From: Streptococcaceae bacterium
GTDB taxonomy: Bacteria > Bacillota > Bacilli > Lactobacillales > Streptococcaceae
DNA: 39,477 bases
NCBI GenBank assembly: GCA_031269775.1
Contig: JAISYQ010000022.1
Location: 1-39,477, forward strand
Direction: 5' to 3'
This document shows, one piece after another, positions 1 through 39,477 of this stretch (positions are counted from its first letter, which is position 1; the number at the start of each line of letters is the position of its first letter). Under the pieces are notes generated by a model. That model searched no databases, was not told the origin of the DNA, and saw only the letters and a list, made by a program, of their open reading frames with translations. Position numbers and translations under genes: made by a program.

Positions 1-87
1 CTTGCTCATTTGCACTTAGTTCGGATTTTGATTGCGTTTTTGTTTGTGGTTTTTGAATTATTCTTTTTTTCACGTTTGGTTGTTTGC

Positions 88-179
88 TTTGTTTAGTTTT
101 CAAAGGTCCATTTTGAGTCATATGTTTGGCTTAATGTAGCGACTGTGTCATTCTAGCATATCTTTTTATTTCCTGTCAA
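88..179 (-). promoter_or_regulatory. Strong promoter and leader, probably of an rRNA operon beyond the left edge
   Basis: On the minus strand a TTGACA (174-179), an 18-bp spacer and a TAGAAT (150-155) preceded by TATGC form a near-consensus extended -10 promoter pointing off the window. About 40 bases downstream (88-107) lies a CTTTGAAAACTAAACAAAG-type sequence, which resembles elements in rRNA leaders and spacers of Lactobacillales. No open reading frame follows before the edge. I infer that a 16S gene begins just outside; the rRNA itself is not visible. Bases 180-324 between fusA and this promoter hold no gene, only the 22-bp motif at 212-233. Confidence 0.6.
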
Positions 180-211
180 ACTTTCGTATGTTCATGAAAA
201 TAAAAATTTCG

Positions 212-233
212 TTGAAAGATGATAATGTTCTAA
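212..233 (-). repeat. 22-bp motif shared with the priA upstream region (copy 1)
   Basis: Read on the minus strand, the sequence starting TTAGAACATTATCATC is identical over 22 bp to 36754-36775 on the plus strand. Here it ends 32 bp before the -35 box of the outward-facing promoter at 150-179. Its function is unknown. An upstream activator or other protein-binding site is the simplest inference. Confidence 0.55.
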
Positions 234-324
234 GTGAAAAAACGTGAAAATGCCTCAAATCACCCTACTTGCACTCCGTCAAATGCACTAAACAAAGATA
301 TCGTCTTTTCTTTATTATTTTTAC

Positions 325-2403
325 TTAACTTCCGCCATTTTTCTTAATGATGTCTTCTTGAATTGATTTTGGCACATCTTCGTAATGAGCAAAGCTCATT
401 GTAAATGTTCCACGACCTTGTGTTGCCGAACGAAGAGTTGTTGCATAACCAAACATTTCTGCCAGAGGCACCATAGCATTTACCACTTGGCTACTTCCAC
501 GTGCTTCCATGCCTTCTACACGCCCACGACGAGCAGTGACATGTCCCATAATATCTCCTAAATACTCTTCAGGAATGACCACTTCAATTTTCATAATCGG
601 CTCAAGAATCACTGGGTCAGCTTTTTTTGCTGCTGCTCTTAAAGACATACTAGCAGCAACACGAAAGGCTGTTTCACTAGAGTCGACATCGTGATAAGAA
701 CCATCATACAGTTTCGCCTTAATATCAACCATTGGATAACCAGCCAAGATACCAGTTTGCATCGCATCCTCTAAACCTTTTTCAACCGCTGGAACATATT
801 CACGTGGAACCACTCCACCGACAATGGCATTTTCAAACTCAAAGCCAGATCCTTCCTCATTAGGTGTAAATTCAATCCATACATGACCATACTGGCCACG
901 ACCTCCAGACTGACGAATGAATTTGCCTTCAGCTTGGGTTAAAGCACGGAAAGTTTCGCGATATGCTACTTGAGGAGCTCCCACATTAGCTTCAACTTTA
1001 AACTCACGACGCATACGATCGACCATAATATCTAAGTGCAACTCCCCCATCCCAGAAATCGTCGTCTCCCCTGTTTCAGAGTTTGTTTGTGCACGAAAAG
1101 TTGGATCTTCCTCTGAGAGTTTTTGCAAAGCAATCCCCAGTTTATCTTGATCTGCTTTTGATTTTGGCTCGATTGCTACTTGGATAACTGGTTCTGGAAA
1201 CTCCATCGATTCAAGAATAACCAAATTTTTTTCATCTGATAAAGTATCCCCTGTTGTTGAATCTTTTAAACCAATCACAGCAGCGATATCCCCAGCATAA
1301 ACCTTGGAAATCTCACTGCGAGAATTGGCATGCATTTGCAAGATACGACCTACACGTTCACGTTTGCCTTTAGTAGCATTCATCACATAAGAACCTGATG
1401 CTAACACTCCAGAATACACGCGCACAAAAGTTAAACGACCTACATATGGGTCTGTCATCACCTTAAATGCTAAAGCAGAAAATGGCTCTGTATCAGATGC
1501 TTTTCGCTTAACTTTTTCATCTGTATCAGGGTTAAGCCCTTTAATCGCAGGAATATCTACAGGAGAAGGAAGATAGTCAATAACGGCATCTAAAAGCAGT
1601 TGAACTCCTTTATTCTTAAAAGCAGAACCAGCAAGAACTGGGTAAAATTCAACATTAATTGTTGCTTTACGAATTGCTTTTTTCAACTCTTCATTAGGGA
1701 TCTCTTTTCCTTCAAGATATTTCATCATCAATTCTTCATCAGTTTCAGCAACTGCTTCAACTAATTTTTCGCGCCATTCATTAGCAAGATCTACATAATC
1801 TTCTGGAATATATGTTTCTTTAATATCTGATCCTAAATCATTGGTATAAATTTCTGCTTTCATTTTCACTAAATCAATCAAACCAGTGAAATTATCCTCT
1901 GCACCAATAGGTATTTGAATTGGATGGGCATTTGCTTGTAAGCGATCATTTAAAGTCGATACAGAATACAAAAAATCCGCACCAATTTTATCCATCTTAT
2001 TTGTAAAAACGATTCTTGGAACTTTGTAAGTCGTTGCTTGACGCCAAACTGTTTCTGTTTGTGGTTCAACTCCTGATTGGGCATCAAGAACTGCTACCGC
2101 ACCATCTAATACACGCAAAGAGCGCTCTACTTCTACAGTAAAATCCACATGTCCTGGCGTATCAATAATGTTAATACGATGATTTTTCCACTCAGCTGTT
2201 GTTGCTGCTGAAGTAATCGTAATCCCACGTTCTTGTTCTTGTTCCATCCAGTCCATTTGAGATACACCTTCGTGCGTTTCACCAATCTTATGAATTTTCC
2301 CAGTATAATATAAAATTCGCTCAGTAGTTGTCGTTTTGCCAGCATCAATATGCGCCATAATGCCGATATTACGAGTTTTTTCCAATGAAAATTCGCGTGC
2401 CAT
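325..2403 (-). CDS. fusA: Elongation factor G
   Basis: Translocation GTPase that moves tRNA and mRNA through the ribosome and, with RRF, recycles it. The N-terminal G domain shows the P-loop [12 protein letters not shown], the DTPGH motif and NKMDK; domains II-V follow at the full usual length (692 residues). An ATG lies two codons further upstream (2409), but only the ATG at 2403 sits at a normal distance (8 bases) from AAGGGG and gives the usual MAREF start. It is the last gene of a classic str operon after rpsL and rpsG, with only about 30 bases between rpsG and fusA, so it is probably cotranscribed with them. Confidence 0.98.
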
Positions 2404-2436
2404 AATCATTTCCCCTTATTTTGAATACTCTTAGAT

Positions 2437-2907
2437 TTACCAACGATAATGCGCAAATGCTCTATTAGCTTCTGCCATTTTATGTGTGTCTTCGCGTTTT
2501 TTCACAGCAGTTCCAGTATTATTTGCTGCATCCATAATTTCTTGAGCAAGACGCTCTTGCATTGTATGCTCTGCGCGTAAACGAGCATAATTTATCAACC
2601 AACGAAGCCCAAGTGTTGTTTTTCGTTCTGGACGAACTTCTACTGGAACTTGATAATTTGAACCACCCACACGGCGAGCTTTAACTTCAAGGACTGGCAT
2701 AATATTCTTCATTGCTTGTTCAAAAATTTTTAAAGGATCATCTCCTGTAGCTTCTTTTATAATTTCAAATGCAGAATAAATAATATTTGAAGCAACTGCG
2801 CGCTTTCCATTTAACATAGTATGATTTATTAAACGTGTAACTAATTTAGACTCATACATTGGATCTGGCAATATTTCGCGTTTTGGCGCTTTATTTTTAC
2901 GTGACAT
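2437..2907 (-). CDS. rpsG: 30S ribosomal protein S7
   Basis: Primary 16S rRNA-binding protein that nucleates assembly of the 30S head and lies near the E site. The 156-residue product is full length, with the conserved [16 protein letters not shown] start and the typical basic segment [18 protein letters not shown]. It lies between rpsL and fusA on the minus strand. In other bacteria S7 represses its operon by binding the rpsL-rpsG spacer. That spacer is 118 bp here and AT-rich, and I cannot demonstrate such a site in it. A clear GGAGG lies just before the start. Confidence 0.98.
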
Positions 2908-3025
2908 CCAAAAATTCCTCCTTTTTTACGCTTTTTATCCACTATCTTTGCTAAAAAGTTTATTGTTGCTTTTTTCTTTTCATTTAGCATTTAAAAACAG
3001 TGTTTTTTTTTGTAAATTTCAAAAT

Positions 3026-3436
3026 TTATTTTGGTTTCTTCGTACCATATTTGGAACGACCTTGTTTGCGATCATTTACTCCGGCAGTATCTAAAGATCC
3101 ACGAACAATATGATAACGTACACCTGGCAAATCTTTTACACGCCCACCACGAAGAAGAACCACGCTATGTTCTTGCAAATTATGACCAATTCCTGGAATA
3201 TATGCAGTAACTTCAATTAAATTTGACAAGCGCACACGAGCAAATTTACGGAGCGCAGAATTTGGTTTTTTCGGTGTCATTGTTCCAACACGTGTTGCTA
3301 CACCACGTTTTTGCGGTGAATCTACATCTGTTTGTATTTTCTCTAAACTATTATACCCTTTATTTAAAGCTGGAGAATTTGATTTTTTACTTTTAGATTT
3401 ACGAGGCTTACGTACTAATTGATTAATTGTAGGCAT
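3026..3436 (-). CDS. rpsL: 30S ribosomal protein S12
   Basis: Decoding-centre protein of the small subunit that influences translational accuracy; streptomycin resistance mutations map to it. It has 136 residues, with the [13 protein letters not shown] start and the conserved [19 protein letters not shown] and [10 protein letters not shown] segments. A strong AAAGGAGG precedes the ATG. First gene of the rpsL-rpsG-fusA operon, preceded by an unusually long non-coding leader. Confidence 0.98.
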
Positions 3437-3677
3437 TTTATATTTTCCTCCTTTTATAATTTTTTTAAATTAGAGTCTGTTTATGATTCAAAACATGCGA
3501 GAGTCTTTGGTATAAATACCTACCTCTGTTAGCACGTTATATATATTCACAAGTCAGAAGAGCTAAGTACCTCCATGAGGTTACCATCAATGAAAACCTT
3601 TAGTCAAATTTTTATTAGATTTTTACAAAACAATTTTTCAAAAATCATTTAAAATGTGAGAATTTTATAAATTAAGC
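3437..3677 (-). promoter_or_regulatory. rpsL upstream leader with short palindromes
   Basis: 240 bp without a gene between the DUF3397 gene and rpsL. On the minus strand a possible promoter is TTGACT (3602-3607), an 18-bp spacer and TAACCT (3578-3583), which is a poor -10. Downstream the leader contains ACCTC-ATG-GAGGT and GGTATTTATACC palindromes flanked by AGAG/CTCT. These suggest a folded leader of about 130 nt before rpsL. I recognise no known riboswitch and the promoter call is weak. Confidence 0.3.
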
Positions 3678-4031
3678 TTACAAAAAATTTATAATTGCAA
3701 AAATAAGATATATAAGTGCTGTTATTATAAAAGTCATTCGCCAAAATAACTTTAAAAATTTTTTATAATTAATTTCTCCATGCATATACGCCATAAATCC
3801 AGCAATCCCCATTCCCAATAAAAAGATCGAAATAAAAAAATAAGGTAATACTGATTCAAAAAAAGCTTTTTTTGATAAAGCATGCAATCCAACAAAGAGG
3901 AAAGGAGTAGCTATATCAGAAGCATTTGCTTTGATTTTTTTATCAAATTTAAATTTTTTAATGAAAATACCTGAAACGTACATAACACATATAGCAAAAA
4001 TGATCCAAAGCAAAGTAATCAAAAATGACAA
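3678..4031 (-). CDS. DUF3397-type small membrane protein
   Basis: Protein of 117 residues with about four hydrophobic helices (roughly residues 3-23, 43-52, 61-82 and 94-116). The KANASDIATPFLFVGLHALS and EINYKKFLKLFWRMTF stretches match my recollection of the DUF3397 family of Bacilli. The function of that family is not known. Start is TTG at 4029-4031, chosen because AGGAGG lies at normal distance and no better start exists. It lies upstream of rpsL on the same strand and could be cotranscribed with it. Confidence 0.75.
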   Translation of the reverse strand: MSFLITLLWIIFAICVMYVSGIFIKKFKFDKKIKANASDIATPFLFVGLHALSKKAFFESVLPYFFISIFLLGMGIAGFMAYMHGEINYKKFLKLFWRMTFIITALIYLIFAIINFL

Positions 4032-4158
4032 AAAAATTCCTCCTACTAAATAATTATCGAATATTTACATTACAGATTGTAAACAGTTTATTAAAATATG
4101 GCAATAGTACGTTATAATTTAAATGTAGCCATAATATATACAAAGGAGGTTTGTTGTT

Positions 4159-4420
4159 ATGAAATCTGTTGTACAATTTCGAATAGAAAATCATCTTAAA
4201 GAAGAAGCAAAAGAAATTCTTACTAGCATGTAAGTTGATATGGTAACTTAATTTAAATATGGTATTAGCACAACTTGTTCGTATAAAAAAAGTTCCATTT
4301 GAGATTGTTGGATTAATGAGTAAAGAAAAGCAATATCCGTAACTAATTAATAAATTGGAAAAAGCAGAAGATATCAAACAAGGCCATACAACACAATTTG
4401 ATACCGTTATGAAAACATGA
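4159..4420 (+). pseudogene. Decayed RelB/DinJ-type antitoxin
   Basis: A perfect AAAGGAGG (4142-4149) leads to an ATG whose reading gives MKSVVQFRIENHLKEEAKEI, the ribbon-helix-helix N-terminus typical of RelB/DinJ antitoxins. Stop codons and a frameshift follow near 4230. The continuation in another frame (NMVLAQLVRIKKVPFEI) matches the family's second half, then there is another stop at about 4340. The last 60 bp up to 4480 may be a remnant of a partner toxin, but I cannot identify it. A TATAAT lies at 4113-4118. A dead toxin-antitoxin module is the best reading. Confidence 0.65.
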
Positions 4421-4531
4421 AGTTGATCTGTGAATTATCGTGCTGAAATTGCAATTTTGATTGGAAAAAAATATATTTAAGGGTTGTCAAATCAACAAAT
4501 TATTCTAATATTGCAAGTAATTGGAGGAATT

Positions 4532-5881
4532 ATGGAAAAAAATAAGCAACAAAAATTAAAGCGTAGTTTAAAAAATCGACATGTACAATTAATTTCTCTT
4601 GGCGGAGCAATTGGAACTGGTCTTTTTTTAGGCTCAGGTAAAACAATTCAGCTCGCAGGACCTTCAATATTATTCGCTTATATTATTACTGGTGTTATAT
4701 GTTTTTTTATTATGCGAGCTTTAGGTGAGTTATTACTTTCCAATTTAAAACATGGCTCATTTCTTGATTTTATTAAAGATTATTTTGATGATAAGCATGC
4801 ATTCTTTTTTGGCTGGACATACTGGTTTTGCTGGATTTGTGTAGCTATGACTGACTTAACAGCAACAGGTGTTTATATCAGACATTGGGTGCCTAATATG
4901 CCACATTTTATACCGCCACTTATAACTTTAATTCTTTTAATTTGCCTTAATTTAACAGCTGTTCAAATTTTTGGCGAATTAGAATTTTGGTTTGCTTTGA
5001 TTAAAGTTATTGCGATTTTATCATTAATTTTTTTTGGTCTTTTTATGTTAGTGACCCGTTTTAAAGTTCACGGAAATATTGCAAACATTTCTAATCTTTG
5101 GCAAAATGGTGGCTTTTTTCCAAAAGGGATCAAAGGTTTTCTGTTTTCTTTTCAGCTAATTACTTTTTCATTTGCTGGAATTGAAGTTGTTGGTTTAATT
5201 TCTGGTGAAACAAAAGATCCTAAAAAAGTTATTCCAAAAGCGATTAACAATATTCCATTTAGAATTATTTTGTTTTACGTATTTGCTTTATTTATCATTA
5301 TGACAGTTTACCCATGGAATAATATTAATAGTGCACAAAGTCCATTTGTTGAAGTGTTTTCTGATTTTGGAATTGTGATGGCAGCATCAATTATCAACTT
5401 TGTCGTTTTAACAGCTGCAGCTTCTTCATGTAACAGTGCTATTTATAGTACTAGTCGCATGACTTATTCATTAGCTGAAGATGGTATTGCTCCAAAATGT
5501 CATACTAAGTTGAATAAAAAACAGGTTCCACGTTTCTCTATTTTCTTTTCTAGTGCAATTATTTGCGTGGTCGTTTTACTAAATTACTTTATTCCTAGTC
5601 ATATTTTTGAGATTATTTCAAGTATTTCAACTATTTGTTTTTTATATATTTGGACAATGTTGGTTTGGGCACATATGAGATATCGTAAGCGTATAGCAGA
5701 TAAAGTAAAATTAGAATTTAAAATGCCATTTTATCCAATTAGTAACTATCTTGTTTATTTTTTTATGGCTTTTGTACTGGTAATAATGTTTTTTGTCCCA
5801 GAGACGCGAGTTGCTTTATTTTTTACGCCATTGTGGTTTATTAGTTTAGCTATTGTTTATTGGTGGAAATTTAGCGATTAG
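4532..5881 (+). CDS. Amino-acid permease, APC superfamily (AAT-type)
   Basis: Secondary transporter importing an amino acid with protons across the cytoplasmic membrane. The 449-residue protein has about 12 membrane helices. The N-terminal LISLGGAIGTGLFLGSG motif of helix 1 is diagnostic for the amino acid-polyamine-organocation superfamily, and GELL and SFAGIEVVGL fit the AAT subgroup (CycA/GabP/lysine-permease-like). The substrate cannot be read from sequence. The ATG at 4532 is preferred over the upstream one at 4484 because GGAGG is 4 bases before it and the upstream residues are not family-like. Not obviously in an operon. Confidence 0.92.
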   Translation: MEKNKQQKLKRSLKNRHVQLISLGGAIGTGLFLGSGKTIQLAGPSILFAYIITGVICFFIMRALGELLLSNLKHGSFLDFIKDYFDDKHAFFFGWTYWFCWICVAMTDLTATGVYIRHWVPNMPHFIPPLITLILLICLNLTAVQIFGELEFWFALIKVIAILSLIFFGLFMLVTRFKVHGNIANISNLWQNGGFFPKGIKGFLFSFQLITFSFAGIEVVGLISGETKDPKKVIPKAINNIPFRIILFYVFALFIIMTVYPWNNINSAQSPFVEVFSDFGIVMAASIINFVVLTAAASSCNSAIYSTSRMTYSLAEDGIAPKCHTKLNKKQVPRFSIFFSSAIICVVVLLNYFIPSHIFEIISSISTICFLYIWTMLVWAHMRYRKRIADKVKLEFKMPFYPISNYLVYFFMAFVLVIMFFVPETRVALFFTPLWFISLAIVYWWKFSD

Positions 5882-5945
5882 ATTTGTAGAAAAAACTTTA
5901 CAAATGAAGAAGAGGTTTTAACAGAGTAATAAACTCAAAAATTCG

Positions 5946-6043
5946 AAGCTAAAAAGTGCAGTATAGGCAAAACTAGAAAAAGCTAGCAAAAAGCACTAGA
6001 AGCTGCTAATAAGCCTGATTAGTATTGGCAAAAAGAAGCATAG
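5946..6043 (+). pseudogene. Decayed ORF remnant, unidentified
   Basis: Between the permease and glmU, frames broken by stops and one shift read AKLEKASKK, then LEAANKPD, a stop, and YWQKEA. The sequence looks like former coding DNA of a Lys/Glu/Ala-rich protein. Too little remains to name it. Confidence 0.3.
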
Positions 6044-6074
6044 TAAAAATAATTTTAAATAATTAACTGTAAAT

Positions 6075-6111
6075 ACCCTTAAATTTCGCGCTTATTGCAT
6101 AATTTAAGGGT
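6075..6111. terminator. Hairpin, possible bidirectional terminator
   Basis: An 11-bp perfect stem, ACCCTTAAATT pairing with AATTTAAGGGT, with a 15-base loop. The T-rich tract after it is short and interrupted, so termination strength is uncertain. It separates the permease and its decayed neighbour from glmU. Confidence 0.5.
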
Positions 6112-6260
6112 GTTTATAATTAAAACGAATTTAATTTTTCGAAAAGGTTTAATAAAATTTTTAATTTGCTTTAAATTTACGATATACTCATAAAGATGAA
6201 ATAAACTTTAATGATCAAATAGAAAACTGATTTTTACTATTTATTAAATGGAGAAAAATA

Positions 6261-7643
6261 ATGAGTAATTGCTACGTAATTATTTTAGCGGCTGGTAAAG
6301 GCACACGAATGAAATCTAAACTTTATAAAGTTTTGCATAAAATAGCAGGAAAATCTATGGTGGAACATGTATTAACACAAGTTGAAGAGATATTACCACA
6401 AAAGATTATAACTGTTGTAGGTTACGGAGCAGATGCGATAAAAATGCAATTAGGGGAACGTTCAAGCTATGTTTTACAAAAGGAGCAGTTAGGCACTGGT
6501 CATGCAGTAATGCAAGCCCGCACATTATTAGAAAAAAAATATGGAGAAACACTAGTTATTTCAGGGGATACTCCACTTTTAACAGCACGAACATTAAAAA
6601 ATTTGTGTAAATATCATGTTAAAAATCATGCAAGCCTTACCGTTTTAACTGCTAAAGTAGATGATCCAACAGGTTATGGACGAATTATTCGCAATCATTT
6701 AGGAGAAATAAAAAAAATAATCGAGCAAAAAGATGCAACACAAAAAGAAGCTTATGTGCAAGAAATTAATACGGGAATTTATGTGTTTGATAATGAATTA
6801 TTATTTACTGCATTATCAAAGTTAAATACTAATAATGCACAAGGAGAATATTATTTAACAGATATTATTGAAATTTTTAAAAATAGTGGACATAGTGTTT
6901 TAGCATTTCAAATATCTTCGTTTGAAGAAACCCTTGGTATAAACGATCGTCTAGCTTTAGCAAAAGCCAATTCTTTAATGCGTGAGCGGATTAATAAATT
7001 TCATATGATGAATGGCGTTACACTACTTGATTCTGCTTCAACTTATATTGAAGCAGATGTTAAAATTGATAGTGACACTACAATTGAGGGTAATGTAAAC
7101 TTAAAAGGACAGAGCAAAATCGGATCAAATGTTTTCATTGGTTCAGGCTCAGAAATTATCGATTCAATATTGGAAGATAATACCAAGGTTATTCGTTCAG
7201 TAATTGAGAAAAGTATTTTAAAAAAAGGATCTAATGCAGGGCCATTTGCTCATTTGCGAGCACAATCTAAGTTAGAGAAAAATGCTCATGTTGGTAATTT
7301 TGTGGAAGTTAAGGCTGCAACTTTAAAAGAAGGTGTTAAAGCTGGGCATTTATCATATGTGGGGGATGCTAAAATCGGACGTGAAGTTAATTTAGGTGCA
7401 GGTGTTATTTTTGTCAATTATGATGGAAAAAATAAATTTAAATCACAAATTGATGATTACGCATTTATTGGTTCAAATTCAAATATTATCGCGCCTATTC
7501 ATATTGGGGAAAATGCAATTATAGCAACAGGATCAACGATTAATCAAGATGTCCCTAAAGATGCTTTAGCACTCGGACGTGCTAGACAAATCGTAAAAAA
7601 AGGTTATGCTAAGCGATATAATCATTATCATAAGGATGATTGA
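6261..7643 (+). CDS. glmU: Bifunctional UDP-GlcNAc pyrophosphorylase / glucosamine-1-phosphate N-acetyltransferase
   Basis: Makes UDP-N-acetylglucosamine, the precursor of peptidoglycan and wall polymers, by acetylating glucosamine-1-phosphate and then uridylylating it. The N-terminal nucleotidyltransferase domain shows ILAAGKGTRMKS (about residues 8-19) and the GDTPLL metal-binding motif. From about residue 250 a left-handed beta-helix of hexapeptide repeats forms the acetyltransferase. It is full length at 460 residues. A TATACT -10 lies at 6183-6188 with a poor -35 (TTTAAT, 6160-6165), and GGAG precedes the ATG. The ECF genes follow after 13 bp, so transcription may run through. Confidence 0.97.
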   Translation: MSNCYVIILAAGKGTRMKSKLYKVLHKIAGKSMVEHVLTQVEEILPQKIITVVGYGADAIKMQLGERSSYVLQKEQLGTGHAVMQARTLLEKKYGETLVISGDTPLLTARTLKNLCKYHVKNHASLTVLTAKVDDPTGYGRIIRNHLGEIKKIIEQKDATQKEAYVQEINTGIYVFDNELLFTALSKLNTNNAQGEYYLTDIIEIFKNSGHSVLAFQISSFEETLGINDRLALAKANSLMRERINKFHMMNGVTLLDSASTYIEADVKIDSDTTIEGNVNLKGQSKIGSNVFIGSGSEIIDSILEDNTKVIRSVIEKSILKKGSNAGPFAHLRAQSKLEKNAHVGNFVEVKAATLKEGVKAGHLSYVGDAKIGREVNLGAGVIFVNYDGKNKFKSQIDDYAFIGSNSNIIAPIHIGENAIIATGSTINQDVPKDALALGRARQIVKKGYAKRYNHYHKDD

Positions 7644-7656
7644 TAAGGAGATTACA

Positions 7657-8499
7657 ATGGATCAGCCAGTACTAGAATTAGAACATATTACTTATGCTTA
7701 TCCTGAAACTAAAGAAAAACCTGCAGTAAATGATTTATCATATAAAATTTACGCAGGGGAGTGGATTGCTATTATTGGGCACAATGGTTCAGGTAAATCA
7801 ACAAGTGCCAAGCTTATCAATGGCTTACTTTTAGCTGACTCTGGTCAAGTAAAGGTTGATGGTGAAGTTTTAGATGCTTATAATGTATGGGAAATTAGGC
7901 GCAAGGTTGGGATGGTTTTTCAAAATCCAGATAATCAATTTGTAGGTGCAACTGTTGAAGATGATGTTGCTTTTGGGATGGAAAATATTGGTGTGCCACA
8001 AAAAGAGATGCAAAAACGTGTTAAGTCTGCCTTAAAAGACGTGCGAATGAGCGAATTTTCAATGAAAGAGCCTGCTCGTTTATCAGGAGGGCAAAAACAG
8101 CGTGTAGCAATTGCTTGTGTGATTGCACTAAAGCCTAAAATTTTTATTTTAGATGAAGCAACTTCAATGTTAGATCCTAAAGGGCAAAACGAAGTTTTTC
8201 AGACAGTTAATTATTTAAAAGAAGAAAAAAATTTAACAGTAATTTCGATTACACATGATCTTGATGAAGCGGCAAATGCTGATCGTATTTTCGTGATGAA
8301 AGAGGGAAAATTGATTAAAACAGGTGAGCCTTGCGAAATTTTTGCCCAAGGAAACCTTTTAATTGAGTGGGGTTTAGATTTACCTTTTTCAGTTCGTTTA
8401 AGTAAAGAGTTGAAAAAGCGTGGAGTTAAAATTCCTCCTGACTATCTAGATGAAAGAAGGTTGCTCGATTGGCTTTTAACATCTATTTTAAAAAAGTAG
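7657..8499 (+). CDS. ecfA1: ECF transporter ATPase EcfA1
   Basis: One of two ATPases that power the energy-coupling factor transporter, which imports vitamins and metals through exchangeable S-components. It has Walker A GHNGSGKST (about residues 39-47), signature LSGGQKQRVAIA, Walker B IFILDEATSMLDP and the H-loop ITHD. I take the ATG at 7657, giving MDQPVLELEH, because AAGGAG lies 6 bases before it; the in-frame start at 7606 lies inside glmU. Its 3' end overlaps ecfA2. Confidence 0.96.
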   Translation: MDQPVLELEHITYAYPETKEKPAVNDLSYKIYAGEWIAIIGHNGSGKSTSAKLINGLLLADSGQVKVDGEVLDAYNVWEIRRKVGMVFQNPDNQFVGATVEDDVAFGMENIGVPQKEMQKRVKSALKDVRMSEFSMKEPARLSGGQKQRVAIACVIALKPKIFILDEATSMLDPKGQNEVFQTVNYLKEEKNLTVISITHDLDEAANADRIFVMKEGKLIKTGEPCEIFAQGNLLIEWGLDLPFSVRLSKELKKRGVKIPPDYLDERRLLDWLLTSILKK

Positions 8500-9350
8500 G
8501 GTATGTTTATCAGCCTAATTCTCCATTTGAATTTAAAGCATTAACAGATATCAGTTTATCAATAAATAAGGCAAGTGTAACGGCCATTATTGGCCATACA
8601 GGATCTGGGAAATCAACACTTTTGCAGCATTTAAATGCTTTGATTAAACCAACTAGTGGCGTTGTTAAAATTGGTGGACAGGAAATTTCTAATAAAACGA
8701 ATAATAAAAATTTAAAGTATCTTAGACAAAAAGTAGGGATTGTTTTTCAATTCTCTGAGGCTCAATTATTTGAGGAAACGGTTTTAAAAGACGTTGCCTT
8801 TGGACCGCAAAATTTTGGTTTTTCAAAAGAAGAAGCAGAAATTAAAGCACGATTTGCTTTAAAGCAAGTAGGAATTGCTAAAGAATTATTTAATCGTTCA
8901 CCTTTTGAACTATCTGGCGGACAGATGAGGCGTGTGGCCATTGCTGGGATTTTAGCGATAAATCCTGATATTTTAGTGTTAGATGAACCAACTACAGGAC
9001 TTGACCCTAAAGGAAAAATGGAAATGATGGCTATGTTTTATCGTCTTCATAAAAAATATAAAACAACTCTTGTTTTAGTGAGCCACTCAATGGATGATGT
9101 TGTTTATTTTGCTGATTTTGTTTACGTGCTTGAAAAAGGAAAAGTAATAAAAGCTGGTACTCCTGCAGAAATTTTTGCAGATTCTTCCTGGTTAAAAGAA
9201 AAACAGATAGAATTACCAACAGCTGGTAAATTTTCTTTAAAATTGCAGGAAAAAGGCATTAAATTTAAGCAATTACCTTTAACGATAGAAGAATTAACAA
9301 ATCAGTTAGTGGATTATATATTTTACAAGCAGGAGAATATTAATGAATAA
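8469..9350 (+). CDS. ecfA2: ECF transporter ATPase EcfA2
   Basis: Second ECF ATPase, forming a heterodimer with EcfA1 under EcfT. The 293-residue protein has Walker A GHTGSGKST, signature LSGGQMRRVAIAG and Walker B ILVLDEPTTGLDP. The start is a TTG at 8469, inside the last 31 bp of ecfA1, with AAGAAGG (8454-8460) at a good distance. This reading recovers the usual EcfA2 N-terminus with the YQPNSPFE motif. The overlap suggests translational coupling that keeps the two ATPases in balance. Confidence 0.95.
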   Translation: MAFNIYFKKVGYVYQPNSPFEFKALTDISLSINKASVTAIIGHTGSGKSTLLQHLNALIKPTSGVVKIGGQEISNKTNNKNLKYLRQKVGIVFQFSEAQLFEETVLKDVAFGPQNFGFSKEEAEIKARFALKQVGIAKELFNRSPFELSGGQMRRVAIAGILAINPDILVLDEPTTGLDPKGKMEMMAMFYRLHKKYKTTLVLVSHSMDDVVYFADFVYVLEKGKVIKAGTPAEIFADSSWLKEKQIELPTAGKFSLKLQEKGIKFKQLPLTIEELTNQLVDYIFYKQENINE

Positions 9351-10137
9351 ATTGATTTTAGGACGATTTATTCCTGGTAATTCTTTTATTCATAGACTAG
9401 ATCCACGAACAAAATTAGTGGGATCTTTTTATTTTATTTTTATTCTTTTTTGGGCAAATAACTGGCAAGCTTATTTTTTAGCAGCTGTGTTTGTTTTTTT
9501 AGCTGTTTTACTTTCTAAGATAAAGCTTATTTTTTTTCTTAAGGGGATTTACCCAATGCTCTTATTGATCTTTTTTACAGTTGCTTTGCAAATTTTTTTT
9601 ACAGCACAAGGAAGAGTGCTTTGGTCAATGGGAGCATTAAAGTTAACCTCTTGTGGCTTAGTAAATGGAGCTTTTATTTTTATACGTTTTATTTTAATTA
9701 TTTCCATTTCTACTTTAATGACGCTAACAACACAGCCTTTATCCATGAGTGATGCGGTAGCATTTTTACTTCGTCCTTTGAAAGTCGTAAATTTTCCTGT
9801 GCATGAGGTAAGTTTAATGTTATCGATTACTTTACGCTTTGTGCCGACCCTAATGGATGAAGCAGAAAAAATTATGAATGCGCAAAGAGCTCGTGGAGTC
9901 GATTTTAACGATGTTAAGCTGATACAAAGAATTAAAGCGATCATTCCGCTATTAATACCGCTTTTTATTAGCTCTTTTAAACGTGCAGATGAATTAGCAA
10001 CAGCAATGGAAGCTCGCGGCTATCAAGGAGGGGAAGGGCGAACAAGATATCGCAAACTTACTTGGCATTTTCAAGATATGCTTGTTATATTTGCCTTGAT
10101 ACTCTTGACAGTAGGGATATTTAAAGTTAGAAAATAG
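9343..10137 (+). CDS. ecfT: ECF transporter transmembrane scaffold EcfT
   Basis: Membrane subunit that couples the EcfA1/A2 heterodimer to substrate-binding S-components. It has 264 residues with several hydrophobic helices. The two Ala-Arg-Gly coupling motifs are present: AQRARGVDF (about residues 180-188) and AMEARGYQGG (about 221-230). It starts 8 bp inside ecfA2 after GCAGGAG. No S-component gene lies nearby, as is usual for shared group II ECF modules. It converges with topA, and only 37 bp separate the two. Confidence 0.96.
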   Translation: MNKLILGRFIPGNSFIHRLDPRTKLVGSFYFIFILFWANNWQAYFLAAVFVFLAVLLSKIKLIFFLKGIYPMLLLIFFTVALQIFFTAQGRVLWSMGALKLTSCGLVNGAFIFIRFILIISISTLMTLTTQPLSMSDAVAFLLRPLKVVNFPVHEVSLMLSITLRFVPTLMDEAEKIMNAQRARGVDFNDVKLIQRIKAIIPLLIPLFISSFKRADELATAMEARGYQGGEGRTRYRKLTWHFQDMLVIFALILLTVGIFKVRK

Positions 10138-10174
10138 CTGCTCTAAAAAGTTCATGCGTATTCTTTATCAGCTT

Positions 10175-12241
10175 TTACTTTTGAGCTTCTTCTTTATAGT
10201 CATTATTAATACATACAACCTGTTTACCACCACCGCGAATCTTTTTTTCAACAAGATATTTGCCACATTTTGGACAAGTACGCCCCACAGGTTTTTCCCA
10301 TGACGTAAAATCACAATCAGGATAACGCGAACAACCATAAAACAGTCGCTTTTTCTTTGATTTACGCTCAACTACTTGACCTTTATGACAAACAGGACAA
10401 ATAACATCAATTTCTTTAATAATTGGTTTGGTATTGCGACAGTCTGGAAAATTACTACATGCATAAAATTTCCCGTAACGTCCTAACTTAATGAGCATTG
10501 GATGAGCACAAACATCACAGTCAAAGCCTGCTGGTTCATCTTTAATTTGCACTTTTTCCATATTTTCTTCTGCTGAAATTAATTCTTTTTCAAATGGCTT
10601 AAAAAATTGATCAACAATTTGACGCCATTTTTCATTTCCATGTTCAATCTCATCAAGATCTTGTTCTACATCTGCTGTAAATCCTATATTAACAATGCCA
10701 GGAAAAAAATCAGAAATTAAATTATTAACAATCTCACCTAACTCAGTTGGCTCAAAACGTTTTGAGGATAACTTTACATAGTAACGGCGCTGAATCGTCT
10801 CAAGAGTTGGCGCATATGTTGAAGGACGTCCCACACCATTTTCCTCTAAAGTTCTGACCAACATAGCCTCACTAAAACGCGCTGGTGGCTGAGTAAAATG
10901 CTGATTAGATTCAATTTTAACAGCTTTTACGATATCCTTTTCTTTCATATCAGGAAGCATATTATCCTTATTTGTATCGTTATAAACAGCTGTATAACCT
11001 TTAAATTTAATCTTTGAGCCATTTGCGATAAATAAAATGCCATTTTGGTGCAAATAAGCTTTCATTGTATCAAAAATAGCAGGCTGCATTTGACTTGACA
11101 CAAATCGATTCCAGATTAATGTATAAAGCTTTAATTGATCTTTATCCAAAAATTTTTTTATCAATTCCGGCGTGCGCAAAGTACTTGTTGGGCGGATAGT
11201 CTCATGTGCATCTTGAGTTTTTTGAGCATTTTTCACTTTACGTATGCCTGCAGAATATTCCACCCCAAAAGTCCCCTTAATAAAATCAGCGGCTTCTTCT
11301 TTTGCTATCTCAGAAATACGCGTAGAATCCGTACGCATATAAGTAATTAACCCAACTGTTCCTTCTTTGCCAAGTAAAATTCCTTCATATAGCTGTTGAG
11401 CAATCATCATTGTTTTACGCGTGCGAAAATTAATTTTATTGGCTGCATCCTGCTGCATGCTAGAAGTTGTATAAGGAAGTGGAGCATTTCTTTTGCGTTC
11501 TTTCTTTTCAACCTTAAGAACCTCAAAATGATCTCCATCTAAACGTTTAATAATCTCTTGAACAACTTTTGTGCTTTCAAGTTTTTGCTTTTTCTGATCA
11601 ACACCCCAAAAGCTAGCCTTAAATTTTTTCTTCCCCTTTATAAAATTTCCATCAATTGTCCAATATTCTTCCGGAATAAAGGCACGAATTTCTTTTTCTC
11701 GATCAATAATCATTTTTAAAGCAACAGATTGCACCCGACCAGCAGAAAGGCCCTTTTTCACCTTTTTCCAAAGAATCGGGCTAATTGAATAACCAACCAA
11801 ACGATCAAGCACGCGTCTAGCTTGCTGTGCATCTACTAAATTAAGATTAATTGTCCGCGGATTACTAAATGCTTCTTTTACTGCATTTTTTGTAATTTCA
11901 TTAAATACCACGCGATTATGATCTTTTAAATTCAAATTTAAAACATGAGACAAATGCCAAGATATTGCCTCTCCTTCACGATCTGGATCACTTGCAAGAT
12001 AAATTTTTTTAGCTTTTTTAGCTGCAATTTTTAATTCTTTAATAAGACTACCCTTACCGCGAATGTTAATATAATATGGCTCGTAATTATTTTTTATATC
12101 AACACCCATTTTCGATTTTGGTAAATCACGAATATGTCCAATACTAGCCACAACTTTATAATTTTTTCCTAAATATTTTTCAATCGTTTTTGCTTTAGCA
12201 GGGGACTCTACAATTACTAAATTTTTCTTAGCAGTTGCCAT
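10175..12241 (-). CDS. topA: DNA topoisomerase I (type IA)
   Basis: Relaxes negative supercoils behind polymerases. The 688-residue protein starts with a TOPRIM domain ([19 protein letters not shown]; acidic [13 protein letters not shown] at about residues 109-121). The active-site Tyr lies in [11 protein letters not shown] near residue 305. Three C-terminal zinc-ribbon-like repeats follow from about residue 575. The first two have four Cys; the last (CPKCGKYL to CINNDY) keeps only three. GGAG precedes the ATG, and a good promoter lies upstream. Confidence 0.98.
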
Positions 12242-12291
12242 TTTATCTCCTTTATAATTTTTTTAGTGTGATTATTCTAAAAACATTGTGT

Positions 12292-12321
12292 ATGGTAGAC
12301 CACTAAAAAAGAAATTGTCAA
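12292..12321 (-). promoter_or_regulatory. topA promoter
   Basis: On the minus strand TTGACA (12316-12321), 18 bp, then TACCAT (12292-12297), about 50 bp before the topA ATG. The same TTGACA/TACCAT pair occurs at 28565-28593 before the radical SAM region. Confidence 0.6.
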
Positions 12322-12361
12322 GCTTTAAAATTGCTTCACGAAAAACACCTTTTAAAATTTT

Positions 12362-13255
12362 CTAATTTATTGCGGATTTTTTCCAATTTTTTCGTCTATA
12401 TAAACAATTTAGCCAATAAATTTTGACTTTTTCACCATAAATTTGCTGATCAAAATCAAAAATATGTACCCTAACCGTTAAGTTCTGATCCTTTTCAAAA
12501 GTTTCATTATACTCATGCCTAATTAAGGCAGTCGCACGATATTTTTTACCTATTATCTCAACCTCAGTTAAATATACGCCAACACCTGGTAAGTATATAT
12601 TTTTATCAACTTCAATATTAATTGTTGAAAAGTTTAAAACTTGCCCTTGATCATCTCTACATACAACAACACCTTCTGTTACATAAAGGTAACCTAGCAT
12701 TTGATTTGCTTCTTTAAGATCTCCTTTACTAAGCAACTTACGAATCCAAGTAGAACTAACCTTTTTTTCCTTTACTTTATATTCAGACACTATCTCAATT
12801 ACAAAACGCTCTTTAGCATATTTAGGCAAAAGTAATAAATTCGCTACCTCTTTTGGCCCATAAGTATAATCAAAACCTACCACAACTATTTTAGCGTTTA
12901 ATCCCACCATATATTGATCGACAAACTCTTGCGGAGAAAGTGAAGCAAACAACGAAGTAAAATCCGTAAAATAATAATAGTCTACTCCCAATTTGTTCAT
13001 CCAATTTCGCTTTAAAGCTGGTGAAGTCAAATTCATCAACATCTCAGAGTTAAACTTTTGAAACACGAGGGAAGGTTGTTTATTAAAGGTCATTAATGCT
13101 AATTTTAAACCTTCTTGCCTTGCAATCTCTCGCCCTTTTTTAATCACTTGCTGATGAGCACGATGAACCCCATCAAAATAACCTAATACAAGCACTACAT
13201 CTTCTTTAGGAATCTGTTTAGCAGAATATGGATGATGTAAATGGATTTCTTGCAT
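12362..13255 (-). CDS. ribF: Divergent bifunctional riboflavin kinase / FAD synthetase
   Basis: RibF normally phosphorylates riboflavin to FMN and adenylates it to FAD. The N-terminal adenylyltransferase domain is recognisable: GYFDGVHRAHQ (residues 25-35), VVVGFDYTYG and SSTWIR (168-172). The HxGH motif is HRAH here. The C-terminal kinase domain (about 190-285) is eroded: the expected GFPTAN reads NFSTIN (208-213), the IGxxPTF segment is lost (RHEYNETF), and the Glu expected before the conserved His in the VEVH-type motif is Arg262 (VRVHIFDFD). Length (297) is close to normal. Follows truB after 4 bp, a standard pair. Confidence 0.85.
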   Translation of the reverse strand: MQEIHLHHPYSAKQIPKEDVVLVLGYFDGVHRAHQQVIKKGREIARQEGLKLALMTFNKQPSLVFQKFNSEMLMNLTSPALKRNWMNKLGVDYYYFTDFTSLFASLSPQEFVDQYMVGLNAKIVVVGFDYTYGPKEVANLLLLPKYAKERFVIEIVSEYKVKEKKVSSTWIRKLLSKGDLKEANQMLGYLYVTEGVVVCRDDQGQVLNFSTINIEVDKNIYLPGVGVYLTEVEIIGKKYRATALIRHEYNETFEKDQNLTVRVHIFDFDQQIYGEKVKIYWLNCLYRRKNWKKSAIN

Positions 13256-13259
13256 GTTT

Positions 13260-14189
13260 TTATTCTCCTTGATTTATAACTTTATGAGGTTTTAGAAATC
13301 CTTTCTTATCAGGATGATTTTGATACAAAGCTACAACTTTTTCTTGATAAAACAAAGCTAATAAAGAAGTTAAACTTGATGTTAAACCTATCTCTTCATA
13401 GGTCAAGCGTGAACCATTTTTAACTTTTTGATATAAATCATCCGCTAAATCAATCTTCGGAAACTCTGCCACGCCAATTTCAATTGGAAAGAGAAATTCT
13501 GTTAAAGTTTTATGATTCATAGCTTCTTTAATTTCATCTAAAGTATGCGCTTCATAATAATTTAATCCAGCTGCTTTTGTCCTAATTAATGCTGACATAT
13601 GTGCTTTACAACCTAACTTTTCACCTAAATCAACCGCAAGTGTTCTAATGTATACTCCTCTTCCACACTCTACTTTAAATTTAAAAGATTGGATTCCTCT
13701 TTGTTTATCAAATACCGAATCAGAAATCCTCTCAAAAGAATAAATCTTAACTTTGCGCTTAGGACGCTCAACACTTAAATTTTTACGTGCATATTCATAT
13801 AAACGTCTCCCATTTACTTTCACTGCCGAATACATCGGCGGAGTTTGCATTATTTCACCGATAAAAAATTGCATTGCTTGATCGATTTTTTTATTTGTTA
13901 AAGGGTGTGACAAACAAGTTTCAGATATGATCTTTCCACTTGCATCTTCGGTTGCTGTTGCAAAACCAAGAGTAACTTCTCCTTCATAAGCTTTACCAAC
14001 ATTTACCAAATACTCAATCACTTTGGTTCCTTTACCAATACAAATCGGCAAAACCCCTTCAACATCAGGATCAAGGGTCCCTCCATGACCGATTCTTTTG
14101 ATCTGCAGAACTTTTCGCAAACGAAAAACGCAATCGTAACTAGTTACTCCTTTTTCTTTCCAAAGTGCTAAAATACCATCTAATTTCAT
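13260..14189 (-). CDS. truB: tRNA pseudouridine-55 synthase
   Basis: Converts U55 of the T-loop of tRNAs to pseudouridine and has tRNA chaperone activity. The catalytic segment GHGGTLDPDVEGVLP holds the nucleophile Asp40. YSAVKVNGRRLYEYAR and GRGVYIRTLAVDLG are typical family motifs. The C-terminal tail after about residue 230 is variable, as usual. ribF follows with 4 bp between them, so the two are likely one transcript. The genes often found upstream elsewhere (rbfA, infB) are absent; a dead DUF4143 gene ends 17 bp before the start. Confidence 0.97.
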   Translation of the reverse strand: MKLDGILALWKEKGVTSYDCVFRLRKVLQIKRIGHGGTLDPDVEGVLPICIGKGTKVIEYLVNVGKAYEGEVTLGFATATEDASGKIISETCLSHPLTNKKIDQAMQFFIGEIMQTPPMYSAVKVNGRRLYEYARKNLSVERPKRKVKIYSFERISDSVFDKQRGIQSFKFKVECGRGVYIRTLAVDLGEKLGCKAHMSALIRTKAAGLNYYEAHTLDEIKEAMNHKTLTEFLFPIEIGVAEFPKIDLADDLYQKVKNGSRLTYEEIGLTSSLTSLLALFYQEKVVALYQNHPDKKGFLKPHKVINQGE

Positions 14190-14205
14190 TTCTCTAACTC
14201 AACTC

Positions 14206-14596
14206 TCACCATTTTTCTTCAAGTAAAAAATCGATAATTTTTTGATGCTCAATCCTATCTCTTAGCTGCGTAATTGGATCCAGCGAAACAACAACTTTAC
14301 GATAATTATCATCAATTTTATAAAATGGTTTAAACTTTCTTTTAACTGTTTTATGATTGGCTAATAAATAAAAAATTTGAATATAAACTTTTTTACCATA
14401 ACCACTTAATACAAAATCAACTTCATAATTTTAAATATTGCCAACCTCTACATTATAGCCTCTTCTTATAGCTTCTAATGCTGCAATATTTTCTAAAATT
14501 AATTGAATACTATGCAAATTTGAATGCATCATCGCTTCTCTAATTCCATGATCAACAATAAAATATATTTTGTAAAGGATTTCTCCTTCTATTCCC
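14206..14596 (-). pseudogene. C-terminal remnant of a DUF4143-type AAA ATPase
   Basis: Minus-strand frame from about 14596 to the TGA at 14206 reads as the end of a DUF4143 protein: YKIYFIVDHGIREAM, LENIAALEAIRRGYNVEVGNI, a TAA stop at 14431-14433, then YEVDFVLSGYGKKVYIQI and a tail. It aligns by eye with the corresponding part of the intact ATPase at 32243-33436 (VVDIGLKNAYLG, LENIVYLELLQRGYDVSIGN, EIDFIAQKNGEKHYFQVS). The N-terminal P-loop half is gone. Bases 14597-14710 hold nothing I recognise. Confidence 0.7.
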
Positions 14597-14710
14597 TTAA
14601 ATTAAGGAAATATTTGATTATGTACAATATATCACCTTTAAAGTAGCAAACAAATAAAAAAATATCCTTTAATGCGTATTGTAAATATTTTTATGAAATA
14701 ATTCGATGAT

Positions 14711-14739
14711 TTTATCTCTTTTAATTTTTAAGTTACAAT
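14711..14739 (+). promoter_or_regulatory. Possible obgE promoter
   Basis: TTTATC (14711-14716), 17 bp and TACAAT (14734-14739), 34 bp before the obgE ATG. The -10 is good and the -35 is weak. Confidence 0.4.
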
Positions 14740-14773
14740 AAACATTAGATATAACAACGAGAAGAGGATTGTA

Positions 14774-16078
14774 ATGGCAATTTTTATAGATTCAGCCAAA
14801 ATTCTTGTTCAAGCCGGCAAGGGTGGAAACGGCATGGTGGCGTTTTGCCGTGAAAAATATATCCCTAATGGCGGTCCAGCTGGTGGAGACGGCGGATGTG
14901 GCGCAGATATTATTTTAATCGTAGATGAAGGTTTAAGAACACTACTTGATTTTCGCTGTAAGCGCCAATTTCAAGCAAAGGATGGTGAAAATGGAAAAAG
15001 CAAAGGAATGCATGGACACGCGGCCAAAAATAGCTATATTAAAGTACCACCAGGAACCATTGTGCGTGATTTAGATACTGGAAAAATATTAGGAGATTTA
15101 ACAGAAAACAAACAAACTTTAGTTATCGCAAAAGGCGGGCGTGGCGGGCGTGGCAATATTCGTTTTGCTACAGCAAAACACCCCACTCCAGAATTAGCAG
15201 AAAATGGAGAACCTGGCCAAGAAAAAAAACTTGAGCTAGAATTAAAAATTCTAGCAGATGTTGGCTTAATAGGTCTTCCTTCTGTTGGTAAATCGACTCT
15301 TCTTTCAGTCATCTCAGCTGCACATCCCAAAATTGGTGCTTATCACTTTACAACCATTACACCAAACCTTGGTATGGTACATATAAAGGAAGGTAAATCT
15401 TTTGTTGTTGCTGATCTTCCTGGATTAATTAAAGGAGCATCAGCAGGATTAGGCCTTGGCATTCAATTCTTACGCCATATTGAGCGCACGCGTGTACTTT
15501 TGCATATCATTGATATGAATGGTATCGAAGAGCGCAATCCTTATGAAAATTACTTGACTATTATTTCTGAGTTAAAACAATACGACTTGCACCTGCTAAA
15601 ACGTCCACAAATTATTGCGGCTAATAAAATGGATCTGCCAAATGCTAAAGAAAATTTAAAAAATTTTAAAAAAAAATTATTAACAAACAAATCAACAAAA
15701 AAAATACCTATTTTCCCAATCTCTAGTTTAACAAGACAAGGTTTAACAAGTTTGTTAAATAAAACAGCTGAACTTTTAGAAAAAATACCAAAATTTCCAC
15801 TTTATAAAGAAAAGCTTAAAGATGATCCTGTTTATTATGGATTTCAAACTAAGAAAAAATCTTTTGAAATTAGACGTTTACCAGATGCTTCTTGGAAATT
15901 ATTTGGAACAGAAGTTGAGAAATTATTTGCCATGACCAATTTCAACCATGATGAGACAATCAAACGCTTTGCAAGACAATTAAAAAGCATGGGTGTTGAA
16001 GAAGAGTTGCGCGCACGTGGTGCTAAGGATGGTGATACTGTGCGTGTTGGCAATTTTGAATTTGAATTTGTAGATTAA
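14774..16078 (+). CDS. obgE: GTPase Obg/CgtA
   Basis: Essential GTPase tied to 50S subunit assembly and stress signalling. The 434-residue protein has three domains: the glycine-rich Obg fold (1-158), a G domain from about 160 with P-loop [19 protein letters not shown] and NKMDLP, and a C-terminal OCT domain after about 350 found in Gram-positive Obg proteins. GAAGAGG precedes the ATG. Followed by the Fur-family gene after 32 bp. Confidence 0.97.
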
Positions 16079-16110
16079 AGTTATTTAACTTAAAAATAAG
16101 GAGTTAATTT

Positions 16111-16551
16111 ATGGATCAGTTACAAAAAATAGTTCAAACTTTACAAACATCTGGTTTTAAATTAACTCCTCAGCGTAAAGCTATCGTTCAAGCAATTTTA
16201 GAAAAAAAGAGAGAACACTTAAATGCAGAAGAAATTTTTAACTATGCCAAAAAATGTTGTCATAATCTTGGTTTAGCAACTGTGTATCGTATGATGGCAA
16301 TATTAAGTGAGTTAAACATTGTAAACTGTATTAGTTTTCAAGAAAATGGGAGTATTCTTTATGATTTAAATCAAGAAGAAAGTCTTCATTTTCATAGTCA
16401 TCTCTATTGTCAAAAATGCTCTCAAATCATCGAAGTAAAAGAAGATCTTTTAAAAGAAGTTGAAGCATTAGTACAAAGCAAATTTTCTTTTTTGATCAAC
16501 GATCATCGCTTAATTTTTCATGGACTTTGTTACAAATGTCAGGAAAAATAA
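16111..16551 (+). CDS. fur: Fur-family metal-responsive repressor
   Basis: DNA-binding regulator of the Fur/Zur/PerR family. The winged helix (residues 1-80) includes KLTPQRKAIV and GLATVYRMM. The dimerisation and metal domain has HFHSHLYC and two CxxC pairs (Cys100/103 and Cys140/143), the structural zinc site of the family. The sequence alone does not decide between iron, zinc and peroxide sensing. 146 residues, normal length. AAGGAG lies before the ATG. Its end is immediately followed by rluB, and a longer rluB reading would overlap it. Confidence 0.9.
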   Translation: MDQLQKIVQTLQTSGFKLTPQRKAIVQAILEKKREHLNAEEIFNYAKKCCHNLGLATVYRMMAILSELNIVNCISFQENGSILYDLNQEESLHFHSHLYCQKCSQIIEVKEDLLKEVEALVQSKFSFLINDHRLIFHGLCYKCQEK

Positions 16552-16613
16552 ATAAAACTAATGCAGTTAAAACTAAAACAATTATGAAAATTGGTGAAAA
16601 AAGGATTAAAAAA

Positions 16614-17327
16614 TTGGAACGACTAAATAAAGTACTTGCACATGCTGGGATTGCTTCTAGACGTAAGGCAGATAAATTAATTGCTAGAGGACATATTAAA
16701 GTTAACGGAAAAGTCATTACTGAGTACGGCATTAAGGTAGCTGGCAACGATGAAATTGAAGTAAATGGGATACCAATCTTTAAAGAAGATAAAGTCTACT
16801 TTGTTATTTTTAAACCAAAAGGCGTTATAACATCTGTTAGCGATGAACATAAGCGCAAGACAGTGATGGATTATTTTAAACATATTAAACAGCGGATCTA
16901 TCCTGTTGGTAGACTTGATTGGGATACCTCAGGTATATTATTAATGACTAATGATGGTGATTTTGCTCATCAAATGATGCATCCTAAACATGAAATTGAA
17001 AAAGTGTATATTGCAAAAATTCATGGTCTTGCTGATAAAGAAAATTTACGTCCTTTAACATATGGCATTAAAATTGATGGCAAAAAAACAAATTTTGCTC
17101 ATTATGAAATTCTTCACGTAAATACTAAAAAAAGAGTTTCTATCGTAAAATTAACCATTAACGAAGGACGAAATCATCAAGTAAAAAAAATGTTTGAGGC
17201 CATCAATTTACCTGTCCAAAAATTAAAACGCGAAAGCTATGGAACGCTTAACCTTACCGGATTAAAACCAGGTGAATATCGCGCGATAAGTAAAAAGGAA
17301 AGGAGATCTTTGTTAAAGATGATTTGA
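16614..17327 (+). CDS. rluB: 23S rRNA pseudouridine synthase, RluB-like (RsuA family)
   Basis: Isomerises a specific uridine of 23S rRNA (position 2605 in the E. coli enzyme) or a related rRNA site. An S4-like RNA-binding domain (LNKVLAHAGIASRRKADKLI) is followed by the catalytic domain with GRLDWDTSGILLMTNDGDF, whose Asp is the catalytic residue. I choose the TTG at 16614 (MERLNKVLAHAG, about 237 residues) because AAGGA lies 8 bases before it and it matches the family's start. An ATG at 16584 and a frame open back to 16527 inside fur are alternatives. Confidence 0.92.
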   Translation: MERLNKVLAHAGIASRRKADKLIARGHIKVNGKVITEYGIKVAGNDEIEVNGIPIFKEDKVYFVIFKPKGVITSVSDEHKRKTVMDYFKHIKQRIYPVGRLDWDTSGILLMTNDGDFAHQMMHPKHEIEKVYIAKIHGLADKENLRPLTYGIKIDGKKTNFAHYEILHVNTKKRVSIVKLTINEGRNHQVKKMFEAINLPVQKLKRESYGTLNLTGLKPGEYRAISKKERRSLLKMI

Positions 17328-17350
17328 TAACAAATTGTAAACTTAATTTT

Positions 17351-17686
17351 TTACTTAGAGTCTATTAAACAATGCTTACGCTGATTCAAATTCTTATAAA
17401 TTATTTCTGCATTAACCAATCAATTATCTGTTAAACGAAATAATAACGCATCATTTTTTATTTGCGCACGCATACTAACATATCGCAAAACAATCAAATC
17501 AAAAATTCCTTGAGTAATAAATCTTCTTACCTGTTCATCATCTTTTGACAGAACAACAGCTGGGAAATCTCTTTCACTTACATAATCATAAAATTGCAAT
17601 TTGATGTTTTTTCACTTTTTTTAAAATTTTTAAATATTGACTTCTAACAATGATGTTATCCAAAATAGCACCTTCTTTTTTACATC
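17351..17686 (-). pseudogene. Decayed unidentified gene
   Basis: Minus-strand reading from 17686 gives EGAILDNIIVRSQYLKILKK, a frameshift near 17600, then FYDYVSERDFPAVVLSKDDE, QVRRFITQGIFDLIVLRYVS and RAQIKNDALLFRLTDN, an in-frame stop, and LVNAEIIYKNLNQRKHCLID before the final stop. Codon use and hydropathy look like a once-functional soluble protein. I do not recognise the family. It lies downstream of the bceB terminator. Confidence 0.55.
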
Positions 17687-17703
17687 CTATTGTAAAAAAA
17701 GAA

Positions 17704-17746
17704 AAAATCAAAAGTTTATACAATTAATCGTATAAATTTTTGATTT
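17704..17746 (-). terminator. Terminator of bceAB
   Basis: A long AT-rich stem-loop, AAATCAAAA-TTTATAC pairing with GTATAAA-TTTTGATTT, starts 12 bp after the bceB stop and is followed on the minus strand by a T-rich run. Its symmetry lets it act on either strand. Confidence 0.8.
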
Positions 17747-17757
17747 CTAGCAAATCC

Positions 17758-19710
17758 TCATCGCTTAATTTGTTTATAATAAGCTTTCGATGTTTGCTTA
17801 TAAATAAAATAATACAAAACAACAATCCCTAAAATGATTCCTGATGAGAAGCCCCAAAGTGTTTTTATATCATGCAACCCAAATGCTGATAAAATCTTCA
17901 AAATCATCGGCATGGCAAAAATTGTATGCAAAACAGTTGTCGCAATTGGTAAAAAGAAGACCCAAAACACTTGAATATTAATAACTTTTTTCACTTCTTT
18001 ATGACTTAATCCAACTTTTTGCAAAATTTCAAAGTTTTTCTGATCCGCTTGCCCTTCGCTGACTTGTTTGTAATAAATCACTAATCCTGCTGCTAAGACA
18101 AACCCTGTTCCTAAAATGATTCCAATAAATAACAGTCCTGCAATAAAGCCTTTGTAATAAGCAAGGTATTCCGCCTTACTTCTAACTTCCATTTTATCTT
18201 CAGGAAGTGAATATAAGCGTTTTACAAACTTTTCCTTATCTTTCTTACTTCCTTTAAGATCAAAAAGAGTGTAAGTGTCCAAAGAAACAAAACCCTTCTC
18301 TTGCTTAACTTTATTAGCAGAAGCATTTATCAGCGGATAGTCCTTTGAAATCTTTTGAATCTCTGCTTCATCTTTTACAATAAAAATAAAAGATGCGATA
18401 TTTTCAGTTCCTTCCGGTAATCCCTTAATCTTCTGGATAACTTTACAAACTTCATATTTTTCTTTACCAAATTGAATCTTATCTTCTTTAAATTGCGCAC
18501 CATAAGAAAGAATCACTAACTGATTTGCTTTTAAATGCAAAGATTTTTTCTCTAATTTTGCATATTGTTCTTCCGTCATCAAATGAAATGTGTTCATGCT
18601 TCCTGGATACATAACATGATTTTTTAAGCTGCCTAAAAACATACCTGTCATTTGATAATTCACAACACTCTTCAAAGAAACATGCGCTTCATCTGCTTCT
18701 TGTGTAATCAATGACTGATATTCCTCTTTTGGCAAAGAACTAGTGAGCGAAATTTCTTTAGGAAAAAGTTTTTTGCTCAATGTATCTGCAGCCAAGGAAA
18801 GATTGATGGAAACAATCAACGTCACCAAAGTCATGGTTAGTAAAACTGCAATATTCGCAAGAGAGGTCCCATTTTGCTTCATCCGAAAAATCATTCCCGA
18901 AATCGAGATGAAATTGCGTGGCTGATAAAAAACTTTCTCTCTTTTTTTGAAAAATTTTAATAACGCAATTGTGCCAACTATAAACAAAAGATAGGTTCCA
19001 ATAATGACCAAAAGAGCTGCAATGAAAAATAAAAACAGTGCTTCAATAGGAGATTGAATGGATATTGAAATGACATAACCAACTCCTAAAGAAAGAAAAC
19101 CAATGACTGTCAGTATCCAGCGAGATTTTGGCTCTTTCTCACCAATTTCTTCTGCATGAAGCAAAGCAATCGGCGAAATTTTATAAATCATTCGAATATT
19201 AATTAAAAGCAAAATTAAAAAAATTATCGAAAATAAAAGAATTACTTGCATGATCGATTGTAAGTGAATAGACAACGTCAGGTTATGAGCATTCAACATT
19301 TTTCCTAAAAGCAAAACACCAGCTTTGGAAAAAATGACTCCAGTTAAAATTCCGCCAATCATTGAAAAAATAAAATTCCATAATTTTGCAAAAAAACTAA
19401 TCTTGACCAAATCAAAACGACTCAATCCTAAAGTATAATAAAGACCGTAGACTTTCGTCTTACTCTTCATTAAAAAGCTATGAATATAAATTAGAAAAAT
19501 CACACTAAAAAAGCCAATCACAAATTCTCCTAAAACAAGGAATTGAGCAGTGATATTCACTCCTTGTAACATCAATGTTTTCACACTATTTTGCAATAAA
19601 TGAATAATGATATTTAATGCGTATATCATAATTGTCGCAAATAAAAACATCTTTTCTTCACGAGCATTTTTCCTAAAATCACTCAGCGCTAATTTATTAA
19701 AAAACATCAT
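17758..19710 (-). CDS. bceB: Bce-type ABC transporter permease
   Basis: Permease of a peptide-antibiotic detoxification and sensing ABC transporter. It has 650 residues with about ten membrane helices, FtsX-like domains at both ends, and a large extracytoplasmic domain (roughly residues 310-520) between helices 7 and 8, the hallmark of BceB proteins. Such modules confer resistance to bacitracin, lantibiotics or similar peptides and signal flux to a partner BceS kinase. It overlaps bceA by 4 bp (ATGA). The matching two-component genes are at 30587-32240, separated by the inserted cluster. The antibiotic substrate cannot be deduced. Confidence 0.93.
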   Translation of the reverse strand: MMFFNKLALSDFRKNAREEKMFLFATIMIYALNIIIHLLQNSVKTLMLQGVNITAQFLVLGEFVIGFFSVIFLIYIHSFLMKSKTKVYGLYYTLGLSRFDLVKISFFAKLWNFIFSMIGGILTGVIFSKAGVLLLGKMLNAHNLTLSIHLQSIMQVILLFSIIFLILLLINIRMIYKISPIALLHAEEIGEKEPKSRWILTVIGFLSLGVGYVISISIQSPIEALFLFFIAALLVIIGTYLLFIVGTIALLKFFKKREKVFYQPRNFISISGMIFRMKQNGTSLANIAVLLTMTLVTLIVSINLSLAADTLSKKLFPKEISLTSSLPKEEYQSLITQEADEAHVSLKSVVNYQMTGMFLGSLKNHVMYPGSMNTFHLMTEEQYAKLEKKSLHLKANQLVILSYGAQFKEDKIQFGKEKYEVCKVIQKIKGLPEGTENIASFIFIVKDEAEIQKISKDYPLINASANKVKQEKGFVSLDTYTLFDLKGSKKDKEKFVKRLYSLPEDKMEVRSKAEYLAYYKGFIAGLLFIGIILGTGFVLAAGLVIYYKQVSEGQADQKNFEILQKVGLSHKEVKKVINIQVFWVFFLPIATTVLHTIFAMPMILKILSAFGLHDIKTLWGFSSGIILGIVVLYYFIYKQTSKAYYKQIKR

Positions 19711-20465
19711 CCTTCACCTCGACTAAAAAGATTGGTCATTGTATCACTGATCGTTGATAAGAATTTTTGATTTGACTGAACCCCTTTATAAAGCTGATGA
19801 AAAATACGCCCATCGCGAATAAATAATACTCTTGATGAACAACTAGCTGCTAAAGATGAGTGTGTAACCATCAAAATCGTCTGACCTTGCTTATTAAAAC
19901 CTTCCAACAAACGTAATAACTCTTCTGAATTTTTCGAATCCAACGCTCCAGTTGGCTCATCACCAAGTAAAATTTCAGGTCTTGTGATTAAGGCTCTAGC
20001 AACGGCAACTCTTTGTTTTTGACCACCAGACAATTCATAAGGATATTTTTCAAGCAAGTCTTCTATACCAAGTGCTTTAGCAATAAGAGATAGACGTTTT
20101 TTCTTATTTTCGGTATCTCTACTTAGGACCAATGGAAGATAAATATTATCCTTTACTGAAAAAGTGTCCAATAAATTAAAATCTTGAAAAATAAATCCTA
20201 ACTTTTCTCTGCAAAATTTAGCCAAATCTTTTTCTTTAATACTATCTGTTTTTTCGCCGTTGATAGAAATAAAACCTTTGGTAGGCATGTCCAGTGTGGC
20301 AATGGTGTTAAGAAGTGTCGATTTGCCTGAACCGCTCTCTCCCATAATGGCGATAAACTCACCACGTTCAACGGCAAAATTTACATCTTTAAGTGCAGCT
20401 ACCGCTGCCTTTTTAAACTTTGTTTGATAAACTTTTTGCACATGTTCAACTTTTAATAAACTCAT
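19707..20465 (-). CDS. bceA: Bce-type ABC transporter ATPase
   Basis: ATPase partner of BceB. 252 residues with Walker [10 protein letters not shown] (about 42-50), Q-loop FIFQDFNLLD, signature LSGGQKQRVAVARAL, Walker B ILLGDEPTGALD and H-loop THSS. The segment after about residue 225 is a short family-variable tail. GGAGAG precedes the ATG. The first part of the gene and its promoter are duplicated almost exactly at 30220-30586, where the copy is broken. Confidence 0.96.
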   Translation of the reverse strand: MSLLKVEHVQKVYQTKFKKAAVAALKDVNFAVERGEFIAIMGESGSGKSTLLNTIATLDMPTKGFISINGEKTDSIKEKDLAKFCREKLGFIFQDFNLLDTFSVKDNIYLPLVLSRDTENKKKRLSLIAKALGIEDLLEKYPYELSGGQKQRVAVARALITRPEILLGDEPTGALDSKNSEELLRLLEGFNKQGQTILMVTHSSLAASCSSRVLFIRDGRIFHQLYKGVQSNQKFLSTISDTMTNLFSRGEG

Positions 20466-20489
20466 CTTATTCTCTCCTTTTACTTATCT

Positions 20490-20564
20490 TCCATATTTAG
20501 TTTAACAGCAAAAGACAACCAAAAGACCTTACAACTTATTGTAGTAACTAACGAAGTTGTAAGG
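20490..20564 (-). promoter_or_regulatory. bceA promoter with inverted-repeat operator (copy A)
   Basis: A perfect 11-bp inverted repeat (CCTTACAACTT at 20527-20537, AAGTTGTAAGG at 20554-20564) lies upstream of a possible promoter read on the minus strand: TTGTCT (20513-20518), 17 bp, TATGGA (20490-20495). The position fits a response-regulator site activating a Bce-type operon from just upstream of a weak -35. That the regulator is the BceR-like protein at 31602-32240 is inference, supported by the same site at 30533-30570 directly after the kinase gene. Confidence 0.55.
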
Positions 20565-20603
20565 TTGGAAATTGTTTTAAATTTTGATTAATTTTATAAA
20601 CAT

Positions 20604-20778
20604 TTAGAGTTTGTTAACTTGTCTCTTTGTTGATGAATTTTTTGAGAAATTTTTGCACAATTCTAGGCTAAGCATAAACTTTTAGGTAACAGATAAGAGA
20701 AAACAAAGTTTTCTGTCGACGAAGTGTAAAAAATTACTCTAAAATTCGCAATTATGGAGAAAAGTTAACAGGCTCTAA
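20604..20778. mobile_element. MITE-like element with 22-bp terminal inverted repeats
   Basis: A 175-bp non-coding segment bounded by TTAGAGTTTGTTAACTTGTC (left) and, inverted, TTAGAGCCTGTTAACTTTTC (right); the ends match at 19 of 22 positions. It contains no open frame. Its right half (20679-20778) recurs inverted at 29148-29252 and its left half recurs inverted up to 28902. The ends resemble IS5-group termini. It has cut into an ABC ATPase gene at 20775-20807. Confidence 0.65.
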
Positions 20779-20807
20779 GAAAATGATAAATTCTTAACTT
20801 TTATCAT
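20775..20807 (-). pseudogene. Eleven-codon stub of an ABC transporter ATPase gene
   Basis: On the minus strand AAAGGAG and an ATG at 20805-20807 begin MIKVKNLSFS and then run into the MITE, whose first bases supply the stop. MIKVKNLSFS is a typical opening of an ABC ATPase. This looks like the surviving start of a gene that once continued the transporter cluster. Confidence 0.55.
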
Positions 20808-20829
20808 ATTAACTCCTTTATTCATATAT

Positions 20830-20885
20830 CGCTAATAAGGCAATTAGCGTAGACATGAGTATTTCGTGTCTAGGATTTTATCCTA
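20830..20885 (-). other. Three tandem short hairpins after the ABC exporter
   Basis: Three inverted repeats sit back to back: TAGGAT/ATCCTA (20871-20885), TAGACA/TGTCTA (20850-20872) and CGCTAAT/ATTAGCG (20830-20849). None is followed by a T-run, so this is not a normal terminator. It may stabilise or attenuate the transcript between the exporter and the truncated ATPase. Confidence 0.4.
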
Positions 20886-20896
20886 AAATCAAAATT

Positions 20897-22600
20897 TTAA
20901 AATTTTCGTTCTTTAAGAATCCCGTTTTTTAAAACATACACTCGATCCATGGCTGACAAAATTTTTTCATTATGCGTAATAATCATTAGTATTTTGTTTT
21001 TTGAAAAAGTTAAAAGATTTTCAAAAATTTTTTTCTCCGATTGATGATCTAACCATCTTTCGTACTCATCTAAAATTAATATCTTTGCTTCTTGATTAAA
21101 AAATCGACTCAAATTTAATTTCTGATTTTCACCACCAGAAAGAGCCACTCCATGATTGACAAATCTTTTTGTTATCATTGAAGAAACCCCTTCTTTTTGA
21201 GAGAAAATTTTTTGATGAAGTTGACTAAATTTTAAGGCTGCTTCCACTTTTTTCTCATCCATTTTTTTTGAATTTTTTAGAAAAACATTTTCTGCAACCG
21301 TTAGCGAATAGTTCTCTTGATTTTGCAAAACAACCGCAAAATTGGTACGAAAGTCTTCTAAATTATAGTTTTTGCTATCCATTCCATTGATAAATATCGT
21401 TTGATCAGGTGGTTCATATAAACGTAATAACAAATGAAGCAACGTGGACTTCCCAGATCCGTTTTCTCCAACAATCGCAATTTTTTCGTTTTGTTTTACT
21501 TTCAACGAAAGATTATTTAAAATTTTTCTCTTTGAATTCACATAAGCAAAGGATAATTGCTTAATTTCTACCTCAAATGGCTGATTTTTATCTAAAAATA
21601 CTTTTTGTTCCGCAGGATCTTTTTTTGACGCGTAGGAATCTACCTCTTCAATGATTTTGAAATAGTTAGAACATTTATTCATATTAATAACAATTTCAGA
21701 ACTTCGCTGCATTTGGCTTAAAAAGGAAAAAAAGGATTGAGTCAAAGCTGAAAAAGTTCCCACAGAGATTCGTCCAAGCCAAGTAATATAAGCAATATAC
21801 AAAGTAATCGAATATTCAAAAAAAGCAAAAATTCCTCCATCAAAATTTGAATAAATGAAAAGTTTCCTTGAAAATTTTTGAATCACTTGAATGACTTTGT
21901 TGGCATTTTCATTCCATTTGTCGATAAAAAAATTCTCCGCTGAATAGACTCGAACATTTTTCACGCCATCATAATGATTCAAAAGACTGGCAAAATAACC
22001 TTTTTGCCGTTCAATCGGAATCATATCTTTTTGTTGTTCCAATTTTAACTGATTGATTTTGTGATTAAAAAATAAATAGAAAAAGAAAATAGCAAATGAG
22101 GTTACAATGATGATTTTACTAATTGAAAAAATATAGATTGCCAACGTAATCATCGAAAGAACATTCGTTATTAAATCGATACAATAATTAAATAAACTAA
22201 AATAAGTTTCCACCAACTCATTTGTAGCTAATGAATTTTTATTACAAAATTCCTGATCTTCAAAATATTTTAAGGGAACTTTAGAAATCGTTTGAAGATA
22301 TTTGGTCATTAATGTCTTCGATATTTCCTCTTGAGCTTTGCTTTTGTATTTAATGTTCGCCCATGAATCATAGCAACAAAAAAAGATTTCAAACAGCAAA
22401 AAAAGAAAAAGAAAAGAAAATAAATGCCAAAAATTGGCTTTTTGGGTTAAGCAATCAATCAAATACTTCATATATAATGCACTAAGAAGCGGGCGTGGAA
22501 TGTCTTTTAGTTTTCCAAAAATTACTGAGATTACATAACCCTTCTTTATTTCCCAAAATCTAGCAATTACTTTAAAAGAATACATTTTCGAAACAATCAT
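20897..22600 (-). CDS. ABC exporter with fused membrane and ATPase domains
   Basis: Type IV ABC exporter half-transporter of 567 residues, expected to work as a dimer. Residues about 1-310 hold six membrane helices. The ATPase domain has Walker A GENGSGKST (about 380), Q-loop VVLQNQE, signature LSGGENQKLNLSRFF and H-loop ITHNE. Walker B with its catalytic Glu is present (ILILDEY), but the usual DEPTSALD reads DEYERWLD. There is no N-terminal C39 peptidase domain, so it cannot itself trim a leader. The start could also be the ATG at 22585. As the last intact gene of the peptide cluster it is a candidate exporter of the mature product. Confidence 0.88.
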   Translation of the reverse strand: MIVSKMYSFKVIARFWEIKKGYVISVIFGKLKDIPRPLLSALYMKYLIDCLTQKANFWHLFSFLFLFLLFEIFFCCYDSWANIKYKSKAQEEISKTLMTKYLQTISKVPLKYFEDQEFCNKNSLATNELVETYFSLFNYCIDLITNVLSMITLAIYIFSISKIIIVTSFAIFFFYLFFNHKINQLKLEQQKDMIPIERQKGYFASLLNHYDGVKNVRVYSAENFFIDKWNENANKVIQVIQKFSRKLFIYSNFDGGIFAFFEYSITLYIAYITWLGRISVGTFSALTQSFFSFLSQMQRSSEIVINMNKCSNYFKIIEEVDSYASKKDPAEQKVFLDKNQPFEVEIKQLSFAYVNSKRKILNNLSLKVKQNEKIAIVGENGSGKSTLLHLLLRLYEPPDQTIFINGMDSKNYNLEDFRTNFAVVLQNQENYSLTVAENVFLKNSKKMDEKKVEAALKFSQLHQKIFSQKEGVSSMITKRFVNHGVALSGGENQKLNLSRFFNQEAKILILDEYERWLDHQSEKKIFENLLTFSKNKILMIITHNEKILSAMDRVYVLKNGILKERKF

Positions 22601-22738
22601 CCTTTATGCAAAATCGGTATTTTTCTATAAACAAATTTAAAAATCTGTCCAAAATTTCTAATAGAGTAAAATTTTTGAAATTCAACAGCTTTCGAATTCT
22701 TTTTCGATACTCAAACGAGTATACTTCCTTCAAAAAAT

Positions 22739-23998
22739 CTAAGTCATTTGATGCTTTTCATAAACACTTACTGCTAGAATAATAAAAATTGGAATGGCAA
22801 AAGCAGCAGTTGCCATCATAACATAAGGCGACCAAAAACCCGTTTGCCCAAAAGGCAAAAAGTTTAGTTCATCATTTGATAGTTGGGCAAACAAAGTATT
22901 TTTTGCTTCCTCTGTAAATCCCCCTAATCCAGCTGATGGAAAAAGACAAACCAGCCATCCCCCTCCTAAAAATTTAGAAACAATACTCGGAAAGAGGCAA
23001 ATGGCAAAACTGATTACCATTGCGGTTAAAGAATTTTTACATTTTGCCGATAAAAATAAACTAACACTTATTATAGCTAGCAAAGAAAAGAGGCCATAGA
23101 AAACAAAAAATCCTTGCGTGCCCCCTACCGTAAAATTTAGAAGGGTCGAAAAAATCATCTGAACGGAAGTTTTTAAACATTCCCGACCAAAAATCGCATT
23201 TGAAAAAAATAAATATAACCCTATGGCAACGAGATATAAAGCAGATAAACAAACAAAGAGGGCGAAGATTTTAATTATGGCTAATCGACGCCGCCCATGC
23301 TTTGTACAGCGGAAAATCGCATCCGCTCCCGTCTCGTAATTATTCGAAAAGGTAGGGACAACCACAACTGTGCATAAAATTACTAATAGAGAAATAAAAA
23401 AATTAAGTGAAACAAACGCCTCTGCTCTATAGCCAAAATACAATTGAAATGGTGTTTTGATTTTTTTATTTAGATTCATCGCTTTCTTTTGAATCTTTGG
23501 ATCATTTTTATATTTTTTCTTGATCCAGTGATTTGTTTGCTGAGAATATTGTTTGTAAAAAGAATCCAGCTTTTTGAGTTGACTTTTCGTCAGGTTTTGA
23601 TCTTCATACACTTTAGAATTTTTCAACGAAATAGGCAGCATTTCCAAAAAAGGTTGAATTGGTAAAATTTCCTTAAAGTAATCTTTCTTGTAAAAAAGGT
23701 TTTCTCCATCCTCTGTGGGGTATCTTTTTTTATAATTTTGATAAATGGTTAATGCTTTTTGCAATTTTTTTGTTGTAACTTCCCCATTGTTTGGTAAAAA
23801 AGATTTTTTTTCACATTGAAGCGTCTCCCTTTTATTCAAAGAAACAATCTTTCCTTGAGAATCTTCATAAGAAATACATCTCACGCTGCCTAATGGGAAA
23901 TAGGGCATAATGATGGATAAAGCGAAAATAAAGAGAAAAAGGACTTTTGTTCGAAGAGAATTTAAAATTCTTTTAATCTCTAACCAAAATAAACGCAC
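22739..23998 (-). CDS. ABC-2 type permease, paralogue 1
   Basis: 419-residue membrane protein: one N-terminal helix after MRLFWLEIKRILNSLRTKV, a hydrophilic extracytoplasmic segment (about 40-190), then about five helices in the C-terminal half. It shares the motifs EIKRIL, NNGEVT, YETGADAI and the length with the permease at 24972-26255, so the two are paralogues that probably pair in one transporter with the ATPase between them. GTG start at 23998, with AAGGA 10 bases before it. Systems of this build often export or give immunity to peptides; the role here is inferred from the neighbouring Cys-rich peptide gene. Confidence 0.8.
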   Translation of the reverse strand: MRLFWLEIKRILNSLRTKVLFLFIFALSIIMPYFPLGSVRCISYEDSQGKIVSLNKRETLQCEKKSFLPNNGEVTTKKLQKALTIYQNYKKRYPTEDGENLFYKKDYFKEILPIQPFLEMLPISLKNSKVYEDQNLTKSQLKKLDSFYKQYSQQTNHWIKKKYKNDPKIQKKAMNLNKKIKTPFQLYFGYRAEAFVSLNFFISLLVILCTVVVVPTFSNNYETGADAIFRCTKHGRRRLAIIKIFALFVCLSALYLVAIGLYLFFSNAIFGRECLKTSVQMIFSTLLNFTVGGTQGFFVFYGLFSLLAIISVSLFLSAKCKNSLTAMVISFAICLFPSIVSKFLGGGWLVCLFPSAGLGGFTEEAKNTLFAQLSNDELNFLPFGQTGFWSPYVMMATAAFAIPIFIILAVSVYEKHQMT

Positions 23999-24072
23999 GT
24001 TAATTTTTTCCTTTTTTTTCAGAGGACAAAGAGAATAGAAACCCTTAGAAAACTTTTTCCTTCATGCTCCAT

Positions 24073-24945
24073 TCATTTAGAATCTTGAGGGAATAACCAA
24101 AAATAAAGATCTTCCAAAGAAGGAGAAACCGAAACGGCCCCATTAAGCTGTGCATCTTCTGATAAATAACGAATTACCATTTGATTATTCCCTTCCTCAC
24201 GTTGATAGATGATCTGCAATTGTTCAGATAGAATGGGAAATTGATCCGCAGAAATCACACTACTCCAAATTTTTCCCTTAACTTTCTTCACCAACTCACT
24301 AACTGAGCCAGAATCAATGATTTTTCCTGCTTTCATAAGAAAAATTTGCTTTGCAACATTCTCAATATCCGAAACGATATGGGTTGAAATGATCACCAAA
24401 CGATTATGAGAAAATTCAGAGATTAAATTGCGAAAACGAATTCGCTCTCCTGGATCCAACCCTGCTGTTGGCTCATCCATCACTAAAATTTTTGGATCAT
24501 TTAGTAAAGCCTGTACAATTCCAACTCGCCTCTTCATTCCGCCGGATAACTGAATGATCTTTTTATTTTTTACATCAGAAAGAAAAACTTGTTTTAGCAA
24601 ATGATCAATTTTTTTGCCGACTTCTTTTGCAGGAATATCTTTTAAAGCCGCAAGATATTCCAAATAATTTTTGACCGTAAAATTGTGATCAAAACCAAAT
24701 TCTTGAGGTAAAAAACCAAAAAGATCTCGATATGCTTCCCCCATAAGATGAATATTTTTCCCATTATAAAGAATTTCTCCAGAAGTTGGTTTTAAAATAT
24801 CTGCAATCATTTGCATTAAGGTCGTCTTACCAGCACCATTTGCTCCAAGTAAACCAATAATTCCTGTTGGAATCTTAAGAGTCACATTATCAACAGCAAG
24901 TTTTTTCCTAAATTTCTTTGTAACGTTTTTTACTTCCAAAACCAT
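24073..24945 (-). CDS. ABC-2 type transporter ATPase
   Basis: ATPase of about 290 residues driving the flanking permeases. It shows Walker A GANGAGKTT (about residues 33-41), Q-loop GFLPQEFG, signature LSGGMKRRVGIVQAL, Walker B ILVMDEPTAGLDP and H-loop STHI, the pattern of bacteriocin-immunity and drug-export ATPases (BcrA/CcmA-like). I take the ATG at 24945 because AAAGGAG lies 7 bases before it; an upstream ATG at 24966 has no ribosome site. Lies between two paralogous permease genes on the same strand. Confidence 0.93.
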   Translation of the reverse strand: MVLEVKNVTKKFRKKLAVDNVTLKIPTGIIGLLGANGAGKTTLMQMIADILKPTSGEILYNGKNIHLMGEAYRDLFGFLPQEFGFDHNFTVKNYLEYLAALKDIPAKEVGKKIDHLLKQVFLSDVKNKKIIQLSGGMKRRVGIVQALLNDPKILVMDEPTAGLDPGERIRFRNLISEFSHNRLVIISTHIVSDIENVAKQIFLMKAGKIIDSGSVSELVKKVKGKIWSSVISADQFPILSEQLQIIYQREEGNNQMVIRYLSEDAQLNGAVSVSPSLEDLYFWLFPQDSK

Positions 24946-24971
24946 ATATTGCTCCTTTAATTTCAATTTGC

Positions 24972-26255
24972 TTAATGTTGGTTATACGCTCGCATTGTCA
25001 GAAATAAGAAAAGGGGAATGGCTAAAACAGCAGCTAGAAGAATTACATAGGGAGACCAAAATCCTGTTGAACCAATGCGCAAAAAATTTATATCCATTAA
25101 TTGCCGATACAAACTATTGCCGCTTCCAACTCCCGCTGATGGAAAAAGGCAAATCAACCAATTCACTTGCCCATTAAAAGGAATCCGTCCGAGTGTAGGA
25201 AAGAAGCAAATTGCAAGACTCATCACAAAGACTGTTAAAGAGTTTTTAAAACAAGCGGATAAAAATAAAGTCAAACTAATCATTGCAAATAGTGTGAGCA
25301 CACCTCCTACAGCGAGAATGATTTGCGTACCTAAAACAGTTGAGTTTAATAAAACAGTCGAATTTAAAGTTGGAGAAGAAACTAACTGAATAGATGTTTT
25401 CAAGCAATCAAAGCCAAAAAGAACATTTGATATCAATAGATGCAAACCTAAACTAAAGACAGATACGAGAAAAAAAAGAAAGAACAAAGCAGAAATTTTC
25501 GTAAACACGAAAAAAAATCGCCCCTTCTTTGTGCAGCGTAAAATCGCATCCGCTCCCGTTTCATAATCATTCGAAAATGTCGGAACGGCAATAATAAGAT
25601 AAAGAACAACGAGCAAAAAAATAAATTCACTAAAAGAAGTAAACGCGGCATTCGTATAACCGGAGTATAGTTGAAATGGTTTTTTAACTTTTGCATTCAT
25701 TTTCATTGCTTTTTTTTGAATCTTTGGCGCACTTTTATATCTTTTATTGATTTGCTGGCGCAGCTGTTGGGAATAAAAGGTATAAAAAGAGTCCACATCT
25801 TGCGGTTTAATTAACGTAAGACCGTCTTCCCAATATTTACCAAAATCTGAACCAGGTTGTTGAGGTGGAATATTAATAAACATCTGAATAATTGATAACA
25901 ATGGAACAATCGGAGAAATTTTTTTCTGTTTTAATTCAGCAACAGTCGTAGTAATATTTTCTTCTTTTCGTGTTTCTGGATATTTCTTTTGAAAATCTTG
26001 AAATGTGCTCAGGGCTTTCTTCAGTTTTGCCGATGTTACTTCTCCGTTATTAGGCCTTTGTATTTTTTTCTTGTATTGCAGCGCCTCTCTCCCAGTCAAC
26101 TCAATAAGTTTTCCTTGAGAATTTTGATACGAAATTTCTTCTTTGTGAATGGGAAAGTAAGCCATAGGTACAGATAATAACAAAATAATCGAAAAGATAA
26201 TTTTTGTCCGCAAGGAACTTAAAATTCTTTTGATTTCTAACCTGAAAAAACGCAT
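24972..26255 (-). CDS. ABC-2 type permease, paralogue 2
   Basis: About 427 residues with the same plan as the permease at 22739-23998: MRFFRLEIKRILSSLRTK, a helix, a hydrophilic segment with SYQNSQGK and NNGEVTSAKLKKAL, the YETGADAILRCTKKGR motif and about five C-terminal helices. The ATG at 26255 is preferred over 26273 because AAAGGA lies inside the codons between them, 9 bases from the second ATG. First transporter gene after the Cys-rich peptide gene, with about 165 bp between them. Confidence 0.82.
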   Translation of the reverse strand: MRFFRLEIKRILSSLRTKIIFSIILLLSVPMAYFPIHKEEISYQNSQGKLIELTGREALQYKKKIQRPNNGEVTSAKLKKALSTFQDFQKKYPETRKEENITTTVAELKQKKISPIVPLLSIIQMFINIPPQQPGSDFGKYWEDGLTLIKPQDVDSFYTFYSQQLRQQINKRYKSAPKIQKKAMKMNAKVKKPFQLYSGYTNAAFTSFSEFIFLLVVLYLIIAVPTFSNDYETGADAILRCTKKGRFFFVFTKISALFFLFFLVSVFSLGLHLLISNVLFGFDCLKTSIQLVSSPTLNSTVLLNSTVLGTQIILAVGGVLTLFAMISLTLFLSACFKNSLTVFVMSLAICFFPTLGRIPFNGQVNWLICLFPSAGVGSGNSLYRQLMDINFLRIGSTGFWSPYVILLAAVLAIPLFLFLTMRAYNQH

Positions 26256-26296
26256 CTCTTTGTTTCCTTTCATAAAAGCTGTGTAAAATCTCTTTA

Positions 26297-26440
26297 TCAG
26301 TGAGTGTTTGAAACAACAGAAGGGAAATTACACTCAACAAACAGTGTTGACAAAGCTGAGCAAAATATCTCTTCTGACATTAAACGTTTCTTACGATGGA
26401 GATCATAAACGTTTTTTTCTTTAACTTTTGCGATTAACAT
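26297..26440 (-). CDS. Possible 47-residue small protein after the precursor gene
   Basis: A frame opens at an ATG inside the last codons of the Cys-rich peptide gene (20 bp overlap) and runs 47 codons, reading MLIAKVKEKNVYDLHRKKRL and then SEEIFCSALSTLFVECNFPS to a TGA. There is no Shine-Dalgarno site, so translation would need coupling. Similar to nothing I recognise; it may be chance. Confidence 0.2.
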   Translation of the reverse strand: MLIAKVKEKNVYDLHRKKRLMSEEIFCSALSTLFVECNFPSVVSNTH

Positions 26441-26642
26441 TTACTGCAATTTTTCTATTCGCTTGATAATGCTTATCGCCTGGATCATCACTACAATCAC
26501 AACCACACCAACCACAGCTATCCTTGCCATTTGCATCTCTTGCTCCGCCAAAAGAACCAGGCCATCTACAACAACAACAAGCTAAATACACTGGTTCTGG
26601 TCCACCGGGTATTCTTCCAATTGGATCAATAATCTTCATCAT
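26421..26642 (-). CDS. Cys-rich RiPP precursor peptide (putative)
   Basis: 73 residues with eight Cys arranged as CCCC (22-25) and CxxCxCxC (43, 46, 48, 50), separated by a Gly-rich RWPGSFGGARDANGKDS loop. The first 20 residues (with IPGGPEPVYL) would be the leader or recognition part, and a Cys-free tail follows residue 51. It lies 54 bp after a radical SAM/SPASM gene and before three transporter modules. AGGAGG is 4 bases before the first ATG and 7 before the second (26639), so the second may be the true start. It resembles Cys-rich substrates of thioether-forming radical SAM enzymes (ranthipeptide or sactipeptide type). The modification is inferred. Confidence 0.75.
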   Translation of the reverse strand: MMKIIDPIGRIPGGPEPVYLACCCCRWPGSFGGARDANGKDSCGWCGCDCSDDPGDKHYQANRKIAVNVNRKS

Positions 26643-26696
26643 TTTTCCTCCTTTTTTCCTAAAAAGTTAAATCATTGAAATCTTCAAAAATTTAAA

Positions 26697-28235
26697 TCAA
26701 GATACTTCCATGTTATTATATTTTTCTAACGCCTCTGGATTTTTTTCCAGAATTGAATAATAGCGAGCTAACGCATTCTCACTGTATTTCCTTTCATTGC
26801 GACACCAATCATGTCGATAGGCAAAATTTTTGCCATTGGCATCATAACAACCAATATAGCACAAACTGCACAAATTAATGGCCCAACAATCTTTGCAATA
26901 CTTTACAGCTTCTTGAATATACTCATCCACATAGAGTTTTTTAATTTTTCTCTCATCCAATCCAATATGAACATTCCCAATGCTAGGGATATTTCCAACT
27001 TTTTCACAATGAAAAAAATCACCTTCAACATTTACATATATCCGCCTTTCTCCAGGAACACAACAACCATTCATTCCATATTCTGTCAGTGGTTTTTCTA
27101 ATAAACGTCTTTTATGAATTTTTTTCATTGCTTTGTCCATATCTAACTCAGAAATTAATTGTTCTTTCTTTTTGCTTGACTTACGCTTTTTTGCATCCCA
27201 TGTAAACAATGGAGAATACAGATTTGCCATCATCTCTTTATCTTCTTTACTCGAGGGAGGAAAGTACTTACTTTCAATTGGACCATAATCTGCATTTGAA
27301 ATCATCATTTGAATATTTTCAGGAAGCCATTTTTCTTGACCAAAAAAAGATTGAATCTGATCATACCTTTGGTGGTAATCTTCTCCAAAAACAACGACAT
27401 TAAAAATAATGCTTTCTTTTTTGCCGAGTTTTTCAGCAGCATCTAGCAATTTCTGCGCACCATTTACCGTAGACTCATAGCTTCCCTGACCATAAGCTGT
27501 GATCCGATTTTCATCATGAATTCCCTTCGGACCATCCAAACTAATAATAACATTTGTATTATTTTCAAATAAAAACTTCGCGATCTTCTCAGTAACTAGC
27601 GTTGCATTTGTTGTCAATGAAAAAGTGATTTTCTCACCAAAAATTTCCTTAGCATACTCAATACATTTTTGGATCAATTTGAAATTTATCAGCGGCTCAC
27701 CACCGTAAAAACCAATATAAGGAGTTTCAACTTTTAAAGAATGCGCTTTTAAAAAATCGATTGCCCTCTTCGCAATATCCCACGACATGTGCTTATATCC
27801 AAATTCTCGATGGTCTGGATGAGATGAATGATAAATGCAGTACTTACATCGCAAATTACATTTTTCCGTAACTTCTAAAGTAACACTATTTATACTACTC
27901 TCTAAAATTTCCGAAAGATTAACGACAGCGTCCCCAGTCAATGTTTGAACTTCTGGAGCAGATAGTAAATTGTATTCTTCAATCCCTAAAAGGATCTCAT
28001 CGACAGCTGCGAGTATATCTTTTTGTGTCATTGGCAATGAAAACAAACTTTCATAGCTACCTTCTTCCAGTAAATATTTCATTACCAAATAGACCTTTAA
28101 CTTAAACTGAGCAACTTTCCCAGTTCCTGTATCATAAAAATAGTAATGGTCTTCCGTCTTAAAAACTTTTCCTAATCTTCCAAATCGCTTTTCTTTGACT
28201 TTATCCCAAAATTTTTTCTGCTTTTCTTTATACAT
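26697..28235 (-). CDS. Radical SAM/SPASM peptide maturase
   Basis: 512 residues. Residues 1-95 look like an RRE/PqqD-type recognition domain (YYFYDTGTGKVAQFKLKVYL then helices). The radical SAM core starts at about 115, with Cys126-x3-Cys130-x2-Cys133 (CNLRCKYC) for the SAM-binding 4Fe-4S cluster and GGEP at 178-181. The C-terminal SPASM domain has Cys 391, 392, 410, 447, 450, 456, 459, 463 and 478, enough for two auxiliary clusters. It recalls CcpM-like maturases of Cys-rich peptides, which make sulfur-to-carbon thioether crosslinks. The substrate is probably the 73-residue peptide next to it. GAAAGGAT precedes the ATG. Confidence 0.92.
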   Translation of the reverse strand: MYKEKQKKFWDKVKEKRFGRLGKVFKTEDHYYFYDTGTGKVAQFKLKVYLVMKYLLEEGSYESLFSLPMTQKDILAAVDEILLGIEEYNLLSAPEVQTLTGDAVVNLSEILESSINSVTLEVTEKCNLRCKYCIYHSSHPDHREFGYKHMSWDIAKRAIDFLKAHSLKVETPYIGFYGGEPLINFKLIQKCIEYAKEIFGEKITFSLTTNATLVTEKIAKFLFENNTNVIISLDGPKGIHDENRITAYGQGSYESTVNGAQKLLDAAEKLGKKESIIFNVVVFGEDYHQRYDQIQSFFGQEKWLPENIQMMISNADYGPIESKYFPPSSKEDKEMMANLYSPLFTWDAKKRKSSKKKEQLISELDMDKAMKKIHKRRLLEKPLTEYGMNGCCVPGERRIYVNVEGDFFHCEKVGNIPSIGNVHIGLDERKIKKLYVDEYIQEAVKYCKDCWAINLCSLCYIGCYDANGKNFAYRHDWCRNERKYSENALARYYSILEKNPEALEKYNNMEVS

Positions 28236-28283
28236 TAAAACGATCCTTTCATAAGTACAATCTTATGAACTTTTCCAAGCTTT

Positions 28284-28454
28284 CTAAGCAGATGAATATT
28301 TTGACACTAAAAGGTACTCCTTTTCTTGATGATTAGCAAACGAAATTCGGTAGAGCATTGAATTAGAAGGTCCCCTCTTGATTTCCAAAAATTCATTTTC
28401 ACTAATATATCTCAAATAAACTCTGAAACAGATTTTTTTGTTAAACTGGATCAC
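28284..28454 (-). CDS. Possible 56-residue ORF between attenuator and maturase
   Basis: A GTG-initiated frame (56 codons and TAG) reads IQFNKKICFRVYLRYISENE, then FLEIKRGPSNSMLYRISFAN and HQEKEYLLVSKYSSA. It is long for an AT-rich intergenic stretch, but the only ribosome site (GAGG) abuts the GTG. It could be a small cluster protein, the decayed end of one, or chance. Confidence 0.25.
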   Translation of the reverse strand: MIQFNKKICFRVYLRYISENEFLEIKRGPSNSMLYRISFANHQEKEYLLVSKYSSA

Positions 28455-28471
28455 CTCTATTTTAATAACAC

Positions 28472-28517
28472 AAAAAACCCACCAAATCCACTCCTTTTAA
28501 GGAGCATTTGCCAGGTG
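28472..28517 (-). terminator. Intrinsic terminator or attenuator upstream of the maturase
   Basis: On the minus strand CACC and CTCCTT pair with AAGGAG and GGTG in one stem-loop, directly followed by GGTTTTTT. It starts about 50 bp after the promoter at 28565-28593 and lies 237 bp before the radical SAM gene, so transcription must read through it or start again to express the cluster. Confidence 0.7.
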
Positions 28518-28564
28518 AAAAACAACTTTTTTATTTTTCCCAATACTTATGCTCGTTGCTCAAA

Positions 28565-28638
28565 ATGGTAACCTCCCAACATTCACTTGTCAAACTTTTT
28601 TATCAACAACAAAAATACTATCATAAATTGTATAGTAT
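28565..28638 (-). promoter_or_regulatory. Promoter with upstream inverted repeat, leader of the peptide cluster
   Basis: TTGACA (28588-28593), 17 bp, TACCAT (28565-28570) on the minus strand. Upstream is a perfect inverted repeat, ATACTAT (28615-28621) and ATAGTAT (28632-28638), spaced by 10 bp. The leader includes GGGAGG followed by a TTG opening a 10-codon frame (MSNEHKYWEK) that ends just before the terminator at 28472-28517. This is the arrangement of a controlled promoter with attenuation. The regulator is unknown. Confidence 0.5.
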
Positions 28639-28749
28639 TACAAACCGAATTGCCTCACAAAAAACACCTGCGAAAAATGTATCGTTGATTCAAATTAAAA
28701 GATTCGCGAACAAGTTGCCTTAATCTATTTAATTTATGCTTTTTGTTAA

Positions 28750-28902
28750 GAAATTTTGGAAAAAAATTTCTTACATCTAGTCACCTAAAACACATAAAAG
28801 TTTCTCAAAAAAACCTGGCAAGTTTCCCAAATTGTTTTGAACTTATTTAACTACAATTTGATAAACACAATCTATCAAGAAAGGCAAGTTAACAGGCTCT
28901 AA
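28750..28902 (-). repeat. Partial, inverted copy of the MITE (left half)
   Basis: Ends at GTTAACAGGCTCTAA (28888-28902). Read on the minus strand it follows the left half of the element at 20604-20778: TTAGAGCCTGTTAACTTG, then a diverged stretch with TTTTTTGAGAAA and TTTTAGGTGA. Similarity fades towards 28750, where an AAGAAATTTT/AAAATTTCTT hairpin lies. Confidence 0.45.
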
Positions 28903-29004
28903 GCTCAAATGAAGGTAAATTATAACCCAAATCCATCCCCCCATCAAAATCCAGTTAATAAAAGATGTTAAGCGTTGTCGAGGTCGGGTAGTATTTTTTG
29001 AGGC

Positions 29005-29031
29005 GGGCTTTGTCAAGTAAAGTGTGTAAGT
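29005..29031 (+). mobile_element. Possible terminal repeat of a lost IS256-type element
   Basis: The stretch GGGCTTTGTCAAGTAAAGTG and the TGTAAG after it resemble the terminal inverted repeats of IS256-family elements. No transposase is left between 28903 and 29147; that stretch carries no gene I can support. Confidence 0.35.
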
Positions 29032-29147
29032 TCTTTCTAGGTAAGAGCAACTTGTTAATTTTGGCAAGGTGTTTTCCCTTGTCAAAATAGGCATAAATTT
29101 TTAATTATTACGCGAGAGTAACAAGCAAGAAATTAACACACATTTGT

Positions 29148-29252
29148 TTAGAACCTGTTAACGATCTCCATAATTGTGACTTTTCTGGTAATTTTTTGCA
29201 CTTCGCCGACAGAAAACCTATACTTCGTTTTCTTTTATCCATTACCTAAAAG
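29148..29252 (-). repeat. Inverted copy of the MITE right half
   Basis: Starts TTAGAACCTGTTAACGATCT and, read inverted, follows 20679-20778 closely through the TTTTCTGTCG, GAAGTG and CTTTTAGGTAA blocks. The other half is not recognisable; an IS5-type element begins 66 bp further on. Confidence 0.6.
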
Positions 29253-29318
29253 CTTCGATTTAGTACCGCTAAACCTATATTTCCGGTGAAAGAAAACTTC
29301 GTTTTCTTTTATTAAACC

Positions 29319-30219
29319 TCTTTCCAAACTTTATTATCCCAAACTAAAATTATAGATAGCTGCAATAAGACTAAACCGAAGACCAAAGCGCTTGCAACGA
29401 TTACGGTACCTCTCAGAAAGAATCCGAAACCGCTTAACACAGCCAATCACTTGCTCATTCAACACACACTGTCTAGCAACCATACGATTGAAAATTTTCT
29501 CTTCCTTTAACAGTGACTGATTTTTTCTCTTCTTTTTAGGCAAAAGGGAAAACTCATGCACTTTCGCAATACCCTGATAACTAGAATCCGTTGTCAACTG
29601 TGTTTCGCGAAGTACAGCCAACTTTGACTCCTTAAACAACTTGAAATCGTGTTGTTTTCCCTTGGAAAATGCTGTACAAATAATCTGCCTACTTTTCTTA
29701 TCTACAACGACTCGCGTTTTGACTGTATGGCGCTTTTTTTTCCCGGAATACCAATTTCGCTGTTTTTTTGGACGTTCAACCGGTGTTTCTGTCGCATCTA
29801 CAAATATCACTTCGTACTCCGCATCACTTTTAAGCAGAGCCTTTTTACCTGGTAAAGAGAATTTACCAGATTTTATCAATATCTCTTCCACCCAGTGAGT
29901 CAGCTTGTATGCGTAGCTCTCGGAAATACCATAGCTACCACCAATATGAAAATATGTACGATATTCTCGAAAATACTCTAACGCCATAATCAAAGTATCT
30001 TCAACGCTTAGTTTGTTGGGACGGCCTCCGCGAGCTTTTTTCAATGCATAAGCTTTAAGCGCAAAACGGTTAACATTTTCTCAATTACAGCTCGTTTTAT
30101 TCCGGTTAATCGTCGAAATTGTTCATCTGTTAAAGACTTTGTTTCTTCGTATCTCATTTTCTAATCACCTATCTCTTTTTTTCATATAGTTTAGCTGATT
30201 TTTGATGGTTGGGAAAGAG
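29319..30219 (-). mobile_element. IS5-family (ISL2-like) insertion sequence
   Basis: About 0.9 kb with imperfect inverted ends: CTCTTTCCAAAC at 29319 and, inverted, CTCTTTCCCAAC ending at 30219, matching 11 of 12. It carries one DDE transposase gene on the minus strand. It interrupts the bceA remnant on its right side. I see no convincing target duplication, so the left flank may have rearranged after insertion. Confidence 0.75.
29334..30157 (-). pseudogene. IS5-family transposase, frame-split
   Basis: The N-terminal part starts at ATG 30157 (MRYEETKSLTDEQFRRLTGI) and hits a stop after about 40 codons. The catalytic part continues in another frame from about 30060 (LKAYALKKARGGRPNKLS) to 29334, with the DDE domain motifs VDATETPVERPKK, TDSSYQG and a final RYRNRCKRFGLRFSLIAAIY. 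Joined, the two parts give the normal length of about 275 residues. The shift lies near a TTTTGCGC stretch and would need a -1 step. It may be a disabling mutation or programmed frameshifting; I favour mutation. Confidence 0.75.
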
Positions 30220-30471
30220 ATCTATTATCCTTTGTCGAAAAAGTATCTAACAAGTTAAAATCTTGAAAAATAAATCCTAACTTTTCTCTGCGAAACATGG
30301 GGCAAGTTTAGTGTTAAGAAGTGTTGATTTGCCTGAACCACTCTCTCCCATAATGGCAATAAACTCACCACGCTCAACGGCAAAATTCACATCTTTTAAT
30401 GCATCTATTGTTACTTTTTTAAACTTTGTTTGATAAACTTTTTGCACATGTTCAACTTTTAATAAACTCAT
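30220..30471 (-). pseudogene. Broken duplicate of bceA (5' part)
   Basis: From ATG 30471 the first 50 or so codons match bceA at 20465 almost exactly ([19 protein letters not shown] and Walker [10 protein letters not shown]). The copy then lacks about 90 bp, resumes for about 70 bp (matching 20141-20213), and is cut by the IS5 element at 30219. The gene is non-functional. It sits directly after the kinase gene, so it marks the ancestral place of bceA. Confidence 0.85.
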
Positions 30472-30489
30472 CTTATTCTCTCCTTTTAC

Positions 30490-30570
30490 TTATCTTCCAT
30501 ATTTAGTTTAACAGCAAAAAACAACAAAAAGACCTTACAACTTATTGTAGTAACTAACAAAGTTGTAAGG
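30490..30570 (-). promoter_or_regulatory. Duplicate bceA promoter and operator (copy B)
   Basis: Near-identical to 20466-20570: the same 11-bp inverted repeat (30533-30543 and 30560-30570) and the same promoter region, with only three or so substitutions. The match stops right at the kinase stop codon. It would now drive only the broken bceA copy and the IS. Confidence 0.55.
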
Positions 30571-30586
30571 TTGAAGATTTGTTTTC

Positions 30587-31564
30587 TTATCTTTGGCAAA
30601 AATCAATTCGTACTTGTGTCCCCACTCCTAAGGTAGAGCGGATCTCAATTTTATGCCCCAACTCATTCAATATTTGCTTTACCATAAATAATCCCAAACC
30701 ACTTGCATGATTTTTCTCAACTCGCCCATTATAGCCTGTATATCCTTGTTCAAAAATTCGCGGCAAATCTTCACTAGCAATCCCAATACCTGTATCTTCA
30801 ATAATCAATGTAAAATCATTAGCATAAACTTTTAGTATCCCTTTTTTAGTATACTTCACCGCATTAAAAATCACTTGCGAAAGCACAAAAATCAACCATT
30901 TTTGATCAGTCACAATTCTTAAATTTAATGGCTTAATTTCAACTGTTAAATTTTTCTGAATAAAGAAAGAACGATATTTTTTCACTGTTTCTCTAACTAA
31001 CGGCTCAACCTCTATCTTCACTAACTGATAATCAGTCGTGCTAGTGTTAAATCGCAAATACTGAAGCATCATATCCAAGTATTGCTCAATTTTTAATAAT
31101 TCCTCTTTAACACTATCAACCTCTAAACTTTCCGTTTGCGCCATTAACTCTAAAACAGCTAGTGGGACTTTTAACTGATGCGTCCACATCGCATAATAAT
31201 TAAGTATCTTTTGCTCTTTTAGTAGATGATCATTTGTAAGCATTGAATTTTCTTTTTTGATCCTAATAACTAAACGTGCATAATTTTGCTCAATTTCATT
31301 CGTCTGTGGCAAAGAAGTTGTGGTTATTTCATAAAAATCCTCCAATAATTTTCTTTTCTTTTGCCAATGCTGATAAGTAAAAGCTGTTGCTATCACACCG
31401 ATAAAACTTTCAAATAAAATGGTATCTAAAAAAATTTCTATCGGAAAATTTCGCATCACAACACTATAAATAAAGCATAAATTAAGTAAAAAAAAAGCTC
31501 CATAATGCCAACGGTAATCTTGCAAAAAAATAAAAAAATCACGAAATCCTCTCATCAACCTCAC
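30587..31564 (-). CDS. bceS: BceS-like intramembrane-sensing histidine kinase
   Basis: 325 residues. Two N-terminal membrane helices (about 21-37 and 47-63) with a very short outside loop, typical of kinases that sense through a BceB transporter rather than directly. The phosphoacceptor is His129 in MWTHQLKVPL. The ATP-binding domain shows N (FNAVKYT), DTGIGI and GLGLFM. GTG start at 31564; an ATG at 31555 is also possible. Follows bceR by 37 bp. The predicted partner transporter is bceAB at 17758-20465, now 10 kb away. Confidence 0.9.
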   Translation of the reverse strand: MRLMRGFRDFFIFLQDYRWHYGAFFLLNLCFIYSVVMRNFPIEIFLDTILFESFIGVIATAFTYQHWQKKRKLLEDFYEITTTSLPQTNEIEQNYARLVIRIKKENSMLTNDHLLKEQKILNYYAMWTHQLKVPLAVLELMAQTESLEVDSVKEELLKIEQYLDMMLQYLRFNTSTTDYQLVKIEVEPLVRETVKKYRSFFIQKNLTVEIKPLNLRIVTDQKWLIFVLSQVIFNAVKYTKKGILKVYANDFTLIIEDTGIGIASEDLPRIFEQGYTGYNGRVEKNHASGLGLFMVKQILNELGHKIEIRSTLGVGTQVRIDFCQR

Positions 31565-31601
31565 CTAAAAAAAAGCCTTTACCTTTGATCGTCTTAAGAT
31601 A

Positions 31602-32240
31602 TTACGTCAGCTCAATATCCATTAATTTTTTACGCAAACGATTAATATTTACAGCTAAAGTGTTTTTATCAATAAAATTTTCATTTCCCCATAATTTTTC
31701 CATAATCTTTTTACGAGAAATTAAACGATTTTGGTTTTCAAAAAAAATATGAAGAATACACATTTCATTTTTAGAAAGGAAGATCTTTTTTTCTCTCAAA
31801 CACACAGTATTTGCTTTTAAATCTAATTCGTAGCCTTTAAATTTTAAACCTGTATAATTTTTAGAAAAAGTATAAGCACGACGTAAAATGGCTTGAATTT
31901 TAGCAATCAAAATCTCTAAATCAAAAGGTTTTTCAATAAAATCATCTGCTCCAAAATTCATCGCCATAACCTTGCTCATCTTATCTTCCTGGCTTGATAG
32001 AAAAATAATAGGAATAGTCGAAGTTTTGCGAATTTCTTGTGTCAGGTGAAAACCGTTAAAGTAAGGAAGGTTAATATCCATTAAAATCAAATCGGGATTT
32101 TCTGCTAAAATTTCAGAAGTCACATTTCGAAAATTTTGAGCACCAACAGATTTAAATCCCCATTGTTTAAAAGCCGTGATTAGTAACTCGACAATTTTTT
32201 CATCATCTTCTACCAAAAAAATTTTTTGATTTTGCATCAT
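31602..32240 (-). CDS. bceR: BceR-like response regulator (OmpR/PhoB family)
   Basis: About 212 residues: receiver domain with Asp55 as phosphorylation site (LILMDINLPYF), acidic pocket EDD and Lys in the IEKPFD motif, then a winged-helix DNA-binding domain (about 125-212). The start at 32240 (MMQNQKIF) follows GGGGAG by 8 bases, and this ribosome site lies in the end of the upstream ATPase gene. It probably activates bceAB through the inverted repeats at 20527-20564 and 30533-30570. Confidence 0.93.
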   Translation of the reverse strand: MMQNQKIFLVEDDEKIVELLITAFKQWGFKSVGAQNFRNVTSEILAENPDLILMDINLPYFNGFHLTQEIRKTSTIPIIFLSSQEDKMSKVMAMNFGADDFIEKPFDLEILIAKIQAILRRAYTFSKNYTGLKFKGYELDLKANTVCLREKKIFLSKNEMCILHIFFENQNRLISRKKIMEKLWGNENFIDKNTLAVNINRLRKKLMDIELT

Positions 32241-32242
32241 TG

Positions 32243-33436
32243 TCAAATCTCCCCTAATAACCAATCGATTAAATTTACTTGCTTAATCCCTTCTTTGCCG
32301 GTAGTAATTTCATCAAGTGTCAACAAAGTTTTAGGAAAATTATCGGTAATTAACTGAAGAGATTTTATTTCACGAGCAAAAGTAGATGGATCCATAACGG
32401 TCGCACTAACTTGAAAATAATGTTTTTCACCATTTTTCTGTGCAATAAAATCAATCTCAGTATTCTCACGAGGAATATTTCCAATTGATACATCGTACCC
32501 TCTTTGCAGAAGTTCAAGATAGACAATGTTTTCTAAATCATGACCAATGTCATTACGATGTTTGCCAAGATAAGCGTTTTTCAAACCAATATCAACAACA
32601 TAATATTTACTATTCAATTGCAAATATTTTTTACCATGAATATCATAACGATCAACTTTGAAAAAGACAAAAGCTTCCAAAAGAGCTGATAAATAACTTT
32701 CGACCGTTGGTGAGCTTGTTTTTCTATTCATAGAATTAAGCGTATCGACAATTTTTTTGATCGAAACAAGACTGCCAGATGAACTAAAAATAAACTTCAC
32801 AATGCTTTCAACAAGCAAGGAATCAGATTGCTTTTTTCGATTGAATACGTCCTTTATAAGCACTGTATTAATAATTCCTTGCATATAATCTTGTAAAATT
32901 TGCTTATCAAAAATTTGTGTTGTATAAGGAAATCCACCTTTTTCTAAGTATTTGTAAAAACTAACTCTATTATCGCCCTGCCGATAATCATGATACTCCT
33001 TAAATGAAAGGGGATACACGGATATTTCAATGTAGCGCCCACTAAGCAAAGTCGCTAATTCCCCAGATAGCATATACGCATTGGAACCTGTAACATAAAT
33101 ATCTACATTTTTTTTAAAAAATAAACTATTTAAAACTTTTTCAAAATTGGATACTTGTTGAATTTCATCAAGAAAAAGATAAAAACTTTCCGATTTATTT
33201 AACTGTTCATCTAAATATTTATACAACTGATGGTAATTTAAAAGTGGTTCATTTTCTAAATCTTCAAAATTCACTGAGATAATATTTTTTGGGGGGATTC
33301 CATTATTTATCAATTCATTTTGAAATTGCTTAAGTAAAGTTGATTTTCCACTTCGACGAATTCCTGTAATTACTTTAATAAAATCCATGCCTTTTGATTT
33401 ACGTAGCTTTTCAAGATAATTTTCTCTTAAAATCAC
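32243..33436 (-). CDS. AAA ATPase with DUF4143
   Basis: 397 residues: N-terminal P-loop domain with Walker A VITGIRRSGKSTLLKQF (residues 22-38) and Walker B FYLFLDEIQQV, then a C-terminal DUF4143 domain (about 200-370) related to restriction-endonuclease folds. Such proteins are common, scattered and of unknown function. The start is GTG 33436 with only a weak site before it. It ends 2 bp before bceR, so the regulator may be translationally coupled to it. A dead relative lies at 14206-14596. Confidence 0.88.
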   Translation of the reverse strand: MILRENYLEKLRKSKGMDFIKVITGIRRSGKSTLLKQFQNELINNGIPPKNIISVNFEDLENEPLLNYHQLYKYLDEQLNKSESFYLFLDEIQQVSNFEKVLNSLFFKKNVDIYVTGSNAYMLSGELATLLSGRYIEISVYPLSFKEYHDYRQGDNRVSFYKYLEKGGFPYTTQIFDKQILQDYMQGIINTVLIKDVFNRKKQSDSLLVESIVKFIFSSSGSLVSIKKIVDTLNSMNRKTSSPTVESYLSALLEAFVFFKVDRYDIHGKKYLQLNSKYYVVDIGLKNAYLGKHRNDIGHDLENIVYLELLQRGYDVSIGNIPRENTEIDFIAQKNGEKHYFQVSATVMDPSTFAREIKSLQLITDNFPKTLLTLDEITTGKEGIKQVNLIDWLLGEI

Positions 33437-33476
33437 TGCTGCACAACCTTTAACAATTTTTTAAATTAACGTAAAT

Positions 33477-33550
33477 TTATACATAAGTTTTAAAAATTTT
33501 TTAAACTTACTTATAATTATACATAAATTTTAAAAATTTTTAAAACTTGC
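33477..33550 (-). repeat. Two 34-bp direct repeats before the DUF4143 ATPase gene
   Basis: Units at 33477-33510 and 33517-33550 (TTATACATAAGTTTTAAAAA and its variant) match at most positions and are offset by 40 bp. On the minus strand each carries TTATGTATAA, and one contains TATAAT, so they overlap a likely promoter. An operator pair is possible, as is a simple AT-rich duplication. Confidence 0.45.
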
Positions 33551-33564
33551 GATATCTACAGCAA

Positions 33565-34329
33565 TTACGATTTATCCAAGCCTTCAAACAAAGACAAAAA
33601 AGAATCTGGCTTAAGGGATGCTCCTCCCACTAAAGCACCATCCACATTTTCTTTATTCATATATTCTGCAATATTTTCTGGTTTAACCGAGCCACCATAT
33701 TGAATGCGAACTTTCTTTGCTGTATCTTTTCCATATAATTTTCCAACAACTCTACGAATCTCTCCACAAGTATTATCTGCAATCTCAGCAGTTGCAGATT
33801 TCTTTGTTCCAATTGCCCAAATCGGTTCATATGCAATCACTAAATTTCTCACTTGTTCACTAGTTAAATCTTTTAATCCAGCACTAATTTGCCTTTTTAT
33901 CCACTCTAGCGTTTTCTTTGCTTTAAAAGTTTCTAAAGATTCACCACAACAAATAATCGGCATTAAACCATTTTTGATGATTGCCTTAGCTTTTTTGTTA
34001 ATCTCTTCATCTGTTTCATGAAAATACTCCCGACGCTCAGAATGTCCGATAATAATGTATTCTACCCCTAAATCAGCTATCGCTGCTGGAGAGTTCTCTC
34101 CTGTAAAAGCACCAGCATTTTCCCAATAAGCATTTTGTGCAGCAAGTTTTAGCTCACTATCTTTACACACTTCCACTAACGACGCTAAAAATAAAGCAGA
34201 AGAGCCAATCACTGGATCGACTTTTGAGTTTGCAGGAAGCTTATTTTTTACTTTTTTTACAAAAGAAATCGCTTCTTTTAGTGTTAAATTCATTTTCCAA
34301 TTTCCAGCAATAATTGGTTTTCGTCCCAT
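33565..34329 (-). CDS. tpiA: Triosephosphate isomerase
   Basis: Glycolytic enzyme interconverting dihydroxyacetone phosphate and glyceraldehyde-3-phosphate. 254 residues with the GNWKMN loop (Lys12), His in IIGHSERR, catalytic Glu in [12 protein letters not shown] and the phosphate-binding GGSVKPEN and GALVGGASL loops. Complete. Lies downstream of a VanY-like gene and pgk on the same strand, so it may be part of a pgk transcript. Confidence 0.98.
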
Positions 34330-34352
34330 AATTTCACTCTTTCTTTTTACTT

Positions 34353-35183
34353 TTAGAGCACATCTTCATAATGCTTTTTAATAACATATTCATCCAAAGT
34401 AACACCTAATTTATGGATTTGCTCTGCATGATTTTGACCAACGTAGCGCCAATGCCAAATCTCTGGATCAACTCTGGTATACTCCCTTGATTCTTCTGTA
34501 TACCTGCGGATAAAGCCATAATGATAAGCATTTTCTTCTAACCATTGATAAAATTCAACATTTACAATCGTATGAGGTAAATCAACGGCAAATCCTGTAT
34601 GATGATCACTTCTACCAGCATATGGAACGCTTTGATCGACTTTCTTTAATGCCTCTTGTTTCAACCATTCCTTAATCGATGGATCAACGGCTGCTAGAAA
34701 TTTTTCACTATCATTAGCATACTTTTTCTCCAACTCTATCAACTCTGGACTCTTTCTCAAACCAAAATATTTGATCAAGCGTTCCTGCTCGCTCATTTTT
34801 TTCATGCTTTTTTGAAACATTTTAACAGGATCATTTTCCTCTTGTTTTTCTAAATACATTTCCAGCAACTTAAGAAAATAACGATCTTTTCTTAATTGCT
34901 CCAGCTGCTCAATTGTTCGATAGCCAGAAGAAATCTTACAAGCCTTTTGAAAATTAGCATTAAAATTAACTGCTGCCAAAAAAAGCTTCTTAATTTCAGG
35001 AATCATCCATTTATGCAATAAAACAGGTTTTCCTTGATTCTCTAACTCTTCCAAATCATCAAACTTAACTTCAGGCAAACTAAATGAATAATTACAGGCA
35101 ACTAATAACGGATCTTTGTAAGCTGCTGCTTCATATTTTTCTTGATCAAAAGGTACTAAACTCTTTTTAGACAACTCTTTCAT
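34353..35183 (-). CDS. VanY/D,D-carboxypeptidase-like M15 peptidase without signal peptide
   Basis: 276 residues. The C-terminal M15B domain shows SGYRT (86-90), the zinc motif SxHxxGxAxD at 192-201 ([10 protein letters not shown]) and ExxWH-type EIWHWRYVG with Glu241 and His244. The family usually trims D-Ala from peptidoglycan stems. Two features are unusual: no hydrophobic signal or anchor at the N-terminus ([20 protein letters not shown]), and an extra charged, helical stretch of roughly 100 residues between SGYRT and the zinc motif. It stands between pgk and tpiA. Confidence 0.82.
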
Positions 35184-35281
35184 AAGAATTCCTCCATATG
35201 CAAATGCTTTCAGTCGTTTAAACTAAGTTTATTTTAAACGAAAACCATCAAAAACACTCGAAATATGCCCAGAGGAAAATA

Positions 35282-36478
35282 TTACTTATCAGTCAAAGCC
35301 TGCAATCCTGGTAAAACTTTGCCTTCTAATAACTCCATTGAAGCACCACCACCTGTTGAAATCCAAGAGAATTTATCCGCACGGCCTAAATTAATCGCTG
35401 CTGCTGCAGAATCTCCACCACCAATAATTGATTTCACCCCAATCTGTGCAATAATTGCATCCATCACACCAATTGTTCCTGCTTGAAAATCAGGATTTTC
35501 AAACACACCCATCGGTCCATTCCAGATAACCGTTTTTGCACCTTTGATCTCTTCAGTAAACTTTGCAATGGACTTTGGTCCAATGTCCAATCCCAAAAAT
35601 CCTGGATCCACAGCTTCTGCTTTAGTATCTTTTATCTCCGTATAACCCGCAAAAGCATTAGCTTCTTTGGAGTCAATTGGCAAAATCAGCTTATCTTCTG
35701 CTTTGGCCATCAAGTCTTTGGCTAAATCTAGCTTATCTTCTTCTACCAAGGAAGCACCAATTTCAACTCCCTGCGCTTTATAAAAAGTATAAGTCATCCC
35801 GCCACCAATAATCACCTTATCAGCTTTTTTCAATAAATTTTCAATCACGCCGATTTTATCACTAACCTTGGATCCGCCCAGAATAGCCACAAATGGACGA
35901 GTTGGATAATCAACGGCTTCTTGAATATAATTAATTTCATTTTCTAACAAAAAACCAGCTGCTGCCTGCTTAACATTAGCTGAAATACCAACATTGGATG
36001 CGTGAGCGCGATGTGCTGTTCCAAAGGCATCATTGATAAAAAGATCATCTCCTAAAGAAGCCCAATACCTTCCAAGCTCGGGATCATTTTTTGACTCTTT
36101 TTTGCCATTAATATCTTCAAAACGTGTATTTTCAACTAACAAAATCTCCCCATCATACAAAGCATCAATCGCTGCTTCTAACTTTTTACCACGCGTTTCA
36201 GGGATGAAAATAACTTCCTTGCCTAATTTTTCAGAAAGCACCTTGGCTACAGGAGCTAAAGACTTCCCGGCTTTATCTGCTTTTTCCTTTACTCGACCCA
36301 AATGTGAAAATAAAATCGCCCGACCGCCTTGCTCTAAAATATATTCAATCGTTGGCAATGCTGCAGTGATCCGATTATCATTAGTAATCACTCCCTTTTC
36401 TAAGGGAACATTAAAATCAACACGAACTAAAACCTTTCTTCCTTTTAAAATCAAATCTTTTATTGTTAATTTTGCCAT
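35282..36478 (-). CDS. pgk: Phosphoglycerate kinase
   Basis: Transfers phosphate from 1,3-bisphosphoglycerate to ADP in glycolysis. 398 residues with [17 protein letters not shown], the hinge-region [21 protein letters not shown] and the nucleotide-binding [17 protein letters not shown] precedes the ATG. It starts a minus-strand group with the VanY-like gene and tpiA. gapA, which often precedes pgk, is not here. Confidence 0.98.
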
Positions 36479-36753
36479 AATCTTATGAAATCTTCCTTCC
36501 TACTCAAATAATTCACATCACAAAAAACTAAGACATATTATTATTAACAAACTAAATTAAATATCGCAACGTAAATATGTCTAATCATCATCAATTAACA
36601 ATCTTTGGAAAGTTTTCAAAAATTATTGATAAGTTATGATTTAATTTTTCGCTTTACTTCTTTAAATATTGCTCTTAAACGAGATTTTTCAAGTAGATGA
36701 TACTGTTTGCATTTTTAGCTATTCTTATAAAAAATGAGATTACTAACATATTT

Positions 36754-36837
36754 TTAGAACATTATCATCTTTCAATGACACATTTAAAATTTATCCAAGT
36801 TAGTTATCTTTAACAAAAGGATAATCGACGATATAAT
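36754..36837 (+). promoter_or_regulatory. priA promoter with upstream shared 22-bp motif (copy 2)
   Basis: The 385-bp divergent gap between pgk and priA holds no gene. It contains the 22-bp motif (36754-36775) identical to 212-233, then 33 bp, a weak -35 TTTAAC (36809-36814), 17 bp and a perfect TATAAT (36832-36837), followed by GGAGG and the priA ATG. The pgk promoter on the other strand is not clear to me. Confidence 0.55.
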
Positions 36838-36863
36838 AAATTTTATAAACGGAGGGTGAACTA

Positions 36864-39260
36864 ATGTATGCACATGTGATTGTTGATGTTCCTGCTTTTC
36901 AAACCAATCATCCGTACACATACTTAATTCCTGAACAGTTTAAAGAAGTTTTAGTTGTAGGGATGCGTGTAAGCGTACCCTTTGGTAAAAGTAATCGATT
37001 GGTTCAAGGTTTTGTTGTTGATATTTTGCCTGAATTAAAAGAAGTTGATTTCGCGCATGAAATAAAAGAAATCCAAGCACTTTTAGATGTAGCAGCTGTT
37101 TTAAATCAGGAATTATTACAGCTAGCAGATTATATGATGAAGATCACTTTTGCTTTTAAAATTTATTGTTTACAGACAATGTTACCAAGTATTTTGCGGG
37201 TGGATTATGCCAAATATTTGGTGCGTACGGATGGAAAATTTTTCGCAAATGCTCAAAGTAAGATTGCTTGGGAAGATGCTAAAAACCAAGGTTTATTGCC
37301 CCAGTTAATAAAAGAAAAAGCACAAGGGCTTATTGATGTTTGCTATGAAGTAAATAAACGTAATAAAGCAAAAACAGAACGTTTTGTTAACCTTTCTTTA
37401 ACTAAAGAAGAATTAAATACGCTATTAAAAAAACAGCGAACAAATGCCAAACAGAAAATTTTGCTATTAAAAACATTATTAACATTAAAAAGTGAAATTT
37501 CTCTTAAAGAATTGAAAAATTTAGGTCTTAAGCCAGCAACATTAAAGATTGCAAAAAAATCAGGTTGGGTCTACTTAATAGAAAAAGAAGTTTATCGTAA
37601 TCCTTTTATGGATACAGTGATAAAGCCAGTTAAGCCTTTAACATTAAATGAAGAACAGGCATTGGTTAAGCAAAAATTTGTAACCTCTATGCAAAAAAAA
37701 GAAGCAAAAGTTTATTTATTAGAAGGGATTACTGGCAGTGGGAAGACAGAAATTTACTTACAGACGATTGCTGAGTGTTTGAAAAAAGGCAAGACAGCGA
37801 TGATGTTGGTCCCTGAGATTGCGTTAACACCACAAATGATTCGTCGTTTTAGAGAACGATTTGAAGGCAAGATAGCTGTTCTTCATAGTGCATTATCTTT
37901 TGGTGAGCGTTATGATCAGTGGCGCAAAATTGAGCGTAAAAAAGCGCCTATTGTCATTGGAGCGCGCTCAGCCGTGTTTGCTCCTTTAAAAAATATTGGC
38001 ATTATTATTTTAGATGAAGAGCATGAAGGAACTTATAAACAAGATAAAAATCCACGTTATCATACAAGAGATATTGCTATCTGGCGAGGAGAGTTTCATC
38101 ATTGCCCGATAGTCTTGGGGAGTGCAACACCGTCTTTAGAATCTAGAGCTCGCGCGCAAAAAAAAATTTATGAATTAGTGCGTCTAACTAAACGTGCTAA
38201 AACTTCAGCTTTTTTGCCAAAGGTTGAAATAGTAGATTTTCGTAAAGTACTTGGTAGAGGTGGTAGCCAAAATTTTACACCAACTTTATTGGAAAAAATT
38301 AAAGAGCGTATAGCTAAAAATGAACAAGTAGTGTTATTGCTTAATCGACGAGGTTATTCTTCTTTTATGATGTGCCGAGATTGTGGTTATGTTTTGCAAT
38401 GTCCAAATTGTGATATTTCTTTGACATTACATATGGTAACAAAAACGATGAAGTGTCATTATTGTGGACATGAAGAGGGCCTTCCTATCAACTGTTCTAA
38501 TTGTAAAAGTACTCGTATTCGTTATCATGGGACTGGTACGCAAAAAGTGGAAGAAGAGCTGCAAAGATTAATTTCTAAAGCAAAAATTTTGCGGATGGAT
38601 CAAGATAATACACGCAAAAAAGGCGCTTATGAAAAATTTTTAAAACAATTTGCAAATCATAAATTTGATATTTTACTTGGCACACAGATGATTGCTAAGG
38701 GGTTGGATTTTGAAAATGTTACTTTAGTAGGGGTGTTAAATGCAGATACAGCGCTTAACCTACCTGACTTTCGCGCTAGTGAGAAAACTTTTCAGCTATT
38801 AATACAGGTAAGTGGTCGCGCAGGTCGCGGCGTAAAATTAGGGGAAGTGGTGATTCAGACCTATAATCCTGAACATTATGCGATTTTTTTAGCAAAAAAT
38901 CATGATTATGAAACGTTTTTTAAAAAAGAAATGCAAATGCGCTATCTTGCTGATTATCCGCCATTTTATTATATGGTGCAGTTAACTGTTTCTCATAAAG
39001 ATGAAAATGAAGTAGTTAAACAAATATATCGTATTGCTAAAGTATTGCAAAAAAGACTTAGCGCAAAAACGAAACTTTTAGGGCCCGTGCCAAAAACAAT
39101 TATGCGTGTAAATAATCGATATTACTATCGTTTATTGATAAAATATAAACAAGAATCAAAATTAAGTATGTGGCTAAAGCAATTAAAAGAGGCTATACAA
39201 AAAGAAAATACGCGTGGTTTGATGCTTGAAATTGATTCAGAACCGCAAGGATTTATGTGA
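36864..39260 (+). CDS. priA: Primosomal helicase PriA
   Basis: Restarts collapsed replication forks by recognising them and reloading the replisome. 798 residues: N-terminal 3' DNA-binding domain (1-100), helicase core with Walker A GITGSGKTE (about 288-297) and DEEH (about 382-385), the four-pair Cys zinc insert CRDC-CPNC-CHYC-CSNC (about 503-550), and the helicase C lobe with GTQMIAKGLDF and SGRAGRG. GGAGG lies 9 bases before the ATG. The usual downstream gene fmt is not seen in the 217 bp that remain. Confidence 0.98.
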   Translation: MYAHVIVDVPAFQTNHPYTYLIPEQFKEVLVVGMRVSVPFGKSNRLVQGFVVDILPELKEVDFAHEIKEIQALLDVAAVLNQELLQLADYMMKITFAFKIYCLQTMLPSILRVDYAKYLVRTDGKFFANAQSKIAWEDAKNQGLLPQLIKEKAQGLIDVCYEVNKRNKAKTERFVNLSLTKEELNTLLKKQRTNAKQKILLLKTLLTLKSEISLKELKNLGLKPATLKIAKKSGWVYLIEKEVYRNPFMDTVIKPVKPLTLNEEQALVKQKFVTSMQKKEAKVYLLEGITGSGKTEIYLQTIAECLKKGKTAMMLVPEIALTPQMIRRFRERFEGKIAVLHSALSFGERYDQWRKIERKKAPIVIGARSAVFAPLKNIGIIILDEEHEGTYKQDKNPRYHTRDIAIWRGEFHHCPIVLGSATPSLESRARAQKKIYELVRLTKRAKTSAFLPKVEIVDFRKVLGRGGSQNFTPTLLEKIKERIAKNEQVVLLLNRRGYSSFMMCRDCGYVLQCPNCDISLTLHMVTKTMKCHYCGHEEGLPINCSNCKSTRIRYHGTGTQKVEEELQRLISKAKILRMDQDNTRKKGAYEKFLKQFANHKFDILLGTQMIAKGLDFENVTLVGVLNADTALNLPDFRASEKTFQLLIQVSGRAGRGVKLGEVVIQTYNPEHYAIFLAKNHDYETFFKKEMQMRYLADYPPFYYMVQLTVSHKDENEVVKQIYRIAKVLQKRLSAKTKLLGPVPKTIMRVNNRYYYRLLIKYKQESKLSMWLKQLKEAIQKENTRGLMLEIDSEPQGFM

Positions 39261-39443
39261 TAAATAAAAATGATCCCAAAATGTGGAATGGCAAAGAGTA
39301 TTTTCAAAAAAAGAAGGCTCGATTTGTGGTTAAATTATGAATTTTGGCGCTTTTTTAAAACATATGGTTTTAGTTAATACTTGACGGGCTAATCACTTTT
39401 CCCCACAAAAATTTTATGAAACTTAATAACAAAATAAGGTATA

Positions 39444-39470
39444 TGTAAAATTTCTTTTACATTTTTTATT
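39444..39470 (+). terminator. Terminator downstream of priA
   Basis: TGTAAAA (39444-39450) pairs with TTTTACA (39455-39461) and is followed by a T-rich run. The 180 bp between priA and this hairpin hold only short frames (one of 27 codons starting in the priA stop), none of which I can support. Confidence 0.6.
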
Positions 39471-39477
39471 TATTATA

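Follow-up and report, generated by a model that had tools for sequence, protein, structure and literature searches.

A putative sactipeptide gene cluster related to the Apre_1838 and ruminococcin C families in a Lactobacillales genome

Known systems and the layout of the cluster

Ruminococcin C (RumC) of Ruminococcus gnavus is an antibacterial peptide that remains inactive until trypsin removes its leader after Lys19, a requirement that the authors of that work connect with proteolytic digestion in the gut (PMC6779426). Its maturases, RumMC1 and RumMC2, have an RRE at residues 16-94, the SPASM motif CX13GX4CX36CX2CX5CX2CX18C and three [4Fe-4S] clusters; RumMC abstracts the Cα hydrogen (PMC8188230). 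Antibacterial activity was seen when SacP23, a CLI_3235-type sactipeptide from Paenibacillus, was expressed heterologously (PMC10731318), which supports an antibacterial function for the wider group. Named relatives of the locus described here are plasmid-borne: they were found in Anaerococcus prevotii (pAPRE01, NC_013164), Sarcina sp. JB2 (p2, NZ_CP051756) and Paraclostridium bifermentans. Their peptides are of the type of Apre_1838, a family of putative sactipeptide bacteriocins; no member with proven bridges was found in the literature searched.

In the window, that is the whole 39,477-nt stretch of DNA analysed, six genes with open reading frames occupy 20,897-28,235, all on the minus strand (Table 1). 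Read along this strand, the order is maturase, precursor, ABC-2 permease 1, ATPase, ABC-2 permease 2, fused ABC exporter. The first-pass annotation had described a complete cluster with three transport modules in a lactobacillus-type genome. The six-gene set is intact, and the host can be specified as a gut lactic-acid bacterium with a small, 1.2-Mb Lactobacillales genome (32 contigs, rated 100% complete). The paralogous permease pair around one ATPase and the fused exporter are present as it had described them; however, together they make two transporters rather than three, one ATPase serving two permeases plus the fused protein. The precursor ORF starts 54 bases downstream of the maturase and is preceded by GGAGG. 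A promoter scan found 38 candidates where 36 were expected; as this is chance level, we claim no operon promoter. A 56-aa ORF at 28284-28454 matched nothing in Pfam or NCBIfam and falls beyond the region in common with a second Lactobacillales genome (the MAG L009).

We consider it probable (about 0.78) that the cluster is a RiPP cassette gained by horizontal transfer and akin to the Apre_1838 and RumC families, and that it makes a RumC-like bacteriocin with Cα-thioether bridges, exported by the fused ABC protein, with the ABC-2 module conferring self-immunity.

Table 1. Coordinates of the cluster genes and associated features in the window
Feature	Coordinates	Strand	Evidence
RumMC-like radical SAM/SPASM peptide maturase, 512 aa	26697..28235	-	NF035951 474 bits; RumMC SPASM motif; 51% identity to pAPRE01 maturase
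Precursor peptide, 73 aa, leader MMKIIDPIGR..., core with CCCC and CxxCxCxC	26421..26642	-	TIGR04067 E 3.4e-8; seven-member alignment
ABC-2 permease 1 (likely immunity/efflux)	24972..26273	-	PF12698; 48% identity to permease 2
ABC ATPase for both ABC-2 permeases	24073..24966	-	PF00005; 53% identity to pAPRE01 cluster ATPase
ABC-2 permease 2 (likely immunity/efflux)	22739..23998	-	PF12698 slightly below cut-off; paralogue of permease 1
Fused permease-ATPase ABC exporter without C39 peptidase	20897..22600	-	PF00664 and PF00005
Conserved, apparently mobile unit, extent	20891..28250		Alignment to L009 (Lactobacillales MAG) at 88-91%
Truncated second copy of bceA start and upstream region, outside the biosynthetic cluster	30223..30585	-	93% and 89% identity to 20305-20578 and 20144-20216

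The pAPRE01 cluster resembles this one in that its precursor adjoins the maturase (51% identical over 99% of the length) and shares the leader motif and six aligned Cys, and in having an ABC-2 ATPase with two permeases and a fused ABC exporter. It differs by a two-component system upstream, VanZ downstream, and the position of its ATPase and one of its permeases ahead of the maturase; its peptide has CxC where the window peptide has CCCC. The Sarcina plasmid carries the same six-gene set (maturase, Apre_1838 peptide, ATPase, two permeases and fused ABC), but with the ATPase ahead of both permeases, a maturase 41% identical and a six-Cys peptide. The R. gnavus system is alike in maturase architecture, colinear with the RumMC model and identical in SPASM Cys spacing, and its peptide too has an N-terminal CxC block plus a second block of Cys. 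It is also plausible that the window peptide, like RumC, leaves the cell with its leader on and is then activated by trypsin. It differs in its four-Cys peptides, the lack of the PIGR leader motif, and its five precursors and two maturases. The lachnocin system (NF038170) shares a SPASM maturase and a fused ABC exporter, while its maturase falls in a separate clade and its gene set includes an S8 peptidase.

Maturase and precursor peptide

The maturase has CX3CX2C at C126/C130/C133 (an exact match, 126-133) and nine Cys beyond residue 390 (391, 392, 410, 447, 450, 456, 459, 463 and 478), in agreement with the initial reading of the sequence. All nine are invariant across six homologues, and residues 391-478 match the RumMC SPASM motif exactly, as do five homologues. 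We place the RRE at ~16-94, the radical SAM core at ~120-297 and the SPASM domain at ~391-478. The RRE-like N-terminus, also proposed earlier, is supported indirectly: the RumMC model aligns colinearly over residues 7-511, with the RRE of RumMC at 16-94 (PMC8188230), and the alignment of the maturase profile with CteB (5wgg), the closest solved structure by sequence, takes in the N-terminus of that enzyme. Judged from these alignments, the gene encodes an intact enzyme of RumMC architecture. An AlphaFold2 model built on a two-row alignment reached pLDDT 38 and carries no weight.

The best NCBIfam models were RumMC (NF035951, 474 bits), CcpM (TIGR04068, 306) and the lachnocin maturase (206); PapB scored 165 bits, and both PapB and SCIFF were far under RumMC. 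The first two scores miss the curated cut-offs (720 and 500 bits, respectively), as does the Anaerococcus maturase of the name-giving Apre_1838 system to an equal degree (465 and 303 bits); the Sarcina maturase, with 483 bits on NF035951, is also under 720. In a phylogenetic tree the window enzyme groups with those of Anaerococcus, the congener G004, Sarcina and other Apre_1838-type systems, apart from lachnocin-type and anSME-like enzymes; the fork holding these seven Apre_1838-type enzymes has support 94/99, slightly below the starred threshold. Identity as an anaerobic sulfatase maturase, which had been named as an outcome that would overturn the cluster assignment, was looked for and rejected (81 versus 474 bits for RumMC; position in the tree among peptide maturases).

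The same scores bear on the chemistry. It is unlikely, in our estimate, that the cassette is a ranthipeptide system, with a PapB/CteB-like maturase forming Cβ or Cγ rather than Cα thioethers. CteB, a ranthipeptide maturase, is the closest structure, and the PapB model does match at 165 bits; yet the RumMC model scores far higher and the SPASM spacing is exactly that of RumMC, an enzyme that abstracts a Cα hydrogen (PMC8188230). Between the two classes suggested by the first-pass annotation, the affinity with RumC and Apre_1838 thus argues for sactipeptides and the low PapB and SCIFF scores against ranthipeptides; as acceptor residues cannot be read from sequence, Cα as opposed to Cβ/γ linkage is a prediction from enzyme homology.

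The precursor has exactly the eight Cys first counted, at positions 22-25, 43, 46, 48 and 50. It matches TIGR04067 (Apre_1838 family putative sactipeptide bacteriocin) with E = 3.4e-8 and 33.4 bits; since this is under the cut-off of 45 bits, we file it as a divergent relative and not as a formal member. Other precursors scored 30.5 (L009), 40.8 (Paraclostridium), 56.4 (Sarcina), 77.7 (G004) and 126 bits (Apre). The window peptide fits the Apre_1838 leader M-K-[IF]-I-x-P-[ILV]-G-R and the Cys pattern CxC...CxxCxCxC, and for the back-translated leader motif PIGR..PGG shuffles gave 0.00 expected chance occurrences. When it was aligned with six peptides read beside homologous maturases, P7, G9, R10, C22, C24, C43, C46, C48 and C50 were invariant; an eighth peptide, from the viral-collection contig L059 (68.7 kb), has the same pattern. 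The small ORF is thus conserved beside homologous maturases, as the cluster assignment demanded: in L009, L012, L018, pAPRE01 (L021), Sarcina p2 (L022) and L059. These alignments point to a conserved cognate precursor. Searched against PDB, the precursor family profile matched only Ruminococcin C (6t33), weakly (E 5.9) and with CxC in register; the RumC peptide model NF035950 gave no match to the window precursor, which has eight Cys against the four of RumC.

The run CCCC occurs only in the window peptide, while all seven other peptides read have CxC. The codons are TGT TGT TGT TGT in the window and TGT GGT TGT AGT in the sister gene of L009. One could speculate that C23 and C25, whose codons each differ by a single base from those in L009 (GGT and AGT), are newly evolved extra crosslinking cysteines, with the enzyme forming eight thioethers and joining adjacent Cys in opposite directions; we regard this as doubtful. 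To our knowledge, such a ring topology has not been described for RumC-type sactipeptides.

Distribution, selection and genomic setting

The search for the same gene order elsewhere was successful: L009 has the cluster in identical order (maturase 89% identical). In a congener of the host (L012) the version is 46% identical and includes a single permease. The Anaerococcus and Sarcina plasmids and the mobile-element contig L059 carry maturases of 41-55% identity, each with an Apre_1838-type peptide after it. A fused ABC gene is present in every related cluster read, and the window permeases are homologous to those of the Sarcina and Anaerococcus clusters. On L059 (IMGVR_UViG_2876118799_000002) the cluster, with a maturase 55% identical, is accompanied by VanZ, a histidine kinase, an ABC-2 pair and a fused ABC gene; it is a case of carriage on a mobile element.

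The system is rare in the order: of 395 genomes, 4 have maturase-like matches at E <= 1e-50 and 2 have the precursor, and both counts include the window's genome. Across 398 genomes of the phylum, TIGR04067 gave, besides the window, sub-threshold matches only, several with internal stops, and a maturase search of the same number of genomes added one match (G436, 35%). A tblastn search of plasmids with the precursor gave no match, because the peptide is short and divergent; the neighbours of maturase matches were read instead. Phage records held distant unannotated matches only (<= 32%).

The host genome has a second locus of this type, on contig C22 (L013:12887-14626), with an ABC-2 permease and a maturase that stops after ~206 matched residues (52% identity); from its sequence it is an apparent decayed remnant of an Apre_1838-type cluster.

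Compared with L009, the maturase has a dN/dS of 0.13, the transporters have values of 0.16-0.26 and the precursor has 0.66; the maturase and transporters are under purifying selection, and the precursor value is as expected of a diversifying peptide product. Such a pattern bears on function. The peptide could be a signal or serve some purpose other than antibiosis, which has been suggested for certain SCIFF-type peptides, given that the unit lacks a regulator and any known immunity protein family and that the literature found has no report of activity for the Apre_1838 family. We hold this to be distinctly unlikely: the patchy, plasmid-borne, horizontally moving distribution, the export and LanFEG-like genes and the diversifying precursor form the pattern of a bacteriocin.

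The unit sits between a BceS-like kinase gene and an intact bceA. Its alignment to L009 ends at about 28250 and 20891; beyond, short repeats alone align. Between the kinase gene and the cluster lie an IS5-type transposase gene and a second, internally deleted copy of the bceA start, which from its sequence we read as left by the insertion. In the congener G004 (L048), RR-HK-bceA-bceB is uninterrupted in the same tpiA/pgk neighbourhood (HK 68% identity), without the cluster; the cluster was therefore most likely acquired horizontally, and it apparently moves as a compact, mobile cassette.

Inverted copies (~80%) of a dispersed ~110-bp repeat flank the cluster at 29141-29255 and 20676-20785, with GTTAACAGG[CT]TCTAA. 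The host genome has ~45 partial copies, several at contig ends, and one copy lies beside the cluster in L009; possibly these are transposon ends or a MITE. Overlapping short direct and inverted repeats of ~60 bp also lie at 33449-33548, between the tpiA and AAA-ATPase genes.

Handling peptide antibiotics is a common task of Bce modules. The flanking BceRS-BceAB genes are adjacent and on the same strand, and a two-component system adjoins the pAPRE01 cluster, so they might serve the system in sensing and immunity. This is highly unlikely, since the operon stands alone in G004 and the L009 cluster has different downstream neighbours; we rejected the module as a component. That the cluster is decayed or silent is very improbable: the C22 locus is a remnant and the IS5-type transposase gene lies upstream, but none of the six reading frames is broken, and all are under purifying selection in the comparison with L009.

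Predicted product, other RiPP loci and significance

For the favoured RumC-like bacteriocin cassette, we propose the following course. The maturase RRE would bind the short leader (MMKIIDPIGR...), and under its guidance, by analogy with the RumC work, the radical SAM core, together with two auxiliary clusters of the SPASM domain, would join Cys thiols of the CxC-type and CxxCxCxC blocks to downstream backbone alpha-carbons. The result would be a sactipeptide folded as a double hairpin like RumC, with some six thioether rings and no more than eight, which the fused ABC protein would export with the leader still attached. As noted in the first pass, no leader peptidase is linked to the cluster, and the fused exporter has no C39 domain; RumC, whose leader is removed by gut trypsin, provides a precedent (PMC6779426), and the recent gnavucin D cluster likewise lacks a linked leader peptidase (PMC13239113). 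The leader would come off extracellularly, and plausible agents are a trypsin-like protease of the gut, cutting after the invariant Arg10, or an unlinked protease; Arg10 may be a protease site analogous to that of RumC or, equally, a recognition residue. By analogy with LanFEG, whose arrangement they share, the ATPase and two permeases likely protect the producer, and the product would most likely kill related Gram-positive gut bacteria.

The host genome contains other candidate loci. Contig C13 (L014:5311-11020) carries a lachnocin-like radical SAM RiPP cluster: its maturase scores 507 bits on NF038170 (cut-off 550), and a fused ABC gene, two small ORFs with LGCHCGC and LGCYCGY, a subtilisin-like S8 protease and an ABC-2 module accompany it. 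A likely third RiPP locus on contig C11 (L015:2415-10410) has a PqqD-like RRE protein, two ScmE/ScmF-like radical SAM proteins, two fused ABC proteins, a signal-peptidase-like ORF and an ABC-2 pair. On contig C15 (L016), a radical SAM/SPASM gene, apparently split across several ORFs, adjoins an ORF whose HEFFHY motif resembles that of metalloproteases. For a genome of 1.2 Mb, three or more RiPP loci is a notable number.

The cluster type is already catalogued, among relatives of ruminococcin C, and this cluster is unusual mainly in its host and in the four-Cys run; the model scores and alignments support its identity as a divergent relative of Apre_1838/RumC-type sactipeptide clusters. A catalogued sactipeptide family, with no characterised members in the literature searched, is thereby extended into a genome-reduced Lactobacillales lineage. 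The 89%-identical pair formed by the window and L009 offers a natural experiment, in which almost identical enzymes face precursors of eight versus six Cys and which would directly test how many and which Cys a RumMC-type enzyme can crosslink.
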